NCBI RefSeq assembly: GCF_000484535.1 | Contig: NC_022600.1 | Span: 2,790,001 to 2,854,000, forward strand | DNA: 64,000 bases | Origin: Gloeobacter kilaueensis JS1 | GTDB lineage: Bacteria; Cyanobacteriota; Cyanobacteriia; Gloeobacterales; Gloeobacteraceae | Reading direction: 5' to 3' | The notes under the pieces: model-generated | Database searches by the model: none | The model's input: only the letters and a program-made list of their open reading frames with translations | Told to the model about the DNA's origin: nothing | Shown: one piece after another, positions 1-64,000 of the stretch | How positions within the stretch are numbered: position 1 is the stretch's first letter | How the letters are laid out: each line of letters begins with the position of its first letter | Position numbers and translations under genes: made by a program

Positions 1-54
1 ACTGCCCAGAAGCAGGGTGCCAAGACCGGCCTGAACGACTTCGCGCCTGCGCAT
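1..54 (-). CDS. DUF1501 family protein, N-terminal fragment
   Basis: Reading the minus strand from an ATG at 54 gives 18 codons (MRRREVVQAGLGTLLLGS) that run off the window edge. The twin-arginine start followed by a hydrophobic stretch is how DUF1501 proteins usually begin, and DUF1501 genes normally lie directly downstream of a DUF1800 gene, as here (gap of 14 bases). An AGAGGA ribosome-binding site lies 9 bases before the ATG. The family call rests on the signal sequence and the neighbour only, because the body of the protein is outside the window. Confidence 0.55.
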   Translation of the reverse strand, partial: MRRREVVQAGLGTLLLGS

Positions 55-68
55 CGTACATTTTCCTC

Positions 69-1580
69 TCAGTACGCCATCATCTCGGGGCTGCCCAAAA
101 GCAAGGCAGAGCGCAGCGGCTCGGGATTTTTAGCGAGCGCTGCGCGGGTTTTTGCTGAAAAGCGTCCGCCCAGCGTCTCGATCAGCGCCTCCGTCGCCGT
201 CGTCTCGCCTCCGGGCCGGGTGCCTGCAAGCTGGCCATTCGCGAGGCTGGCAGCAAAGCTCAAGCGCCGGGTCATCCCGTCCGGGTTGAGCCAGCTCTCG
301 CGGGTATTCTTGTAGCCGTCCGGGGTCTGGCAGCCGTAGAGGGGCATCCCCAACTGCTGCAGCGGCGCAAACAGCGCAAGCGGGTTGGCCGGTTCGATGC
401 CTGTCGCCCGCACCGCCGAGAGGACGTAGCGATAGGGCGTCTTGAATTTGCTCGCGAAGTTGCGGCTGTCCCAAAATTCGGGGCTGTGAAAGAGGGCGTC
501 GAGCACAGCGCGGATGTCGCCGTCGCTCGCCCTGAAGCGCTCCGCCAGCCGCTCGACGAGTCCTGCCGGAGGATTGTCGGCCACAAAGTACTGGGCCAGC
601 TGAAAGCTGATGTGGCGGGCTGTGGCCGGGTGACGGGAAAGCAGATCGAGAGCCTGCAATCCCTCGTCCATTCCTGATTCGCGGATCGTCTGGCCCAGCA
701 AAATTTTGTCTCCCGGTGCGTGGCGGCGCGCATCGAAACAAAAGCCTGTCAGCGGCTGATCGCGGCGCGGGCGGCATAGTCCCCAACCTGTAAAGATGCG
801 GGCCAGTTCGGTGACATCCTGCTGACTGTAGCCGCCGTCCACCCCGAGGGTATGCAGTTCGAGCAACTCGCGGGCGTAGTTCTCGTTGAGGCCGGTGAAG
901 CGGCCCCGCGCTCCCGGTGTGGCCGGACCGGTGTTGAGCCAGTTGTCGAGGTAAAAAAGCATCGCCGGGTGGGCAGCGGTGGCGGCGAGCAGATCGCGGA
1001 AGCGGCCCAGCGCGTAGGGGCGGATCGCCTCCTGCTCGTAAGCACCCACCCACAGGCGGGTAAGACCCTTGCCCGCGTAGACGTTGAAGTGGTTGAACCA
1101 GAAGTCGGTCATCACTTCCTGCAACTGCCGGGGACTGGAGAGCGCCTGCATCAGCCTCGCTGTAGCTGCCTGCTCGACCACCAGCCGCAGGTTTTGCCGG
1201 TAGTCCTGCCTTTGCTGTTCGTCGAGCTGGGGGGCCGCTCCTGCCGCCTGGAAGCGCCGATTCGCCCCATTGGGTCTGGGGCCAAAGGCGCGGGCCAGCT
1301 CGACCGGCGCGAGCTTTAGCGTGTCGAGGGCCGCCAGCCGGGCATTCAGTGCCGGGGGCTCCGCTATCTGCTCCGGATGGAGCTGCTGCTGAATGTAGCG
1401 CTCGATGCCCAGACGGGTCGCCTGCTCGATGTCCCCCGGCGCTGGACCGAAGCTCAGGCGGTTCAGCAGATGGACGATCTTGGGATCGGCGGGGGCACTG
1501 GCGGCAAAGGCTGACGGCACCAGTGCCAGACTGACAAGCACAACGGGAGCCCAGCGGCGCAGACCGAGGGGAGCGGCCAT
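69..1580 (-). CDS. DUF1800 family exported protein
   Basis: A 503-residue protein with an N-terminal signal peptide (charged RRW, then VVLVSLALVPSAFA, cleavage near residue 26). The body has features of the DUF1800 family: HLLNRLSFGP near the start, FWFNHFNVY near residue 160, then NYARELLELHTLGVDG and a DVTELARIFTGW motif. DUF1800 proteins are exported and usually paired with DUF1501 proteins; their biochemical role is not settled. The start lies 4 bases after the stop of the octapeptide-repeat gene, so the two are probably co-transcribed, and the DUF1501 start follows immediately. Confidence 0.85.
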   Translation of the reverse strand: MAAPLGLRRWAPVVLVSLALVPSAFAASAPADPKIVHLLNRLSFGPAPGDIEQATRLGIERYIQQQLHPEQIAEPPALNARLAALDTLKLAPVELARAFGPRPNGANRRFQAAGAAPQLDEQQRQDYRQNLRLVVEQAATARLMQALSSPRQLQEVMTDFWFNHFNVYAGKGLTRLWVGAYEQEAIRPYALGRFRDLLAATAAHPAMLFYLDNWLNTGPATPGARGRFTGLNENYARELLELHTLGVDGGYSQQDVTELARIFTGWGLCRPRRDQPLTGFCFDARRHAPGDKILLGQTIRESGMDEGLQALDLLSRHPATARHISFQLAQYFVADNPPAGLVERLAERFRASDGDIRAVLDALFHSPEFWDSRNFASKFKTPYRYVLSAVRATGIEPANPLALFAPLQQLGMPLYGCQTPDGYKNTRESWLNPDGMTRRLSFAASLANGQLAGTRPGGETTATEALIETLGGRFSAKTRAALAKNPEPLRSALLLGSPEMMAY

Positions 1581-1584
1581 TTAC

Positions 1585-1902
1585 TTAACGGCGGAAGAAC
1601 GTGCGGCGCGGACCGCTGTAATAAGTCCGGTTCGGGCCGTCGAAGAAAGTACGGCGCGGGCCGTTGTAGTAGGTGCGGTTCGGGCCATTAAAGTAGTTGC
1701 GGCGCGGACCGTTGTAGTAATCGACGTTCGGACCGTTGAAGTAGGTACGGTTCGGGCCGCTGTAGTAGGTGCGGTTTGGACCATCGAAGTAGGTGCGGTT
1801 CGGACCGTTGTAGTAGGTAGCATCGGGCACCTGGGCCTGGGCAGCCGTCGCCCCGACGAGCAGGGCCAGTCCGGCCAGCGCGAGGGAGATTTTGCTTTTC
1901 AT
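1585..1902 (-). CDS. Secreted octapeptide-repeat protein (YYNGPNRT repeats)
   Basis: A 105-residue protein with a clear signal peptide (MKSKISLALAGLALLVGATAAQA, cleavage about residue 23). The whole mature part is a tandem array of about ten 8-residue units with consensus [YF][YF][NDS]GP[NR]R[TN]. Each unit is a 24-base DNA repeat. Unit variants alternate Tyr-Tyr and Tyr-Phe or Phe-Phe starts, and the protein ends FFRR. Nothing else is encoded, so it is likely an extracellular or envelope low-complexity polypeptide rich in Tyr, Asn, Gly, Pro and Arg. I do not recognise a named family. It is the first gene of the small group followed by DUF1800 and DUF1501. Confidence 0.75.
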   Translation of the reverse strand: MKSKISLALAGLALLVGATAAQAQVPDATYYNGPNRTYFDGPNRTYYSGPNRTYFNGPNVDYYNGPRRNYFNGPNRTYYNGPRRTFFDGPNRTYYSGPRRTFFRR

Positions 1903-2087
1903 CGCAGTTTATTCGTAACGCTTACTGAACGTTTGGACGCTGCTGTGGTTTGCCCAGGTTCAGTCAGGATATATCTTTGCGCAAAAGCGCAACTGGCCTG
2001 CAGCGGTCCACTTTCGAGATCTCACAAAAACTGGGCGAACCTGCAAGGACCGTTGCGCTACGATGCCGGAAGTGTCGCAGCTCAGGC

Positions 2088-3299
2088 ATGGATCAGGTCT
2101 TTACCCAACAGGCTCCTGGTGCCCAACCGCCCACCGTTCGGCCCCGGCTGGCTTCGATCGACTATCTGCGCGGCATCGTCATGGTCGTCATGGCCCTCGA
2201 TCACACCCGCGATTATTTCTCGAACGCCAGAGCGGACCTGATGAATACGGCGACGCTCTTGAGCCAGGGGGATGCAGCTTTGTTTCTCACCCGCTGGATC
2301 ACCCATTTTTGCGCGCCGGTGTTCGTCTTTTTAGCCGGCACGAGCGCCTACCTGGCCTGCAAGCGAGGAAAGACGCGAGCCCAGACAGCCGCTTTTCTGG
2401 CGACGCGGGGAGTGTGGCTCGTCGTGCTCGAACTGACGCTCGTACACTTTGGCTGGGAGTTCGACTTTGACTTTCACTTTGAAGTGCTCCAGGTGATCTG
2501 GGCGATCGGCTGCTCGATGATCGTCCTGGCGGGGCTCGTCTTCCTGCCGCTCTGGGCAATCGCCGCCTTTGGTCTGGCGCTTATCTGCGGCCACAACCTC
2601 TTCGATGCGGTGCGTCCCGAGAGCCTCGGCCCCTGGGGCGGGCTGTGGACAGTTCTCCATCGCCCCGGCTTGATCCAGCCTGTGCCGGGGGTGCGCGCCT
2701 TCGTCGCCTATCCGCTCGTGCCCTGGATTGGGGTGATGGCGACAGGCTACGTCTTTGGCCAGGTGATGCTGCTGGAGAATGCCCTGCGCCGCCGCTGGCT
2801 GCTCGTCCTGGGTAGCGCCCTTACTGCCGCCTTCGTCGTGCTGCGGGCAACCAACCTCTACGGCGATCCCCACCCCTGGACGCTTCAAAAAGACTGGCTG
2901 TGGACGATTTTCTCGTTTCTTAACTGCGAGAAATATCCGCCCTCGCTACTGTACCTGTTGATGACCCTCGGGCCAGCCCTGCTGCTTTTGGCTCTGCTCG
3001 AAAAAGAAACCAGCCCCGTAAGCCGCGTCTTCGTTCTTTTTGGCCGGGTGCCGCTTTTTTATTACCTGCTGCACCTGCCCCTCATCCACGGCCTCTCGCT
3101 CGCGGTTGCCGTCGCCCGCTACGGGCCGCGCGCCCTGAGCTTCGGCGAGCAGGGCAACAGTGTCCCAACCGACGCCGGTTTTGCTTTGCCTGTCGTCTAT
3201 TTGATCTGGCTTGGGATCGTCCTTTTGCTCTTTCCGCTCTGCGCCTGGTTTGCCGACATCAAGCGCCGACGGCGCGACCCCTGGCTCAGTTATCTGTAA
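2088..3299 (+). CDS. DUF1624 / HGSNAT-like multi-pass membrane protein
   Basis: 403 residues from the ATG at 2088; the frame is open further upstream to 1950, but the conserved part starts with RLASIDYLRGIVMVVMALDHTRDYF, where the Asp-x-x-Arg-Gly and Asp-His motif of DUF1624/heparan-alpha-glucosaminide acetyltransferase-like proteins is visible. About ten hydrophobic helices follow, with a CAPVFVFLAGTSAYL segment typical of acyltransferase-3-like membrane proteins. It probably transfers an acyl group at the inner membrane, but the substrate cannot be inferred. It ends 10 bases before the stop of the opposite-strand TerB gene. Confidence 0.75.
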   Translation: MDQVFTQQAPGAQPPTVRPRLASIDYLRGIVMVVMALDHTRDYFSNARADLMNTATLLSQGDAALFLTRWITHFCAPVFVFLAGTSAYLACKRGKTRAQTAAFLATRGVWLVVLELTLVHFGWEFDFDFHFEVLQVIWAIGCSMIVLAGLVFLPLWAIAAFGLALICGHNLFDAVRPESLGPWGGLWTVLHRPGLIQPVPGVRAFVAYPLVPWIGVMATGYVFGQVMLLENALRRRWLLVLGSALTAAFVVLRATNLYGDPHPWTLQKDWLWTIFSFLNCEKYPPSLLYLLMTLGPALLLLALLEKETSPVSRVFVLFGRVPLFYYLLHLPLIHGLSLAVAVARYGPRALSFGEQGNSVPTDAGFALPVVYLIWLGIVLLLFPLCAWFADIKRRRRDPWLSYL

Positions 3300-3308
3300 G
3301 GGAAAGTT

Positions 3309-3968
3309 TTAGCAGAACCGCGACACGTCCTCGTGACAGTCGTCCGCCAGATAAGAGAGCGCCCGGAAGCGCAGACCCACCAGTTGTTCGTACAGCGGGT
3401 TGATCTTGCACATCGCCGGGATGTGAACGACTTTGCCGGTGGGCAGTTTGATGTCGCGCTCGAAGGGACACTGGGCTGGGATCAGCTGACACAGAAAGCG
3501 GGCAACTGACGGGTTGTGGATCTGCATTCCCTCCAGCCACTGGCGCATCGGCTGGAGGGCGTCGAAGTGGCCCTCGCCAGCGATCTGGTCGGCAGCTCCG
3601 TGCGGATCGAGGACGGAGCGCAGGCTTTCGAGCGCCTCGACTTTCTGGCCGAGGGCTGCGCAGTAGTGCATCAGGAGCTGGTGTTCCGGTTCAGAATAAT
3701 CGCCGTCAGCGATCGCTACCATCACGGCGGTGCGCAAAAAATTTTCCGCTAGAATCGGTTGCTGTCCCAGCGCGGCGGCCAGTTGCGCCGGCAATAGCGG
3801 CTCAAAGGCATCCAGCAACAGGTGCGGAAGGTCTTCTTGTTCGACGATCGACTGGATGCAGGCGCGCTCGGTGTCGTCGAAGTGCCCATCCGCCCAGGCA
3901 ACGGTAATCAACCCTGCAAGCCAGGCAGTGACCTGTTCTCGGGTGCAGGTGGTAGAAACAGCGCTCAT
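3309..3968 (-). CDS. TerB-like domain plus Mo-dependent nitrogenase C-terminal domain protein
   Basis: 219 residues in two parts. Residues 10-110 look like a TerB/tellurite-resistance-like helical domain (WADGHFDDTER and IADGDYSEPE acidic motifs, which bind metal in TerB). Residues 145-219 match the cyanobacterial Mo-nitrogenase C-terminal family: CPFERDI, then IPAMCKINPLYEQLVGLRF and YLADDCHEDV. Despite its name, this family is widespread in cyanobacteria that do not fix nitrogen, and no nif gene is nearby. Function unknown. The start codon is ATG and the upstream region to 4133 is shared with the divergent hydrolase gene. Confidence 0.8.
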   Translation of the reverse strand: MSAVSTTCTREQVTAWLAGLITVAWADGHFDDTERACIQSIVEQEDLPHLLLDAFEPLLPAQLAAALGQQPILAENFLRTAVMVAIADGDYSEPEHQLLMHYCAALGQKVEALESLRSVLDPHGAADQIAGEGHFDALQPMRQWLEGMQIHNPSVARFLCQLIPAQCPFERDIKLPTGKVVHIPAMCKINPLYEQLVGLRFRALSYLADDCHEDVSRFC

Positions 3969-4133
3969 TGGACGATCTCTACTCCTGTTTGGAACGCTCC
4001 GGTGTCTTTTGTCTCTATTGTCGGCGATGCGGTAGCGCGCCGGTAAAGAACTGTCCTACAGTGATCCTACCGAACGCCGGAGTCGGGCTCGATCCGCCTC
4101 CAAGCATAGTTTTAGGAACGAATCGCCCGCCTT

Positions 4134-4988
4134 ATGCCAATTGACGAACTGACGATCAGCGCCGGACCGGGGCAGTGGTCCTACCTGCAGGTAGGATCCA
4201 CCAGCTCCAGCAAGCCTCCCGTTCTGCTCCTGCACGGCCTGCCCTCCTACAGCTACGGCTGGCGGGATCTGCTGCCCTTTCTGGCAGAAGCCGGTTTTCA
4301 GGCGCTGGCGATCGACTGGATTGGCTTTGGCAAGAGCGACAAGCCCGAAAAAAAAGCATTCGCCTACACGCCGGTTGCTTTTCTCGGAGCGCTGACGGCG
4401 CTGGTCGCTGCTTTGAAGTGGCAGCGATTTTCGCTGGTGGTCCAGGGATTTTTAGGTTCGGTGGGCATCCAGTACGCCCAGCGCCATCCCGAGCAGATCG
4501 AGCGGCTGGCGATCTTGAACGCGCCGGTCGCCACCGGGGCCAGGTTGCCCTGGAACCTCAAACAACTCGGTCTGCCGCTGGTGGGCGAGATGCTCACCCA
4601 AAACCCGCTCTCGGTGGACCAGACCCTCGAAGGGGGCGGCTACTGGGCAATCCCCAACGGCGATCTGGGCATGTTTCGCCGTCCCTATAGCCTGAGCGGC
4701 GACGCTGGCCGCTCACTGATGCTCACCGTGCGCAACCTGCAACTGGAAGCAGCGCTCAGCGAAATCGAAGCGGGCTTTGCGCCCTGGCGCAGTCCGGAGA
4801 CACCGCCCTTTCCGGTCGGTCTGATCTGGGGAATGCGCGACCGCTATCTTAAAGACGCCCTGATCCAGAGCTTCAGGGCCAGCCATCCGCAGATCGGCTT
4901 TTATCCGATCCAAGAAGCCGGTCACTATCCCCTCGAACAGGAACCCGAAGCCGTATCGAAGGCGGTTGTCCGCTTTTTAAGCGAATAA
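4134..4988 (+). CDS. Alpha/beta-fold hydrolase-like protein lacking the nucleophile
   Basis: 284 residues with a complete alpha/beta hydrolase layout: oxyanion motif HGLP at 34-37, DWIGFGKSDKP at 61-71, a late Asp in the WGMRDRYL segment, and a terminal His in EAGHYPLEQEP. At the nucleophile elbow, where the family has G-x-S/D-x-G, the sequence is VVQGFLGS (102-109), so the nucleophile position is Gly105. That suggests either no classical hydrolase activity or a different chemistry. Similar nucleophile-less sequences are, as I recall, found in other cyanobacteria. The gene ends 8 bases before the tRNA-Thr gene on the other strand. Confidence 0.8.
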   Translation: MPIDELTISAGPGQWSYLQVGSTSSSKPPVLLLHGLPSYSYGWRDLLPFLAEAGFQALAIDWIGFGKSDKPEKKAFAYTPVAFLGALTALVAALKWQRFSLVVQGFLGSVGIQYAQRHPEQIERLAILNAPVATGARLPWNLKQLGLPLVGEMLTQNPLSVDQTLEGGGYWAIPNGDLGMFRRPYSLSGDAGRSLMLTVRNLQLEAALSEIEAGFAPWRSPETPPFPVGLIWGMRDRYLKDALIQSFRASHPQIGFYPIQEAGHYPLEQEPEAVSKAVVRFLSE

Positions 4989-4996
4989 TCTGCCAA

Positions 4997-5069
4997 AGCT
5001 GTTGACGGGACTTGAACCCGTGACCTCACCCTTACCAAGGGTGTGCTCTACCGACTGAGCTACAACAGC
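4997..5069 (-). tRNA. tRNA-Thr (GGT)
   Basis: A complete 73-nt cloverleaf on the minus strand. The acceptor GCTGTTG pairs with CAACAGC; D arm GCTC/GAGC; anticodon stem CACCC/GGGTG with loop TTGGTAA (anticodon GGT); T arm ACGGG/CCCGT with loop TTCAAGT. CCA is not encoded. It lies 13 bases from the tRNA-Tyr gene on the same strand, so both are probably transcribed together. Confidence 0.96.
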
Positions 5070-5082
5070 GTTTTTGCAGATC

Positions 5083-5164
5083 TGGGCCGGGTTGGATTTG
5101 AACCAACGTAGGCAGAGCCAACGGATTTACAGTCCGTCCCCATTAACCACTCGGGCACCGACCC
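5083..5164 (-). tRNA. tRNA-Tyr (GTA)
   Basis: A complete 82-nt class II tRNA on the minus strand. The acceptor GGGTCGG pairs with CCGGCCC; anticodon stem ACGGA/TCCGT with loop CTGTAAA (anticodon GTA); a long variable arm; T arm GTTGG/CCAAC with loop TTCAAAT. It is the canonical bacterial tRNA-Tyr and differs strongly from the second tRNA-Tyr at 45180-45258. Confidence 0.96.
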
Positions 5165-5228
5165 AGAAGGGCTTTTTTAGATTAACACGGGGCTTTGGGG
5201 GTTGTCCCCCTACCGGCGGTCAGCCAGA

Positions 5229-5879
5229 TCAAAGCTCCGTCGAGATGTCGTCCCACTCCTGGTCGTGGCGGCGGGTGAGCCAGTTGAAGGTGTAGTGGCG
5301 CTCGTAGACGATGCTGGTGTCGAGCCCGGCGGGCGGCTCATAGCCGCGCAGTCGGGCGTCGAGGGCGGCCCAGTGGTAGCGGTAGGTGAGATCGGCCTGA
5401 TCGAGGATGTCGCTCAGCGGACGGAGCAGGGCAAAATCGACGAACGGATCGACTGAGACCGAAGTGATGAGCCCGACGATGGCGGCGATGTCGCAGATCG
5501 CCCTGGGCAGGGCCAGCTCCTCGACGTAGCCCAGCGCCCAGAGCAGCACCCACAGACTCTCGTAGCGCCAGATAAACTGCAGTACATCCTGCTCGGCTGG
5601 TTCCGGGTCGAGTAAAAAAATCTGCTCCTCGCGGGTCGCCGCTCCCCAGAGACGGCGTTCTTCTAAAAAGCGAATTGCCGCCTCTTGCTCCAATCCCTCG
5701 GCGCGGGCGGCGACGCCAAAAAGCACCAGTGAGCGCTCCGCCACCGCCGAAGCTGGCTGGAGGCGGACAGTGCGCTCGTCCGGCAACACCGGCAGGACCG
5801 GGTTGACGGGGATGCCGGACGAGCGCAGGAAAGTCTCGGAGCGGAGCTTGCGGAACTGACCGGGCGAGAAGGTAATCAT
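5229..5879 (-). CDS. DUF4272 family protein
   Basis: 216 residues from the ATG at 5879; the frame is open 20 codons further (a TTG at 5939), but the family typically begins close to the R-x-x-S motif (RKLRSETFLRSSGIPVN) that follows this ATG. The middle has ESLWVLLWALGYVEEL, typical of DUF4272, and the C-terminus has HYTFNWLTRRHDQEWDDIST, also a family signature (W-N-W-L). No catalytic function is known. No membrane segment or signal is seen. It diverges from the inositol monophosphatase gene, with about 70 bases between the starts. Confidence 0.82.
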   Translation of the reverse strand: MITFSPGQFRKLRSETFLRSSGIPVNPVLPVLPDERTVRLQPASAVAERSLVLFGVAARAEGLEQEAAIRFLEERRLWGAATREEQIFLLDPEPAEQDVLQFIWRYESLWVLLWALGYVEELALPRAICDIAAIVGLITSVSVDPFVDFALLRPLSDILDQADLTYRYHWAALDARLRGYEPPAGLDTSIVYERHYTFNWLTRRHDQEWDDISTEL

Positions 5880-5952
5880 CTGAGCGCATAGGCGGGCTGT
5901 ACCTTCTTGAATCTGTCCTGGTAGCCTGAAGCTGATCAACTGAAGAGGGCGA

Positions 5953-6756
5953 ATGGAGCGGTTTTTAGATATTGCCTGTGCGGCAGCGCGGGCGGCGGGA
6001 TCGGTGCTCGTAGATTACCGCGACAGCCTCGCGACCATCGACGAGAAGACGCCGGGAAACCTTGTCACCGACGCCGACCGGGCAGCGGAGGCGGTGATCC
6101 TCGCCACCCTCAAGCGCCACTACCCCGATCACGGCATCCTGGCCGAGGAGTCGGGCCTCGCCGGGATGGAGCACAGTCCCTTTCTCTGGGCGGTCGATCC
6201 GCTCGACGGCACCACCAACTTTGCCCACCGCTATCCGGTATTCGCCGTCTCCGTGGGTTTGTTGATCGATGGCACGCCCGTGGTCGGGGCCATCTTCGAT
6301 CCGGTCGCGGATGAACTTTTTGCCGCTGCCCGTGGAGTGGGAGCCTTCTGCAACGGTCGGCCCCTCACCGTTTCGACGATCGCGACACTCGATCGCAGCC
6401 TGCTTGCCACCGGCTTTGCCTACGACCGCCGCGAGACAAACGACAACAACTACGCCGAATTTTGCCAGTTCACCCACCTCAGCCAGGGGGTGCGCCGGGG
6501 GGGTGCCGCCGCCCTCGATCTGGCCTACGTTGCCGCTGGCCGCTTCGACGGCTTCTGGGAGCGGGGGCTGTCGCCCTGGGACATGGCCGCCGGGGTGGTA
6601 CTGGTGCAGGAGGCGGGCGGAACGGTGAGCGCCTACGACGGCAGTCCCTTCGACCTGCGCTCTGGGCGAATCCTGGCGAGCAACGGCCACCTGCACCGGG
6701 CGATGAGCGAACAACTCGGGCGGGTGCAGCCGCTGCCGATTACTTTTCCGCTCTAG
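5953..6756 (+). CDS. suhB: Inositol monophosphatase family phosphatase
   Basis: 267 residues with the Mg-dependent IMPase signature: GILAEESG (metal-binding Glu at about 65), WAVDPLDGTTNFAHRYP at 79-95 (metal ligands Asp-x-x-Asp and the GT pair) and the second signature SPWDMAAGVVLVQEAGG at about 213-229. It would hydrolyse inositol-1-phosphate or related sugar phosphates in the cytosol. The closest names are SuhB/IMPase; substrate choice within the family cannot be decided from sequence. The last 17 bases overlap the 3' end of the convergent CGNR-type gene. Confidence 0.88.
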   Translation: MERFLDIACAAARAAGSVLVDYRDSLATIDEKTPGNLVTDADRAAEAVILATLKRHYPDHGILAEESGLAGMEHSPFLWAVDPLDGTTNFAHRYPVFAVSVGLLIDGTPVVGAIFDPVADELFAAARGVGAFCNGRPLTVSTIATLDRSLLATGFAYDRRETNDNNYAEFCQFTHLSQGVRRGGAAALDLAYVAAGRFDGFWERGLSPWDMAAGVVLVQEAGGTVSAYDGSPFDLRSGRILASNGHLHRAMSEQLGRVQPLPITFPL

Positions 6757-7303
6757 ACGCGGCCTGGCGCTTACGAAATCGACGCACCTTCAGGAGATTG
6801 CCGCAGGTGCTGTCCTCGCACCAGCGCCGGGTGCAGCCTTTGCTCCGATCGTAGAAGACCCACCGACAGTCGTGGTTCTCACAGACTTTCAATCGCCTGA
6901 AGCGCTGTGGATCGACCAGCACCTCGGCGAAGGACAGAGCGATCTCCGAGAGCACCCACTGCCAGTCACGCACCACCGGCAGCAGTTCGAGCCGGTACCC
7001 TCCGCCCTGCTCTCCCAGGTGATAGCGGAGCGGCACCGGCAACAGCAGCGCGTTGAACGCCTTGACCTGCTCAGCTGAAAGAGGCGCGTCCGCTGCCCGC
7101 TGCATCACCATTGCCCGCAGAAGCGATCGCAGAGCAATCAAGCCGGCGCGCTCCTCCTCGCCAGGAGATGGGTCCGTCTCTAGATTCCAGCGCTTGAGAA
7201 ACGCCGGCAACCAGTAGCGATCGTTCATCCGGTCGGTGGTAAGGCCACTGCCGCGATAGTCGTGCTCTTCGCTGTTGAGCAATTCGAGACAGGCACTTTT
7301 CAA
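6740..7303 (-). CDS. CGNR zinc-finger / ABATE-type putative regulator
   Basis: 187 residues. The N-terminal part (CLELLNSEEHDYRG, then WLPAFLKRW) has the ABATE-domain layout. The C-terminus carries the CGNR zinc finger: C-x4-C in KVCENHDCRWVFYD, then RRWCEDSTCGNLLKVRRFRKR, where CGNL replaces the CGNR signature. Four Cys for zinc are present and the basic tail fits nucleic-acid binding. The start is a TTG at 7303, because the ABATE motif begins only four residues in. It faces the GFA gene across 130 bases that hold five GTTAC/GTAAC words, as expected of a locally acting regulator. Confidence 0.8.
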   Translation of the reverse strand: MKSACLELLNSEEHDYRGSGLTTDRMNDRYWLPAFLKRWNLETDPSPGEEERAGLIALRSLLRAMVMQRAADAPLSAEQVKAFNALLLPVPLRYHLGEQGGGYRLELLPVVRDWQWVLSEIALSFAEVLVDPQRFRRLKVCENHDCRWVFYDRSKGCTRRWCEDSTCGNLLKVRRFRKRQAASRAEK

Positions 7304-7308
7304 GCTGA

Positions 7309-7398
7309 GTAACTTGCAAAATCAGTTTGATCGTTACAAGATCGTGGGGCAACCTTGTAACCCCTAGACTCTACCAGAAGAGTTACTAGAAAAGTTAC
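7309..7398. promoter_or_regulatory. Putative operator cluster (five GTTAC words)
   Basis: Between the divergent CGNR regulator and the GFA gene are five copies of GTTAC, on either strand: GTAAC at 7309-7313, GTTACAAG at 7333-7340, its exact inverse CTTGTAAC at 7354-7361, AGTTAC at 7381-7386 and AGTTAC at 7393-7398. The 7333/7354 pair is an 8-base inverted repeat with a 13-base spacer, and the last two copies form a direct repeat with a 12-base period. This density suggests protein binding sites; assigning them to the CGNR protein is inference. Confidence 0.5.
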
Positions 7399-7433
7399 CA
7401 GTTTGAGAGTATGCTCCTTCTGGAGGTTTGTGA

Positions 7434-7826
7434 ATGGAAGCACCATTGACGGGTGGCTGTTTGTGCGGTGCGGTGCGCTACGCCGTCCACAGTCCGCTCA
7501 CGACCGTCACCAACTGCCACTGCGGCCAGTGCCGCCGCTTCAGCGGCCACTTCGGCGCTTATACCGGTACCGATCGCGACGGGGTGGAGTTGCTCGAAAG
7601 TTCAGGTTTGAAGTGGTATGCCTCGTCGGAGATTGCGGAGCGGGGCTTCTGTGGCGTGTGTGGCTCCAGTTTGTTCTGGCGGGCCAGGACGGGCAATTCG
7701 ATCGCCATCCTCCCCGGTACCCTCGATGGACCGACGGGCCTCAGGACGGTCGCCCATATCTATACAGCTTTTGCAGGCGATTACTATCAGATCGACGACG
7801 ACCTGCGCAAGCTGGAGACAGAATAG
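7434..7826 (+). CDS. GFA-domain zinc enzyme (glutathione-dependent formaldehyde-activating/CENP-V family)
   Basis: 130 residues with all zinc ligands of the GFA fold: GGCLCGAVRY near the N-terminus, CHCGQCRRFSG at about 29-39 and FCGVCGSSLFWR at about 72-83. Members bind glutathione adducts or act on unknown small molecules; true formaldehyde activity is proven for few. The start follows a GGAGG at 7422-7426, 7 bases upstream. It is divergent to the CGNR regulator and may be its target. Confidence 0.85.
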   Translation: MEAPLTGGCLCGAVRYAVHSPLTTVTNCHCGQCRRFSGHFGAYTGTDRDGVELLESSGLKWYASSEIAERGFCGVCGSSLFWRARTGNSIAILPGTLDGPTGLRTVAHIYTAFAGDYYQIDDDLRKLETE

Positions 7827-7892
7827 TTCCCTACCCCTCATCTGTCAAATCGACCTTTGACCAGTTGCTCTCCCCCATGCCACGCTGAGGTC

Positions 7893-8702
7893 ATGAACCT
7901 CCCGCCCGCCCGTCAACGGTTTTACGAAATTTTGCAGCAGCCGGAATCGCAGATCGATCTGGCCGAGGCTGCTCTTTACATTGCTCAGGAGGCCCGTCCG
8001 GACCTCGATGTCGAGGAGTACCTCAACGCCCTCCAGACGATGGCCGAGGAGGTGCGCGAGCGGGTACAGGACGAGCGCTATCCCCTGCGCATCCTCCAGG
8101 GCATCAACCGCTACCTCTACGAGGATCTGGGTTTTTGTGGCGACGAGCAGAACTACTACGATCCGCAGAACAGCTTTTTAGATGCGGTGATCGATCGGCG
8201 CACCGGTATTCCGATCACCCTGGCGCTGGTCTACCTCGAGATCGCCCGCCGCATCGGCTTTGGGATGGTGGGCGTCAACATGCCTGGCCACTTTCTTATC
8301 CGCCCCGACCGGCAGGATATGGAGATCTATGTCGATGCCTTTCACCGGGGAGAGATTCTTTTTAACGAGGACTGCGAGGAGCGCCAGCGCCAGATCTACG
8401 GCTTCGTCGTTCTGCTCCCCGTGCAGTTTCAGCCCATCGGTGCCCGCCAGTTTCTCGCCCGGATGCTCACCAACCTCAAATTTGCCTACTGGCGGCGCAG
8501 CGCCTGGCAGGAAGCGCTTGCAGCAGTCGAGCGCCTGCTTTTGCTGTTTCCGAATACGCCCGTCGAGTGGCGCGACCGGGGCATTCTCTACTACCGCCTG
8601 GGACGCACCGGCGAAGCGCGGCACGATCTGGAAAATTATCTCAAAGTCGCTTCGATCGAGGAGGCTGCCCGAATTCGGGCCTTGCTCGACGAGCTGGAGT
8701 GA
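7893..8702 (+). CDS. SirB1 family transglutaminase-like/TPR protein
   Basis: 269 residues from the ATG at 7893 (an upstream in-frame codon at 7857 adds a Cys-rich stretch not seen in the family). The transglutaminase-like core covers about 20-190, with DLGFCGDEQNYYDPQNSFL and RTGIPITLALVYLEIARRIG, then GVNMPGHFLIR. A short TPR segment follows (LLLFPNTPVEWRDRGILYYRLGR). The Cys/His pair of a transglutaminase fold is partly present (Cys in GFCGDE, His in PGHF). The role of SirB1-like proteins is unclear. The stop lies 5 bases before the convergent frr gene. Confidence 0.85.
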   Translation: MNLPPARQRFYEILQQPESQIDLAEAALYIAQEARPDLDVEEYLNALQTMAEEVRERVQDERYPLRILQGINRYLYEDLGFCGDEQNYYDPQNSFLDAVIDRRTGIPITLALVYLEIARRIGFGMVGVNMPGHFLIRPDRQDMEIYVDAFHRGEILFNEDCEERQRQIYGFVVLLPVQFQPIGARQFLARMLTNLKFAYWRRSAWQEALAAVERLLLLFPNTPVEWRDRGILYYRLGRTGEARHDLENYLKVASIEEAARIRALLDELE

Positions 8703-8707
8703 GATGA

Positions 8708-9256
8708 TCAGACCGTCGTTACTTCTTTTTCTTTTGCTTCGAGCAACTTCTCGATCTGCTGGATCGATTTGTCGGTGAGCTTCTGCACTTCATCCTGGAG
8801 GCGGCGCGACTCGTCTTCGGAGATTTTGGCGTCCTTTTCTTCGCGGCGCACTTCTTCGATCGCTTCGCGGCGGATGTTGCGCACCGCCACCCGGCCTTCC
8901 TCCGCCAGGCGAGCGAGCACCTTGACCAGTTCCTTGCGCCGCTCGGCGGTGAGGGGCGGAATGTTGAGCCGGATCGCCTTGCCGTCGTTGCTCGGCGGCA
9001 AACTCAGATCCGATTCGAGGATCGCCTTTTCGATGAGCCGGATCGAGCTGGGATCGTAGGGCTGGATGAGCACCGTCGAGGCGTCGGGGGTTGTGATCGT
9101 CGCCAGGGTCTTGAGGGGTGTCGGGCTGCCGTAGTACTCGACGGTGATCCGATCGAGCAGGGCAGTGGAGGCGCGACCGGTGCGGACCGTAGCGAAGTTG
9201 TGCGAAGTCGCCTCGATCGCCTTGCGCATCTTTTGATCGGTCTCGGACGTTTTCAC
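8708..9256 (-). CDS. frr: Ribosome recycling factor
   Basis: 182 residues from a GTG at 9256, chosen because AAAGGAGG lies 7 bases upstream and because RRF begins close to the conserved helix ([21 protein letters not shown]). Typical RRF motifs follow: [37 protein letters not shown] and the C-terminal helix ending [20 protein letters not shown] releases ribosomes from mRNA after termination together with EF-G. Length matches the usual ~185. In many bacteria pyrH lies just upstream; here the upstream gene is instead a methyltransferase. Confidence 0.96.
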
Positions 9257-9325
9257 AGGAACACCTCCTTTGAGTACCCACCAGCCATTCATCTTAGAAC
9301 TCGGAGCAAGTCCGCTGCCACAGGC

Positions 9326-9961
9326 TCAACCAGCCTTGCGGGCGGTCACGCAGAAGAACGGATCGCTCTGGGGCAAGAACCAGGCGCTCAGGCCACGGGC
9401 GGCGTGGACGTGGGTTTCGATCTGCTCAAAGCCCCCGGCCCCGAGCAGGTACTGCTGCACCAGATCGAGCCGCTCCTCGTCGCTGCGCTCCTTCCAGCGG
9501 TCTACCGCCTTGGTCGGAAACATGCGATTAGAGAAGCTGACAATTGCGACGCCCCCCGGCTTGAGGACGCGGCGCACTTCTTGAAACACGCGCACCGCAT
9601 CGACCAGATACTGCACCGAGACCGTGTTGAGCACGCCGTCGAAGCTATCGTCCACGAGTGGCAGCACCGGATCGGCGTTGAGATTCTGGACAAAAAATTC
9701 GTCAAGGCGCGGGTTGGCGGCCAGTTCCACCGCATTCATGCCGTGGCCCACTACCTTCGCAGTCTTGAGATCCTCCGGCAGGTGGGAGACCCAGCTGCTC
9801 ATCAAGTCAAGCAGCACGGCGTTCTGGGGCAGATAGCGCCGGAAGATGGCCTGCAACTGCAGGATGAACCCCATGTCGATGTGCTGAACCAGACGCGGAT
9901 CGCGGTAAAAAAGACTGTCGTCGGTCTCGTCGTCGCGGCGGGCTTTTGGAAAACTGACCAT
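9326..9961 (-). CDS. Class I SAM-dependent methyltransferase
   Basis: 211 residues with a Rossmann methyltransferase layout. Motif I is weak (AVLLDLMSSWVSHLP at about 48-62, with no Gly-rich loop), followed by VVGHGMNAVELAANP, the acidic/aromatic motif LPLVDDSFDGVLNTVSVQYLVD and VRRVLKPGGVAIVSFSNRMFPTKAV. This is the arrangement of the UbiE-like type 11 methyltransferases commonly seen as single genes in cyanobacteria. The substrate is unknown. Its promoter would lie in 9962-10036. Confidence 0.82.
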   Translation of the reverse strand: MVSFPKARRDDETDDSLFYRDPRLVQHIDMGFILQLQAIFRRYLPQNAVLLDLMSSWVSHLPEDLKTAKVVGHGMNAVELAANPRLDEFFVQNLNADPVLPLVDDSFDGVLNTVSVQYLVDAVRVFQEVRRVLKPGGVAIVSFSNRMFPTKAVDRWKERSDEERLDLVQQYLLGAGGFEQIETHVHAARGLSAWFLPQSDPFFCVTARKAG

Positions 9962-10036
9962 AAACCGGCTTGATACACAACTTCACATCTATCGTGCCTG
10001 ATCGCTCCGATTCTGGCATCCCGCTGCGACTTAACC

Positions 10037-10065
10037 CATAAAACTGCCGTTGCGGCAGCTTTATG
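10037..10065. repeat. Near-perfect hairpin (13-base arms, TTG loop)
   Basis: CATAAAACTGCCG at 10037-10049, loop TTG, then CGGCAGCTTTATG at 10053-10065; the arms differ at one position. It could be a transcription terminator for neither, either or both sides, or the end of a small mobile element, because the 15-base repeat that recurs at 11191 begins within its right arm. Confidence 0.6.
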
Positions 10066-10070
10066 CTTCC
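10056..10070. repeat. Left copy of 15-base direct repeat flanking the RHH/2TM cassette
   Basis: CAGCTTTATGCTTCC at 10056-10070 matches CAGATTTATGCTTCC at 11191-11205 at 14 of 15 positions. The stretch between them contains the AT-rich RHH/two-TM cassette. It may be an attachment-site-like or insertion scar. Confidence 0.45.
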
Positions 10071-10463
10071 AAATTGACATGGCGAAGCTATGCTTCCAGA
10101 GTTGACAGTATTCTGCGTGGCTTGCCCTGGTCGCCGATGGCCGTGGTCGCTGCTGCATCTCGTTGATAGTCGAGGTCCGGTTTTTTCTTGTCATCGAGCG
10201 CCACCGGTCAATAATTGTCACGGCCTGGCCCTTTGACTTGACTTTCAACACTGTAGAACGGAAGCAGTACGAAATACGTAAGAAATACTGTAAATTGAGG
10301 CATATCTGGTTTACAATTTAAGTAAAGCACCCTGGCCCTGTAATCTGTTTGCGCAGGTTGTACGTGCAGGTTGCTTGGGAAATGAAGTGTGTTGCAGGGA
10401 GTTGCTGTGCCGAAGCTCTCTCTGCGAGGTCTTCTTGTCCTTGGCTTTATGAGGAAACGTCCC

Positions 10464-10676
10464 ATGGCAGAGAAGAAAAAGCTTACAGTGAATTTGTCTG
10501 ATGATGCCCTTGCAGACTTGGAGCAAATTGCAAAAGCGCAAGGTATCACTTTGACTGAAGCTATCCGCAAAGCTCTTGCTACTGAAGGGTACCTTCTCAG
10601 AGAGACGAAGTTAGGTCGTAAGATTCTTGTGCAAGATCCTTCTACCAAAGAGATCCGCGAGCTCGTCTTTAGATAA
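10464..10676 (+). CDS. Ribbon-helix-helix (CopG-like) protein
   Basis: 70 residues from the ATG at 10464, preceded by GAGGAAA at 7 bases; the frame is open to 10389 but that leader has no RHH character. The sequence KKLTVNLSDDALADLEQIA forms the strand and first helix of an RHH domain, and GITLTEAIRKALATEGYL the turn and second helix. The tail (LGRKILVQDPSTKEIRELVFR) is typical of RHH proteins annotated as CopG-family in cyanobacteria. The stop TAA overlaps the ATG of the next gene (TAATG), so translation is coupled. The codon and base composition is visibly more AT-rich than the neighbours. Confidence 0.82.
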   Translation: MAEKKKLTVNLSDDALADLEQIAKAQGITLTEAIRKALATEGYLLRETKLGRKILVQDPSTKEIRELVFR

Positions 10677-11158
10677 TGCAAGAGCCTGAAGGACAGGCCG
10701 ATTTCAGTTCCGATGCATCTGGAGGAGATTCTCCAGGTGCATCGTCCTATCAAAATACAACTCAGTCTCAGCGGGCTTCATCGCCTTCTCAAGGTGCGTC
10801 GCAGCCTCAGAAAGGAGCACTTGAACCAAGCGGCGGAACTTCTGACAATAGCCAATCCAGTGTCGGTTCAATAATTATCAGTAATTCGGGTACTGGAGAT
10901 ATTACTTCTATCCCATACCAGAGTATTTCTTCTGAACCCTTCGATATTCAACAGTCGCAAGAAAAAACTCGAAGCACAATCGCAATCTGGCTTCTTGTGT
11001 TGCTCACCTCATCTATCATTTGCTCATTCGCATATGCAATCTTTGGTGATCTATCTAAGGGAGGGGTGAAAGAGTTTTTAACACTTCTCCTGTCATCTCA
11101 ATTCACATTGGTGGGAACCGCTCTAGGCTTTTATTTCGGCACGAAGCCTCGTTCTTGA
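10676..11158 (+). CDS. Two-TM protein with Ser/Gln-rich disordered N-terminus
   Basis: 160 residues. Residues 1-100 are low complexity (Ser, Gln, Gly, Pro, Thr). Two hydrophobic helices follow: IAIWLLVLLTSSIICSFAYAIFG (about 103-125) and FLTLLLSSQFTLVGTALGFYFG (about 134-155). The end, ALGFYFGTKPRS, is a pattern I associate with small two-TM proteins of defence or phage-related cassettes, but no named family is certain. It is translationally coupled to the RHH gene, so regulator plus membrane protein form a two-gene unit of low GC between flanking repeats. Function unknown. Confidence 0.6.
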   Translation: MQEPEGQADFSSDASGGDSPGASSYQNTTQSQRASSPSQGASQPQKGALEPSGGTSDNSQSSVGSIIISNSGTGDITSIPYQSISSEPFDIQQSQEKTRSTIAIWLLVLLTSSIICSFAYAIFGDLSKGGVKEFLTLLLSSQFTLVGTALGFYFGTKPRS

Positions 11159-11190
11159 GCCATGCCTACCCTCTCTTTGTGGGTGAACGG

Positions 11191-11205
11191 CAGATTTATG
11201 CTTCC
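11191..11205. repeat. Right copy of 15-base direct repeat
   Basis: CAGATTTATGCTTCC; see the left copy at 10056-10070. It is followed by GGTGGTGACGAATTTATGGG, where a second TTTATG appears. Confidence 0.45.
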
Positions 11206-11302
11206 GGTGGTGACGAATTTATGGGTCAAGTCACACCCGCGCTGCTCAGAGTCGGTGCAGAGGGCTGTGCTACGGTGAAGGGGTCGCAGGCAGACAGTAT
11301 GC

Positions 11303-11827
11303 ATGAACGATAGTTTCCGGGTCGTCTATCTGCTGGGTCTGGCGGTGTTGCTGGGCTGGCTGGCCTGGCAGATCTTCCGGCAGGTGCGGCGCAACGTCGG
11401 CGTCGAAGGGGTGATCAATAAGCTCCAGCCCAAGCTCAAAAGCGGCCAGGGCACAGCCGAAGATTTTTACGAATTGGGCTGCGCCTACCTTGAAAAGCGG
11501 CTCTACATCGACGCGATCGACGATTTCAAAAAAGCGATCAACCTCAATCCCGAATTTGCCGAAGCTTACAACAACCTTGGCTTCTGCTACTTCCAGCAGA
11601 GCCAGTACGATCTGGCAATTCGTCAATACAAAGAAGCGGTGCGCTTCAAGGCCAATTACGCTTCGGCGCTGAATAATCTCGGCCACGCCTACGAGATGAA
11701 GGGGCAGGCGGCCCAGGCTCTCGAAGCCTACGATCAGGTGCTGGCGGTCCAACCGACCAACGCCACGGCAGAACGCCGGGCGCGGGCCTTGCGCAAGCGG
11801 GTGCCCTCCGCTGCTGCCGATGGCTGA
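11303..11827 (+). CDS. ycf37: Ycf37-like TPR protein (photosystem I assembly/stability)
   Basis: 174 residues: one N-terminal membrane helix (VVYLLGLAVLLGWLAWQIF, about 7-26), then about three TPRs from residue 50 (AEDFYELGCAYLEKRLYIDA, AEAYNNLGFCYFQQSQYDLA, ASALNNLGHAYEMKGQAAQA). Layout, length and the IRQYKEAVRF segment match Ycf37, which helps assembly or stability of photosystem I in cyanobacteria. It is anchored in the membrane with its TPRs in the cytosol. Its last 8 bases overlap the crr7 start. Confidence 0.85.
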   Translation: MNDSFRVVYLLGLAVLLGWLAWQIFRQVRRNVGVEGVINKLQPKLKSGQGTAEDFYELGCAYLEKRLYIDAIDDFKKAINLNPEFAEAYNNLGFCYFQQSQYDLAIRQYKEAVRFKANYASALNNLGHAYEMKGQAAQALEAYDQVLAVQPTNATAERRARALRKRVPSAAADG

Positions 11828-12047
11828 GGAGCTGTACTACGTGCTCTTGCGCACCGGGGCGGATCAACAGTTCGTCACCGAGGGTGAACTGGTGGCGCTC
11901 TTGAGCGATGTGGTGGGACGGGCCGAAAAACTTGAGGGCAAGGCGCTGGCGGAGCGGGTGCGCTTTCTTATCGACACGGCCTGCGACTACCCGCTGGAGC
12001 CAGGGCAATATTTTGAGTGGTACGTCACCCGCCTCGAAAAATCGTAG
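11820..12047 (+). CDS. crr7: Chlororespiratory reduction 7-like protein
   Basis: 75 residues, start ATG at 11820 inside the end of ycf37. The C-terminal GQYFEWYVTRLEKS and the central FLIDTACDYPLEPG match the cyanobacterial/plant CRR7 family, a small soluble protein linked to NDH-1 complex assembly. Overlapping translation with ycf37 places two thylakoid-complex assembly factors in one transcript. The family assignment is from memory of the C-terminal motif. Confidence 0.75.
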   Translation: MAEELYYVLLRTGADQQFVTEGELVALLSDVVGRAEKLEGKALAERVRFLIDTACDYPLEPGQYFEWYVTRLEKS

Positions 12048-12107
12048 GGGCGTCCCCAGACAGTACAATCTGGTACGAATAGCTACTTCGCGGGTGTTGA
12101 GCCTTTG

Positions 12108-13031
12108 ATGCCGCTGACGCTGAGCGCTTTTTGGAAATTCACCCGGCCCCATACCCTCTACGGCACCGCCATCAGCCTGCTCGGGGTGTATCTGCTGTTC
12201 TGTGCCGAGACGGGCAGCAATTTTGTCCAGGGGCTCACGGCGCTGCTGGTGGCGGAGGGGAGCTGTCTTTGCGCCAACGTCTACATCGTCGGGCTCAACC
12301 AGCTTACCGACGTTGCGATCGACCGGATCAACAAGCCCTACCTGCCGGTGGCGAGCGGTGAGATTACGGAGCGCACCGGTGCGGTGCTGGTGAGCGTCCT
12401 GCTCGCCGTTGCCCTGGTTGTGGCCGGGTGGGCGAACCGCTTTTTGCTCGCGACAGTTGCCATGAGCGCCCTCATCGGCACCGCCTACTCGTTGCCGCCT
12501 CTGCGGTTGAAGCGCTTTGCCCTGTTTGCCTCGCTCTGTATATTTAGCGTGCGCGGCTTGATCGTCAATCTGGGCATCTGGTGCTACCTGCTGGAGTGGA
12601 CCGGCAGGCCCATCGTCCTCGCTCCATCGATCTTGATCTTGAGTTTGTTCGTGACGCTCTTTACCTTCGTCATCGCCATCTTCAAGGACATCCCCGACAC
12701 CGAGGGCGACAGCCGCTACCTGATCTCGACGTTTTCGGTGCAGTTGGGGCGGCGGTTTATCTTCAACCTTTCCAGTCTGCTTCTGGTGGGCAATTATCTG
12801 CTGGCCGTTCTGCTCGCCGCCTTTGTGCTGAAGCCCGCTGGTCTATTTTTCTTGGGCACGGCCCACGCCGTCCTGGCCGCCTTTTTTCTCTACCGGCGCA
12901 GACAGGTCAATCTCAAGGACAACCAGGCGGTGGCGGATCTCTACCAGTTCATCTGGAAACTTTTTTACCTGGCCTACTTGATCTTTCCGCTCGCCTGGTG
13001 GCTGGGCCACAGCGTCGGTTTCCCCGCCTGA
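12108..13031 (+). CDS. hpt: Homogentisate phytyltransferase (UbiA family)
   Basis: 307 residues, start ATG at 12108 (a TTG directly before it is also possible). Nine or so membrane helices. First prenyl-diphosphate motif NQLTDVAIDRINKPYLPVASGE at about 66-87 and second motif FKDIPDTEGDSRY at about 187-199; both are the form found in homogentisate phytyltransferases (tocopherol/plastoquinone-type prenylation), distinct from ubiA or chlG. It condenses homogentisate with phytyl diphosphate in the membrane. The position directly after ycf37-crr7 fits a photosynthesis-related group. Confidence 0.85.
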   Translation: MPLTLSAFWKFTRPHTLYGTAISLLGVYLLFCAETGSNFVQGLTALLVAEGSCLCANVYIVGLNQLTDVAIDRINKPYLPVASGEITERTGAVLVSVLLAVALVVAGWANRFLLATVAMSALIGTAYSLPPLRLKRFALFASLCIFSVRGLIVNLGIWCYLLEWTGRPIVLAPSILILSLFVTLFTFVIAIFKDIPDTEGDSRYLISTFSVQLGRRFIFNLSSLLLVGNYLLAVLLAAFVLKPAGLFFLGTAHAVLAAFFLYRRRQVNLKDNQAVADLYQFIWKLFYLAYLIFPLAWWLGHSVGFPA

Positions 13032-13039
13032 GGCAAAAG

Positions 13040-13828
13040 ATGGCGATCATCACGCTCCTGAGCGACTTCGATCTGCAGGATGGCTACGTGGCGGCGATGA
13101 AGGGCGCAATTGCAACCCTGGCTCCGGACGCCCGCATCATCGATATCACCCACCGCATTCCCCGCCAGGACGTGGCCGCTGCCCGCTTTCAACTGCTCAC
13201 CACCTGCCCGTACTTTCCTGCCGGAACGATTCATGTGGCCGTAGTCGATCCAGGTGTGGGCACCCGCCGCCGGGCGATCGCCCTGCGCACGGCGACGGCA
13301 ACTTTTGTCGGGCCAGACAACGGCCTTTTTGGCGGAGTTCTCGCTGGAGGCGTGCTTGCGGCTGTGGAACTCGGCGAGAGGCGCTTCTGGCGCACTGAAA
13401 ACCCGAGCACGACCTTTCATGGCCGGGATATCTTTGCGCCGGTGGCCGCCCACCTCGCCTCAGGGGTAGGGCTGGAGCAGTTGGGACCATCTATAGATCC
13501 TCAAACCCTCGTGGAGCTTGAGTTGCCCGATTGGTCCCCTAGCGCCGACGGCGGCAGCGGAGTGATCCAGGCTATCGATCACTTCGGCAACTTGATCACC
13601 AATATTCCTGCCCAGGCGACCGCTGCGCGAAGCTGGCGGCTCACGGTTGGCGAACACGAGTTGCGGGCCGTCACCACCTACGGCGAGGGCGAGTTGGGGG
13701 AGGCCGTTGCCCTGGTGGGCAGCCACGGCTTTATCGAAATTGCCGTGAGCGGTGGCAGCGCCGCCGCAATGCTTGCGCTGCGGCCCGGCGATCCGGTCGA
13801 ATTTGTCTGGCAGGAAGCGGAGCCTTGA
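13040..13828 (+). CDS. SAM hydrolase (SAM hydroxide adenosyltransferase, DUF62 family)
   Basis: 262 residues from the ATG at 13040. Signature parts are ITLLSDFDLQDGYVAAMKG (3-21), IIDITHRIPRQDVAAARF, TIHVAVVDPGVGTRRRAIAL and FVGPDNGLF, then a C-terminal domain with IDHFGNLITNI. The family cleaves S-adenosylmethionine to adenosine and methionine. The N-terminal motif reads DFDLQDGY where most members have DFGLQD. It starts 8 bases after hpt, probably in the same transcript, and is convergent with ctaD (7-base gap). Confidence 0.87.
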   Translation: MAIITLLSDFDLQDGYVAAMKGAIATLAPDARIIDITHRIPRQDVAAARFQLLTTCPYFPAGTIHVAVVDPGVGTRRRAIALRTATATFVGPDNGLFGGVLAGGVLAAVELGERRFWRTENPSTTFHGRDIFAPVAAHLASGVGLEQLGPSIDPQTLVELELPDWSPSADGGSGVIQAIDHFGNLITNIPAQATAARSWRLTVGEHELRAVTTYGEGELGEAVALVGSHGFIEIAVSGGSAAAMLALRPGDPVEFVWQEAEP

Positions 13829-13835
13829 ATTTTCC

Positions 13836-15497
13836 TTATTCTGAGGGATCGTTCGGTCCGGCTCCCTTGCCGACGATGCCGTACTCGTAGGGACCGGCTT
13901 CGACCACCGGCAGCACCTCGAAGTTTTCGAGGGGCGGCGGCGAGGGCACGGTCCACTCTAAGCCGTGGGAGCGCCAGGGGTCGTTGCCGGCTTTTTTGCC
14001 GAGCAGGCCGCTGATGAGCACGTTCAACAAAAAGGGCAGCGTCGAGATACCGAGGGCAAAAGCGCCGATGCTGATAATCACGTTTTCGAGGGTAAATTGC
14101 GGCAGGTACTCCGCCACCCGGCGCGGCATTCCCAATAGTCCCACCTGATGCATCGGCAAGAAGGTGACGTTCAGGCCGATAAGAGTCGTCCAGAAGTGGA
14201 TCTTGCCCAGCGTCTCGTTGAGCATCCGCCCGGTCATCTTGGGAAACCAGTAATAAATCCCGGCATAAAGGCCGAGCACGCTGCCGCCGAACAGCACGTA
14301 GTGCAGGTGGGCGACGACAAAGTACGTATTGCTCACGTGGATGTCCACCGGCACCGAGGCGAGCATGACGCCGGTCACGCCGCCCGCGACGAACATGCCG
14401 ACAAAGCCCATCGCAAAGAGCATCGGCGTGGTGAGCCAGAGCTTGCCGCCGTAGATCGTCCCGGTCCAGTTGAAGACCTTGATGCCGGTGGGCACGGCGA
14501 TCGTCATCGAGGTGATCATAAAGAACATGCGCATCCAGTCCGGGGTACCGGAGGTGAAGATGTGATGCACCCAGACCATAAAGCCGATGACGGCGATGGC
14601 GATCGTCGAGAGCACGATGACCTGATAGCCAAAGAGTGGCTTGCGGGCAAAGGTCGGCAGAATCTCGGAAATTACGCCCATCGCGGGCAGAATCATGATG
14701 TAGACCGCCGGATGGGAGTAGAACCAGAACATGTGCTGGTAGACCACCGGATCGCCCCCCATCGCCGGGTTAAAAAAGCCCGTGCCAAGGTTGAGATCGA
14801 ACCACAGAAGCACCAGGGCGGCGGTGAGCACCGGCACACCCATGAGCGTGATGATCGAAGTGACGAGGGTGTTCCAGACAAAGACCGGCATCCGAAACAG
14901 GGTCATCCCCCTGGTGCGCATCGCCAGAATCGTCGCTATAAAGTTGAGGGCAGCCAGAATCGAGGAGATGCCCAGCAGCGTCAGGCTGCCGATCCAGAGG
15001 GACTGGCCGTAGTTAAAGACCAGCTTGTCGCCCACCTGCACTTGCTGCAGGCTCAAGGGCGGATAGGACCACCAGCCCGCCTGGGGCGGCCCGCCTGGGG
15101 TCAGATAGCTCGAAAGCAGCACCAGCCCCGCCGGTGGAATCAGCCAGAAGCTGATCGCGTTCAGGGTCGGAAAGGCCATGTCCCGCGCCCCGATCATCAG
15201 AGGCACCAGGTAGTTACCGAGCCCCGCCGAGGTCGGGATGATCCAAAGAAAGATCATGATCGTCGCGTGCAGGGTGAACAGGCCGTTGTAGCCGTTCTGG
15301 CTCACGACGTTCGACTCGGGGGTGAGCAGTTCGGCGCGGATCACCATCGCCATCAGGCCGCCCAGCAGGTAGAAGGTAAACGAGGTGACCAGGTACTGAA
15401 TGCCGATGACTTTGTGATCGGTGCTGAAGCTGAAGTAGCGCCGCCAGTCGGTGGGCGGCTGCTTGCCCAGTTGCTGAGCCGGGGATACTCCGGTCAT
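13836..15497 (-). CDS. ctaD: Cytochrome c oxidase subunit I
   Basis: 553 residues from the ATG at 15497, which overlaps the ctaC stop (ATGA). About twelve membrane helices. All heme-copper ligands are visible: LHATIMIFLW (heme a His), FWFYSHPAVYIMILP (CuB His with the cross-linked Tyr), VWVHHIFTSG (CuB His pair) and VVAHLHYVLFGG (heme ligands). It is the catalytic subunit of the aa3-type terminal oxidase in the cytoplasmic membrane. No ctaE (subunit III) follows; the next gene is convergent. Confidence 0.95.
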   Translation of the reverse strand: MTGVSPAQQLGKQPPTDWRRYFSFSTDHKVIGIQYLVTSFTFYLLGGLMAMVIRAELLTPESNVVSQNGYNGLFTLHATIMIFLWIIPTSAGLGNYLVPLMIGARDMAFPTLNAISFWLIPPAGLVLLSSYLTPGGPPQAGWWSYPPLSLQQVQVGDKLVFNYGQSLWIGSLTLLGISSILAALNFIATILAMRTRGMTLFRMPVFVWNTLVTSIITLMGVPVLTAALVLLWFDLNLGTGFFNPAMGGDPVVYQHMFWFYSHPAVYIMILPAMGVISEILPTFARKPLFGYQVIVLSTIAIAVIGFMVWVHHIFTSGTPDWMRMFFMITSMTIAVPTGIKVFNWTGTIYGGKLWLTTPMLFAMGFVGMFVAGGVTGVMLASVPVDIHVSNTYFVVAHLHYVLFGGSVLGLYAGIYYWFPKMTGRMLNETLGKIHFWTTLIGLNVTFLPMHQVGLLGMPRRVAEYLPQFTLENVIISIGAFALGISTLPFLLNVLISGLLGKKAGNDPWRSHGLEWTVPSPPPLENFEVLPVVEAGPYEYGIVGKGAGPNDPSE

Positions 15498-16432
15498 AGC
15501 GATCCTTTCAGTGGTTTGAGATGGCGGACGAGGGCGGCGCTGGCGACGGGCGAGAGCGGCTTTTCTACCGGCTGACTGGCGGTGGACGACTGGGAGCGGA
15601 GCCACTTATCAAAGTCGGCTGGTTTATCGACAAAGACCGTCGCCCGCATGACGCCGTGGTAGGTGCCGCACAGCTGGGTGCATTCGAGCACGTACTGGCC
15701 GGGCCGGGTGGGTAAAATCCGCAACTCGGAGGTGCGGCCCGGAATCACATCCTGCTTGAGGCGAAACTCGGGCACCCAGAAGCCGTGGATGACATCTTTG
15801 GCGGTCATCTTCAAGATCACAGGCCGGTTTAAGGGCAAGTGCAGCTCGCTGCCGGTCACTTTGCTGTCGGGATAGGTAAAGATCCAGGCCCACTGCACCG
15901 CCTCGACGTTTACCGTGAGCGGCGGCGGTCCCCCCGGACGGGGCGGCCCGAGCTTTGGCGAGTCGGTCACCTGGGCCGCCTGGGCCCGAGCGCCCTTGAA
16001 CGGATTGGAGAACAGGTGCAGGTGCAGCCCGCCCACCTGGGGATTGCTGCGCGTGAGCTGGCGGTAGACATCGAAACTGTAGATGCTCAAGAAGGCGACC
16101 AGCACCACCGGAATGAGTGTCCAGGTAATTTCAAGCGGCAGGCTGCCATCGATGGGCGGGCCGTCGCTGTAATCGTTCGGGTCGCGCTTGAAGGCAAAAC
16201 CGGCGTAGACCAGAAAGGCGAGAATCGAGAGGGTGATGATCGAGGCGATGACGACCATCAGGCGAAACAGCCCATCGACCGCCCGCGCCTCCGCCGTACC
16301 GGCCCCCGGCAGTAAAATATTGACATTTTTGCCAAACCAGAGGCTGATGAGCACCACCGCCGCCACCGCCCCCACCAGTAGCAGCACGCGCCAGACAGTG
16401 GTCGGGCTCGGAATCCAGTTACGGCGATTCAT
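15494..16432 (-). CDS. ctaC: Cytochrome c oxidase subunit II with intact CuA site
   Basis: 312 residues: two membrane helices (about 15-35 and 55-80; a further hydrophobic stretch lies at about 98-118), then a cupredoxin domain. The CuA motif is complete (IHGFW His, then CTQLCGTYHGVM with C-x3-C-x3-H-x2-M), so it can accept electrons from cytochrome c, unlike the CuA-less ARTO type oxidases of some cyanobacteria. A Pro/Gly-rich insert (LGPPRPGGPPP) precedes the cupredoxin core. The start overlaps the preceding DUF2231 gene by 14 bases. Confidence 0.94.
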   Translation of the reverse strand: MNRRNWIPSPTTVWRVLLLVGAVAAVVLISLWFGKNVNILLPGAGTAEARAVDGLFRLMVVIASIITLSILAFLVYAGFAFKRDPNDYSDGPPIDGSLPLEITWTLIPVVLVAFLSIYSFDVYRQLTRSNPQVGGLHLHLFSNPFKGARAQAAQVTDSPKLGPPRPGGPPPLTVNVEAVQWAWIFTYPDSKVTGSELHLPLNRPVILKMTAKDVIHGFWVPEFRLKQDVIPGRTSELRILPTRPGQYVLECTQLCGTYHGVMRATVFVDKPADFDKWLRSQSSTASQPVEKPLSPVASAALVRHLKPLKGSL

Positions 16433-17048
16433 CGACAGATGCCTCCGGGGTGACAGGACGCAGCGCCGGGGCGTTGCGCGCTTTGAGTTGCTGGACGGTG
16501 GTGTTGTGGATGCCGAAGTCGTTGGCCATCTGCGCGCCCAGCTCTCCCTGCAGGTACATCAGGCCCACCGCCACGACACTCGCGAGCACATAGCTCCACT
16601 GCACCTGCCGCTCAGCGCCCCTGCGCCACCGGTAACGCTGAAAGCCGCGCCAGACTGCCAGGGCGACGATGAGCGTCAGCATCAAGATGCCGCCGATGCC
16701 GTGATAGAACATCGTCTGGGCAGCGGTCAGCCCCCAGGGACTTCTGGTGCCCACCGGCACCGGCGCGAGCAACAGTTCAAACAGGCCAAAACCCACGGTG
16801 ACGAACGAGATGACCGCCGCCGCCACCAGATTCCACCAGCCTGCATCGAACAGACTCATCCGCCCGATAGGCAGGGTGAGGCCCAGGCGCTTGCGAAAGC
16901 TGTAGAACGCTCCGGCAACGTCGAAGAAGACGGCGATGATAAAAAGCCCGATCGTCAGATGCACAAACGTGGGATGAAGGGGCACCAGGTACGGCAACTG
17001 GTTGACTCCGAGGCCCAGGCCCAGATCGCCCGCTGCAGTTGGATTCAT
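16419..17048 (-). CDS. DUF2231 membrane protein (second copy)
   Basis: 209 residues from the ATG at 17048, which overlaps the end of the first DUF2231 gene (ATGA). Four membrane helices. Family marks are LVPLHPTFVHLTIGLFIIAVFFD (His-Pro and Val-His-Phe/Leu) and MFYHGIGGILMLTL. The His residues in the first and third helices could bind heme or metal, but this is not established. It sits upstream of ctaC in one operon, so it may supply or support the oxidase. Confidence 0.82.
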   Translation of the reverse strand: MNPTAAGDLGLGLGVNQLPYLVPLHPTFVHLTIGLFIIAVFFDVAGAFYSFRKRLGLTLPIGRMSLFDAGWWNLVAAAVISFVTVGFGLFELLLAPVPVGTRSPWGLTAAQTMFYHGIGGILMLTLIVALAVWRGFQRYRWRRGAERQVQWSYVLASVVAVGLMYLQGELGAQMANDFGIHNTTVQQLKARNAPALRPVTPEASVDESP

Positions 17049-17551
17049 CGCAGTGCCCCCTGCCTGTCCGCTTCGACCACCGGCTTGACGTGGACGCCGT
17101 AGATCCAGACCAGTTGCGTGCCCAAAAAGAGCTGATAGCAGACCATCCCGACGACGACGAGCCCGGCCCCAAGGTAGGCAGGATTGATCCGGTCCGGATT
17201 GCGGTAGCGCATCACCCCGCGCCAGGCGGCCAGCACCAGCACAATCGCCCCCAGTCCCCAGCCAATCAGCGTGTGCCAGCTCAGGACCGGACGCATACCG
17301 AGCGTCTCGTTCGCCAGGCCCGCCTCCAACTGGCCAAAGAAGATTGCCCCAACGATTGCCGCACAGGCAGCGATCAGGTTGTACCAACCTACGTTCAAAA
17401 GGCGTGGCCTGTGAGAAAAATGTCCCAGCCAGTCAAAGAGGACCGAGAAGAGGACCATCGCAATCGCAAAATGCACGATGATCGGATGAATAGAACTGCC
17501 GATAAATCCGGGATAGGGCAGATTGTAGTCGTTGAGCTGAATACCGAACAT
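17045..17551 (-). CDS. DUF2231 membrane protein (first copy)
   Basis: 168 residues with four membrane helices. SSIHPIIVHFAIAMVLFSVLFD and LSWHTLIGWGLGAIVLVLA carry the conserved His residues of DUF2231. It heads the operon DUF2231-DUF2231-ctaC-ctaD, in which all four genes overlap by 4-14 bases. The pair is related to, but clearly diverged from, the following gene. Function unknown; association with a terminal oxidase suggests a cytochrome or copper-related role. Confidence 0.82.
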   Translation of the reverse strand: MFGIQLNDYNLPYPGFIGSSIHPIIVHFAIAMVLFSVLFDWLGHFSHRPRLLNVGWYNLIAACAAIVGAIFFGQLEAGLANETLGMRPVLSWHTLIGWGLGAIVLVLAAWRGVMRYRNPDRINPAYLGAGLVVVGMVCYQLFLGTQLVWIYGVHVKPVVEADRQGALR

Positions 17552-18101
17552 GGCTGCATTCCATTTTTAGTGTGACTCCAGCAGGGTGCCGGACAGTGAT
17601 TTCAAATTGCAGAGACAGAATAGATAGAACAGTGTTTCTATTGCCAACGGGCAGCCGAAAGACCATTGGGACGTCGCCTTTTTATCAGTATTTCTACTCA
17701 GAATTACCGACGGTTTCGAGCCAAAGGTACCAAGAAGCTATCAAAGCCCCCCAACCGTGAGATCAGCCCTATGGCAGAGGGAGTAGAAGTGGGACGAGAA
17801 AAATTTTGCATATGTCGGGACAAGTTTGCACAGCTAAAATGCGCCGAACGGCGCATCGGGCAGGCTCGGACACCTGTTTCTACCTAAAGGCTGATCCGCC
17901 CTGAGCACCGGTACAGTAACATACACGAGCTTTATTTCAGATTTGCTTCCTGGACAGGAATCTTCAGCAATCGGTTACAATCACCTTCTCAATCTCCAAA
18001 ATGGATTTGAGGAGATAGAACCTGTCGTTGAACATTCTGGCTCGACTCAGGATGAACAACCTGCTCTGTTCGCAGCGATTGTCTTTCTTCAGGACCACCC
18101 T
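17552..18101. other. Divergent intergenic region with an 18-base palindrome
   Basis: About 550 bases between the oxidase operon and the poly-HAMP kinase gene. Short open frames (for example 17666-17887) have no recognisable content. ATGCGCCG-AA-CGGCGCAT at 17839-17856 is a perfect palindrome with a two-base centre. The region is AT-richer than its flanks and should hold the promoters of both transcription units, which I cannot place with confidence. Confidence 0.5.
17839..17856. repeat. Perfect 18-base palindrome
   Basis: ATGCGCCGAACGGCGCAT. It could be a regulator binding site or a hairpin. There is no T-run behind it. Confidence 0.5.
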
Positions 18102-21100
18102 ATGCCAGCCACCAAGTCAAAAAAATCTCACGACACTTCTGCTCTCGATCCTGAGCAGCTTCTCGACGTTCTCCTCGCCATCAAGCAGGGAGATTTTTCG
18201 GTTCGTATCCCAGTCGAGCAAGAAGGGATCGCGGGCAAAATTGCCCTCACACTCAACGAGATTATCGAGCTGAACGAGCAGATGACCAGCGAGTTGAACC
18301 GGGTGGGCACGGAGGTGGGCAAGGAGGGCAAGACCGATCAGCGCGTCTACCTCGGCAACGCCGCTGGAGCCTGGTCCTACTGCGTCGAGTCGATCAATAC
18401 ACTGATCGAGGATCTGGCGCAGCCGACAGCGGAGACGGCCCGCGTCATTCGCGCTGTCGCCAACGGCGATCTGAGCCAGCGCATCGCCACCGAGATTGCC
18501 GGGCGCTCCCTGCAGGGCGAATTTCTGCAGACCGCCCAGATCGTCAACGTGATGGTGGACCAGCTCGGCTCCTTCGCCTCAGAGGTCACCCGCGTCGCTC
18601 GCGAGGTAGGCACCGAGGGCAAGCTGGGGGTGCAGGCAGAAGTAAGGGGCGTTGCCGGTACCTGGAAGGATTTGACCGATAACGTCAATTCGATGGCGGA
18701 CAACCTCACCGCCCAGGTGCGCAACATCGCCGAGGTGACGACAGCGGTGGCCAACGGCGACCTTTCTAAAAAGATCACCGTCGATGTCAAAGGCGAAATT
18801 CTTGAACTTAAAGACACGATCAACGTGATGGTGGACCAGCTCAACTCCTTCGCATCTGAGGTTACTCGTGTGGCCCGTGAAGTGGGCACCGAGGGCAAGC
18901 TGGGCGGCCAGGCGCAGGTCAGAGGGGTGGGCGGTACCTGGAAAGACCTCACCGATAACGTCAATTCGATGGCCGGTAACCTCACAGGTCAGGTGCGCAA
19001 CATCGCCGAGGTGGCGACGGCGATCGCGAATGGCGACCTTTCTAAAAAGATCACCGTCGATGTCAAAGGCGAAATTCTCGAACTTAAGGACACAATCAAC
19101 GTGATGGTGGACCAGCTCAACTCCTTCGCCTCAGAAGTCACCCGTGTGGCCCGTGAGGTCGGTTCAGAAGGAAAGCTGGGGGTGCAGGCAGAAGTCAGGG
19201 GCGTTGCCGGTACCTGGAAGGATTTGACCGATAACGTCAACTTCATGGCTGGTAGTTTGACGGCCCAGGTGCGCAACATCGCCGAGGTGACGACAGCGGT
19301 CGCGAACGGCGACCTGTCTAAAAAGATCACCGTCGATGTCAAGGGCGAGATTCTTGAACTTAAAGACACGATCAACGTGATGGTGGACCAGCTCAACTCC
19401 TTCGCCTCAGAGGTAACTCGTGTAGCCCGCGAGGTCGGTTCAGAAGGAAAGCTGGGGGTGCAGGCAGAGGTGAGAGGCGTTGCCGGTACCTGGAAGGATT
19501 TGACCGATAACGTCAACTTCATGGCTGGTAGTTTGACGGCCCAGGTGCGCAACATTGCCGAGGTGACGACAGCAGTGGCCAACGGCGACCTGTCTAAAAA
19601 GATCACCGTCGATGTCAAAGGCGAGATTCTTGATCTGAAAAACACGATCAACGTGATGGTGGACCAGCTCAACTCCTTCGCCTCAGAAGTCACCCGTGTG
19701 GCCCGTGAAGTAGGCACCGAGGGCAAGCTGGGTGGCCAGGCGCAGGTCAGAGGGGTAGGTGGTACCTGGAAAGACCTCACCGATAACGTCAATTCGATGG
19801 CCGGTAACCTCACAGGTCAGGTGCGCAACATCGCCGAGGTGGCGACGGCGATCGCGAATGGCGACCTTTCTAAAAAGATCACCGTCGATGTCAAAGGTGA
19901 AATTCTTGAGCTAAAAAATACCGTCAACACGATGGTGGACCAGCTCAACTCCTTCGCATCTGAGGTCACCCGCGTCGCTCGCGAAGTAGGTACAGAAGGA
20001 GCCCTGGGCGGTCAGGCTTACGTGAGAGGCGTGGCCGGTACCTGGAAAGACCTCACCGATAACGTCAATTCGATGGCGGGCAACCTCACAGGTCAGGTGC
20101 GCAACATTGCCGAGGTGACAAAGGCGGTCGCGAACGGCGATTTGTCTAAGAAGATCACCGTCGATGTCAAAGGCGAAATTCTTGATCTGAAAAACACGAT
20201 CAACGTGATGGTGGACCAGCTCAACTCCTTCGCCTCAGAAGTCACCCGTGTGGCCCGTGAAGTAGGCACCGAGGGCAAGCTGGGTGGCCAGGCGCAGGTC
20301 AGAGGGGTAGGTGGTACCTGGAAAGACCTCACCGATAACGTCAATTCGATGGCCGGTAACCTCACCGCTCAAGTGCGCGGCATCGCCCGCGTTGTGACGG
20401 CGGTGGCCAACGGCGATCTCAAGCGCAAGCTCGCCCTCGAAGCGAAGGGCGAAATCGAGACCCTGGCAGAGACGATCAACGAGATGATCGACACGCTCGC
20501 CACGTTCGCCGATCAGGTCACCACCGTCGCCCGCGAGGTGGGTATCGAAGGAAAGCTAGGCGGCCAGGCGCGGGTGCCCGGTGCCTCCGGTACCTGGAGA
20601 GATCTGACCGACAACGTCAACGAACTGGCTGCCAACCTGACGACCCAGGTGCGCGCCATCGCCGAGGTGGCGACCGCCGTCACCAAGGGCGATCTCACCC
20701 GGTCGATCGCCGTCGAGGCCAAGGGCGAGGTGGCGGTGCTCAAGGACAACATCAACCAGATGATCGCCAACCTGCGCGAAACCACTCAAAAAAATACCGA
20801 GCAGGACTGGCTGAAGACCAACCTGGCCAAGTTCACCCGCGTGCTGCAGGGCCAGCGCGACCTCGAGGCGGTCTCCCGGCTCATCCTCTCGGAGCTGGCT
20901 CCCCTCGTCTCCGCCCAGCACGGCGTCTTCTATCTGATGGATACTGTCGAGAACCAGCCCTGCCTGCAGCTGCTGAGCACCTACGCCTACCGCGAGCGGC
21001 GCAGCCTGTCCAACCGCTTCTTCTTAGGCGAGGGTCTGGTCGGCCAGTGCGCGATCGAAAAGGACCGCATTCTGCTTACAGAGGTGCCCACGGACTACAT

Positions 21101-22895
21101 CAAGATCAGCTCCGGCCTGGGCGAGGCGAATCCCCTCAGCATCGTCGTGCTGCCGGTGCTCTTCGAGGGGCAGGTGACGGCGGTGATCGAGCTGGCTTCC
21201 TTCCGCCGCTTCAGTGAAATCCACCTCACCTTCCTCGATCAGTTGACCGAAAGCATCGCGATCGTGCTCAACACGATCGCCGCCAGTATGCGCACCGAGG
21301 AACTGCTCAAGCAGTCCCAATCGCTGGCCGAAGAGCTGCAGAGCCAGCAAAAAGAACTCACCGAGACCAACCAGCGCCTCGAACAGCAGGCGCGCTCGCT
21401 GCAGGCGTCGGAGGAGCGCCTCAAGACCCAGCAGGAGGAACTGCAGCAGACCAACGAACAACTGCAGGACAAAGCCCGGCTGCTCTCCCAACAAAACGAA
21501 GAGGTCGAGCGCAAGAACCACGAGATCGAGCAGGCCCGCCGCTCGATCGAAGAAAAGGCCGAACAGCTCGCCCTGACCTCCCGCTACAAATCTGAGTTTC
21601 TCGCCAACATGTCCCACGAGCTGCGCACGCCGCTCAACAGCCTGCTCATCCTGGCGCGGCTGCTTTCAGGCAACGGCGAGGGCAACCTCACCGACAAGCA
21701 AGTCGAGTTCACCCGTACCATCTATTCGGCGGGTACCGACTTATTGGGGCTCATCAACGACATCCTCGATCTGGCAAAGGTCGAATCGGGAACGATCTCG
21801 GTCGAATTTGAGCAGATGCGCTTTGCGGATCTTAAAGACCAGATGGAGCGCACCTTTCACCAGGTCGCCAGCGATCGGGGGCTCGAATTTATCGTCGATT
21901 TTGACCCTGAGCTGCCGGAGGCGATGTTTACCGATCCAAAGCGGCTGCAGCAGGTGCTCAAGAACCTGCTCTCCAACGCCTTCAAATTTACCGAGCGCGG
22001 CGTTGTCATCCTGCACGTCTATCTGCCCCAGCTCGATCGGCCCCTGTACGGTTCCCTGGGCCGGGCCGAAAGGACGATCGCCTTCTCGGTGCGCGATACC
22101 GGCATCGGCATCGCCCGCGACAAGCAGCAGGTGATCTTCGAGGCGTTCCAGCAGGCCGACGGCAGCACCAGCCGCAAGTACGGCGGTACCGGGTTGGGAT
22201 TGTCGATCAGCCGCGAGATTGCCCAGCTGTTGGGAGGTGAAATTCGCCTGGTCAGCGAACTCAACCGGGGCAGCACCTTTACGCTCTACCTGCCCCTCTT
22301 CAGCGAGTTACCCAACGATGGCAACCGCTCCCAGCAGTTGGCAAACGGCGGCCTGCTGAGCGGAGCGGTCTCCAGAGTCGAGCGAACCTCTCCCTGGCGT
22401 CATCTGACTCCCGGCGACAGTGCATCCGGACCGAGGGTGGACGGCCTGCTGTTACCGGTGATTGCCGATGAGCCACCGCAGCCGACGGTCAGCGAGGAAC
22501 AACGGCTGGCAGGCCGCCAGATCTTGATCATCGACGACGACATCCGCAATATCTTTGCCTTGACCAGCGCCCTCGAGCGCTGCAACGTCGAGGTGTTCTC
22601 CGCCGAAAATGGCCTCGACGGCATCGTCCTGCTTGAGCAGACTCCCAGCATCGACGCGGTGCTGATGGATGTGATGATGCCGGGCATGGACGGCTACCAG
22701 ACGATCGCTGCCATTCGCTCCCGGCCCCCGTTTGCCGATCTGCCGATCGTGGCGCTCACCGCCAAGGCGATGGTCGGCGACCGCGAGAAGTGCCTGGAGG
22801 CGGGGGCGTCCGAGTACATCACCAAGCCGGTCGATATCGAGCAACTGGTCTTCCTGTTGCACGAGTTGCTGCTTCAAAGGGAGACCGCCCACTGA
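18102..22895 (+). CDS. Cytosolic hybrid histidine kinase with tandem poly-HAMP array
   Basis: 1597 residues from the ATG at 18102 (AGGA at about 7 bases; the frame is open to 17943). No membrane helix. Order: about ten HAMP-type anchors (GDFSVR, GDLSQR, six near-identical [15 protein letters not shown] units of 92 residues, GDLKRK, GDLTRS) to about residue 900; a GAF domain (about 910-1080); a long Gln/Glu coiled coil; HisKA with [12 protein letters not shown] (His about 1170); HATPase ([24 protein letters not shown]); and a receiver with phospho-Asp in [13 protein letters not shown] (about 1519) and Lys in ITKPVD. This resembles cytosolic osmosensing kinases (fungal Nik1 type and soil bacteria). 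The stop overlaps the next kinase start. Confidence 0.92.
18555..20486 (+). repeat. Seven tandem 276-base units inside the poly-HAMP kinase
   Basis: The word GTGGACCAGCTC recurs at 18555, 18831, 19107, 19383, 19659, 19935 and 20211, exactly 276 bases apart. Each unit encodes 92 residues (one canonical GDLSKK HAMP plus one EGKLGGQ divergent HAMP half). Several units are almost identical in DNA, including synonymous positions, which points to recent duplication or gene conversion. Confidence 0.9.
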
Positions 22896-24520
22896 TGAAT
22901 GCAACCCCCGTCGAGCCGGTCAGTATTCTGCTAGTCGATGACCGGTCCGAAAATTTGCTGGCGCTCCAGGCGGTCCTGGGCGGATTGGGTCAGAATCTGG
23001 TGACGGCCCGCTCGGCCCAGGAGGCGCTGCGCTGTGTGCTCCGCCAGGACTTTGCTTTGATCTTGCTCGATGTGCAGATGCCCGGCATGGACGGGTTCGA
23101 GGCGGCCCGCCTCATTCGCTCGCGTCCGCGATCGCACAGCACGCCGATCATCTTTCTCACCGCCTACAGCAGCAGCGATAGCCTCGTCTTTCGGGGCTAC
23201 TCTCTAGGAGCCGTCGATTACCTCTTCAAGCCGATCGATCCGGCGATCCTGGTCTCAAAAGTGAGCGTCTTCGTCGAGTTGTTTCAGAGGACCGCCGAGG
23301 TCCAGCGTCAGGCCCAGGCGCTGAGCGCGATGAACGACCGACTGCTGCGCAGCGAAGAACGTCTCATCGACTTTCTCGACAACGCTGGAGATCTGATCCA
23401 GATCGTAACGATCGAGGGCCGCCTGCTCTACGTCAACCAGAGCTGGCAGCGCACCCTGGGCTATCAGCCAGCCGATATCGAGGCAATTACCTGCTTCGAT
23501 GTCGTCCTGCCGGAGGAGCGCGCCGCCCTCGTGCAGCTATTCGAGCGCCTGCAGGACGAGCCGGCATCGCGCCGTATTGAAGTCACCCTGCTCAGCCGCA
23601 ATGGCCGGGCGATCCCGACCGAAGGCAGCTTCAACTGCCGCTTCGAGGACGGCAAACTCCAGGCGATCCGCTGCATCTTCCACGATCTGAGCGAGCGCCG
23701 CCAGATCGAAGAAGCCCGCGCCCAGGCGCTCATCGAACAGATGGCCCGCGAGCAGGCAGAAGCAGCCAGCCGTACCAAAGACGAATTTCTGGCAATGGTC
23801 TCCCACGAACTGCGTACACCCCTCAACGCCGTACTGGGCTGGTCACAACTGCTGTTGCGCCGTCGCCTCGACGAGGCCGCCACCGAGCGCGCCCTCGATG
23901 CAATCGAGCGCAACGCCCGGCTGCAGCTGCAACTTGTCGAAGATCTGCTCGATATTTCGCGCATCGTCACCGGCAAACTCCACCTCGACCTGCGGCCTGT
24001 CAATCTGAGCGAAGTGCTCGAATTTGCGATGGGCACGATCCGGTCCAACGCCGAAGCGAGGCAAATCCAGCTCCACAACCCGTCTGCCGGGAGCGCCCTC
24101 CACCACTACCGGGTGATGGGCGACAGCAACCGCCTCTCCCAGGTCTTCTGGAACCTGCTCTCCAACGCCGTCAAATTCACACCCAACGGCGGCAGCGTCG
24201 AAGTGAGCCTGCTGCGATCGACCGATACCGTCACGATCAATGTCAGCGACACCGGCATCGGCATCCGGCCCGAATTTTTGCCCCACGTCTTCGAGCGTTT
24301 TCGCCAGGCCGACAGCAGCAGCACCCGCCAGCACGGCGGCCTTGGCCTCGGTCTTGCGATCGTGCGCCACCTCGTCGAACTGCACGGCGGCACGATCGCA
24401 GTGACAAGCGGTGGCGAGGGCCAGGGAACGACTTTTACCGTCGAGCTACCCGCCCTCGGCGAGCCCCAGGAGCATCCGGCCTGCGAAACGACTGGCTCCC
24501 CCCAGGCAAGCCATTCTTGA
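22895..24520 (+). CDS. Response regulator-PAS hybrid histidine kinase
   Basis: 541 residues from the ATG at 22895 (overlaps the previous stop as TGATG). The receiver domain is at 9-125 ([15 protein letters not shown], phospho-Asp in [14 protein letters not shown], Lys in LFKPIDP), then a coiled linker, a PAS domain (about 145-270; [20 protein letters not shown]), HisKA with [19 protein letters not shown] (His about 303) and HATPase ([29 protein letters not shown]). The order receiver-then-kinase suits a protein that receives phosphate from the upstream poly-HAMP kinase and acts in relay with it. Coupled translation supports this. Confidence 0.92.
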
Positions 24521-24546
24521 TAAGCACGACAGCTGAAACTGCGCAC

Positions 24547-25200
24547 TCAATTGCCAAAGTATCTAAAGGCAAAAGTCTTGCTTTGCTTTTCGTGGTAAGT
24601 GTAATCGCTCTTGCTCAGTGTGATGTTGAGTGGTCCGCTCGAATGCTCGACCAGCTCGTTACTGTTGGGTTGCATGTAGGATTTTACAGACATAGCCAGA
24701 GATAACTTATATTTGCTGCTCGGAAGCAAATTACACAGCCGAGCAATGGTCGTTTCCGTATAAGCAGCAAAAAGTGGAAAAATCCGCCGATCGGTGATCA
24801 TTGGTGAGATATCCAGATAAATAAGTGTCGCATCCATCCAGCTTGGATCTCTTTTGAACAGTGATCGAAAGCTGTCACCATCTGCCAGCACATCCTGAAT
24901 ATTACCTGTAATTGGATCCCTACCATTACCGAACACATAGAGATTTGGATCAACTGCCAGCAGTTCTTTTATTGGCCTATCAAAGTAAGCAATACCGTAA
25001 ATGTTATCTCTTGAGGTAAATTCAGTGGTCAGGGCAGCAGGATCGACACTCCTCGAATCGAGGGGCTTTTTAGAAAAAATGATCTTCCGGGCATAGGTCG
25101 GGTTGATGGGCGAATTTTGTGCGCCAACAATTTTTGGCACAAAGACAAACGATAATAAAGAACTACCGAGCAGTACGCTGCGCCGATTGATCATACCCAA
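24547..25200 (-). CDS. Exported protein of unknown family (paralogue B)
   Basis: 217 residues from a TTG at 25200, chosen by analogy with the paralogue (both then begin M-G-M-I-N-R-R) and a GGGGG run about 9 bases upstream; an ATG at 25194 is the alternative. The N-terminus INRRSVLLGSSLLSFVFVPKIVGA is a Tat-like or Sec signal peptide. The mature part (about 190 residues) shares DPAALTTEFTS-IYG, FTSRDNIYGIAYFD, a DATLIYLDISP segment and GPLNITLSKSDYTYHEKQ with its neighbour. No cysteine pattern or known domain is recognised. The DNA is visibly AT-richer than the genome average in this window. It is the last gene of the CIS-like series. Confidence 0.7.
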   Translation of the reverse strand: MGMINRRSVLLGSSLLSFVFVPKIVGAQNSPINPTYARKIIFSKKPLDSRSVDPAALTTEFTSRDNIYGIAYFDRPIKELLAVDPNLYVFGNGRDPITGNIQDVLADGDSFRSLFKRDPSWMDATLIYLDISPMITDRRIFPLFAAYTETTIARLCNLLPSSKYKLSLAMSVKSYMQPNSNELVEHSSGPLNITLSKSDYTYHEKQSKTFAFRYFGN

Positions 25201-25229
25201 TGACAATTACCCCCACAAACTACTTCTGC

Positions 25230-25898
25230 TCAACTATCACCATAGTATCTGTTATAGTAAATCTGCTGTTGTCGCTTGTGATAGCCAAAGTCACTCTTGC
25301 TCAGGACAATATTGAGTGGACCTTTAGCCTGGACGTTAGTTTTTCCAGAAAAGGCTCCAGCAAGTGATTCGACAGTGGTAGATAACGACAGTTTGTATTT
25401 AGCTCCTTCAGCCACATAATGACAAAAACTCATGAGGAAATTCTCTGAGTAACTAGCAAAAAGTGGATAAATCTTCTGGTCGGATGGATCAGGCGATACA
25501 TCCAAGTAGAGGACAGTTGCATCTCTCCATTCTGGCTGTCTTCTCAACAACTCTGTAAAACTGTTGCCATCATCTACAAGCGTTCGTACAGTCTGCTGTT
25601 TCAATGCTGGGTCATTCCCAACAGCTCTAAAGTACATAACATAGGCGTCAGGCGGCGTCATATCTTTTATCTGTTTATCAAAGAAGGCAACACCGTAGAT
25701 GCTGTCTTTTGAGGTGAAATTGGTGGCCAGGGCAGCAGGATTGACACTCTTTGGATCGATTGGCTGTTTGGAGTAGATAATTTTGCCTGCATAGGTCGTA
25801 TTGATGCGTGCTTCCTCAGCACCAACAATCCTGGGCACAAAGGCAAGTGGCAGTAAGGAACTGCCCAGCAATATATTACGCCGATTAATCATCCCCAT
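25230..25898 (-). CDS. Exported protein of unknown family (paralogue A)
   Basis: 222 residues, ATG at 25898 preceded by GGAGG at 7 bases. A signal peptide INRRNILLGSSLLPLAFVPRIVGA is followed by a mature part parallel to paralogue B: NPAALATNFTSKDSIYGVAFFD, then DATVLYLDVSPDPSDQKIYP and GPLNIVLSKSDFGYHKRQQ, ending in a Tyr-rich YYNRYYGDS. The pair arose by tandem duplication followed by strong divergence. The position 31 bases after the VgrG-like spike gene is where effectors or their partners often lie, but nothing in the sequence proves such a role. Confidence 0.72.
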   Translation of the reverse strand: MGMINRRNILLGSSLLPLAFVPRIVGAEEARINTTYAGKIIYSKQPIDPKSVNPAALATNFTSKDSIYGVAFFDKQIKDMTPPDAYVMYFRAVGNDPALKQQTVRTLVDDGNSFTELLRRQPEWRDATVLYLDVSPDPSDQKIYPLFASYSENFLMSFCHYVAEGAKYKLSLSTTVESLAGAFSGKTNVQAKGPLNIVLSKSDFGYHKRQQQIYYNRYYGDS

Positions 25899-25929
25899 CA
25901 GACAACCTCCAAACGAAAGTGTGTTCGTT

Positions 25930-27678
25930 CTAATTAATGCTTATCTGTGCTCCCTGGATCGTCATTGGTCCAGAAGAGCTGACACTCATGTTTCCAGAGG
26001 CGTTGATTGTCGTTGAACCCTGAGAATTAATGTTCAGTTCTCCTGTCGAGTGGATTTCAATGCTGCCATCTTGATCGTTGAGCTTGATGTAGTGGCCGCC
26101 GGGTGTCTTGATGTTGATGAACTCGTCTGTCTCGTTCATCTCAATCATGAACATCTTCTTGGTCCGCAGGTAGATGCCCACTTTGTCTGGTGAGGTATCT
26201 TCATCGACCATGCGCATGTAGTGGCCGACTCGCGTCTTCATTGTGCGTAGATGCACTGGAGTAACACTGTCGTCCTGCTTGTCCGGTGGCTTGTCCTTGC
26301 CATTCCAGACACCGCCGACGACATAAGGACGATGAATATCACCGTGCTCGAAACAGACCAACACTTCATCGTTGACTTCTGGCAGCCACCAGATGCCATG
26401 CTCCGGCCCAGCGCCGGGACCGACTACCCGTGCCCAGTTGCTCTCGTGTTCTTCGGTCAAAGTTGGAAACTTGACTTTGATTCGACCCATGCCTTCAGGG
26501 TCTTTGTTGTTGGTGACGATTCCTACAAGATTTGTCTGACCAGGCTTGAGCTTGGGTTGCGACCCAAGGTTGCTCATCATGTTACCGCCACGGGTTCCCC
26601 GAACGCTGAACTCCGTGGTGTAAACATTGTCGTGGTAGAAGTGCCGAGCGTCAGTGACGTAGTACTTGCCACTGTGCTGATCGCCCATTTGAGTCAGATT
26701 GACTATCTTACCCGGTCGAACCGTTGGCTCACCTTCACAACGGGCATCGGCGTAGACACCTTCACCCCCCATCTCGTCGCAGACGGCCTGTGCCATGATG
26801 TCTGCTTCTTCAGGACTGAAGACGGGGTGATCGACGACTGTCAGCTTGGCATTGGTACCAAAAGGCTCATCTGCCTTCCCAGCAATCGTGTAACCAGTTT
26901 GCGTAACTAGCTGGGGTGCCTCCGCTGTTCCAACAATTGCCTTCTTCTCCTTGTAATCCCAGCTACGGACCTCGACGGATTTTACCTGCTCTGCAGCGGT
27001 CATTCGCGTTCTAAAAGATTGAAGTCGTTTGCCCCACTGCAGCAAGGTATCCGCTTCACCGTCGCTCTTGGGCTTGTGGAAATGCACCTTACTATCTTGA
27101 ACGTATAGCTCAAAGCCGATTCGAGATGCGCGATCCCTAAGAAACGCCATGTTTGTCTGGTTTTCTTGAAAAACATAGTCATGGGGAGCGCCGCTGTCTT
27201 CGATCTCTCCTGCCTGTAAACCCACCTCACCGATGATCTTGCGAACGATGTCAGAGTCCGTCATGTTGATGAAGGAGCGGTTATAGCGTCCGCGATGCAG
27301 GCGGTGAGACATGTCGTAGCCGCGCAGGACGACAGGAGCAGAAGGATCTTCAGTGTAGTGAGCTTCAATACCAGTGATTTCGCCTTCCAGCAAAGCAGGA
27401 TTCTCTGTTTGTTTGCTAAATTCGCCAGCCATAGTCGTGGTGGAGCGAAAGCCAAATTTGATCTTCGCGCCAACCTTCAAGGCTGGATGGCTCAGCCAAT
27501 GATGTTTATCCTTCACATCGCCCGGCGTAAATGGATTGTGCAGGATGATCGTGAAAGCATCAGGCAAGTTCAAACTTTCTTCGACACAAATCTGCTGGAT
27601 ATCTCGAACAAGGAACTCATTCTCTTCGCCTTCGACGCCCTCAATCTTGACATTGGGCCTTGAATTATAGTTTTGCAT
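25930..27678 (-). CDS. VgrG/gp27-gp5-like spike protein of a contractile injection system
   Basis: 582 residues. The N-terminal gp27-like part (about 1-330) includes the LRGYDMSHRLHRGRYNRSFINM and SDIVRKIIGEVGL signatures of phage late-control D/VgrG hubs. A gp5 OB domain begins at about 386 (LVGIVTNNKDPEGMGRIKVKFP) with GIWWLPEVNDEVLVCFEHGD and PYVVGGVWNGKDKPP. The C-terminus is a short beta-helix (GGHYIKLNDQDGSIEIHSTG, then repeated Ser/Asn pairs). This is the fused spike (Afp8/Pvc8 type) that caps the inner tube. There is no C-terminal effector extension. The DNA is AT-richer than neighbouring genes. Confidence 0.9.
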   Translation of the reverse strand: MQNYNSRPNVKIEGVEGEENEFLVRDIQQICVEESLNLPDAFTIILHNPFTPGDVKDKHHWLSHPALKVGAKIKFGFRSTTTMAGEFSKQTENPALLEGEITGIEAHYTEDPSAPVVLRGYDMSHRLHRGRYNRSFINMTDSDIVRKIIGEVGLQAGEIEDSGAPHDYVFQENQTNMAFLRDRASRIGFELYVQDSKVHFHKPKSDGEADTLLQWGKRLQSFRTRMTAAEQVKSVEVRSWDYKEKKAIVGTAEAPQLVTQTGYTIAGKADEPFGTNAKLTVVDHPVFSPEEADIMAQAVCDEMGGEGVYADARCEGEPTVRPGKIVNLTQMGDQHSGKYYVTDARHFYHDNVYTTEFSVRGTRGGNMMSNLGSQPKLKPGQTNLVGIVTNNKDPEGMGRIKVKFPTLTEEHESNWARVVGPGAGPEHGIWWLPEVNDEVLVCFEHGDIHRPYVVGGVWNGKDKPPDKQDDSVTPVHLRTMKTRVGHYMRMVDEDTSPDKVGIYLRTKKMFMIEMNETDEFINIKTPGGHYIKLNDQDGSIEIHSTGELNINSQGSTTINASGNMSVSSSGPMTIQGAQISIN

Positions 27679-27756
27679 TGTTTGCGCTCCAAGATTGGCG
27701 GGGTGATTTTTAGATCAATTCTCGTCTTGTGACGTTTGCCGGTGAAACCCTTGTTG

Positions 27757-28302
27757 TCAACCTTGACGACCTCGCGAGTCGGCTGTTCGGTTTGCTGGTC
27801 CCGCATTACTTTGTTGAGAGCCTGCTGCTACTTTCTCCACTTCTTGTAATTTTAGAGAGACCATTGCTCGACACGGATCGCCATTAGGGAGAAACATTGT
27901 GTAGTTGAAGGTGAGACTGGTCACAACGCAGCGCAGGGAAATGCTGTTCCCCAATTGAAGCATGTACACAAAAGGGCGCTTGCGCTGAATAAAGGCACCA
28001 TCACCACTTGCCGATGCATCACTGACTGAATTTGGTGTGACAGCCGCTTTCAGCGCATCGATGTAAGACTGGCAGGAGGTCCGCGACTCGTAGGTGTCGA
28101 TGAGCATGTTGTTGATCGTCACTTCGTAAGGCTTGACACCCTTGTAGTCTGTACTTGGCAGAGTGTCACTGTCACCGATCGAGCCTTTATTTTCCTTCCA
28201 TTCCACGGTGCGGGTAAAGGAAATGGCGGAGGGATTGTACATGAAAGTAATGGGGGAGCCGCCCTCTGCTACGGCTAGCTGAGCTTTTACAAGGGTCGTC
28301 AT
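27757..28302 (-). CDS. CIS tube/hub adaptor protein (Afp7/Pvc7-like)
   Basis: 181 residues. The N-terminal FMYNPSAISFTRTVEWKENKG matches the CIS-tube family start (F-x-[FY]-N-P-x-x-x-x-x-x-R), and GVKPYEVTINNMLIDTYESR and RPFVYMLQLGN, then LRCVVTSLTFNYTMFLPNGDPCRAMVSLKL, follow the pattern of hub-joining proteins that lie before the VgrG spike in extracellular CIS loci. In Afp7-like proteins a LysM domain often follows; here the protein ends soon after (NRTADSRGRQG), so LysM is absent. It lies between the giant repeat protein and the spike gene. Confidence 0.78.
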   Translation of the reverse strand: MTTLVKAQLAVAEGGSPITFMYNPSAISFTRTVEWKENKGSIGDSDTLPSTDYKGVKPYEVTINNMLIDTYESRTSCQSYIDALKAAVTPNSVSDASASGDGAFIQRKRPFVYMLQLGNSISLRCVVTSLTFNYTMFLPNGDPCRAMVSLKLQEVEKVAAGSQQSNAGPANRTADSRGRQG

Positions 28303-28340
28303 CGGTGTCTCTCCTTCACTGCTTACTCATATTTATATAT

Positions 28341-31300
28341 TTACCAGAGTCCGCGACCATGATAGTTAAAGCCTTCTTTGCGCTCACGCTCGATCTCGAT
28401 GCGGTGGCGCAACATGCTGTAGACCTCGCGGGCCAGAGTTTCGAGATCGGCAGGATCGAGGGCTTCTTCCATTTTGTCGTCGAGTTGTTGCTGGGCGAGG
28501 GCAGACGGATCGACGCCTGAGGGCGTTTCGGTTCCTGGTCCACCGGCACTTTCGAGTTCCGGAGGCAATTCTCCGTCGCCCGATTCGATGGCATCCATTG
28601 AATCGCCCATGTAGCCGCCGATGGGAGCGCGGCCTGTATCGCTGTCGCTGCCCATCGAGAAGCCACCGCCGCCGCCACCACCGCCGTCGTCCGGGGCTGC
28701 GTCTGCCTCTCCCATCAGATGTTCGATGCTCGACCAGCTGTCGGGTGTTTGCAGGGCGGCACCGCTACCGGTCGCAACACCGTCGTCGCCGTCCAGCATC
28801 GCACCGCCGAAGGGCGAAGCAAATTGCAGCGGGACTGACATCGCGTCACTGAAGGCTGCCGGTTCACCGGCCACCACCGCCAGATCGAAGCTCTCGGGCA
28901 ACTGATCGAAGCCGTCCATATCGCCGAAGGGCTGATCGGCACCGTCCGGAGCGAAACCAGTCGTATCGCCTCCGAAGCCGAGGGGACCAGAATCGATGCC
29001 TGTCATGAGCAGGGGAGCAAAGTCCGCCGCTCCTTCGCCTGCTGCCATCAGCGAGGGGTCTTCGATGCCGTCGCCGACGAAGACCAGCGGTGCGAGGGCT
29101 TGTGTGGCGGCGAGGGTTTCCTGGGCAAGGGGCAGCGTGTCTCCAAGCAGGCTCTCCGACTGGCCGAACGCCTGCAACTGCTCGAAATCGAGCCCCAGCG
29201 ACTCGCCTGCTTCCATGCCGAGGGGCAGGATGCCATCGGTGAGGCCAAGTGGTTCAGGCGCGCCGAGCAAGCCCACCGGGCCGAGGGTAGGCATCCCCGG
29301 TACGGCGGGAGACACTTCTGCATCGGTTGGGGCGAAAGTGTCCGGAACACTGGGGCTGGACGAATAGACCAGGGGGCTGAATTCAGCAGCCGCAGCAAGG
29401 AAGGGAACGTCTTCGCCGGGGACGCCGGTCGTCGGGAGTGCCGGCTCGAAATCGACAGGAGCAATGGCCTGTTCAAAATCGGTAGGATAGGGGGCCAGAG
29501 CCTGCTCTTCACCTGGGGCGAAGGCACGGGCTACCGGCTCAACTCCGAGCGCTCCAGTGGCCCCACCCGTCTCCTCGGAAATAGCGCCTTCCGCTCCCGC
29601 TGCCAGAACAAGCGGGCTGAATTGGGCGAGGCTTGCCGCCTGCACCTCGCTGTCGCCCAGGGCCAGATCGGATGCAGCTTCAGCCGTGAGCGGACGGAGA
29701 ACCGATAGATCCTGGGCGACGGTCGGAGAGATGGCTCCAGCATCTGCAAAGATGTCAGCCGGCAACAGTGGCTCAGCGCCAAGGGGAGTGAAACTGGCCT
29801 CACCCAGGCCCAGCTCTGGAACGGGCGGCTGGGATTCAGCGGCTGTTACGGTTGTCGGACCATAGTCCACCGTACCCGGAACACCGGCGGATACTTGCTG
29901 CCCTTCACCGGGGACAATCGCCTCGTCAACTCCCGGCGCATAGGTAAGCGGTGCGAGTGCCCCGTAGCCGGCAGTCTCGGTTCCAGTGTCAGAAGCTTGA
30001 TCGAGAAGACCGGCTGCAGGACCGAGGGGACTGATGACCGATAGATTCTGCAGGGCAGAGAGGGAAGTGTCCTGCGGTTGCTGGGCTGCTCCCAGGGCAT
30101 CCACTCCCTCCAGTTGCCCTGCTTCACCCAGGCGGGCAACACTTCCGAGAGGAGTGGCCGCTTCGGAGGCAAAGTGCGCTTCGAGCGGCAAGAAACCTTC
30201 CTGCCCGGCGGGCAGTTCGCCGACTTCACCGGTAGTCGGCTGGGGTTGCTCGCTGAGTGGTTGCGGCGCATCGCGCAATGGCAAGTCGTCCGGCGGTTCT
30301 GCTCCAATCGGCTCCGGAGCGTCATGCAGGACTACCGGCTGCTCGCGTACCAGCTCATCCGGTCCAGTTGGACTGTCTTCTACTTCCAGCTGTTGCTGCA
30401 AAGGTTCGACGACTCGCTCCAGTCCGTCGCGATATTCGCCCGGCTCCAGCGGTGTCTCTGGCTGTCTGCGCCCCCGGCCTGTGTCAACAGCGCTGACCGC
30501 ATCATCGAACGCTTCTTGCAGATCTTCGAGGCGCGCTTCAGCAGAAAGCGGTTCGGGGGCGGGAATCAGCTCCGGCTCTGCTTCTTGCTGTTCGGAGACA
30601 GGCTCCGGCGCGGGGATGAGCGATGGTTCTGTTTCCTGGGCTTCTGGCTCTTGTTGTTCGGAAACTGGCTCTGGAGCTGGAATGAGCGATGGTTCCGCTT
30701 CTTGCTGTTCTGAGACAAGTTCAGCAGCCGGAATCAGTTGCGGCGCTTGCTCTTCCGGCAATTCTGCTACCGGTGTTCCATCAGCCTGGGCGAGGATTGG
30801 CTCAGTTTCAGTGGCAGTTGGCTGTGTTTCTGGCTCATCCTGAGCTGTCAGGGCCATCTGGGGCAACGCACCACCCTCGGCAGCGAATTGCTCTTCTAAG
30901 GGCAGGTAGCCTTCTTCCTCGACGGCAGGCTCTACAGCGGGAGTCTCTGCTAAGGCTTCATCCGCAGGCGCTTCAGCTGTTGGTTGCTGTTCAGAAAGCG
31001 GCTGGGGCGCATCGTGTAGCTCGACCTCACCTGCTGGCTCCTCCTCACCAACCGGCTCCGGAGCATCATGCAGAACTATCGGCTGCTCCTGCACCAGCTC
31101 ATCCGGTCCAGTCGGACTGCCTTCTGCTTCCAGCTGTCTTTCCAGCGGCTCGACCACCCGCTCCAGTCCGTCGCGATATTCGCCTGGCTCCAGCGGCGTC
31201 TCTGGCTGTCTGCGCCCCCGGCCCGTGTCAACGGCGCTGACCGCATCGCCAAACGCTTCCTGCAGATCTTCGAGGCGTGCTTCAGCAGAAACAGGCTCTG

Positions 31301-34300
31301 GTTCCTGTTCTTCTTGTTGCTCGGAAACAGGCTCCGGCGCGGGGATGAGCGATGGTTCTATTTCCTGGGCTTCTTGCTCAGCCAGTGGCTGGTCAGCAGG
31401 AAGCAGTTGCGGAACTTCGCCCTCTGATGGCTCTACTCCTTCTGTGCCGTCAGTCTGCGCGAGGACCGGTTCGACTTCAGCAGTTGGCTGTGTCTCTTCT
31501 TCGTCCTGAGCGGGAAGCGCCATCTGGGGCAGCGCACCACCCTCGGCAGCAAACTGCTCTTCTAAAGGCAGGAAGTCCTCAATCTGCGTTGCTGGCTCGA
31601 CTTCGGATAGCGGAGTCGGCAGTTCTCCATCCGGTTGCGTTTCTGGAGCAACAGTTTCAGCTTCGGATTGAGAATCGAGTGGTTCTTGAGGAAGCTCCAG
31701 CGGTGCTTGCGGCTCGCCAGGTACCTGCTCGGTCGTTTCGGGCAGAATAGCTGTGTCAGCAGCAGCAAACTGCTCTTCTAATGGCAGATAGCCTTCATCC
31801 GCAGGCGCTTCAGCTGTTGGTTGCTGTTCAGAAAGTGGTTGGGGCGCATCGTGTAGCTCGACCTCACCTGCTGGTTCTTCGCCGATCGGTTCCGGTGCGT
31901 CGTGCAGATGCTGGGCTACCGGTTGCTCCCGTACCAGTTCATCCGGTCCAGTTGGACTGCCTTCTACTTCCAGCTGTTGCTGCAAAGGCTCGACGACTCG
32001 CTCCAGGCCGTCGCGATATTCGCCCGGTTCCAGCGGTGTCTCTGGTTGTCTGCCACCTCGACCGGTGTCAACGGCGCTGACTGCATCATCGAACGCTTCT
32101 TGCAGATCTTCGAGGCGCGCTTCAGCAGAAAGCGGTTCGGGGGCGGGAATTAGCTCCGGCTCTGCTTCTTGCTGTTCGGAGACAGGTTCTGGAGCCGGGA
32201 TGAGCGATGGTTCTGTTTCAGATTCTTGTTGTTCCCGCTCAGAAATCGCTTCCGGCGCAGGGATGAGCTGTGGGGCTTGCTCTTCCGGTAATTCTGCTAC
32301 CGGCGTCTCATCGGCTTGGGCAATGCCTGGCTCAGTTTCAGTGGCAGTTGGCTGTGTTTCTGGCTCATCCTGCGCCGTCAGGGCCATCTGGGGCAACGCA
32401 CCACCCTCGGCAGCGAATTGCTCTTCTAAGGGCAGGTAGCCTTCCTCATCAGCGGCAGGCTCTACTGCGGAGGTTTCTGCTAAAGATTCTTCTGCAGATG
32501 ACTCAGAAACGACTGGTTCCGCTGTATCGCGCTGCTCTTCACCGATCGGTTCCGGTGCGTCGTGCAGATGCTGCTGGGCTACCGGTTGCTCGCGCACCAA
32601 CTCGTCCGGTCCAGTCGGACTATCCTCATCCTCTAGCTGTTGCTGCAAAGGTTCAACGACTCGCTCCAGTCCGTCGCGATATTCGCCCGGCTCCAGGGGT
32701 GTCTCTGGCTGTCTGCGTCCCCGGCCCGTGTCAACGGCGCTGACCGCATCATCGAACGCTTCCTGCAAATCCTCAAGGCGCGCTTCAGCAGAAACAGGCT
32801 CTGGTTCCGAAACAAGAGGAGGCTCTGGTTCCTGTTCTTCCTGCTCGGAGATGGGTTCTGGAGCCGGGATGAGCGGTGGTTCGGTTTCCTGGGTTTCTGG
32901 CTCTTGTTGTTCAGAAACTGGCTCTGGAGCTGGAATTAGCTCTGGCTCTGCTCCTTGCTGTTCTGAGACAGGTTCAGCAGCTGGGATGAGCGATGGTTCT
33001 GTCTCTTGCTGCGAAACAGGTTCAGCAGCCGGAATCAGTTGCGGCGTTTCTTCTTCCGGCAATTCTGCTACCGGTGTTCCATCAGCCTGGGCGGCGATTG
33101 ACTCAGTTTCAGCAGTTGGCAGCGTCTCTTCTTCGTCCTGAGTGGGAAGCGCCATCTGGGGCAGCGCACCACCTTCGGCAGCAAACTGCTCTTCTAAAGG
33201 CAGGTAGCCTTCTTCTGAAGCCAGTCTTCCAACCGGTGTCTCCGCTGGAAGTTCCTCTGCAGATGGCTGAGACAGATCTGTAAGTGGTTCTGGTGCGTCG
33301 TGCAGATGCTGGGCTACCGGTTGCTCCCGTACCAGTTCATCCGGTCCAGTTGGACTGCCCTCTACTTCCAGCTGTTGCTGTAAAGGCTCGACGACTCGCT
33401 CCAGCCCGTCGCGATATTCGCCCGGTTCCAGGGGCGTCTCTGGCTGTCTGCCACCTCGACCGGTGTCAACGGCGCTGACCGCATCGCCAAACGCTTCCTG
33501 CAGATCTTCGAGGCGCGCTTCAGCAGAAACAGGCTCCGGTGCCGGAATCAGGGACGGCTCTGGTACCGGTTGCTCGGAAACCGGTTCCGGCGCGGGGATG
33601 AGCGGCGGTTCCGCTGTTGCCGCTGCGTCGGAGGTGAAGGCTGATTGTGCCTCCTCGGTTTCTGGCTGCCCTTCCTCGGCCAGGATGGAGGCTGGTTCTG
33701 AAAACGTTTGTGCTGCGAGAACAGCGTCTGGTTCTGGGGATGCAGCGGCGAATATCTCGGTCCGCTCGTCCGGCTGGGTTGGGGATAGACCCGTACTCTC
33801 AGGGTCTGTCCGCTCCTGTGTCTCTATTGGGGAAGTGGGCGGCTCGACCAGCCCTTCGCGGGCAAATTGGGCTTCGAGCGGGACAAAATCCGACTGCTCC
33901 TGTCCAACGGGAGCAGTCGCCAGAGAAGGGCTCTCGGCGGTGTAAGAAGCTGTGTCCGAACTGGGCAGACCGTCCGGTTGCACCTGTTCAAACTGGGCTA
34001 TGGGCTGATGCAGGGTTTCTTCGTCCCCCGGCTCCATTGGCTGCAGCGATTCCTCGGAGCGCGCTTCGCTCTGCGAGACAAATTGCGGCTCCTGTCCTGT
34101 GGATTCTGGCTCAAGATAGGCCGGGACCGTCGTGGTTTCGGAGAAGGGTTCCAGTGCCGGTGTTTGCGCTTCTACCCGGGAGAAGCCGGATTGCTGGCCG
34201 CTTTCAGAAACAACTTCAGGCGGGCTTGCCGCCGTCTGCTCCGCTTCGGTTGCCGCTTCTGAAGTCGCAAAGGGCAAATCGGGGTGCTCTGCCTGAGTAG

Positions 34301-36551
34301 AAGAGGCGGCAGCAGATTCTGCAGGATCGAAAAAGGACGCTTCCTGCGCGGTCTCCTGGGCAGGAGCACCGGTAAAAGTTGTCGCCGATTCGTCTGCGAG
34401 GGGCGGCTGGAGAGTCTGGGGTGGGACTGGTGCCTGGAACGATTCATCCGGGAGCTGCTGAGCAGCCTGGGGTACATCGGCTTCGCGTGCGGCATCCACC
34501 GCCTGGGCCTGGGCGCTTTCAGCCTGCGCCTGGGGAAAAGCGGGCGACAGGCCAGGTGCTGCCGGGCTTTCCTCCATGAACTGCTCTTCGAGCGAAGCAA
34601 ATTCGGAGGCAGGAACGGACGGCAATCCGGTCGATTCTCCTGGGGTGGCCGCTGCTCCTTGAAGGTCGGATTGCGGGGGCTGGGGAGTGAATGCGGGTTC
34701 TGGCAGCTCGCCGGCGCTCGCTGCCTGATCGGGAGCGGTTGTAAAAGCATCGGGAGCCAGTAGAGGCTCAGGTGCATTCCGCAGTTCCTGCTCAACGATG
34801 GCTTCGTCTAGAGCAGATGGCCCCTCGCCAGCGCCTGAAACCGCTTCTTGTTCCGCCTCCGGTAGCGTCTCCAGCTCGGATCTCTCGGGCTCGGCCTGCT
34901 GCAGGGGGTCTAACGTCGGTTCGAGCGGCTGCGGTTCGGCGACTGGCCACTCATCGAACCGCCCAGTTTCTTCTGGATCGACAAGCGGTTCCTCAGCCGT
35001 CTGTGCGGGCAATTCTGCCTCAGCAAAGCTGTCGTCTGTGAACGGAACAGATGGGCTGTCTTCCTCCAGAGGAGCGGGCTGCAATTGTTGCGCTAGTTCG
35101 TCCGGCTGGCCGGTCGATTCGGTAGCAGTGCTTTCAAGGCCCGCTGTCAGCGGATCGCCGCTCGTGCTACCGAGATCGGCGGCAATCTGCTCACTAGCCT
35201 CCGGAAGCGATGCGGGCTGTTCTGGCGCACTTTGCAGCTGCGGCAGGGATTCGCCAACAACTGCTTCCGGCTGGGCGACCGCTGGTTGTTCGGCGGCAAC
35301 CGGTTGCGGAGCCGATTCGGTGGGCTGGGGGAGGCTGGTTCCCGTATCCGCTGGTCTGCTCAGCCGCTCCTGCGCTTCGAGGCCCGCCAGAGCCGCCAGA
35401 TCTGCGCCGACAGGCGGCACTGGGCTGGTGGCCGCTGAACGCGCCTGGGTCTGGGAGCTGGCAGGCGGTTGGGCACTGTCAAGACCTGCCCGTCTATCGG
35501 TGGCGGGACGGCTGGGCGCTTCTTGGGCGAACTGTTCTTCGAGGGAAGCAAAGCTGGATGTGGCTTCAGAAAGATTTGCGGAGGATGCGACGTTTTGTTC
35601 AGCCGGGATCGATTCGACCGGCAGTGCTGAATCGGCGAGCGGCGGCAGCGCTTCCCTGGCCAGCAAGTTCGGATCGGCGAGGGTGCCGGTGACATCGGCA
35701 GGAATCGAGGGAGCCGTACTCTCCGCAACCGGCGTCGTGGACGCTTCGGGGTAGGAGGGGGCCGGGGCCGTAACTCCACTCTCGGCAAAGAGCTGCTCGG
35801 ATGACGGCAGAGAACCGGACACAGAGTCAGCCGATGACTCAGGCGAGGAAAAACCTTCTCGCTCGCCCTGGCCGTCGGGATCAGATTCTTCAAGTTCGCC
35901 GGTCGCTTGCGACGCATCGTCCGCGAAGCGAGATTCGTCTTCTGCCACCTCAGCGGCATCGAGCGGACTTTCAGCCTCCAGCTCCGTTTCGAGAGGCGCG
36001 GAGGACTCTGCTGCCTCCTGTTCCAGTTCTTGAAGCTCCTGCTCCTCCGCCTCCCCCGGCGGACCATCTTCGGCGAAGTGCTCTTCGAGGGACAGCGGGG
36101 CGTCAGCCGGGTCTTCTTCTCTACTGAGAATCTGTTGCTGTTCGTCCGGCAACTCGCGCCCTTCGTCGAGGCGCAGGGGATTGTCGAGATCGTCGTCCAG
36201 CTGCCGCCTTCTTTCTTCTGGCTGCCGGTCGCGGTTGTTGCGCGGAGTTGCCTCGGCTGCCATCGCCTCCTCCAGACTCAGCTCGCCTGGATCGAGTCTG
36301 GGCTGCGGTTCTACGACCGGCTCCTGGGGCGCAAAGAAAAAGGGCGATTCTTGAAAGGGATTGACCGGCGGCTCGTAGCCGGGCAGTCCCTCCGGGAAAA
36401 AAGCCAGCGGATCGACGGCGGTCAGGGGCTCGGCTGCCGCCGGTGCCAGAAATGGCTGGGGTAGCAGGATGTCCTGACCGAGGGGCGGGAGCGGTCGCCT
36501 CAAATCGGCTTCACCAAGGGGGGGCACACCGGAGGGCAGCTGGGGTTCCAT
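28341..36551 (-). CDS. Giant 2736-residue acidic Pro/Glu/Gln/Ala-rich repeat protein
   Basis: A single uninterrupted frame, start ATG at 36551, two bases after the stop of the tube gene. No signal peptide and no membrane helix. Residues 1-110 are Pro-rich. Up to about 2250 the chain is acidic and low in order-promoting residues, with five long repeats starting ARLEDLQEAF at about 1010, 1255, 1480, 1755 and 2005, ten copies of a LE[EA][QH]FA motif, and many IPAPEPVSEQ units. Residues 2250-2620 hold eight [FLI]-x-PL motifs. A Gly8 run (about 2620) and a C-terminal helix (ETLAREVYSMLRHRIEIE) close the protein. It is unlike coiled-coil tape measures. It probably acts as a disordered scaffold or tether of the CIS-like particle; the function is inference. 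Confidence 0.85.
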   Translation of the reverse strand: MEPQLPSGVPPLGEADLRRPLPPLGQDILLPQPFLAPAAAEPLTAVDPLAFFPEGLPGYEPPVNPFQESPFFFAPQEPVVEPQPRLDPGELSLEEAMAAEATPRNNRDRQPEERRRQLDDDLDNPLRLDEGRELPDEQQQILSREEDPADAPLSLEEHFAEDGPPGEAEEQELQELEQEAAESSAPLETELEAESPLDAAEVAEDESRFADDASQATGELEESDPDGQGEREGFSSPESSADSVSGSLPSSEQLFAESGVTAPAPSYPEASTTPVAESTAPSIPADVTGTLADPNLLAREALPPLADSALPVESIPAEQNVASSANLSEATSSFASLEEQFAQEAPSRPATDRRAGLDSAQPPASSQTQARSAATSPVPPVGADLAALAGLEAQERLSRPADTGTSLPQPTESAPQPVAAEQPAVAQPEAVVGESLPQLQSAPEQPASLPEASEQIAADLGSTSGDPLTAGLESTATESTGQPDELAQQLQPAPLEEDSPSVPFTDDSFAEAELPAQTAEEPLVDPEETGRFDEWPVAEPQPLEPTLDPLQQAEPERSELETLPEAEQEAVSGAGEGPSALDEAIVEQELRNAPEPLLAPDAFTTAPDQAASAGELPEPAFTPQPPQSDLQGAAATPGESTGLPSVPASEFASLEEQFMEESPAAPGLSPAFPQAQAESAQAQAVDAAREADVPQAAQQLPDESFQAPVPPQTLQPPLADESATTFTGAPAQETAQEASFFDPAESAAASSTQAEHPDLPFATSEAATEAEQTAASPPEVVSESGQQSGFSRVEAQTPALEPFSETTTVPAYLEPESTGQEPQFVSQSEARSEESLQPMEPGDEETLHQPIAQFEQVQPDGLPSSDTASYTAESPSLATAPVGQEQSDFVPLEAQFAREGLVEPPTSPIETQERTDPESTGLSPTQPDERTEIFAAASPEPDAVLAAQTFSEPASILAEEGQPETEEAQSAFTSDAAATAEPPLIPAPEPVSEQPVPEPSLIPAPEPVSAEARLEDLQEAFGDAVSAVDTGRGGRQPETPLEPGEYRDGLERVVEPLQQQLEVEGSPTGPDELVREQPVAQHLHDAPEPLTDLSQPSAEELPAETPVGRLASEEGYLPLEEQFAAEGGALPQMALPTQDEEETLPTAETESIAAQADGTPVAELPEEETPQLIPAAEPVSQQETEPSLIPAAEPVSEQQGAEPELIPAPEPVSEQQEPETQETEPPLIPAPEPISEQEEQEPEPPLVSEPEPVSAEARLEDLQEAFDDAVSAVDTGRGRRQPETPLEPGEYRDGLERVVEPLQQQLEDEDSPTGPDELVREQPVAQQHLHDAPEPIGEEQRDTAEPVVSESSAEESLAETSAVEPAADEEGYLPLEEQFAAEGGALPQMALTAQDEPETQPTATETEPGIAQADETPVAELPEEQAPQLIPAPEAISEREQQESETEPSLIPAPEPVSEQQEAEPELIPAPEPLSAEARLEDLQEAFDDAVSAVDTGRGGRQPETPLEPGEYRDGLERVVEPLQQQLEVEGSPTGPDELVREQPVAQHLHDAPEPIGEEPAGEVELHDAPQPLSEQQPTAEAPADEGYLPLEEQFAAADTAILPETTEQVPGEPQAPLELPQEPLDSQSEAETVAPETQPDGELPTPLSEVEPATQIEDFLPLEEQFAAEGGALPQMALPAQDEEETQPTAEVEPVLAQTDGTEGVEPSEGEVPQLLPADQPLAEQEAQEIEPSLIPAPEPVSEQQEEQEPEPVSAEARLEDLQEAFGDAVSAVDTGRGRRQPETPLEPGEYRDGLERVVEPLERQLEAEGSPTGPDELVQEQPIVLHDAPEPVGEEEPAGEVELHDAPQPLSEQQPTAEAPADEALAETPAVEPAVEEEGYLPLEEQFAAEGGALPQMALTAQDEPETQPTATETEPILAQADGTPVAELPEEQAPQLIPAAELVSEQQEAEPSLIPAPEPVSEQQEPEAQETEPSLIPAPEPVSEQQEAEPELIPAPEPLSAEARLEDLQEAFDDAVSAVDTGRGRRQPETPLEPGEYRDGLERVVEPLQQQLEVEDSPTGPDELVREQPVVLHDAPEPIGAEPPDDLPLRDAPQPLSEQPQPTTGEVGELPAGQEGFLPLEAHFASEAATPLGSVARLGEAGQLEGVDALGAAQQPQDTSLSALQNLSVISPLGPAAGLLDQASDTGTETAGYGALAPLTYAPGVDEAIVPGEGQQVSAGVPGTVDYGPTTVTAAESQPPVPELGLGEASFTPLGAEPLLPADIFADAGAISPTVAQDLSVLRPLTAEAASDLALGDSEVQAASLAQFSPLVLAAGAEGAISEETGGATGALGVEPVARAFAPGEEQALAPYPTDFEQAIAPVDFEPALPTTGVPGEDVPFLAAAAEFSPLVYSSSPSVPDTFAPTDAEVSPAVPGMPTLGPVGLLGAPEPLGLTDGILPLGMEAGESLGLDFEQLQAFGQSESLLGDTLPLAQETLAATQALAPLVFVGDGIEDPSLMAAGEGAADFAPLLMTGIDSGPLGFGGDTTGFAPDGADQPFGDMDGFDQLPESFDLAVVAGEPAAFSDAMSVPLQFASPFGGAMLDGDDGVATGSGAALQTPDSWSSIEHLMGEADAAPDDGGGGGGGGFSMGSDSDTGRAPIGGYMGDSMDAIESGDGELPPELESAGGPGTETPSGVDPSALAQQQLDDKMEEALDPADLETLAREVYSMLRHRIEIERERKEGFNYHGRGLW
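30300..33540 (-). repeat. Five long repeats within the giant protein gene
   Basis: Five copies of a sequence encoding ARLEDLQEAF[GD]DAVSAVDTG, then RQPETPLEPGEYRDGL and SPTGPDELV, lie near 30505, 31255, 32090, 32757 and 33490, separated by roughly 670-840 bases of shorter IPAPEPVSEQ and LPLEEQFAAEGG units. The copies are nearly identical in protein and largely so in DNA. This is an expanded modular region. Confidence 0.88.
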
Positions 36552-36553
36552 GA

Positions 36554-37084
36554 CTAATTACTGCTGAAATAGCCGCTCGCATCGCGCGTAAGGCCCATCA
36601 TCGCACCGCCGCCGCCGCTTTTTTGGACGCGCAGTCCTTCGTAGGAGATCACTACCTGCTCGATCGCTGCCGTCGATGTCTTGTCGGGCAGGTTGGCCAT
36701 CAGCTGCGGCCCCTTAAAACCGGTGACCACTGCGCCGATGAGCGTCCAGCACTGCATCGTGTCGCCCGCCGGATTGAAGACGACGATATTGACGTTGCGC
36801 CGGGTGGTGGGCCGGGCCGGGTCGATCGAAGACCAGGCCCAATCCCAGAAGACAAGACTGTCGGTGATGCCGCGCTGCAGGGTGACATCGCTGAAGGTCA
36901 CCGGCCCGAGGTAGATGCGCTCCTGTTCGTTGACGCCGCCCTCGTTGTAGGAGTTTTTCTTCATCGTGAAGCCGAGACCGCTGCACTGCATGAAAGAGGC
37001 AGTCAGCTCACTATCGATCTCGACGTAAAAGCGGTTGGGTAGGACGTAATTGAGTTCGTGGATGACGTTGCCGTTTTGAGACAT
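36554..37084 (-). CDS. Phage-tail-like inner tube protein (gp19/Afp1/Pvc1 family)
   Basis: 176 residues. LPNRFYVEIDSELTASFMQCSGLGF at the N-terminus, then EQERIYLGPVTFSDVTLQRGITDSLVFWDW and the RRNVNIVVFNPAGDTMQCWTL block are characteristic of the T4 gp19-type tube family used by extracellular and thylakoid-anchored contractile injection systems. It would assemble as hexameric rings. The ATG overlaps the stop of the small helical gene (ATGA), and the giant gene follows by 2 bases, so the three are translated together. Only one tube gene is in the window. Confidence 0.9.
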   Translation of the reverse strand: MSQNGNVIHELNYVLPNRFYVEIDSELTASFMQCSGLGFTMKKNSYNEGGVNEQERIYLGPVTFSDVTLQRGITDSLVFWDWAWSSIDPARPTTRRNVNIVVFNPAGDTMQCWTLIGAVVTGFKGPQLMANLPDKTSTAAIEQVVISYEGLRVQKSGGGGAMMGLTRDASGYFSSN

Positions 37085-37359
37085 CAGAAGTGCCCACCGT
37101 AATCTCGTGATCGTTCGTGGTGGTTGCGCAGATCGTCGCGCATCAGATCGTGGATGCGGTCGGTCAACCGACGCATCATCAGGTGATTTTTGAGCACTTT
37201 GCCCGCCTGCATCAGCATGGCAAGCTGGGCGCGCTTGCGCGCCTGCAGATCGGCCCCTGCCCCAGAACCGGCGACGGAGTTGGATGGACCGACGGGAATC
37301 TGGACGGGCGAAGAGTAAAAACTGGTTTGAATTTGCGGTCTTTTGGAGGTAGAACTCAT
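37084..37359 (-). CDS. Small helical protein of the CIS-like operon
   Basis: 91 residues from the ATG at 37359 (a TTG at 37371 adds four residues). The first 40 residues are Ser/Gly/Pro-rich and disordered; the remainder (ARKRAQLAMLMQAGKVLKNH, then LTDRIHDLMRDDLRNHHERS) is helical, ending in DYGGHF. The last helix aligns with the C-terminal helix of the giant protein (L-x3-[IV]-[HY]-x-[LM]2-R-x2-[LI]-x4-ER), which suggests a common docking partner. No named family recognised. Overlaps the tube gene start by 4 bases. Confidence 0.65.
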   Translation of the reverse strand: MSSTSKRPQIQTSFYSSPVQIPVGPSNSVAGSGAGADLQARKRAQLAMLMQAGKVLKNHLMMRRLTDRIHDLMRDDLRNHHERSRDYGGHF

Positions 37360-37460
37360 GGGGGCACCCAACCTGACTCTGGGATCAGTGTATGAAGCTC
37401 GTCCTGGGACTGGCCAGTAGCCAAAGGTCGGAGCTTTCCGCCCAATCTAGGGATCGATCT

Positions 37461-38120
37461 TCAGGCGATGGCGACGGTGAACTGTACCAGGTTGTCCTTG
37501 CCCAACTGCAGCGCGTCGCCATCGACGAGTTGATAGGGCACACCGGGGGTGAGCGGCTGAGCGTTGATGAACGTGCCGTTGCGGCTGTTGCTGTCGATGA
37601 TCGTGTAGGTCGCGTAGGTCGCATCCCAGTAGATGCGGGCGTGGGGCCGCGAGATCACCTGATCGTTGGGCAGGCCCGTCAGGTCGATCTCAGGTGCCGG
37701 TTTGACCGTTCCCCCGCGCCTGCCGATGTAGCTCTCCTCGCCGCGCAGCGGAAATTCGCGGTTGCTGGGCGAATGGATGAGTTTGAGCGAAGGCCGCCCT
37801 GGGGCTGCAGCCGGAGCGCTGGGCCGGGCCGGTACCTGCGGCTGCTGGGGCTGGTAGGCGGGCGGAGCGGATTGATAGACCGGCGGAGAGGGCTGATAGA
37901 CCGGTGGAGCCTGCTGGTAGGCGGGGGCAGACTGAAAAGCTGGAGTCTGCTGAAAGGCGGGCGGGGCAACCGGAGGCGGAGCAGCGGGTGTACTGGCTGC
38001 ACTGCTGCCGCGCACGACGTTTCCCAGGGGTGTGCCGCACATCGGACAGACTTGAGCGGTGTTGGGCAGCGTCCGGTTGAAGTATTCGCACTGGGGGTTT
38101 GGACACTTGGGAGCAGCCAT
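37461..38120 (-). CDS. Zinc-ribbon/FHA domain protein
   Basis: 219 residues from the ATG at 38120. A zinc ribbon at 5-31 (CPNPQC and CPMCG), a disordered middle rich in Pro, Tyr, Gln (PPVYQ and AFQ repeats, about 40-115), and an FHA domain at 120-219 with the phosphothreonine-binding residues in place (SYIGRRGG, then ISRPHARI and SRNGTFIN). It reads Thr phosphorylation in the cytosol. It begins 10 bases after the pseudokinase-PBP gene and precedes the tube gene group by about 100 bases, analogous to Fha proteins in type VI secretion loci. Confidence 0.87.
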   Translation of the reverse strand: MAAPKCPNPQCEYFNRTLPNTAQVCPMCGTPLGNVVRGSSAASTPAAPPPVAPPAFQQTPAFQSAPAYQQAPPVYQPSPPVYQSAPPAYQPQQPQVPARPSAPAAAPGRPSLKLIHSPSNREFPLRGEESYIGRRGGTVKPAPEIDLTGLPNDQVISRPHARIYWDATYATYTIIDSNSRNGTFINAQPLTPGVPYQLVDGDALQLGKDNLVQFTVAIA

Positions 38121-38130
38121 TGCGGTTCCG

Positions 38131-40230
38131 TTATTTGTTGGACAGAGGTAGAGGAACAACACCTAATTTCTCAAGATACTGCTGACCCTGGCGAGTGGTC
38201 AGCAATTCGGCGAACTTGAGACCAGAAGTAGGGCGACTGTTGTCTTTAGGGTAGACAACAGCGAGCGGGAAGCTGAGCGGGTAGCGCCGCTGGGTAAAGG
38301 CATCGGCGTCGGCGTAGTAGTCCTTGTCGCCGCAGAGGTTGACGCCGGGGTTGATCGGCTGGCCGCGATAGACCGGGTCGTTTTGTAGATAAGGCTGTAC
38401 CGCACCGCTGCCCGCATCGATGGCGAGCGGATAGCCCGAGCACTGCTTGTACGCCTTAAACAGGGTGCTGAAGCTGATGATCCCTGAGCGGCCCCGCTCC
38501 AGTTCGTCCTTTGCCAGAATTTGCGTCTCGCGGGTGGGCAGGACCGTGGCGGTGCTCTTGAAAGTGGCGATCTTTTGGGGATCGTTGGCGAGCACCAGAC
38601 GCTCGAACATGCGGACAGCCTCGGGCTCGGTGGGCGCGTAGGGCTTGATCGGCAGATCCGGACCGCCCAGATCCTTCCAGTTGGTGATCTGACCGGTGTA
38701 GATCTTTTGCAGGTTGTCCATGCTGATCTGGCCGCCCAGAGCAATGTGCAGCCCTGGACGCTTCAAGAAGGCGACGTAGATCACCAGACCGTCGTAGGCG
38801 ATGGGCTTTGCTTCGAGGTCGTCGCTCAGATCGTCGATCAAGCTGGTGATTGCAAAGTCGGACTTGATGAGCTGCACCAACCGGACAGGCTGGCTCTGTT
38901 CGTCGATGTTGGCTGAGACCACCGGCGTGTACTGCATCTGCACCTTGGTGCGCGGCTGGGTGAGAATATCCGCCAGCTGCTGATCGTTGGTGGGTTTGCC
39001 CTGCATCAGGTAACTCCAGGTGCCGTTGCGCTCGGCCACGTAGCTGAAGTTGCCCTCCGGCACGCCGCTCACATCTTCAAAACCTGGAACGCGGGTATCG
39101 ACCGGCGTCGGTTTGGGGAACCAGCGGTCGCGGTTGGGCCAGAAGATAAACAAAAAGCCCAACAGCATCAGCACGATCAGCACGGCGAGCAGAACAAAAA
39201 GCTTGATGTTGGCCTTGTCTTTTTTGTCCTGTTCGACCAGACCGGTGGTGACGACCGCCTGCTCTTCGCCCGGCAGCTTAAAAAGAGCCGCCCGCGCCGA
39301 ATCTGCCGAATCGAAGGGCATATCGAAGCCCATCAGCCGATAAAGGTACTCCTGCAACCTTGGCTCGACAGTGGGCCACTGGCTTGGATCTCGCGGGTCG
39401 AGGTACTGGCCGGTAACCGGATCGTTCGTCTGACCGGCCAATAGATAAAACGCCACCGAACCGAGGGCAGTCAGATCTTGCTGGGGCAGCGGGTCTTCGA
39501 GGCTGCGCATCGAGGGCGGATCAAAAAGCCGCTCCCAGAGTGCCAGATCGCAGACGTAGATAAAGAACTGCTGCTCAGCCGCGTTCTCGGCGATGAGCAA
39601 ACTGTCGAGCGATAGATTGCCGTGGGCCATGCCCTGCTGCACCTGGCCGGAGGGAAAACGGAATTTTTGACTGTGCAGAAACTGCAGCGTCTGCAGCACC
39701 TGGTTGAGCACCGAGCGGACCTGCAGCGCACTCATCGCCCCGTTGTCGCTCAGATAGCCTGCCAGGGTTGGACTCGCTTCGAGCGCACTCCTGGTGATGA
39801 GGTAGCAGCGCTCCCCCTGCTGATCGGCGACCGCCTCCCAGGGACTGACCAGACGAAAGTCCTGATTTTTGCCGTCTGCCGGTGTCAGGCCCGCCACCCG
39901 CATAAAGGCATCCTTGCGCTGGCGCGTCTCCTCTTTGTTGAAGCAGCGGCCCGGCAGCAGGTACTCCTTGACGACGCAGGGCTGATTGCTTCCCGCCTGG
40001 GTCGCCTGGTACAGTCGTCCCATCCCTCTGGTGCCCAGCAGGCTCTCGATGCGATAGGTGCCCCGCGTTCCCCGAATTTCCGACTTTTCCAACAGCATCG
40101 TCGGAAAGCCGCATTCCTGGCAGAACCGGGCTCCCGGCACCTGCTGCACAGTCTGCAACAGCACGTCGCAGCTGAGCGGCATGTTGCGCGAACAGCGGTA
40201 TTCCTTGTACAAAGTTTCAAACAACTGCAC
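38131..40230 (-). CDS. Pseudokinase-TM-phosphate-binding-protein-like fusion
   Basis: 699 residues from a GTG at 40230, with AGGAG 7 bases upstream. A Cys pair (FCQECGFP, about 36-43) is followed by a Ser/Thr kinase-like domain (about 58-330): glycine loop LLGTRGMGRLYQA and Lys in PCVVKEYLL are kept, but the catalytic loop is HGNLSLDSLL instead of HRDxKxxN and DFG reads DLA, so catalysis is unlikely. One membrane helix (LFVLLAVLIVLMLLGFLFIFW, about 344-364). Residues 390-699 resemble PstS-type solute-binding proteins (IYTGQITNWKDLGG). It looks like a transmembrane sensor linking an outside ligand to a cytosolic pseudokinase. Confidence 0.83.
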   Translation of the reverse strand: MQLFETLYKEYRCSRNMPLSCDVLLQTVQQVPGARFCQECGFPTMLLEKSEIRGTRGTYRIESLLGTRGMGRLYQATQAGSNQPCVVKEYLLPGRCFNKEETRQRKDAFMRVAGLTPADGKNQDFRLVSPWEAVADQQGERCYLITRSALEASPTLAGYLSDNGAMSALQVRSVLNQVLQTLQFLHSQKFRFPSGQVQQGMAHGNLSLDSLLIAENAAEQQFFIYVCDLALWERLFDPPSMRSLEDPLPQQDLTALGSVAFYLLAGQTNDPVTGQYLDPRDPSQWPTVEPRLQEYLYRLMGFDMPFDSADSARAALFKLPGEEQAVVTTGLVEQDKKDKANIKLFVLLAVLIVLMLLGFLFIFWPNRDRWFPKPTPVDTRVPGFEDVSGVPEGNFSYVAERNGTWSYLMQGKPTNDQQLADILTQPRTKVQMQYTPVVSANIDEQSQPVRLVQLIKSDFAITSLIDDLSDDLEAKPIAYDGLVIYVAFLKRPGLHIALGGQISMDNLQKIYTGQITNWKDLGGPDLPIKPYAPTEPEAVRMFERLVLANDPQKIATFKSTATVLPTRETQILAKDELERGRSGIISFSTLFKAYKQCSGYPLAIDAGSGAVQPYLQNDPVYRGQPINPGVNLCGDKDYYADADAFTQRRYPLSFPLAVVYPKDNSRPTSGLKFAELLTTRQGQQYLEKLGVVPLPLSNK

Positions 40231-40320
40231 GAGGCAGCTCCTGCGGTAGCCCTGGACACCATGCGCCGGGTGTTGTCAAGAATTTAGCACAACCGCTCTC
40301 CTCAAGGAGGTAAGCTAGGC

Positions 40321-40380
40321 ATGTGCAGCAATCAGGGTCCCTTTGAGAATCGGGTATGCATATTACGATCGAATGCCTGA
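40321..40380 (+). CDS. Possible 19-residue leader peptide overlapping the FHA gene start
   Basis: An ATG at 40321 is preceded at 10 bases by a full Shine-Dalgarno sequence (AAGGAGG, 40304-40310) and opens a frame of 19 codons (MCSNQGPFENRVCILRSNA) ending TGA at 40378-40380, 25 bases inside the FHA gene. The FHA ATG at 40356 has no good ribosome-binding site of its own. Translational coupling through this short frame is therefore plausible. No independent support. Confidence 0.35.
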   Translation: MCSNQGPFENRVCILRSNA

Positions 40381-41714
40381 CCGGCTCCCTGGCAGGGCAA
40401 GTATTTACGTTTGATCAGCCCGACATTACCCTTGGCCGGGGCGAGCAGCAAAAAAAGGACGTAGATTTTGCCGATACAGATATTGGTGTTTCTCGCAACC
40501 ATGGCCAGCTCGCCGTCCGCGATCAGCGCGTCTTTTTTATCGATCAAAGCCGGGGCGGCACCCTGGCCCGTGGCCAGCGCGTTCAAAACAGCACCCTGGA
40601 GCTGCGCCCCGGCGACGAGTTGCAACTGGGTGGCCCGAGCGGCCCCCGTCTGCGCGTGCGCTTTCGGGTAATGACCCAGCTCGACGCGGGCCGTCTGCAG
40701 ACCCAGATGGGTACAGCGGGGAGCAGCGCGCCAGCAGAAGCGGCGGCTCCCCGCCCGTCCGCCGCCCCGCCTCCAGCGGCTGCTCCGCCACAAAAGCAAC
40801 AGGAGGTGGTTGCGAGTGTGCCTGCTGAGTTGCCCGCGACGCTACCGCCCGCTGCCGCCCCGCCCCGCCCTGCCGGGCCGCCTGCTTTTGCCGGTTACGG
40901 CGATGTGACGATCATCCAGCCTGTAGAAGCTCCACCAGCTCCTCCCCCGCCGGTAGCGCCGCTGCAGGATGCGACGATCATCCAGCCTCTCGCTCCCCCG
41001 TCGCCACCACCGGCACCCTTCCAGGGGCTGCCGATCGAACCTTTTGCGCTCTCGCCGCCCCCTGCCGCCGCGCCCCCCCGGCCTCCGGCAGGCCCGCTAC
41101 TGGGAGAAGAGACCGTTCTTCAGCCGCCGGTCCCGTTGCCTCCCGCCGCTCCGCCCCGGCCCCCGGTCCTCTCCGGCGAGACGATCATCCAGGCTCCGCC
41201 GACGCCTCCTCGCCCACCTGTGCCGCCCGCCGAGGCTCCGACAGCGGTGCCGCCCCTCTCGCCGCCCTGGCCATCCGCCGACGAGACGGTCTATCAGGCA
41301 CCAGCGCCAGTGTTTCAAGCGCCCGCTCCGCCTCCCCCTCCTCCTGCCCCACCGCCAGCGCCGCCGGCGAACGAAACCTTCTTTCAGGGCGCTGCGATGT
41401 CGCCCTTTGCCGCTCCCCCTGCTCCGGGTGAAACCTTCTTTCAATCGCCCCAGGCTCCGGCTCCCAACGACACCTACTTTCAACCGTCGCCCCAGACCCC
41501 GTTTGTCGATACCCATCCGACGATTTTGCAGGAGTCTTCGGGGGGGTTCCCCTGGCTGCCGGTGATCCTGGTCGCCGTCGCGGTCCTCGCTCTGCTTGCC
41601 GTTGCCTGGATCTGGCTATTACGTCAGCCGGTCACCTTTTTTATTCCGCTGCCGATCATCGTCATCCTCGCCCTGGGCTGGTTTTACTTCCAGGGCCGCA
41701 AGTCCGCCGTCTAG
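40356..41714 (+). CDS. FHA protein with Pro-rich linker bearing a Thr-x-x-Gln motif array, C-terminal membrane anchor
   Basis: 452 residues. The FHA domain is at 1-105 (ITLGRGEQ, VSRNHGQLAV, then GGTLARGQRV in place of the usual NG-T). A long Pro/Ala linker (115-385) carries nine copies of a Thr-hydrophobic-hydrophobic-Gln motif, most after an acidic residue: VTIIQP, ATIIQP, ETVLQP, ETIIQA, ETVYQA, ETFFQG, ETFFQS, DTYFQP, PTILQE. Two hydrophobic segments close the protein (LPVILVAVAVLALLAVAWIW and FFIPLPIIVILALGWFYF). The motifs look like kinase target sites readable by FHA domains. It is divergent from the pseudokinase operon. Confidence 0.85.
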   Translation: MHITIECLTGSLAGQVFTFDQPDITLGRGEQQKKDVDFADTDIGVSRNHGQLAVRDQRVFFIDQSRGGTLARGQRVQNSTLELRPGDELQLGGPSGPRLRVRFRVMTQLDAGRLQTQMGTAGSSAPAEAAAPRPSAAPPPAAAPPQKQQEVVASVPAELPATLPPAAAPPRPAGPPAFAGYGDVTIIQPVEAPPAPPPPVAPLQDATIIQPLAPPSPPPAPFQGLPIEPFALSPPPAAAPPRPPAGPLLGEETVLQPPVPLPPAAPPRPPVLSGETIIQAPPTPPRPPVPPAEAPTAVPPLSPPWPSADETVYQAPAPVFQAPAPPPPPPAPPPAPPANETFFQGAAMSPFAAPPAPGETFFQSPQAPAPNDTYFQPSPQTPFVDTHPTILQESSGGFPWLPVILVAVAVLALLAVAWIWLLRQPVTFFIPLPIIVILALGWFYFQGRKSAV

Positions 41715-41721
41715 GGGTGGG

Positions 41722-42807
41722 CTAGTCGAGCTTGAGGACGGTGAGTTGGCCTGAGCGATCGACCCGGCAGACGCGGAAGTGTCCGGTGTCGGCGATGTAG
41801 AGATTGCCGCGATCGTCGGTACCGACGGCATAAGGGTCGCTCAGGTTGACGCGGGTGGCGACGCCTTCGCTCTCGCCCCCTTCGGTCTCGCCGTTGCCCG
41901 CCACGGTAGAGATGACCCCGTCCGGGCCGATGCGGCGGATGCGGTTGTTGTTGGTGTCGGCGACGAAGATATTTCCCTGCCGGTCGGCCACCGCCATCTG
42001 CGGGCGCTCGATGTGGGCCAATCGGGCCGGGCCGCCGTCGCCACTGAAGCCTTCGGCTCCGGTGCCCGCCAGGGTGCGAATCTTGCCGTCGGGGTCGATA
42101 CTCCGGATGCGGTTGTTGCCCGTATCGGCGATCAAGATCCGGCCTGTCGCATCGACTGTCACACTCCAGGGAAAGCTCAGCTTTGCCCGCCTGGCCGGGC
42201 TGCCGTCGCCACTGAAGCCTTCGGTTCCGGTGCCTGCCAGGGTGCGAATCTTGCCGTCAGGGTCGATGCTCCGGATGCGGTTGTTGGCGCTGTCGGCGAC
42301 GAGCACGTTGCCCCGATTATCGACTGCGACACCGGCGGGATCGCTAAGCTGCGCCTGCTTTGCCGGTCCACCGTCGCCGCTGTAACCTGCCACACCCGTA
42401 CCGGCGATCGTCTCGATCCGCCCACGCCTATCGACGCGGCGAATGCGGTTGTGGTTGTGATCCGCGATATAGAGATTGCCCGAGCGATCGAGGGCGATGC
42501 CCATCAAAAACAACCCCGCCGCCGTCGCCGGCCCCCCGTCGCCCGAATAATCACTCTTGCCGTTACCGGCGATCACCTGGGCGGGGCCATTGCCGCCCGG
42601 CAGTTTGAGCACCTGATTGCGGCTGTGCTCGACCACCAGCAGGTCGCCTGTGGATGTGGGCAGGACAAACACAGGATAGGGCGGCACCTCCGCGACTTTG
42701 AAGTTGCTCTGGGCGACGACGCTGCGCAGCAGATAACTGAGGGCCGCAACAGCGATCAAGGTGATCAGTATCGGTAGAGACCTGGACTGCCGGTGCTTGT
42801 CGCTCAT
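41722..42807 (-). CDS. Membrane-anchored NHL-repeat beta-propeller protein
   Basis: 361 residues. An N-terminal helix (PILITLIAVAALSYLLRSVV, about 12-31) anchors or exports a propeller of five or six NHL repeats. Units show the regular GIALDRSGNLYIADHNHNRIRR pattern, separated by TIAGTG-GYSGDGGPA turns. Such propellers bind proteins or ligands outside the membrane; no catalytic residue is recognised. Its stop lies 7 bases from the stop of the convergent FHA gene, so it is probably unrelated to the CIS-like group. Confidence 0.85.
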   Translation of the reverse strand: MSDKHRQSRSLPILITLIAVAALSYLLRSVVAQSNFKVAEVPPYPVFVLPTSTGDLLVVEHSRNQVLKLPGGNGPAQVIAGNGKSDYSGDGGPATAAGLFLMGIALDRSGNLYIADHNHNRIRRVDRRGRIETIAGTGVAGYSGDGGPAKQAQLSDPAGVAVDNRGNVLVADSANNRIRSIDPDGKIRTLAGTGTEGFSGDGSPARRAKLSFPWSVTVDATGRILIADTGNNRIRSIDPDGKIRTLAGTGAEGFSGDGGPARLAHIERPQMAVADRQGNIFVADTNNNRIRRIGPDGVISTVAGNGETEGGESEGVATRVNLSDPYAVGTDDRGNLYIADTGHFRVCRVDRSGQLTVLKLD

Positions 42808-42863
42808 ATCATCGTGCAGGAAACCTCTGCTTAGCCTAAATCAGTCCTTCCGGGATCTTCGCT

Positions 42864-43517
42864 GTGCTCAACAAATTCGTAGCAGGCAACCCGATGGAGC
42901 GCTTCTTCTCCCTGACGGGCCTCGCTTTCCATGCGCTCTTTTTGCTCAACGCGGCGACGCTGCTCGTTCCGCCGGGATTTTTGAATCCCAACTGGGAAGT
43001 GCAGACGATCACCGGCCTCATCAACTACGCCCCCCTGCTGTTGCTGGGGGTGGCCCTCACCGGCAGCGGCATCTACCTGCGCGAGAGAGCCGAGCGCTTT
43101 CGAGTGCTGCAGCTTTATTGCTACGTCCTGGCGGTCCTGTTTGCCCTGTGCGTACCGCTACTTGTCGTCGATAGCCTGCGCCTCTACCGCGACACCGCCG
43201 GTCAGATCGACGAGCAACAACAAAAAACGATCGCCGACATCGATCGCCAGCAAAACCGCCTGCAATCGGCGATCACTGCCCGTAGCCTCCCGCCGGGGCT
43301 GGACGTTGCCAAGGCCCGCGAACGGATCGAGGGGGCGCGCCTGCAAACTATCAAGGAGGCCGACCAGGCCCGCGCCCAGACGCGCCTCAACTTTGGCCGC
43401 CTCGCCGTCAGCAAGACCCTGCTCCTGCTCGTCGTCGCCGTGCTGCTGTTTTTATTGGGCCGCCTCAGCCAGTTTCTAGCCCAGGGCATCACCCTCGATC
43501 CGAACGTCGCCGGTTGA
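42864..43517 (+). CDS. HpsJ-like cyanobacterial membrane protein
   Basis: 217 residues from a GTG at 42864 (an ATG at 42894 is equally possible; neither has a clear ribosome-binding site). Four membrane helices: two near the N-terminus, one at about 90-110 and one at 185-205, with an Arg/Gln/Glu coiled region between (RDTAGQIDEQQQKTIADIDR). LLVPPGFLNPNWEVQTITGLI and the helix order match the HpsJ family, named after a hormogonium polysaccharide gene of filamentous cyanobacteria. In a unicellular lineage the role would be different or more general. No exopolysaccharide genes lie nearby. Confidence 0.7.
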   Translation: MLNKFVAGNPMERFFSLTGLAFHALFLLNAATLLVPPGFLNPNWEVQTITGLINYAPLLLLGVALTGSGIYLRERAERFRVLQLYCYVLAVLFALCVPLLVVDSLRLYRDTAGQIDEQQQKTIADIDRQQNRLQSAITARSLPPGLDVAKARERIEGARLQTIKEADQARAQTRLNFGRLAVSKTLLLLVVAVLLFLLGRLSQFLAQGITLDPNVAG

Positions 43518-43538
43518 ACTTGCCCGGCCACCCCATCC

Positions 43539-43558
43539 TGTAGTATGCTGTAGTACAA
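43539..43558 (+). promoter_or_regulatory. Promoter-like motif shared with the tRNA array promoter (copy 1)
   Basis: TGTAGTATGCTGTAGTACAA matches TGTAGCATGTTGTAGTATAA at 44593-44612 at 17 of 20 positions. Copy 2 overlaps the -10 region of the tRNA array promoter, so copy 1 may also drive transcription, here of the region 43560-43742 and possibly the HNH gene. Confidence 0.45.
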
Positions 43559-43559
43559 C

Positions 43560-43742
43560 AATGCTATGGCGATGCTGTGCTCCCTGCCCACCTGACAACA
43601 GCTGAGCTGGTTGTATCCTGGCCCTTTGAAGGCGGCCTGGGCAGTGCGTTGCATCGGCTGCAACGGAAGCGGACAGTACTTTTTTAGAGGGCTTGTCCTT
43701 GGCCTCTGGCCCCGCTTCCCGGTTTGAGGAGGCGGGGTTTTT
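43560..43742 (+). ncRNA. Candidate structured small RNA ending at an intrinsic terminator
   Basis: About 180 bases without a convincing reading frame, preceded by the promoter-like motif and closed by a GC hairpin with a T-run. Nested pairing is possible: CGATGC (43570-43575) with GCATCG (43651-43656), and CTGCCCA (43584-43590) with TGGGCAG (43638-43644), with an internal ACAAC/GTTGT hairpin between. A long stem interrupted by loops is reminiscent of regulatory RNAs such as 6S, but I cannot assign a family. Confidence 0.33.
43710..43742 (+). terminator. Intrinsic terminator or attenuator before the HNH gene
   Basis: CCCCGCTTCC at 43710-43719 pairs with GGAGGCGGGG at 43728-43737 (one G-T pair), loop CGGTTTGA, followed by TTTTT at 43738-43742. 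It lies 24 bases before the HNH start, so it either ends a small RNA or controls read-through into the HNH gene. Confidence 0.7.
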
Positions 43743-43766
43743 GGTCAATAAGGAGCGGCACTACAG

Positions 43767-44285
43767 ATGAAGACCTCCACAAATGTTCTACAGCAACCGG
43801 TACTGGTGCTCTCGCGCAGCTACCTTCCCGTCGGTCGGATCACAGTCCGCGAGGCCGTCTGCTTGATCGCTCGCGGCAAGGCGGAACCGGTAATCGTCGA
43901 ACACCTGCCCTGCTGGCCGGTGCGCTCGGTGGGCTGTGTGCTCGTCGTCCCGGCTCAGATCTGCCTGACCGCCGCCAGCGTCGAGCGCCTCTGGAAGGTG
44001 CCGCCCGTTACGCGCAAGGAACTCTTTGCCCGCGACGGCCACACCTGCCAGTACTGCGGCGCGCAGCGCCACCTGAGCATCGACCACGTTCTGCCCCGCT
44101 CCCGAGGTGGTACCCACACCTGGCAGAACGTCGTCACCGCCTGCGCGTCCTGCAACAACCGCAAGGGCGACCGCACCCCCGAGGAGGCAGGTCTAAAGCT
44201 GCGAGTCCGGCCCCGGCCCCCGGTGCATCCGGCCATCACCTTCGCTGCAAAGCTCTGGGCAGGCCAGGAGGCGTGCGTTGGATAG
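43767..44285 (+). CDS. HNH endonuclease-family protein
   Basis: 172 residues. The N-terminal 75 residues (VLVLSRSYLPVGRITVREAV, with a PVIVEHL segment) are the extension often found before HNH domains in cyanobacterial and actinobacterial proteins. The HNH core at 85-145 has the zinc Cys pair CQYC, the catalytic motif LSIDHVLPRSRGGTHTWQNVV and the second pair CASCNNRKG. It is likely a DNA-cleaving or DNA-repair-linked nuclease of unknown target. AGGAG at 43751 precedes the ATG by 11 bases. Confidence 0.85.
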   Translation: MKTSTNVLQQPVLVLSRSYLPVGRITVREAVCLIARGKAEPVIVEHLPCWPVRSVGCVLVVPAQICLTAASVERLWKVPPVTRKELFARDGHTCQYCGAQRHLSIDHVLPRSRGGTHTWQNVVTACASCNNRKGDRTPEEAGLKLRVRPRPPVHPAITFAAKLWAGQEACVG

Positions 44286-44584
44286 AGAGGGACGCATGAC
44301 AAGTTCAGAAACTGACCTCACCGAGCCAGTGGGCAGCCCAGTGACAGTGAACCCCCCCTCTTCTCCCCTGCCCAGCGGGGGTAGGGGAGGAGAGCGGGGG
44401 GCAGGGGGGGTGTGGAGGGGTGGGGGATGGTTTTAGCAACCAACAAACCGCAAGCAATAAGAGCAATGGATGCATCGCAGCAGACACAGTAACAATGCTG
44501 CGCGAAAAGCCTGCTTCTAGCAGCCCAGACCTAAGCCCTGTTTTTTTGCTTCACCAACTTATACAGAAAAATCCCCGGCACCTC
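44286..44584. other. Intergenic region with a G/C-run inverted repeat
   Basis: About 300 bases between the HNH gene and the tRNA array promoter. 44352-44402 forms a long imperfect inverted repeat of C-runs and G-runs, and G-runs continue to about 44428, giving G-quadruplex potential on the plus strand. The rest shows no gene or clear signal. Confidence 0.6.
44352..44402. repeat. C/G-run inverted repeat with G-quadruplex potential
   Basis: The left arm CCCCCCTCTTCTCCCCTGCC pairs with the right arm GGGGGTAGGGGAGGAGAGCG plus further Gs, with a short AGC loop and a few mismatches. At least six runs of four or more G follow on the plus strand between 44377 and 44425. Confidence 0.6.
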
Positions 44585-44613
44585 TTGCACTCTGTAGCAT
44601 GTTGTAGTATAAA
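44585..44613 (+). promoter_or_regulatory. Sigma-70-type promoter of the tRNA array
   Basis: TTGCAC at 44585-44590, a 17-base spacer, and TATAAA at 44608-44613. Transcription would start near 44620 and run through the tRNA genes at 44778-45333. The spacer and -10 overlap the 20-base motif shared with 43539-43558. Confidence 0.7.
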
Positions 44614-44734
44614 AGTAGTATCAAGAGATGAGCGGACAGCGCTCCCCTTCCCCTCAAGCCCTGGACCCACCGCACCTTGAAAACCGTATACGGATGCCTT
44701 TTTTCCTGACACGTTCAGGAAAGTTGATCAGGTG

Positions 44735-44764
44735 GCACAGCCTCACTAGCCCACGGGGCTGTGC
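44735..44764 (+). other. GC hairpin in the leader of the tRNA array
   Basis: GCACAGCC at 44735-44742 pairs perfectly with GGCTGTGC at 44757-44764, with a 14-base loop, followed by GCTTTTA. A smaller perfect hairpin (TTTCCTGA/TCAGGAAA) lies at about 44700-44722. Either could act as an attenuator or processing site; neither is a recognisable tRNA. Confidence 0.5.
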
Positions 44765-44777
44765 GCTTTTATCTGGT

Positions 44778-44848
44778 GCAGGTGTGGTGAAAGAGGATCA
44801 TCGCGGTCTCCAAAACTGCTGTTTCTGGTGCAAATCCAGACGCCTGTG
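44778..44848 (+). tRNA. tRNA-Trp-like (CCA), divergent
   Basis: 71 nt. The acceptor GCAGGTG pairs with CGCCTGT (one G-T); U8 present; D stem GTGA/TCAT with GG in the loop; anticodon stem GCGGT/ACTGC with loop CTCCAAA (anticodon CCA, 44810-44812); T stem TCTGG/CCAGA. The T loop reads TGCAAAT instead of the universal TTCRANN. The fold is intact but the T-loop change is unusual. Confidence 0.7.
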
Positions 44849-44855
44849 CTCGTAT

Positions 44856-44928
44856 CCACCGGAGGCGGAGATAGGGACGCGCTCTGCTGATCACAGAGTT
44901 GCGCCAGGGGCAGTACCTGGCCGGTGGA
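44856..44928 (+). tRNA. tRNA-Ile-like (GAT), divergent
   Basis: 73 nt. The acceptor CCACCGG pairs with CCGGTGG; short D stem GCG/CGC with GGG in the loop; anticodon stem CTCTG/CAGAG with loop CTGATCA (anticodon GAT, 44889-44891); T stem CCAGG/CCTGG. The T loop is GGCAGTA, so T54 and T55 are both G, and position 8 is A rather than T. All stems are sound, which argues against a decayed pseudogene. Confidence 0.65.
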
Positions 44929-44932
44929 CTGT

Positions 44933-45005
44933 TCCGGCTTAGCTCAGTTGGTAGAGCGTTCCGCTGTTAACGGAAAGGTCGCAGGTTCGATCCCTGCCGC
45001 CGGAG
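44933..45005 (+). tRNA. tRNA-Asn (GTT)
   Basis: 73 nt with canonical features: acceptor TCCGGCT/CGCCGGA (a T-C mismatch at 7-66), D arm GCTC/GAGC with AGTTGGTA loop, anticodon stem TTCCG/CGGAA with loop CTGTTAA (anticodon GTT, 44966-44968), T stem GCAGG/CCTGC with loop TTCGATC. Confidence 0.92.
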
Positions 45006-45014
45006 TGTCTGTTT

Positions 45015-45086
45015 CTCCCTGTGGTGAATCAGCGATCACGCCTGCCTGTCGAGCAGGAGAGCCGGGGGCAGCACCCGGCAGGGGGG
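45015..45086 (+). tRNA. tRNA-Asp-like (GTC), divergent
   Basis: 72 nt. The acceptor CTCCCTG pairs with CAGGGGG (one T-G); U8; D stem GTGA/TCAC with loop ATCAGCGA, which lacks the usual GG pair; anticodon stem CCTGC/GCAGG with loop CTGTCGA (anticodon GTC, 45048-45050); T stem CCGGG/CCCGG with loop GGCAGCA. Both elbow loops are non-canonical together, as if the D-loop/T-loop contact had changed. Confidence 0.62.
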
Positions 45087-45101
45087 CTTTTCCTTCAACC
45101 C

Positions 45102-45173
45102 GGCCCCGTAGTGCATGGGTTCGCATCGGTCTCTTTCAAAGACTGGAAACGGGTTCGAGTCCCGTCGGGGCTA
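45102..45173 (+). tRNA. tRNA-Glu (TTC)
   Basis: 72 nt. The acceptor GGCCCCG pairs with CGGGGCT; D stem GTGC/GCAT; anticodon stem GGTCT/AGACT with loop CTTTCAA (anticodon TTC, 45135-45137); T stem ACGGG/CCCGT with canonical loop TTCGAGT. Confidence 0.9.
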
Positions 45174-45179
45174 CTTTTT

Positions 45180-45258
45180 GGGTGTGCGGCAGCGTGGGAG
45201 AGCTGCGCCTGCCTGTAAAGCAGGTCATTGCGAGCAGGTTCGACTCCTGTCACACCCA
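45180..45258 (+). tRNA. tRNA-Tyr (GTA), second copy with short variable arm
   Basis: 79 nt. The acceptor GGGTGTG pairs with CACACCC; D stem GCAG/CTGC; anticodon stem CCTGC/GCAGG with loop CTGTAAA (anticodon GTA, 45215-45217); T stem GCAGG/CCTGT with loop TTCGACT. The variable region is only 9 bases (TCATTGCGA), shorter than in the canonical tRNA-Tyr at 5083-5164. Confidence 0.88.
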
Positions 45259-45260
45259 GT

Positions 45261-45333
45261 CGGAACGTGGCGTAGCTGGTGTGCGCGTGCCGCTGAAGCC
45301 GGCAAGGCGGCGGTTCGATTCCGTCCGTTCCGG
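45261..45333 (+). tRNA. tRNA-Phe (GAA)
   Basis: 73 nt. The acceptor CGGAACG pairs perfectly with CGTTCCG; D stem GCG/CGC; anticodon stem TGCCG/CGGCA with loop CTGAAGC (anticodon GAA, 45295-45297); T stem GGCGG/CCGTC with loop TTCGATT. It starts 2 bases after the tRNA-Tyr gene. Confidence 0.87.
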
Positions 45334-45340
45334 TCTGTTT

Positions 45341-45419
45341 GATGGGTCGTCGGCCAAAAAGGAGTCGATGCGCCGGCCCGTGAAGCCGGACGTAGCGAGT
45401 GCGAGTCTCGCCAGCCACC
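45341..45419 (+). tRNA. Degenerate tRNA-His-like sequence (GTG)
   Basis: An anticodon stem CCGGC/GCCGG with loop CCGTGAA (GTG) and a T arm GCGAG/CTCGC with loop TGCGAGT are clear, and the position after the acceptor is C, as in tRNA-His. However, position 33 is C instead of T, the acceptor has several mismatches and there are about four extra bases before the anticodon stem. This is either a decayed gene or a strongly modified tRNA. Confidence 0.35.
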
Positions 45420-45530
45420 TGCAGGTTATCGGGTGTGGAAACTGCGACCCTGGAGGTTCGGTTTTTGCACTGCGCCAGTAAAGCGACCCTCATTACTCTA
45501 AAAGAAGAGAGATTGATGGAGTTCAATCAG

Positions 45531-45977
45531 ATGGCGATTGTACGTTATAGCCCGGCTCGTGAAATTGGTAGCCTCCGCAACGACATGATGGACCGCGTGT
45601 TCAACGGTTTCTTTGGACCATTGAGCAACCGCGATTTCACCCCGGCAATCCGCGTCTGGGAAAGCCCCGAAGCTTACACTGTCCAGGCGGTTGTGCCCGG
45701 TCTTGAGCGCGACAGCCTCGACATTCAGGCGGCCCCCCACGGCCTTTCGATCAGCGGCAAGTTCAGCTTCGCCGTGCCCGAGGAAGTCACCGTCCGCCAC
45801 AGCGAGTACGGCGACGGCGAGTTCCGCCGCACCCTCCAGCTTTCTACCCAGATTCGCTCCGAGGGCGTGAAGGCGAGCTACACCGACGGCATCCTGACCA
45901 TCACCCTGCCCAAGATCGAGTCGCAGCGCGTGGTCAAGGTCAAGCTCGACGATGTCGCCCAGGGCGAAACCAACTAG
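45531..45977 (+). CDS. hspA: Small heat shock protein (Hsp20/alpha-crystallin)
   Basis: 148 residues from the ATG at 45531, where MAIVRYSPAREIGSLRNDM matches the usual cyanobacterial HspA start and GGAG lies 9 bases upstream; an ATG at 45516 would add five residues. The alpha-crystallin domain spans about 38-140 (PAIRVWESPEAYTVQAVVPGL to GILTITLPKIESQRVVKV). A chaperone that holds unfolding proteins, and in cyanobacteria also protects thylakoids. It directly follows the tRNA array; whether it is co-transcribed cannot be read from sequence. Confidence 0.9.
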   Translation: MAIVRYSPAREIGSLRNDMMDRVFNGFFGPLSNRDFTPAIRVWESPEAYTVQAVVPGLERDSLDIQAAPHGLSISGKFSFAVPEEVTVRHSEYGDGEFRRTLQLSTQIRSEGVKASYTDGILTITLPKIESQRVVKVKLDDVAQGETN

Positions 45978-45982
45978 TGACG

Positions 45983-46009
45983 ATCTGGGGCAGTTTTCTG
46001 CCCCTGGAT
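45983..46009 (+). terminator. Hairpin after hspA
   Basis: GGGGCAG at 45987-45993, loop TTTT, CTGCCCC at 45998-46004, with further partial pairing of the flanking GATC sequences. No strong T-run follows, so termination strength is uncertain. The 3' end of the convergent glycosyltransferase gene is 16 bases away. Confidence 0.5.
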
Positions 46010-46024
46010 CTCTTCCTAATGAGG

Positions 46025-47752
46025 TCAACGGAGCGAAGAGGCAACCTGATTGCTTCTTCGCTCTTCTGTTTGGGCAGGTCCGAGCAAAATATAGGCACCG
46101 TAGCGGTTCTGGATTTTTAACGGTGAGAGTGAGACGATCTGGTCGATTTCTGATTGTCGGGTGACCACCCAGAGACCCGGCTGTTCTCTCAGCAGACTGG
46201 CCAGTTGGCCGGGAGAATTCGGGTTAGCAATCGCCCGCCCGGCATAAAAAGGCGGCAGATAGGTAAGCGGCCCATAAAAAGCGAGGGGTGAGCGCCCCAC
46301 CCGGTCGATGTAGCGCACCATCGGCGTCGAGACATAGGCATCGACGCGGGCCAAAAAAACTGCCCAGACCAGATTGGCGGTGATTCCGGCCCCGAGGATG
46401 AGGCCGTTGATCGCGGCCCGGTCGCGCTTGCTGAGGGCCAGAGCGATCGTGAGGATCGTGATAAATAGCAGCCAGATTCCTGGAACAAACGTACTCCAGC
46501 CCCAGTCCACCGGCGTGCTCAAGTAGGCGCGGGCGACGGGATCTTTTAAGAGACTGTCCAGCAAAGCGGGGTTGGTGCCCAGGTACGGCACCAGCAGCAT
46601 CGGTGCAGCCAAGAGCAGACCGATGAGCCCCAGAGCAATCAGCTCCAGCGGGTGCAGGCGCGACTGGCCGTGCCAGCAGCGATAAAGGATGCGCGCTGCC
46701 AGAAACGCTCCTGGCACCTGCAACAGTGAGGAGTAGTGAACGAGCTTTGTCTTGACGACAAGTTCAAAAAGCAGCAGCACGAGCACGAACAGGATGAGCG
46801 CCAGTAGCTGAAAGCGCCGTTCGCGGTAATGTACCCGCTGCCGGAAGCCACGCACGACGAACACCGAGAACGGGAAGCAACCGAAAATAAAGATAAGCGT
46901 GTGAAAGAACGGAAAACCGGGGTGCCCGTCGTTGGTGCCGGTGATTCGTAGCTGGTAGTTCACAAATTCGGTGACAAAGCCCGTGCCGTGGGCAAAGGTC
47001 TCGAGGGCAAACCACGACCCGGCGACGAGCAGCGTACCCAGCAAGCCCAGAACCCCAGCGAGAAGCGAGATGGGCGGGCGGGGCACGACGAGCTTGTAGA
47101 CGGTGAAACTGGGTACGACGATGGCGAGGGCCAGGGGCCCTTTTACCAGTACGGCAAATCCTAAAAGCAGGGCGGCCAGACTGAAGTAGCCTCCTGGAAG
47201 CCACTTCAGCTTTGGGATGGGCTGGTCCTGGCGACCATCCTGGCGGCGCGATTCGTCGGCGGCGAACAAACAGAACAGACTGCTCAGGACAAAAAAATTG
47301 AACGTCGGGTCGATCAGGCCAAACTTGCCCAGGATCACCGGCAACAGTCCGAGGCCAAACAGCAGCGCCCAGAGTAGACCAAAGCCCGCCGAGCGGATGT
47401 AGCAGCCCAGAACAAAGACCAGAGCGCCCGTCGCCGCCGTAAAAAGGGCGCTCGGCAACCGCGCTGCCCCTTCGCTCACGCCGAACCAGTGAAAGCTCAG
47501 CGCCTGCAGCCAGAAAAACCCCGGCGGCTTCTCAAAAAAAGGCACGTAGTTGACGAAGACGCGCAAAAAATCGTTGCGCTCGAGCATCTCCCGCGCCGCC
47601 TCCGCAAAAATCAGCTCGTCCCAATCAAACAGGTGCAGCGAGCCGATAAACGGCAGATAAAACGCCAGTAGCAGCGCGAAGACTCCCGAGGCCATCGCCA
47701 GCATTGCCGTCGCTGGGACCGGACGCGGGGCAATGGACAGCCGTCGGGTCAT
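46025..47752 (-). CDS. PMT/ArnT-family membrane glycosyltransferase
   Basis: 575 residues from the ATG at 47752 (a GTG at 47764 is an alternative). The first extracytoplasmic loop has the catalytic/metal motif DWDELIFAEAAREML (Asp-Glu, about 43-57), then FFEKPPGFFWLQAL, typical of ArnT/GT83 lipid-linked sugar transferases. About twelve membrane helices follow and a short C-terminal soluble part. It would transfer a sugar from a polyprenyl phosphate donor to lipid or protein at the outer face of the membrane. The acceptor is unknown. Confidence 0.85.
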   Translation of the reverse strand: MTRRLSIAPRPVPATAMLAMASGVFALLLAFYLPFIGSLHLFDWDELIFAEAAREMLERNDFLRVFVNYVPFFEKPPGFFWLQALSFHWFGVSEGAARLPSALFTAATGALVFVLGCYIRSAGFGLLWALLFGLGLLPVILGKFGLIDPTFNFFVLSSLFCLFAADESRRQDGRQDQPIPKLKWLPGGYFSLAALLLGFAVLVKGPLALAIVVPSFTVYKLVVPRPPISLLAGVLGLLGTLLVAGSWFALETFAHGTGFVTEFVNYQLRITGTNDGHPGFPFFHTLIFIFGCFPFSVFVVRGFRQRVHYRERRFQLLALILFVLVLLLFELVVKTKLVHYSSLLQVPGAFLAARILYRCWHGQSRLHPLELIALGLIGLLLAAPMLLVPYLGTNPALLDSLLKDPVARAYLSTPVDWGWSTFVPGIWLLFITILTIALALSKRDRAAINGLILGAGITANLVWAVFLARVDAYVSTPMVRYIDRVGRSPLAFYGPLTYLPPFYAGRAIANPNSPGQLASLLREQPGLWVVTRQSEIDQIVSLSPLKIQNRYGAYILLGPAQTEERRSNQVASSLR

Positions 47753-47840
47753 AGATTCTGCCACCGTGATTCAGAAGGCACGGTAACAGATTTTGCCGCG
47801 CTGATACAATCGGGGGCAAAAGCCGGACGAGGACAGGTCA

Positions 47841-48224
47841 TTGGGTTGGGGCATCCGTGGGATCAGAGGAGCAACGACGGTCGAAGAAAATAGCGCTGCG
47901 GCGATCGAGCAGGCGGTCGTCGAATTGCTCGAAGAACTCTCCCGGCGCAATCGCCTCAACTGCGCCGACATCGGCTGCGTTATCTTTACGGCCACGGCGG
48001 ATCTCGATGCGATCTTCCCTTCGCAGGCGGCCCGGCTGAATCTGCCCGGCTGGGAGCAGGTGGCCCTGTTGGATCTCACCCAGATGGCCGTTCCCGGCAG
48101 CCTGCCGCGCTGTGTACGGGTGTTGTTGCAGGTCAATACCGATCTGCCCCAGCAGGCGATCCACCACGTCTACCTGCGCGGTGCCCAGCATTTGCGGCCC
48201 GACCGCCTCCCTGTGAGCAATTGA
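47841..48224 (+). CDS. aroH: AroH-type chorismate mutase with Glu-to-Gln change in the active site
   Basis: 127 residues from a TTG at 47841, fixed by the family start (W-x-I-R-G-I-R-G-A-T). FPSQAARL keeps the Arg equivalent to R63 of the B. subtilis enzyme, LPRCVRVLLQ the R90 equivalent, and HHVYLRGAQHLRPD the Y108. The segment corresponding to CMQEMDV (Cys75, Glu78 in B. subtilis) reads DLTQMAV, so the catalytic Glu is Gln81 and the Cys is Asp78. The fold is AroH, converting chorismate to prephenate, but activity may be low. The stop lies 7 bases before the next gene. Confidence 0.87.
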   Translation: MGWGIRGIRGATTVEENSAAAIEQAVVELLEELSRRNRLNCADIGCVIFTATADLDAIFPSQAARLNLPGWEQVALLDLTQMAVPGSLPRCVRVLLQVNTDLPQQAIHHVYLRGAQHLRPDRLPVSN

Positions 48225-48231
48225 AGTCGTC

Positions 48232-50118
48232 ATGAAACGCGCGCTGCCCTGGCTCCTGGCTGGCGGTTCTGCTTTTGTCCTGGCTGTCTCAGCGGCGGCG
48301 CAATCGCTGCCAGTCTCGATCGTCGAGTGCGATCTGTTTATCGCTGGTGGCGGATTGGGGGGGGTGGCGGCGGCGATCGAGGCGCTGGGGCTGGGCAAAA
48401 AAGTCTGCATGAGCGAGATCACCGACTGGCTCGGGGGGCAGGCGAGCCAGCAGGGGGTATCGGCCCTCGACGAGCGCCCGCTGCAGCGCTCCGACAACGG
48501 GCAGCTTTTCCCACGCGGCTACAGCCAGTTTCGCGCCGCGATCCGCTCCCGCTACAAGGGCGAGCGCAACCCTGGCCGCTGCTGGGTGAGTGAACTGTGC
48601 TTCTCACCGCAGATCGGTGCCGAGGTGCTGCGGGAGCGGCTGGCCCCTTTTGTGGCCACCGGCCAACTGGTGCTCCTTACCGATACGGTCGTCAAAGACC
48701 TCGACGTGGCCGCTTCGCGCATCGAGGCGGTGACAACGATTACCCATGTGCCCAAAGACCCGGCTACCGGCGTCAACAGCCGCCCGCTGTCGCAATTTTT
48801 ACTCGACTGGTACGACCCTGCCCCTTCGGCCCTCTTTGACAAGCGCCTCACCCGCTTCGTGCCGCCCGCCGCCCGCAAAGGCCATAGCGTCGAGTGGATG
48901 GTGATCGATGCGACTGAAACCGGCGAACTGCTGCCCCTTGCGGGAGTGCCCTACCGGCTGGGCACCGACCGCCAGAACCGCTGGGAGCCGGATGCCAGCC
49001 CGGAGGGCGAAGATCCCTACTGCATCCAGGGCTTTACCTACCCGTTCGTCATGGAGCAGACGGCCCAGCCCCAGGCCCACACCCCGCCGCCCAACTACGA
49101 TTCGCCCTACAACGGCGGCTACTACAGCTACGAAAAGCCGCAGTTCAGCTTTGCCAGCATCTTTACCTACCGCCGGATCTGGGGAGCGGTGGACGGCACA
49201 GGAGTTGGGGCGCTCAGCGACGGCGATCAGTCGATGCAGAACTGGACTTTTGGCAACGACTGGCGGCTCTCGACAGGGGCGACCAACTTGATCTTTACCG
49301 AAAGCCAGCTGCGCGAGCGCAGACAGCTCCTCAAGGGCCAGTGGCAGGGGGGCCTGCGGCCCGAGGCACTCCAGCGCGCCGAGGAGCACGCCCTGGGATA
49401 CTTTTACTGGCTGGTGGCGGGGCAATCCGACTCGCAGCTGCGCAAAGTCGATCCCAATTATCAAAAACCCCTCTACCCCAACTACCGCTTCTTGAGGGGA
49501 GCCCTGACCCCGATGGGCACCGATCACGGCCTGTCGCGCTATCCCTACATCCGCGAGGGGCGGCGGCTCGTCGGTCGCCCTTCGATCGCCTATCCCTTCG
49601 GATTTACGATCTACCAGACCGATATTTCCCGCGCCCGCCAGGATCCGATCCTCAACCCTGGCCGCCCCTTCATCTACCTGGACGCGGTTGGGATCAGCCA
49701 GTATCCGATCGACTTTCATGGCTGCATCGTCGATGAAAATTTTGACCCGTCGCCCTTCGAGGCAAAAGAAGCGCCCGCGCCGAGCTTTCCTTACCAGTTG
49801 CCGCTGCGCGCCTTGATTCCCCAAAAAATCGACAACCTGCTTGCGGGCAACAAAAACATTGCCACCAGCCACATCACCAACGGTTCCTACCGCGTCCATC
49901 CGATCGAGTGGGCGATCGGGGCAGCGGCGGGCAACACCGCCGCCTTTGCCCTTGAGCGCGACTGGATCCCGGCGCGGATCGTCGCTGGGGTCGATAGGCT
50001 CGATTATGCCGCCGACCGCGAGCTCCGCGCCCTGCAGCGCCAGATCGTGGAACGGGGCAATCCTATCGCCTATCCGGGGACGACTATTTTCGATACAAAG
50101 TGGGCGGATTATAAGTAA
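48232..50118 (+). CDS. Exported FAD-dependent oxidoreductase
   Basis: 628 residues. The signal peptide is MKRALPWLLAGGSAFVLAVS-AAA (cleavage near 23). A dinucleotide-binding motif CDLFIAGGGLGGVAAAIEALG (33-53) is followed by GLGKKVCMSEITDWLGGQASQQG, as in the FAD_oxidored (PF12831) family. The C-terminal part has LRALIPQKIDNLLAGNKNIATS and HPIEWAIGAAAGNTAAFAL, the second FAD contact. Substrate unknown; members are secreted or periplasmic. The last 10 bases overlap the convergent purN gene. Confidence 0.87.
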   Translation: MKRALPWLLAGGSAFVLAVSAAAQSLPVSIVECDLFIAGGGLGGVAAAIEALGLGKKVCMSEITDWLGGQASQQGVSALDERPLQRSDNGQLFPRGYSQFRAAIRSRYKGERNPGRCWVSELCFSPQIGAEVLRERLAPFVATGQLVLLTDTVVKDLDVAASRIEAVTTITHVPKDPATGVNSRPLSQFLLDWYDPAPSALFDKRLTRFVPPAARKGHSVEWMVIDATETGELLPLAGVPYRLGTDRQNRWEPDASPEGEDPYCIQGFTYPFVMEQTAQPQAHTPPPNYDSPYNGGYYSYEKPQFSFASIFTYRRIWGAVDGTGVGALSDGDQSMQNWTFGNDWRLSTGATNLIFTESQLRERRQLLKGQWQGGLRPEALQRAEEHALGYFYWLVAGQSDSQLRKVDPNYQKPLYPNYRFLRGALTPMGTDHGLSRYPYIREGRRLVGRPSIAYPFGFTIYQTDISRARQDPILNPGRPFIYLDAVGISQYPIDFHGCIVDENFDPSPFEAKEAPAPSFPYQLPLRALIPQKIDNLLAGNKNIATSHITNGSYRVHPIEWAIGAAAGNTAAFALERDWIPARIVAGVDRLDYAADRELRALQRQIVERGNPIAYPGTTIFDTKWADYK

Positions 50119-50717
50119 AGCCGGGCGCGGTTGCCTTCGATGGCGATGCGCCCTTCGGCAAAAAGCCGCACCGCCTCCGGCAGAATGCGGTACTCCTGGG
50201 CGTGGATCCGCTCAGCCAGCGTGGCCGGCGTGTCGTCCTCGCGCACTTCGACCGGGCTCTGGAGAATGATTGGTCCCGCATCGACTTCGAGGCGGACGAT
50301 ATGCACGCTGCAGCCGGTGACTTTGACGCCGTAGTCGAGAGCCTGCTCGATCGCCTTTGCCCCCCGAAAGGACGGCAGCAAGCTCGGATGGACGTTGAGA
50401 ATGCGATCGGCAAAGCGATCGATGAGCACGGCGGTTACCCTGCGCATCCAACCGGCCATCACGACGAGTTCGACGGCGTGCGCTTCAAGGGTCAGAGCGA
50501 TCTGCTCGTCGAGCGCCTCGCGACTCTGGTAGAGGCGATGATCGAGCAGTACGGCGGGAATGCCCAGAGCCTTTGCCCGCTGGGCCACATAGGCGTCGGG
50601 GTTGTTGTAGATCAAGACAGCGATCTGGACAGGCAGCTCGCCCGTCTGCGCCCCCTCAGCGAGCACCTGAAAGTTCGTGCCGCTGCCGGAGGCGAGTACA
50701 CCCAGCCGCAGCGCCAT
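50109..50717 (-). CDS. purN: Phosphoribosylglycinamide formyltransferase
   Basis: 202 residues, start ATG at 50717 overlapping the thf1 stop (TGATG). LGVLASGSGTNFQVL binds the phosphate of GAR; the catalytic set is present as ILNVHPSLLPSFRG (Asn, His) and VDAGPIILQ (Asp). The enzyme transfers a formyl group from 10-formyl-THF to GAR in purine synthesis. Fourth gene of a tightly packed minus-strand group (secreted protein, DUF1818, thf1, purN). Confidence 0.94.
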   Translation of the reverse strand: MALRLGVLASGSGTNFQVLAEGAQTGELPVQIAVLIYNNPDAYVAQRAKALGIPAVLLDHRLYQSREALDEQIALTLEAHAVELVVMAGWMRRVTAVLIDRFADRILNVHPSLLPSFRGAKAIEQALDYGVKVTGCSVHIVRLEVDAGPIILQSPVEVREDDTPATLAERIHAQEYRILPEAVRLFAEGRIAIEGNRARLYL

Positions 50718-51403
50718 CAACCGGACTGGGAGACCGCCCGCTCCTCGCGCTTGCGCCGATCGGATTGGACCAGTTCGTCGATCACTTCTTTGGAGCGCTT
50801 GATCCGCTCAAGCACCGACTGGAAGAAGTCGAGGTCGCGCTTGACGCGGCTGTAGTCGAGTTTGAGGTAAGCGCAGATCTGCTGCAGGCGCTCCAGGCGT
50901 TCCTTTTCACTGAGAGGCACCGCCCGGCCCAACTGATCGAGGATGCTGGCGAGGCCCAGAACGAACAGGCGGCTGTACTTGAAGCGGCTGTTGTGGACGA
51001 TGCCGGCAAGAACATCGCTCACTGCCTTCAGGCGATCGCTGGTCGCTTCGCGCTTGCCCGCCATCACCTCCAGGACATCCTGAGCGGGCAATTCACCGGC
51101 GAGGCTCTGCCACTGGGCAGCATCGGCCTGCAACTGGTCGTAATTGAGTTCGACAGCCGTACAGAAGGCCCGCAGGATCGCCTCGCGCTGGTCAGCCGGG
51201 CTGTAGCCTTCCATAAAAGCCTGGTAGGTGGTGAGCAGACCGACGGCAAACAGCGGATCGTAGCGAAAGTCCTGGTTGGCGACCAGAAGATGCACTTCGA
51301 CCAGCAACTCGTCGATCACCCGGCGGTAGATAGAGTTGAGCGGCCTCGGGTAGGCGGCAAAAAAGGCGCGCTTGGCGTCAGAAACGGTACGGTTGCTGCT
51401 CAC
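50717..51403 (-). CDS. thf1: Thf1/Psb29 thylakoid formation and photosystem II biogenesis protein
   Basis: 228 residues. RTVSDAKRAFFAAYPRPLNSIYRRVIDELLVEVHLL and FRYDPLFAVGLLTTYQAFMEGY are the conserved N-terminal blocks; the C-terminus is a charged coiled coil (ERIKRSKEVIDELVQSDRRKREER). Thf1 (Psb29) works with FtsH in photosystem II turnover. In this lineage without thylakoids it would act at the cytoplasmic membrane, if the Gloeobacter assignment holds. Both ends overlap neighbouring genes (ATGA upstream, TGATG downstream). Confidence 0.92.
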   Translation of the reverse strand: MSSNRTVSDAKRAFFAAYPRPLNSIYRRVIDELLVEVHLLVANQDFRYDPLFAVGLLTTYQAFMEGYSPADQREAILRAFCTAVELNYDQLQADAAQWQSLAGELPAQDVLEVMAGKREATSDRLKAVSDVLAGIVHNSRFKYSRLFVLGLASILDQLGRAVPLSEKERLERLQQICAYLKLDYSRVKRDLDFFQSVLERIKRSKEVIDELVQSDRRKREERAVSQSG

Positions 51404-51822
51404 GTCGATACTCTCTGTGCATCCTGATTCATTGTCTCCTGACCCTCAAAAGACAGCAAGCCCGTCCCGCCCAGCTCTGCGAGCACTGCCAGTACCTGGG
51501 CGGCATCCGGACTCACCCAGCTGCCCTCTGCTCCCCGCCCACCGACAAGGCGCAGCTTCAACTGCCAGACGTGCTCTGTTCCAGACATCTCCAGCTCCAG
51601 AGCGGCGTTGCCCGCTGTACAACTGAGCGCCTCTTCGTCCATCAATTCTCTCAAGCTCGCCTGCCACTGCCGCTGCAGCCATTCAGCAGTGTGGAGCAGC
51701 TGCCGGGTTTCAAGCAGCGTCAGCTCAAAGGACCAGTCCCTGCCGCCAACCAGTGTGCAGTACGGGGTGCGTTCGCTCTCCCAGGCGACGATCCAGCCCT
51801 CCGCCTCGCGCCAGAAATTCAC
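51400..51822 (-). CDS. DUF1818 family cyanobacterial protein
   Basis: 140 residues. GWIVAWESERTPYCTLVGGRDWSFELTL and the ELMDEEALSCTAGNAALELEMSG block match the DUF1818 family restricted to cyanobacteria. Soluble, no signal. It overlaps the genes on both sides by ATGA, so it is expressed with thf1. The function is unknown, and its neighbours hint at photosystem biogenesis only by association. Confidence 0.82.
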   Translation of the reverse strand: MNFWREAEGWIVAWESERTPYCTLVGGRDWSFELTLLETRQLLHTAEWLQRQWQASLRELMDEEALSCTAGNAALELEMSGTEHVWQLKLRLVGGRGAEGSWVSPDAAQVLAVLAELGGTGLLSFEGQETMNQDAQRVST

Positions 51823-52223
51823 CGCTGCTCCAGCGACCAGATGAGCACCTCGATCAGGCGGTTGCGCTGGGGGCGGCTCAGCGCGTCGATGGCGGCCCGA
51901 TCTTGAGCCAGCACGGGCTGACCGGGTCCGTTGTCCGGGTAGGTCGTCGGATCGATAGGCAGGTTATAGCCCAGGTAATCGGCGAGGGTGAGCTTCCAGT
52001 CCAGCCGCGAATACTCGGGCCGACCGCGCAAGGTGGCGTGGTAGTTGATGAGCCGGCGCACCAGCGTGTTGTCGGGCTGCCCCGGCAGGGCGTTGTGTTC
52101 GAGATTGGGGATCTTGGCATAGACCCGCTCCGCTGCCGCCTGCAGCCGCGAGGCCGCCACCACCGGTATCCCCGGCAGCACCAGAATGATTGTGACAGCC
52201 CAAATAAACGCACCTCTGCGCAT
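51819..52223 (-). CDS. Conserved secreted cyanobacterial protein
   Basis: 134 residues with a signal peptide (MRRGAFIWAVTIILVLPGIPVVAAS, cleavage about 24). The mature part has KIPNLEHNALPGQPDNTLVRRLINYHATLRGRP, then LDWKLTLADYLGYN and AIDALSRPQRNRLIEVL, a pattern I recall from unnamed conserved cyanobacterial proteins. No catalytic motif. First gene of the coupled group with DUF1818, thf1 and purN. Confidence 0.7.
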   Translation of the reverse strand: MRRGAFIWAVTIILVLPGIPVVAASRLQAAAERVYAKIPNLEHNALPGQPDNTLVRRLINYHATLRGRPEYSRLDWKLTLADYLGYNLPIDPTTYPDNGPGQPVLAQDRAAIDALSRPQRNRLIEVLIWSLEQR

Positions 52224-52234
52224 TCTGCCCCTAA

Positions 52235-52660
52235 TTAATCCTGCCCCAGCCTACTGCGCTCAATCCGGTAGCGGCACCAGTCCTCACCGACGATCCGGTT
52301 CTCAGGCTGACAGTAAGCCACCAGAGCAGGACCGGCTGTGTACACCAGCCAGCTTCCTGAGGATTGCTCCAGCACTTCCGGCTGGTACAACCCTTCGTCT
52401 ACCCCTTCGAGCCGGTCGAGATTGGCAAATAGCTGGGAGCGCGCCGCATCTATCGGGCAATATAGCTCTCCTACCACTGCTGGACCGCTCTTATCAAGGC
52501 GCAGGACCGGGTAGCGGTCCTCGACGGTGTACAAAAAACCGTGACAGCTGGCCGGACCAGCGAAGGTCGTCCTGCCGGTGAGCAGGGGGTGGTTGCCTTC
52601 TCCCCGGCGCAGCGTGCCGTAGACAAACAGATAATCGACCGCGTGCCAGAAAAACAGCAT
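52235..52660 (-). CDS. Gamma-glutamylcyclotransferase-like (AIG2) protein
   Basis: 141 residues. YLFVYGTLRRGEGNHPLL carries the YGSLR-type ligand-binding motif, and the general-acid Glu is in CPIDAARSQLFANLDRLEGVDEGLYQPEVLEQ region (the LDRLEG block). Such enzymes cyclise gamma-glutamyl amino acids or gamma-glutamylamines in the cytosol. The start may be slightly downstream at VDYLFVYG. It lies 11 bases upstream of the secreted-protein gene and could belong to the same transcript. Confidence 0.82.
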   Translation of the reverse strand: MLFFWHAVDYLFVYGTLRRGEGNHPLLTGRTTFAGPASCHGFLYTVEDRYPVLRLDKSGPAVVGELYCPIDAARSQLFANLDRLEGVDEGLYQPEVLEQSSGSWLVYTAGPALVAYCQPENRIVGEDWCRYRIERSRLGQD

Positions 52661-52745
52661 CTATTCGCAAGAGACTGACACTTCATCTTAAAGACATGTC
52701 CTGAGGCGGCCACCAACCGCTGGCTTGAGCCGATAGAGTGGGTGC

Positions 52746-53549
52746 ATGAGAGCCCGCATCCTCAGCGCAAGTGTGCTCATCCCCCTGGCGTTGGTTGCCA
52801 TCTACCTGGGAGGCTGGTTTTTTACGGCGGCGCTGGCGGTGCTGGTGGTGCTCGGGCAGCTCGAATTTTTTGAGATCGTCAGCCGCAAGGGCTACCAGCC
52901 GACCCGCTGGCTCAGCATCGTCCTGAGTCTAGGACTTTTGATCATGCAGTATCTGTATCCGCCACTGGCCAACGGCGCTTTTGTGCTGGCCGGCGGTCTG
53001 GTGTGCGTATCGCTGTTGGTGCGCAGGCAGCCACCGGCGACGATCTCAGATATGGCAACGAGCCTGCTCGGGCTTTTTTACACGGGTTACCTGCCCAGCT
53101 TTCTGATTCGGTTGCGCGAACTCGACCACTGGGGCTACTATCTGCTGCTCACCTTTGCCTGTATCTGGGCATCGGATATCGGCGCTTTCTTTTTTGGCCG
53201 CTTTTTTGGCAAGACGCCCCTCACCCCGATCAGCCCCAAAAAAACCGTCGAGGGAGCCCTCTTCGGCACCGCCGGTAGCATTCTCGTCGGTCTGGCCGGT
53301 GCCTTCTGGCTGCACTGGCCCCTCTGGCCCCTCACCGGTGTCCTCTTTGGCCTTCTGGTCGGCCTGAGCGGGCTGCTCGGGGATCTGACCGAATCGCTGA
53401 TGAAGCGCGACGTTGGTCTCAAAGACTCAGGCAACCTCATCCCTGGCCACGGCGGCATCCTCGATCGCGCCGACAGCTATATCCTCACCGCTCCGGTCGC
53501 TTTTTACTTTGTCAGCACGATCGTGCTCGGGACACTCCTGTTGCCCTGA
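52746..53549 (+). CDS. cdsA: Phosphatidate cytidylyltransferase
   Basis: 267 residues with about eight membrane helices and the CDS signature near the C-terminus: SGLLGDLTESLMKRDVGLKDSGNLIPGHGGILDRADS (about 208-245), including the Asp residues that bind Mg. It makes CDP-diacylglycerol from phosphatidate and CTP, the entry to phosphatidylglycerol synthesis, which photosystems need. Its last 46 bases overlap the convergent RDD gene. Confidence 0.94.
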   Translation: MRARILSASVLIPLALVAIYLGGWFFTAALAVLVVLGQLEFFEIVSRKGYQPTRWLSIVLSLGLLIMQYLYPPLANGAFVLAGGLVCVSLLVRRQPPATISDMATSLLGLFYTGYLPSFLIRLRELDHWGYYLLLTFACIWASDIGAFFFGRFFGKTPLTPISPKKTVEGALFGTAGSILVGLAGAFWLHWPLWPLTGVLFGLLVGLSGLLGDLTESLMKRDVGLKDSGNLIPGHGGILDRADSYILTAPVAFYFVSTIVLGTLLLP

Positions 53550-53998
53550 GGAACCTGACGGCGGACTACCAGGCAGCCGGTGACCAGATCGTGCAGTGCC
53601 TGCTTGCGGGGGGTGAACGCCGCTGCGACAAAACCGGCAAAAGCAGGCACGATCGAGAGAATCTTGCAGATATTGCGCTGGGTTGCCTGCTTGAAGCGCA
53701 ATCGCCCACCGCTGATGTCGGTGACGACAAGGCGCAGCAGCCATTTGCCGGGGGTGGCCTGGAGGGAGGAGCTTTCAAAGAGCGACCAGTACAACCAGGG
53801 AAAGAGCAACCCGACCAGATAGCCGGTCAGCAAAATACGGTTGGGGTTGACCCCGAGCCGCGCCTCGACCCAGCCCAGGCCGTAGCTGAGGGCAAACACC
53901 GATAGATCGGCTACGAGCAGATCGAGGCCAAAGGCCAGTAGCCGCCGCCAGAAACCGGCGTAAGCAGCGGGAAGCTTGGGGGTGACTGCGACTTTCAT
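53504..53998 (-). CDS. RDD family membrane protein
   Basis: 164 residues. GFWRRLLAFGLDLLVADLSVFALSYGLG is the first helix with the Arg-Asp signature; ATPGKWLLRLVVTD is the conserved middle motif, and ALHDLVTGCLVVRR ends the domain. Three membrane helices. RDD proteins are thought to transport or bind small substrates. The final 15 codons lie inside the end of cdsA on the other strand, an unusually long tail-to-tail overlap. Confidence 0.8.
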   Translation of the reverse strand: MKVAVTPKLPAAYAGFWRRLLAFGLDLLVADLSVFALSYGLGWVEARLGVNPNRILLTGYLVGLLFPWLYWSLFESSSLQATPGKWLLRLVVTDISGGRLRFKQATQRNICKILSIVPAFAGFVAAAFTPRKQALHDLVTGCLVVRRQVPQGNRSVPSTIVLTK

Positions 53999-54010
53999 AC
54001 CGGAAATATT

Positions 54011-54445
54011 CTACTCGTCCTCCTCTTGCTGCCAGGGTGGGGCATCCTCGGAGCCGCCGACGACAAATTTTTCGATGGGCAGGTACTCCTGATTCAGCGT
54101 CTGCAGGGCGTTGATGAGCACGTCGAGGGAGAGTGCGTCGGAGGTACCCAGATCGAACCAGCAGCGGGCGGTGCGCCCCTCGAACTCCAGATCGCCCATG
54201 TTGTGCATCAGCGAGGGCATCACCGCCTCCTCGTCCAGTTCGTAGCTGGCATAAGAAAGGCTCAGATCCTCCGCCGACTCGTGCAGCGGCAGCCGCGAAG
54301 CGTTGAAGCCCCCCAGTAGCCCCAGCGAGTACCAGGCGTCCAGTACCTGCTCAAGGTAGAGGCGCTGGCGCTCGGCAGGCACCTCCTCAAAGACGAACCA
54401 CAGCCACAGATCGGTCCAGTTGATCTCGCGCAGGGTGACTTGCAT
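54011..54445 (-). CDS. DUF3531 family cyanobacterial/plastid protein
   Basis: 144 residues from the ATG at 54445. MQVTLREINWTDLWLWFVFEEVP, then LLGGFNASRLPL and ARCWFDLGTSDALSLDVLINALQTLNQEY, match DUF3531, a family shared by cyanobacteria and plants. Soluble, acidic C-terminus (QQEEDE). Function unknown. It diverges from the radical SAM gene with 50 bases between the starts. Confidence 0.85.
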   Translation of the reverse strand: MQVTLREINWTDLWLWFVFEEVPAERQRLYLEQVLDAWYSLGLLGGFNASRLPLHESAEDLSLSYASYELDEEAVMPSLMHNMGDLEFEGRTARCWFDLGTSDALSLDVLINALQTLNQEYLPIEKFVVGGSEDAPPWQQEEDE

Positions 54446-54495
54446 GGGGTCCTTCGGTGTTTTTCCGACGATACCAGCCACAACCGGGAAGTAAG

Positions 54496-56091
54496 ATGAA
54501 GAAAACACTCCTTCACAAAGCGCAAAAAATGTCCGCCACCCGTCCCCGGCACGAACGCATTCTCTACGTGCGCCTGCCCTGCAATCCGATCTTTCCGATC
54601 GGCGTCGTCTACCTGGCCGACCACGTTCACAAGCGCTTTCCCGATGTCGATCAAGAAATTTTTGATCTGGGGGCGGTACCGCCTTTAGATTTTGCGCGGG
54701 CCCTCGAGGACAAGATTCTCGAATTTCAGCCGAGCCTGCTCGCCTTTTCCTGGCGCGACATCCAGATCTATGCGCCGGTGGGGGGGCGGGCCGGCAATCC
54801 CCTCCAGAATGCCTTTCAGTTTTTCTATTCGGACAACTGGCTGGAGCGGCTGCAGGGGGCGATTGGTGGGCTGCACATGGCGGTCGATTGCTACGGAGAA
54901 CTCTGGCGCAACCTCAGCTTGATCCGCCGGGGCTACGCGATGGCCCGCTCGCTCAACTGCGATGCCCGCATGGTCGTGGGAGGAGGAGCGGTTTCGGTGT
55001 TTTATGAGCAGTTAGCTCAGCGCCTGCCCAAGGGGACGATCGTCTCGGTAGGCGAAGGGGAGACGCTCTTTGAGAAGCTCCTGCGCGGCGAAGATATTGC
55101 CGGTGAGCGCTGCTATATCGCGGGTGAAGAAGTTCCCCGGACCCGGCTCATCCACGAAGCGCCCACCCCGTTTGTCAAGACCGCCTGCGACTACGACTAC
55201 ATCGAGCGCATCTGGCCGCAGTTTGACTATTACCTCGACGGGGACTTTTATATCGGCGTGCAGACCAAGCGCGGCTGCCCCCACAACTGCATCTACTGCG
55301 TCTACACCGTCGTCGAGGGCAAGCAGGTCCGGGTCAACCCCGCCGACGAAGTGATCGAAGAGATGCGCCAGCTCTACGAGCGGGGCATCCGCAACTTCTG
55401 GTTCACCGACGCCCAGTTTGTCCCCTCTAAAAAATACATTCCCGACTGCATCGAGCTACTGCAGAAGATCAAAGATTCTGGCCTGCAGGACATCCACTGG
55501 GCAGGCTATATCCGCGCCGACAACCTGCCGCCAGAATTGACCCGCCTGATGGTCGAGACGGGCATGAACTATCTGGAGATTGGTGTCACCTCCGGCTCGC
55601 AGTCGCTGGTGCGCAAGATGCGCCTGGGCTATAACCTGCGCACGGTGATCGAAAATTGTCGTGCCCTCAAGGCGAACGGCTTTGGGGATCTGGTGTCGGT
55701 CAACTACTCGTTTAACGTGATCGGCGAGACCTATCAGACTATCCGCGAGACGATCGCCTTTCACCGCGAACTGGAGGCGATCTTTGGGGCCGATAAAGTC
55801 GAACCGGCGATCTTCTTTATTGGCCTCCAACCCCACACGGGCCTCGAAGAGTACGCCCTCAAGACCGGTGCGCTGCGGCCCAACTACGACCCGATGGGCT
55901 TTATGCTGCCCTGGCTTGCGAGCAAACTGCTCTGGAACCCGGAACCGCTCGGCGCGTTTTTTGGCAACGTCTGTCTTGAGGCGATGCGCTCCCGGCCCGA
56001 CGATTTTGGCCGGGCGGTGATGGATATTCTTGAGGCGCGGCTGGGGCGTGCGCCCCTGTCGGAGGCGTTGCGGGCACCGGTGGCGGTGTGA
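54496..56091 (+). CDS. B12-binding/radical SAM protein (photosystem II high-light acclimation type)
   Basis: 531 residues from the ATG at 54496 (GGGAAG upstream). ILYVRLPCNPIFPIGVVYLADHVH, then FSWRDIQIYAPVGGRAGNPLQN form the N-terminal part in place of a classical cobalamin domain. The radical SAM core has the cluster motif GCPHNCIYCVY (C-x3-C-x2-C, about 266-274) and the later GMNYLEIGVTSGSQSLVRKMRLG. The start sequence matches a cyanobacterial group annotated, as I recall, as photosystem II high-light acclimation radical SAM. The reaction is unknown. Confidence 0.83.
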   Translation: MKKTLLHKAQKMSATRPRHERILYVRLPCNPIFPIGVVYLADHVHKRFPDVDQEIFDLGAVPPLDFARALEDKILEFQPSLLAFSWRDIQIYAPVGGRAGNPLQNAFQFFYSDNWLERLQGAIGGLHMAVDCYGELWRNLSLIRRGYAMARSLNCDARMVVGGGAVSVFYEQLAQRLPKGTIVSVGEGETLFEKLLRGEDIAGERCYIAGEEVPRTRLIHEAPTPFVKTACDYDYIERIWPQFDYYLDGDFYIGVQTKRGCPHNCIYCVYTVVEGKQVRVNPADEVIEEMRQLYERGIRNFWFTDAQFVPSKKYIPDCIELLQKIKDSGLQDIHWAGYIRADNLPPELTRLMVETGMNYLEIGVTSGSQSLVRKMRLGYNLRTVIENCRALKANGFGDLVSVNYSFNVIGETYQTIRETIAFHRELEAIFGADKVEPAIFFIGLQPHTGLEEYALKTGALRPNYDPMGFMLPWLASKLLWNPEPLGAFFGNVCLEAMRSRPDDFGRAVMDILEARLGRAPLSEALRAPVAV

Positions 56092-56193
56092 ATTGCCGGG
56101 TGCGGACGTTAATATAGTGCAGTGCCGGATCTGTGCTGGAGCGGATTCGCACAGCAATTGTCCTTTGACAAAAAACGCGGGAGGTTGGGCTCG

Positions 56194-57495
56194 ATGACTG
56201 CAGGCCGTGACCGGAAGATGTCACCCCAGGAAACCTTTGCCCAGATGGCATCATCTTCGGGCCTGCGCACGCGCCTGCTCTTTACGCTGGCGATGGTGGT
56301 TCTGGCCCGCGTCGGCATCTACATTCCGCTGCCGGGAGTCGATCAGACCGCCTTTCATCAAGCTACCCAGAGTAACGCTCTCATCGGCTTTCTCAACATC
56401 TTTGCCGGGGGCGGCTTCAGCACGCTTGGCATCTTTACGCTGGGCATCCTGCCCTACATCAACGCCAGCATCATCGTCCAGTTGCTGGTACCGGTCTTTC
56501 CCCAGCTCGAAGATCTTCAAAAAAACGAGGGTGAGGCAGGCCGCCGTCAGATTGCCCAGTACACCCGCTATCTGGCTCTGGGCTGGGCGATCATCCAGAG
56601 TGTCGGTCTTGCTATCTATATCCGGCCCTTCGTCGCCGACTGGAACCCGCTGTTTGTCATCCAGACGACTCTCGCTTTGAGCGCCGGGGCGATCTTTGTC
56701 ATGTGGCTCAGCGAGCTGATTACCGAAAAGGGCGTCGGTAACGGCGCATCGCTCCTGATTTTTATCAACATCGTCGCCACCCTGCCCACCGCCCTCAGCC
56801 AGACATTCCAGCTCATCCAGGCCGATTCCTCGCGCATCGCCGGGACGGTGATTTTGCTGGTGGTGTTTCTCGCCATGATCGTCGGCATCGTCTTCGTCCA
56901 AGAAGGCATCCGCCGCATCCCGATCATCTCGGCCCGCCGTCAGGTCGGTCCCAGTCGGCAGCAGTACCAGCAGCAACAGACCAGCTATCTGCCCTTGCGG
57001 GTCAACCAGGGCGGGGTGATGCCGATCATCTTTGCTTCTTCGCTTCTGTACCTGCCCCTTACCTTCGCCCAGTTTGCCCGCAATGGAGCGGTCGATCAGA
57101 TCGTGAGCTTCCTGGCCAGCGGATGGGTGCATACGCTGCTGTACATGGTGCTGATCTTGTTTTTCAGCTACTTTTACGCGACGCTCATCATCAACCCCGA
57201 GGATGTCTCCAAAAATCTCAAGCGCATGGGTTCGAGCATTCCCGGCGTGCGGCCCGGCACTGCCACCTCCGAGTACATCGAGAAGGTGATGAACCGGCTC
57301 ACTTTTTTGGGAGCGATCTTTCTGTCGCTGGTGGCGATTATCCCGACTGCCGTCGAGCAGGGAACCGGCGTCACCACCTTCAACGGCCTGGGAGCGACCT
57401 CGCTTTTGATCCTGGTGGGCGTCGCCATCGATACTGTCAAGCAGATCCAGACCTACGTCATCTCCCAGCGCTACGAAAACATGGTGAAAAAATAA
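56194..57495 (+). CDS. secY: Preprotein translocase subunit SecY
   Basis: 433 residues from the ATG at 56194, chosen for GGAGG at 9 bases and the family N-terminus (SPQETFAQMASSSGLRTRLLF). Ten membrane helices. Signature segments are PYINASIIVQLLVPVFPQLEDLQKNEGEAGRRQI, SLLIFINIVATLP, the cytosolic NRAPLRVNQGG equivalent (LPLRVNQGGVMPIIFASSLL) and the GVRPG tip (SIPGVRPGTATSEYIEKV). It is the channel of Sec export and membrane insertion. adk follows by one base, but no ribosomal protein genes precede it, unlike the usual spc operon. Confidence 0.96.
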   Translation: MTAGRDRKMSPQETFAQMASSSGLRTRLLFTLAMVVLARVGIYIPLPGVDQTAFHQATQSNALIGFLNIFAGGGFSTLGIFTLGILPYINASIIVQLLVPVFPQLEDLQKNEGEAGRRQIAQYTRYLALGWAIIQSVGLAIYIRPFVADWNPLFVIQTTLALSAGAIFVMWLSELITEKGVGNGASLLIFINIVATLPTALSQTFQLIQADSSRIAGTVILLVVFLAMIVGIVFVQEGIRRIPIISARRQVGPSRQQYQQQQTSYLPLRVNQGGVMPIIFASSLLYLPLTFAQFARNGAVDQIVSFLASGWVHTLLYMVLILFFSYFYATLIINPEDVSKNLKRMGSSIPGVRPGTATSEYIEKVMNRLTFLGAIFLSLVAIIPTAVEQGTGVTTFNGLGATSLLILVGVAIDTVKQIQTYVISQRYENMVKK

Positions 57496-57496
57496 C

Positions 57497-58159
57497 ATGC
57501 CGATCCGACGGCTCATCCTGCTCGGCGCGCCTGGGGCGGGCAAGGGTACCCAGGCTCAAAAACTGATGGCCGATCTCGCTATTCCCCAGATTTCGACCGG
57601 CGACATCCTGCGCGCAGCGATCAGCAGAGGCACGGCCCTGGGGCAGGAAGCGAAGACCTACATGGAGCGCGGCGTACTGGTGCCCGACGAGGTGGTGATT
57701 GGTCTGGTGGAGCAGCGGCTCGCCGAGGCGGACGCGGCTACCGGCTGGATCCTCGATGGTTTTCCGCGCACCCCCGTCCAGGCCGAGGCGCTCGATGCCC
57801 TGCTCGTGGGACTGGGCCAACCGCTCGAAGCGGTCGTTCTCATCGATGTACCCGAAGCCCAGCTCATCGAGCGGCTGACGGGCCGCCGTAGCTGCGCCAT
57901 CTGTAAACGCATCTATCATCTCCGCTTCAATCCGCCACCGCCAGGACCGCCCTACCCGAGCGAGCACCCGGATCGCCCCTGCGAACTGGTGCAGCGCCCC
58001 GACGATGCGCTCGAGGTGGTGAGCAAGCGCCAGGCCGTCTACCGCCAGTCCACCGAACCGCTCATCGCCTACTACCGCGAACAAAAAAAATTACAGGTGC
58101 TCGACGGCGACCGGCCACCGGAGATTGTCTACAGTGAATTGCGCCGGTTATTGGGTTAG
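57497..58159 (+). CDS. adk: Adenylate kinase
   Basis: 220 residues, one base after secY. The P-loop GAPGAGKGTQ (10-19), the AMP-binding QISTGDILRAAI and the DGFPRT motif are present. The LID domain is the long form (RRSCAICKRIYHLRFNPPPPG) with a Cys-x2-Cys pair, but the second half is short (HPDRPCELVQRPDD), so a full four-ligand zinc site is doubtful. It interconverts 2 ADP with AMP and ATP. The secY-adk order is conserved in bacteria. Confidence 0.96.
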   Translation: MPIRRLILLGAPGAGKGTQAQKLMADLAIPQISTGDILRAAISRGTALGQEAKTYMERGVLVPDEVVIGLVEQRLAEADAATGWILDGFPRTPVQAEALDALLVGLGQPLEAVVLIDVPEAQLIERLTGRRSCAICKRIYHLRFNPPPPGPPYPSEHPDRPCELVQRPDDALEVVSKRQAVYRQSTEPLIAYYREQKKLQVLDGDRPPEIVYSELRRLLG

Positions 58160-58396
58160 TCCGTCGGCATAGCTTCCCCTTTGAGGTCTATGCTAATATC
58201 TCAGTACCGCGCGGACACGCGGAAAGCAAAGTCTGGTAACGATCAGGGGGCTCTTTCGGTTCGAGATGGCAGTTCTTTGCTCGTTTCGGAAATCGTCGGT
58301 TTCGATTGGGGTCGGCGAATGTCCAACCGCTCAACCTATCGGTAAGGTCGCTGCTTTGTCCTTGTCGATCGGTTTTTTTCGTTTTGGAGACAAGCA
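58160..58396 (+). other. Long leader upstream of the Gly-rich RRM gene
   Basis: 237 bases between adk and the RRM gene without a reading frame. Repeated GGTTTCGATTGG/GTCGGCGAATG-type stretches could form stems. Long leaders with regulatory structure are known for cyanobacterial cold-responsive rbp genes, so this may be a thermo-responsive 5' UTR. I see no named riboswitch. Confidence 0.4.
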
Positions 58397-58741
58397 GTGA
58401 CTTTATTCGTGGGTAACCTGCCCTTCTCAGCCACGGAGCAGGAAATTATTGAGGCGTTCACCGAGTACGGTGAAGTCAAGTCCGTTAAAATCCCGATGGA
58501 TCGTGAAACTGGCCGCCCGAGGGGTTTTGCCTTCGTCGATCTCGAATCGGAGACAGCCGAGCAGGCAGCAATCGACGATCTCGATGGGGCAACCTGGAAC
58601 AACCGGGAAATCCGCGTTAACAAAGCTGAACCTCGTCGCGGCGGTAGCGGCGGCAGTGGTGGCGGTGGCAATCGCGGCGGCGGTGGCGGTGGCTATCGCG
58701 GCGGTGGCGGCGGTGGCGGCAACCGCGAACGCCGTTACTGA
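58397..58741 (+). CDS. rbp: Glycine-rich RNA-binding protein (RRM type)
   Basis: 114 residues from a GTG at 58397 (GGAG at 7 bases). One RRM at 1-80 with RNP2 LFVGNL and RNP1 RGFAFVDL, followed by a Gly/Arg tail (about 82-114). This is the layout of the cold-induced Rbp proteins of cyanobacteria, which bind mRNA and can be targeted to membranes. It is followed by a strong terminator, so it is the end of its transcript. Confidence 0.92.
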   Translation: MTLFVGNLPFSATEQEIIEAFTEYGEVKSVKIPMDRETGRPRGFAFVDLESETAEQAAIDDLDGATWNNREIRVNKAEPRRGGSGGSGGGGNRGGGGGGYRGGGGGGGNRERRY

Positions 58742-58762
58742 GCACAAGTATTTTCTGAGCGA

Positions 58763-58794
58763 AACCCGGCGTAGATGTCTACGCCGGGTTTTTT
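58763..58794 (+). terminator. Strong intrinsic terminator after rbp
   Basis: AACCCGGCGTAG at 58763-58774, loop ATGT, CTACGCCGGGTT at 58779-58790, T-run to 58794. A perfect 12-base stem. The minus-strand arsA gene stops within the T-run, so the same hairpin may end transcription from both sides. Confidence 0.92.
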
Positions 58795-59978
58795 CATCTG
58801 GTGAGCGCCGCAAAACGAATCTGCAGGTAGTCGTCCTGCATCCGGGCACCGTTCGGTTGCAGAGCAGCGAGCGACTGCGGCAGCACAAGGTTGCGGCGAT
58901 GGTTGCCGATACGAATGTTGAGTTCGTCGCCGGTCTTGGCCAGATGCACCTCCGACTTGGGCACGCCGGGCAGGTAGAGATCGAGGCGGTAGATCCCTTC
59001 TTCTTGAACCACCTTTAAGGTTGTCTCGACGTACAGCACCGCCGCCGGATCGCTCTCGCCGTAGAGATCACCTTTGAGGCGTTCAAGGGCGGCGATACCG
59101 ACCATTTCTTCTTGATAGAGGGGGATCTCGCGCACCGGCAGGGGAGAAAAGTTGTCGTGGATCTGCTGCCGGTAGATCTGCTGCGATTGTTTCCAGCGCT
59201 GAAAGTAAGGATCCTGTACGTCGTCGGGGATGATCCGGTTGGCGATCACAAGGTCGGTGGCGACGTTGTAGAGGCTCAAGTAGGCGTGGGCGCGCAGGGA
59301 TTCTTTGATCACCATCTTTTCGGGATTGGTGACCAGGCGCACCGAGGTCAGGGTGTTGTCGGTGAGAATGCGCTCGAGCGCCTCGATCTTTTCGTAAAAT
59401 TCGTAGGGCGCGTCGATCACCTCGGCGTTGGGCAGGGGAATACCTGCCACCCGCCGCGCCACCGGGTCAAAGATGGGGGTGAGCACCTTGGCAATGCCCT
59501 GCATCGGCTTGAAGAACTTGCGCACGTACCAACCGGACACCTCCGGCAGGCTGAGCAGGCGCAGAGCGGTGCCGGTCGGTGCCGAGTCGATGATGAGTAC
59601 GTCAAAATCCGCTTCGTCGTAGTGCCGCTTGACGCGCACCAGCGAAAAGATTTCGTCCATCCCCGGCAAAACCGCCAGCTCCTCCGCCTGGATCCCTTCG
59701 AGTCCCCGTGCCTGGAGTACCTGGGTGATGTACTTTTTGACCGAACCCCAGTTTTCTTCCAGCTCGACGAGGGCGTCCAGTTCCGCTGCCCAAAAATTTT
59801 CACTCACCTGCCTGGGTTCATGCCCGAGAGGCTGATCGAGGGAGTCGGCGAGGGAGTGCGCCGGGTCCGTCGAGAGCACCAGCGTCCGATAACCCAACTC
59901 GGCGCAACGCAGACCGGTCGCCGCCGCCATGCTCGTCTTGCCGACGCCGCCCTTGCCCGTCATCAAGATGATCCGCAT
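58794..59978 (-). CDS. arsA: ArsA/Get3-family ATPase with C-terminal Hsp20-like domain
   Basis: 394 residues from the ATG at 59978 (an ATG at 60014 is in frame, but the family starts directly with [14 protein letters not shown]). Deviant Walker [10 protein letters not shown], switch [14 protein letters not shown] and switch [17 protein letters not shown] are present. The last 90 residues ([34 protein letters not shown]) form the alpha-crystallin-like domain found in cyanobacterial and plant ArsA/GET3 types. No arsenic resistance genes are near, so a role in membrane-protein targeting is more likely than arsenite export. Confidence 0.88.
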
Positions 59979-60115
59979 CTTGTCGCGCCTGTGCTCTGTC
60001 TGGTTCTGGGTCATCGGGCCGGCACCTGTCTTAAGAATCCTTAATTTTCATGGTATAGGTATTCGGCGCTCTGGAGCCGCTCCAGAGCGCCGAAGTTGCA
60101 GCTCTATAAATCCGC

Positions 60116-60867
60116 CTACTGGAGGGAGAAGGTGATGGGCACCCGCACCCACGCCGCTACCGCTTCTTCCCCACGATGCGCTGGCTCAAAGCGCGTCCGC
60201 TTCACCGCCTCGATTGCCGCCTGGTCCAACTCTGCATGACCAGACGAACGCACCACCTGCACCTCCCCCACACTCCCGTCCGCGTTGATGTACGCCTTGA
60301 CGATCACCTTGCCTTCCCAGTTGTTCTGCTGGGCTATCTCCGGATAGTCCGGCTGCACCGCTCCTTTGGGCCGCGCATTCACCAACGGCGGCGCGGGGGA
60401 GGCGGCGGTGCCTCCACAGGCGCACTGCCTCCACTGCCGTTATCGACGCCCGTCGGGCTGGTGCTGCCGTTGTCGTTGCCTGAATCGGTGCCGTAACCGG
60501 TGCCCCGCGAACCCGCAATTTGACTCTCCGAGACGGTCGATTCACTGGGAGTGGTCGCCTTGGTGCTGAGAATCGGACGGGAGGCTTTTGCTTTTTGAGG
60601 GGCACTCTGGCGGACGACTTTTTTGGTGAGCTTCGGTTCAGGGGGTTTGGGTTTGGGAGGTTCGGGTTTGGGTTTGGGGGGCAGCTTTTTTTGTTGGACC
60701 GGTGAGACCATGACGACATTCTGGGTTTTGTGCAGTTCGGGGGCTTTGGGTTCGGGCAGGCGGACCATGAACAGTCCGGCGTGCAGGATAGCGCTGCCGA
60801 GAAAGCACAGAACGATGATCTTGCCACCGCTACTTGACGTCTGTTGCCATAGCGATCCGGGTTGCAT
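60116..60867 (-). pseudogene. tonB: TonB energy-transducer gene interrupted by a frameshift
   Basis: The N-terminal part (60867 to about 60379, 162 residues) has one membrane helix (IIVLCFLGSAILHAGLF) and a Pro/Lys-rich spacer (PPKPKPEPPKPKPPEP), then runs into PPPPPRRRW and a stop. The C-terminal TonB domain (GAVQPDYPEIAQQNNWEGKVIVKAYINADG to PITFSLQ, 60116-60385) continues in the next frame. One extra C in the C5 run at 60395-60399 would restore PPPAPPLVNARP. This could be a real mutation, phase variation or a sequencing error. Downstream of exbB-exbD, which it overlaps by 38 bases. Confidence 0.8.
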
Positions 60868-61249
60868 TGACCTGTCTTAGCTCATCGAGAATGTCTACAA
60901 CAAAACGATAGTGGACGCGCTTGTCACCGGCGATCACCACCAGCCGGTTCGGGTCTTTGTCAAGGATAGCTTTGATCGCCGGACCGATACTTTTTTTATC
61001 GATCGGATCCTTGTTGAGAAAGAACTTGCCATCCCTGGTGACTGACAGGGTGACCTGTTCGTTGAACTGGTTGGTAATCGCTGCGGTCGCCTTTGGTAGA
61101 GGCATGTTGAGCCCCTGTTGCCGGGTCAGGAAGATCGAAGCGAGCACGAAGAACGTCAAGATCGCAAATAGAACGTCAATCAGCGGAACGACGTTGATCT
61201 CACCGGCGACGCTGCCATCGTCTTCACTGCCGCTGAATTTAACTGACAT
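60830..61249 (-). CDS. exbD: ExbD/TolR biopolymer transport protein
   Basis: 139 residues. A single helix (INVVPLIDVLFAILTFFVLAS, about 18-38) carries the proton-conducting Asp in PLIDVLFAILTFF; the rest is the periplasmic domain (DPIDKKSIGPAIKAILDKDPNRLVVIAGDKRVHY). With ExbB it forms the proton-driven motor for TonB. Its start overlaps the exbB end by 11 bases. Confidence 0.92.
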   Translation of the reverse strand: MSVKFSGSEDDGSVAGEINVVPLIDVLFAILTFFVLASIFLTRQQGLNMPLPKATAAITNQFNEQVTLSVTRDGKFFLNKDPIDKKSIGPAIKAILDKDPNRLVVIAGDKRVHYRFVVDILDELRQVNATRIAMATDVK

Positions 61250-61880
61250 TGCTCAGTGCCCTCCCGCCTGCCATCCGCCAGCGCAACTCCAACTGTGTAC
61301 CCGCCGTCTCCATCAGCGTCACCTGACGACGAGCCAACGCCCGAAACGTACTCGCAAAAATAAGCGTCACCAGCGCCACGATCATCCCCGTCGCCGTCGC
61401 TATCAACGCCTCGGAGATGCCCCCAGCCACCTCCAGACCCTTGCTGGAATTCTCGGTGCCCAGACCCAACGACGCAAACGAGTTAATCAGACCCAGCACC
61501 GTCCCCAACAAACCCAACAAAGGCGAGAGCGTCACAATCGTGTCCAGCACCGAGACAAAGCGCTTGAGCTTGGGAATCTCGCCTTTGGCTGCCCCTTCGA
61601 GAGCCAGGCGAAAAGCAGTCTCGTCGTCGGTCTTGATCGACAGTGCCGAGCCGAAGATGCGGCCAAGGGGAATGTCTGCGTTTTCGTTTATCAGCTTTCG
61701 CAGTTGCTCCGGTTGCCAGCGCTCGTCAGCGAAGGCTTGTTCGACGAAGGCTTTTTGCCTGGGCAACAGCCTTGTCCAGTAGAGGATGCGCTCGATGATG
61801 ATCGCCAGCGAAATCAATGACAAGAGCAGCATCGGGTACATGACGATGCCGCCGCGAAAAAACCATTCGATTACTGCCAT
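61239..61880 (-). CDS. exbB: ExbB/TolQ/MotA-family proton channel protein
   Basis: 213 residues with three membrane helices: MYPMLLLSLISLAIIIERIL (about 14-33), SPLLGLLGTVLGLINSFASLG (about 118-138) and SEALIATATGMIVALVTLIFAS (about 156-177). The conserved LGLLGTVLG and ATATGMIVAL motifs identify the family. First gene of the exbB-exbD-tonB group that would energise outer-membrane receptors. Confidence 0.92.
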   Translation of the reverse strand: MAVIEWFFRGGIVMYPMLLLSLISLAIIIERILYWTRLLPRQKAFVEQAFADERWQPEQLRKLINENADIPLGRIFGSALSIKTDDETAFRLALEGAAKGEIPKLKRFVSVLDTIVTLSPLLGLLGTVLGLINSFASLGLGTENSSKGLEVAGGISEALIATATGMIVALVTLIFASTFRALARRQVTLMETAGTQLELRWRMAGGRALSNVS

Positions 61881-62057
61881 GTCTCCTCCCAGTAGCTAGA
61901 GTTCTCCAGTTGTCTTGTAGCGCAAAAACGACAAAAAGGAAGCTCCTCACAAACATTCGCAGCGCAGGCTCGACCATTTACTGTATCGAAAAACTGCTCC
62001 GGTTGCAGGTAAAGTTGCAAATTTTGGTCCAGGCATGGCCAGTATCGCCTGCCCCAG

Positions 62058-62063
62058 TATAAT
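62058..62063 (+). promoter_or_regulatory. Consensus -10 box upstream of the PsaM-like gene
   Basis: TATAAT at 62058-62063, 28 bases before the TTG start at 62092. No convincing -35 hexamer at 16-18 bases is seen. Confidence 0.5.
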
Positions 62064-62091
62064 GAGCCCAGGATTTGCAAAGGAGCACCCC

Positions 62092-62193
62092 TTGAGCACC
62101 GTCGTCTCTCCCGCCCAGGTGGCGATTGCCTTTGTCGTGGCTGCGATCGCCGGTATCGCCGCTTTGTTGCTGGCGACTGCCCTGGCCAAATAA
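62092..62193 (+). CDS. psaM: PsaM-like photosystem I small subunit
   Basis: 33 residues from a TTG at 62092 with AGGAG 6 bases upstream (an ATG at 62062 is in frame but overlaps the -10 box). One membrane helix in the middle. The pattern S-x-A-Q-V near the start, I-A-x-V-V-A-A in the helix and L-A-T-A-L-x-K at the end follows PsaM (ends LSTELYK in most cyanobacteria). PsaM helps photosystem I trimer and stability. Too short to be certain; another one-helix photosystem subunit is possible. Confidence 0.55.
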   Translation: MSTVVSPAQVAIAFVVAAIAGIAALLLATALAK

Positions 62194-62203
62194 CCAACCA
62201 CCT

Positions 62204-62539
62204 ATGACCCGCTCTGCAGCTTTTTCTGGCCGATCGCGGCGGAACCTGCCGGTGCCGCTGGTCCTCGGTCCCGCCCTGGGCCTTTTGCTGGTCGCTGCCT
62301 TCGCTGCCCTCGCTGCCGTTCACCTGTGGCACCTGTGGCAGTTTCAGAGTGCCCAGTTTGCCCACTTGAACGAACTGGAGACGGTTCTTGCCCACGCCAG
62401 GGTCCAAAAGGAGCAGCGGCAGGCGGATCTGGCCCGCCGCTTCGATCCGCACCAGTTGCAGCCGCTGCTGCGGGAGCGCTACGGCTGGGTGGATCCGCGC
62501 GATCTCATCGTCCGGCTCCAGCCTCCAGCCAAAAAATAG
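62204..62539 (+). CDS. DivIC/FtsB-like single-helix protein
   Basis: 111 residues from the ATG at 62204. A basic N-terminus (GRSRRNLP), one membrane helix (LVLGPALGLLLVAAFAALAAVHLW, about 20-43), a short coiled coil (LNELETVLAHARVQKEQRQ) and a C-terminal RERYGWVDPRDLIVRLQP that resembles the end of septum-formation initiators (E-R-x-G-x-V-x-P-x-x-x-V). It could be a cell-division FtsB/DivIC homologue. It begins 10 bases after the PsaM-like stop, probably in one transcript. Confidence 0.55.
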   Translation: MTRSAAFSGRSRRNLPVPLVLGPALGLLLVAAFAALAAVHLWHLWQFQSAQFAHLNELETVLAHARVQKEQRQADLARRFDPHQLQPLLRERYGWVDPRDLIVRLQPPAKK

Positions 62540-62548
62540 CGCCCGCAC

Positions 62549-63565
62549 CTAGCGCGCCCGCTCGCTGCGGGTAGAGGCGCTGCGCTGCAGGTCTCTCAGC
62601 CAGTCTGAGATCTGGCGCGAGAGTTGTTGGACGCCGATGCCGGTTTCGCTAATCAGGTGCCGGAACTGGCTTGCGTAAAAATCGACGGCCCGCTCGAACT
62701 CGGCGGTGGGCGGCGGCTCTTGCCCCCGGCGCACGTAGTTGCCACTGATAATCCGATCAAAGTCTCCCGCCTGGATCCAGCGCGTCAACTCGGAGACGCG
62801 GCGCACCGCGTAGGGGTGGGTAGTGCCCATCTCACCAAAAAAGCGCAGGCCGCGATCGAGATAATCGTCCCAGCTCTCGTACTGGCTCGCTTGCTGGATG
62901 AAGGCATCGACGTTGAGGCCCTCGACGTTGCCGCCCGCCAGTTTCATCAAAGTCCGGCAGTGGATGCGCGGGTCGCGGACGACCAGAGCTGCCGCCCGGT
63001 CGCAGGTCAGCTCCGAAGCGCGCGACCATTCCAGCAAAATCAAAGTGATTGCCTGGAGCGGCAGTCCGCTCAAGGGCGGTAGCGGCAGGGTGTTCCAGCT
63101 AATCTGCAACAGCAAGAATAAAACCGTGCGGTAGAGCACATGCTCGGAGAGAATGTGGCCGACCTCGTGGGCGAGTACCGATTTGAGTTCGTCCTTGTCG
63201 AGGATCGAGGTGAGGCCAGAGTTGAGAATGACGATGGGCCGATCCGCACCGTAGGCCATCGCGTTGACCTGGGGAGTCTGCAGCAGATACAGCTCGTAGA
63301 CGCTGGGCAGATCGAGGGTGTCAAGGCAGCTGAGATACGCCTGGTAGAGCTGGGGCAGTTGATTGGGACCGAGCCGGATGCCGTTACCGAGCAGATCCTG
63401 CTTGATCGAGCGCTCGAAACCGAACTCGAAGAGCTTTTTGACCAAAACGTCGATAAAAGGAATCTGCTTGAGGGCAGCGGTGGCGGCGCGATCGGCGGGG
63501 TGCTCGTAGGCTTTGGGGCTGATGCCGGTGAGCCGGTAGGGCGTGGGCGCGGTGCTACTGGTCAT
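62549..63565 (-). CDS. M48-family metallopeptidase
   Basis: 338 residues. The zinc motif HEVGH is at 133-137 (SVLAHEVGHILSEH), and the third ligand Glu lies in ASELTCDRAAAL (about 180-190). A hydrophobic stretch between them (TVLFLLLQISWN, then LPLPPLSGLPLQAITLILL) may touch or cross the membrane. GTTHPYAVRRVSEL is the conserved His-Pro motif. The family includes HtpX-type quality-control proteases; substrates here are unknown. Confidence 0.88.
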   Translation of the reverse strand: MTSSTAPTPYRLTGISPKAYEHPADRAATAALKQIPFIDVLVKKLFEFGFERSIKQDLLGNGIRLGPNQLPQLYQAYLSCLDTLDLPSVYELYLLQTPQVNAMAYGADRPIVILNSGLTSILDKDELKSVLAHEVGHILSEHVLYRTVLFLLLQISWNTLPLPPLSGLPLQAITLILLEWSRASELTCDRAAALVVRDPRIHCRTLMKLAGGNVEGLNVDAFIQQASQYESWDDYLDRGLRFFGEMGTTHPYAVRRVSELTRWIQAGDFDRIISGNYVRRGQEPPPTAEFERAVDFYASQFRHLISETGIGVQQLSRQISDWLRDLQRSASTRSERAR

Positions 63566-63604
63566 ACGGAACCGTCGAAATCGGATGCCCTATTGTGGCC
63601 TGTT

Positions 63605-64000
63605 CTATGACTTTTCGTCCTGCAACAACTGCTGCAGATGGGTCAAAGCCACTTCGAGGCCAACGGCCCTGGACGCCTTAAATAAAATCCGATCGCCCGG
63701 TTGCGCCGTCGCCGCCAGATACGTGGCGATTGTCCGGTGATCGGGCAGGGAAGTGCTTGCCATCCCCTGGGCCCCTGCGAGCAGCGCAGCCGTATCCTCC
63801 CCCGCCTCCAGGACCACCAGCTCATCGATCCCGAGAGCACGGCATTGCTTGCCTAGCCGGTGGTGCAGCGCGTAGCTGAAATCGCCTAACTCGCGCATCT
63901 GACCCAGTACGGCGATGCGGCGTCCGCCCGGCAGTTGGGCGAGCCATTCGAGGGCGGCGCGGGCCGACTCCGGGGCGCTGTTGTAAGTTTCGTCGATGAG
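63605..64000 (-). CDS. murF: UDP-N-acetylmuramoyl-tripeptide--D-Ala-D-Ala ligase, C-terminal part
   Basis: The frame enters from the right window edge and ends at 63605, giving 131 residues. LIDETYNSAPESARAALEWL, then RRIAVLGQMRELGDFSYALHHRLG match the Mur-ligase C-terminal domain of MurF (D-D/E-T-Y-N-A/S-x-P and the V-L-G-x-M-x-E-L-G motif). The C-terminus (ATAQPGDRILFKASRAVGLE) keeps the KxSRxxxLE motif. The enzyme adds D-Ala-D-Ala to the muropeptide precursor. The 5' part is outside the window. Confidence 0.9.
   Translation of the reverse strand, partial: LIDETYNSAPESARAALEWLAQLPGGRRIAVLGQMRELGDFSYALHHRLGKQCRALGIDELVVLEAGEDTAALLAGAQGMASTSLPDHRTIATYLAATAQPGDRILFKASRAVGLEVALTHLQQLLQDEKS

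Follow-up and report, generated by a model that had tools for sequence, protein, structure and literature searches.

A giant acidic repeat protein encoded between tube and spike genes of a Gloeobacter kilaueensis CIS, a candidate tape-measure-type protein of predicted disorder

A single frame of 2,736 codons lies between tube and spike genes in a CIS operon of Gloeobacter kilaueensis JS1, and it raises the question of what a protein of this size could do in such a particle. The window analysed was a stretch of 64,000 nucleotides, bases 2,790,001-2,854,000 of the complete genome of 4,724,791 bases. In a preliminary description of this DNA the gene product, here called P0001, was regarded as an acidic modular repeat protein, either a flexible scaffold, a membrane tether, a cargo holder or a length-setting element. 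The frame was found as described. It starts with ATG two bases after the stop of the tube gene and runs without interruption on the minus strand, and the plus strand of the same region is full of stops. The objection that such a frame may not be translated was also addressed. Pairwise dN/dS between the five repeat cores was 0.03-0.10 (dS 0.26-0.92), and three congeners carried unbroken frames of 2,500, 3,239, and 3,277 aa at the same locus; we therefore consider the frame translated. The low ratios in the repeat cores are strong sequence-based evidence of translation, as well as of selection on a core of approximately 85 aa.

The operon order on the minus strand is kinase-like/PBP, FHA, a gene for a 91-aa protein, gp19-like tube, P0001, CIS_tube, and VgrG-related spike (Table 1). 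The tube-to-spike setting proposed earlier was refined: the neighbouring tube protein scored higher with the NCBIfam model of the initiator Cis5 (64.7 bits) than with that of the tube protein Cis1 (36.9 bits). The Cis7-like CIS_tube protein consists of 181 aa and appears to be without the C-terminal LysM-like part that Cis7 has in DUF5908-type loci. The C-terminal helix of the 91-aa protein, whose gene the preliminary description had left out, is homologous to the helix of P0001 (hhalign probability 95.4%, E 1.7e-8), and a gene of this kind precedes the tube gene in many of the cyanobacterial CIS loci with enough flanking sequence. One guess is that the 91-aa protein binds the initiator ring on its other face. 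Immediately behind the spike gene lie genes for two paralogous proteins of about 220 aa with signal-peptide-like starts (24547-25206 and 25230-25898, minus strand), neither of which had a family match above cut-off.

Table 1. Features of the P0001 operon and of P0001 itself, in window positions.
Feature	Position	Strand	Evidence
VgrG-related spike/hub	25930..27678	-	NF033848, 360.8 bits, above cut-off
CIS_tube protein, Cis7-like	27757..28302	-	PF19266, E 2e-16
P0001, 2,736-aa protein	28341..36551	-	ORF and translation, repeat dN/dS, syntenic long frames in congeners
Conserved C-terminal helix and tail, aa 2700-2736, proposed spike anchor	28344..28454	-	C-terminal profile, AF2 pLDDT >90
Gly8 run, aa 2623-2630	28662..28685	-	translation
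PDSWSSIEHLM motif, aa 2603-2613	28713..28745	-	profile from other members, i-E 0.0017
Repeat copy 5, partial, aa 1997-2140	30132..30563	-	
Ten LE[EA][QH]F[AM] short motifs, aa 155-2127	30171..36089	-	counted against shuffles
Repeat copy 4, aa 1749-1996	30564..31307	-	
Repeat copy 3, aa 1469-1748	31308..32147	-	also AF2-modelled
Repeat copy 2, aa 1248-1468	32148..32810	-	
Repeat copy 1, aa 1003-1247	32811..33545	-	
Conserved N-terminal segment, aa 1-117 (PLG...PLGQ...)	36201..36551	-	N-terminal profile match, congener identity
gp19-like tube protein, Cis5-like (tube initiator)	36554..37084	-	PF06841, TIGR02241, NCBIfam CIS5
91-aa protein, stop overlaps tube ATG	37084..37359	-	helix homologous to that of P0001
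FHA-domain protein, upstream in operon	37461..38162	-	PF00498
PBP-like-domain protein, weak kinase match	38131..40230	-	PF12849, 8e-12; PF00069, 0.004 (17 bits, below the Pfam cut-off of 31.7)

Sheath, cap-like, and further tube genes were located near 3.515 Mb of the genome and the baseplate J gene at 2.8995 Mb, all away from P0001. The further CIS loci examined in this genome offered no second tape-measure candidate, the DUF5908 plug gene (PF19265) had no match in it, and no DUF4157 protein was found over cut-off. Besides the kinase-like/PBP and FHA genes before the tube (37461-40230, minus strand), genes for a PP2C phosphatase and a zinc-ribbon FHA protein lie downstream of the baseplate J gene (L172:4868-7220, minus strand), and the sheath gene has a kinase gene beside it (L008:13073-13951, minus strand). 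The kinase/FHA/PP2C set resembles the threonine-phosphorylation control of type VI secretion. At L010:8775-11236 (minus strand) a lone tube paralogue with an extended C-terminus precedes two further genes, one for an adaptor-like protein with DUF4123 and one for a 257-aa protein of unknown family, and these genes are a candidate effector cassette.

P0001 has a mass of 286 kDa, a pI of 4.05, no cysteine and a net charge per residue of -0.18, with 418 Glu and 162 Asp vs. 77 Arg and 2 Lys. The composition rich in Pro, Glu, Gln, and Ala that had been reported was confirmed (E 15.3%, A 13.7%, P 13.5%, L 9.4%, Q 7.7%, S 7.0%), and so were the glycine run, the C-terminal helix, and the five long repeats, in which SAEARLEDLQEAF begins at aa 1009, 1254, 1475, 1755, and 2003, i.e., at a spacing of 221-280 aa. 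The core of about 85 aa is nearly identical in all five units, with few residue differences. When repeat copy 3 was modelled by AF2, a helical hairpin was obtained at unit residues 8-61 (pLDDT block means about 67-86) and the remaining approximately 200 residues were disordered, mostly with pLDDT below 60; the input comprised five near-identical sequences, which makes this prediction a weak one. The model of the last 150 residues, built from 61 aligned sequences, was disordered with pLDDT mostly below 60, save for three helices: one of 28 residues at aa 2700-2727 (pLDDT up to >90), a weaker one preceding it, and a short one at WSSIEHLM. By a charge-hydropathy estimate the full-length chain falls among disordered proteins, and the pieces that were folded showed no predicted coiled coil, in agreement with the earlier impression. 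P0001 is predicted to be mostly disordered, with the C-terminal helix and a small hairpin per repeat as the parts that fold.

The chain also carries short motifs. The pattern LE[EDAQ][QHRE]F occurred 10 times in P0001, while 0.11 were expected and no more than two were present in any of 1,000 shuffles; from aa 654 onward the motifs are mostly about 220-250 aa apart. Six to seven copies were counted in each of three congeners, though the middles of these proteins are unalignable to P0001. A stricter DNA pattern, LE[EDA]QF[AST], had seven sites genome-wide, all of them inside the P0001 gene. Docking motifs common to the repeats and to DUF4157 effectors were considered and dropped, there being no such effector above cut-off and the motif being confined to P0001 in this genome.

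Acidic repeats rich in Pro and Glu are common in many surface proteins, and we considered that P0001 could be an external tether, an adhesin or a baseplate accessory outside the tube. Baseplate and fibre protein extensions are known to anchor Anabaena CISs to thylakoids (PMC8894136). However, readings of P0001 as an adhesin or as a protein with a signal peptide or TM segment were unsupported by family searches and hydropathy. The best 19-residue Kyte-Doolittle mean was 1.19, the N-terminus as read from the sequence has no signal-peptide-like hydrophobic core, as the preliminary description had also noticed, and no adhesin family matched. In addition, the gene is always placed between two tube-type genes, and relatives of P0001 carry a tape-measure segment (see below). 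We regard a position outside the tube as very improbable.

P0001 is not unique, it belongs to a widespread and very length-variable cyanobacterial family. Members were collected in two ways. Firstly, 386 cyanobacterial genomes were searched with the CIS_tube neighbour, of which 25 matched; secondly, GTDB contigs were scanned with a VgrG profile, and of the 227 relatives obtained the best 80 loci were used. This gathered 97 loci where a gene with the C-terminal helix abuts CIS_tube. The order tube, P0001-type gene, CIS_tube, and VgrG-like spike is kept in 57 complete loci, about 53 of them distinct since a few were counted twice from the two collections, and the family proteins in these loci range from 187 to 3,277 aa, a few having only 187-325 aa. 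The C-terminal helix has the consensus LAxEIYxxLRQRLEIERERxG, and a second common motif, of the WSSIxELL type, was present in 90 of the 97 members. A single-sequence phmmer search with the last 110 aa of P0001 was enough to detect the helix in 17 flanking genes from the first 20 loci, with E-values mostly between 1e-3 and 1e-11. An N-terminal profile made from other cyanobacteria, P0001 excluded, matched P0001 with 34.5 bits (E 1e-8). This match was absent or marginal in many Nostoc members, and the N-terminus of the family appears conserved only in part. In one locus (L057:5123-8192, minus strand) the disordered part (919 aa) and the C-terminal helix part (91 aa) occur as two separate frames.

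Congeners could be aligned to P0001 only over aa 6-117 and the last approximately 180 residues, with 47-49% identity in the N-terminal segment (aa 1-117). The dN/dS values were about 0.15-0.37 at the ends of the family proteins and 0.52-0.57 in the middle, and 0.02-0.06 for VgrG and CIS_tube. The family proteins thus have constrained ends and, between them, a predicted disordered middle that evolves fast. A search of freely available article texts turned up no earlier description of this cyanobacterial family.

Searches with P0001 itself gave no match in Pfam, NCBIfam or PDB and no detectable tape-measure homology in Pfam, NCBIfam, PHROG or phage searches. The whole protein against PDB and phages and its C-terminal 120 aa against phages returned nothing, and the profile of the C-terminal helix had only weak non-CIS matches in PDB. 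Two PHROG matches, to a connector family (0.003) and to an unknown family, were rejected as composition noise with no passing stretch. The orthologues gave another picture. About half of the members, from Nostocales, carry a tape-measure segment of about 60 residues, GYATGG...PAMLTPGEFVIN, which was found in 46 of the 97 (38 by pattern and 8 by profile) and reads GYATGG...SDTVPAMLTPGEFVIN... in Nostoc members. A tblastn search with 70 residues against 50,697 phage records retrieved tape measure proteins of Nodularia phages (1e-15, 55% identity), and among 60 matches sampled across the ranking 55 were annotated as tape measure, four as endolysin, and one as minor tail. PHROG scans of three Nostoc members ranked the tape-measure family first, with marginal E-values of 0.002-0.01. 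The GYATGG-type segment is absent from P0001. A match to a known tape-measure family, which the preliminary description had named as a refuting result, was found in orthologues but not in P0001; sequence comparison shows tape-measure homology for proteins that are orthologous by locus and ends, not for P0001 itself. No relatives of the P0001 helix or of the VgrG were confirmed in IMG/VR viral contigs, so there is no sign of a prophage tail.

The length of the family proteins was compared with their relatedness. In pairs with VgrG identity of 0.7-0.8 the median length ratio was 0.90, with only 34% of the chain alignable, vs. 0.72 for random pairs. Length kept better than sequence is the pattern that a ruler would show, and shared ancestry also contributes to it. 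The proteins of loci L157 and L158, where the VgrGs are 99% identical, have 3,277 and 2,500 aa (24% different), and family protein length can evidently move quickly, with repeat collapse as a possible cause of the shorter figure since L158 is a MAG. P0001 would span 410 nm if helical and about 850 nm if extended, as computed. For CISs of other phyla, in-cell lengths of 217 nm (Roseiflexus), 238 nm (C. chliarophilus), and 365 nm (Deinococcus aquatilis) are on record (PMC12998442), figures which do not decide the matter.

We consider P0001 most likely to be the tape-measure-type protein of this cyanobacterial CIS, resident in the tube, anchored to the spike, and disordered instead of coiled-coil, and give this reading a probability of roughly 0.55; from the locus and the family we infer the location in the lumen, the trimer, the binding to the spike, and any control of length. 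The C-terminal helix would dock, probably as a trimer, in the cavity that the VgrG/CIS_tube spike complex opens toward the tube, which is the site of the Cis6/Alg6 plug or of the C-terminus of phage tape measures. The rest of the chain, long, acidic and for the most part disordered, would be punctuated by small helical hairpins and by short motifs at intervals. It would extend along the lumen as the rings of the tube polymerise about it, with the N-terminus meeting the distal end. P0001 would in this way nucleate tube assembly, keep the lumen occupied and bound the tube length, and it would leave with the tube on firing. Counted in favour were the conserved slot, which is also that of Cis6, the segments in orthologues, the C-terminal helix, the constrained ends, the length kept at VgrG identity of 0.7-0.8, and the lack of another candidate in the CIS loci examined and of a DUF5908 plug gene in this genome. 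Counted against were the lack of detectable tape-measure homology in P0001 itself, the missing coiled coil in the pieces folded, the quick change of length seen between L157 and L158, and the lack of detectable homology between the helix and DUF5908; moreover, members of 187-325 aa are short for a ruler of an ordinary tube, and the reported negative charge of CIS lumens (PMC8894136) sits badly with an acidic chain. Among the earlier options, gene position, C-terminal helix, and orthologue segments favour the flexible scaffold or length-setting element, whereas the membrane tether found no support.

A more speculative version, which we put forward tentatively, is that of a disordered tape measure fused to a spike plug and acting as an entropic or motif-counted ruler. 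The motifs, placed about every 230 residues, would register the tube, and repeat number would retune the length of the machine between species. The family bears on how tube length is set in CISs without an Afp14-type tape measure, as reported for the clusters of S. coelicolor and S. venezuelae (PMC10066040). It offers a natural length series at one conserved locus, including the pair with near-identical spikes, by which length control, lumen occupation, and plug function become directly testable.

Known systems of three kinds were compared with P0001. Cis6 of the Anabaena tCIS and of AlgoCIS is a trimeric plug of the spike cavity with 50-52 aa, built of an N-strand, a flexible linker and a C-helix, and is essential for AlgoCIS assembly (PMC8894136, PMC8894135). 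In the three DUF5908 loci examined the plug gene lies between Cis5-like and Cis7-like genes. Cis6, Alg6, and Afp6 (DUF5908) share with P0001 this place between tube initiator and Cis7, as well as the plan of N-terminal element, flexible linker, and C-terminal helix, but have 50-60 aa against the 187-3,277 aa of the P0001 family. P0001 could be pictured as a giant spike plug, with both ends in the spike as in Alg6 and a middle of about 2,600 residues, an overgrown counterpart of the Alg6 loop, that fills or lubricates the lumen entropically, length not being set. The loop of Alg6, 10 residues long (19-28), is disordered (PMC8894135), in Anabaena the lumen is entered by a flexible loop of Cis6 (PMC8894136), the wide length range of the family suits a filler, and three fully packed P0001 chains would fill about 83 nm of an assumed 4-nm bore. 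On the other hand, the P0001 helix had no profile similarity to DUF5908 (hhalign probability below 1%), Nostocales orthologues contain tape-measure segments, and length is better kept than sequence at intermediate distances. We hold this explanation to be improbable. Two of the cyanobacterial genomes searched, G091 and G193, each have both a DUF5908 locus and a P0001-type locus.

The second kind is represented by Tme of the Streptomyces davawensis CIS, a large, tape-measure-related protein with about 70% disorder, whose gene lies immediately before those of the baseplate and which associates with the tube initiator and the spike (PMC11126660), and by Sle1 of the Streptomyces lividans SLP, a packaged tape-measure-related effector (PMC13277306). 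P0001 is likewise a large, largely disordered protein from a long ORF upstream of baseplate genes, and like Sle1 its family is related to tape measures. These cases, together with the fast evolution of the family middle, speak for P0001 as tape-measure-derived cargo, i.e., an effector or effector carrier loaded in the lumen and delivered on firing, with length set otherwise. However, neither the DUF4157, TM, and coiled-coil segments of Tme nor its C-terminal nuclease, nor any other enzymatic or toxin domain, was found in P0001, where the C-terminus is a conserved helix. Sle1 has a coiled coil and a TM hairpin and is encoded next to the sheath. Delivery as cargo is unlikely in our opinion, and the tape-measure-type reading is preferred. 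Given Tme, the Cis6/Alg6 slot and the presence of the family in dozens of cyanobacterial CIS loci, the earlier remark that no described CIS component of this type was known needs amending.

Phage and tailocin tape measures are the third kind. The diffocin genes are numbered tape measure CD1366, tube tail CD1367, hub CD1368, and spike CD1369; the tape measure is a trimer with its C-termini on the spike and its N-termini at the collar, and 20-35 C-terminal residues were resolved as trimers for the tape measures of 80alpha and T5 (PMC11329794). As in diffocin and in Nodularia and Gordonia phages, the P0001 gene stands just before tube-end and hub/spike genes, after a tube gene, it is the largest of the set, and its product has a C-terminal helix. 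P0001 differs from the phage proteins in lacking the segment and any hydrophobic segments and in its predicted disorder with Pro/Glu repeats; the long alpha-helical or coiled-coil body common, not universal, in tape measures was not seen in the pieces of it that were folded. By position the P0001 family fits Cis6, the diffocin tape measure, and Tme alike, and at the level of sequence it connects only to tape measures, by way of the Nostocales members alone. The family also suggests a common identity for the spike plug of CISs and the tape measure of phages, both being variants of a hub-seated helix whose tail lies in the lumen.
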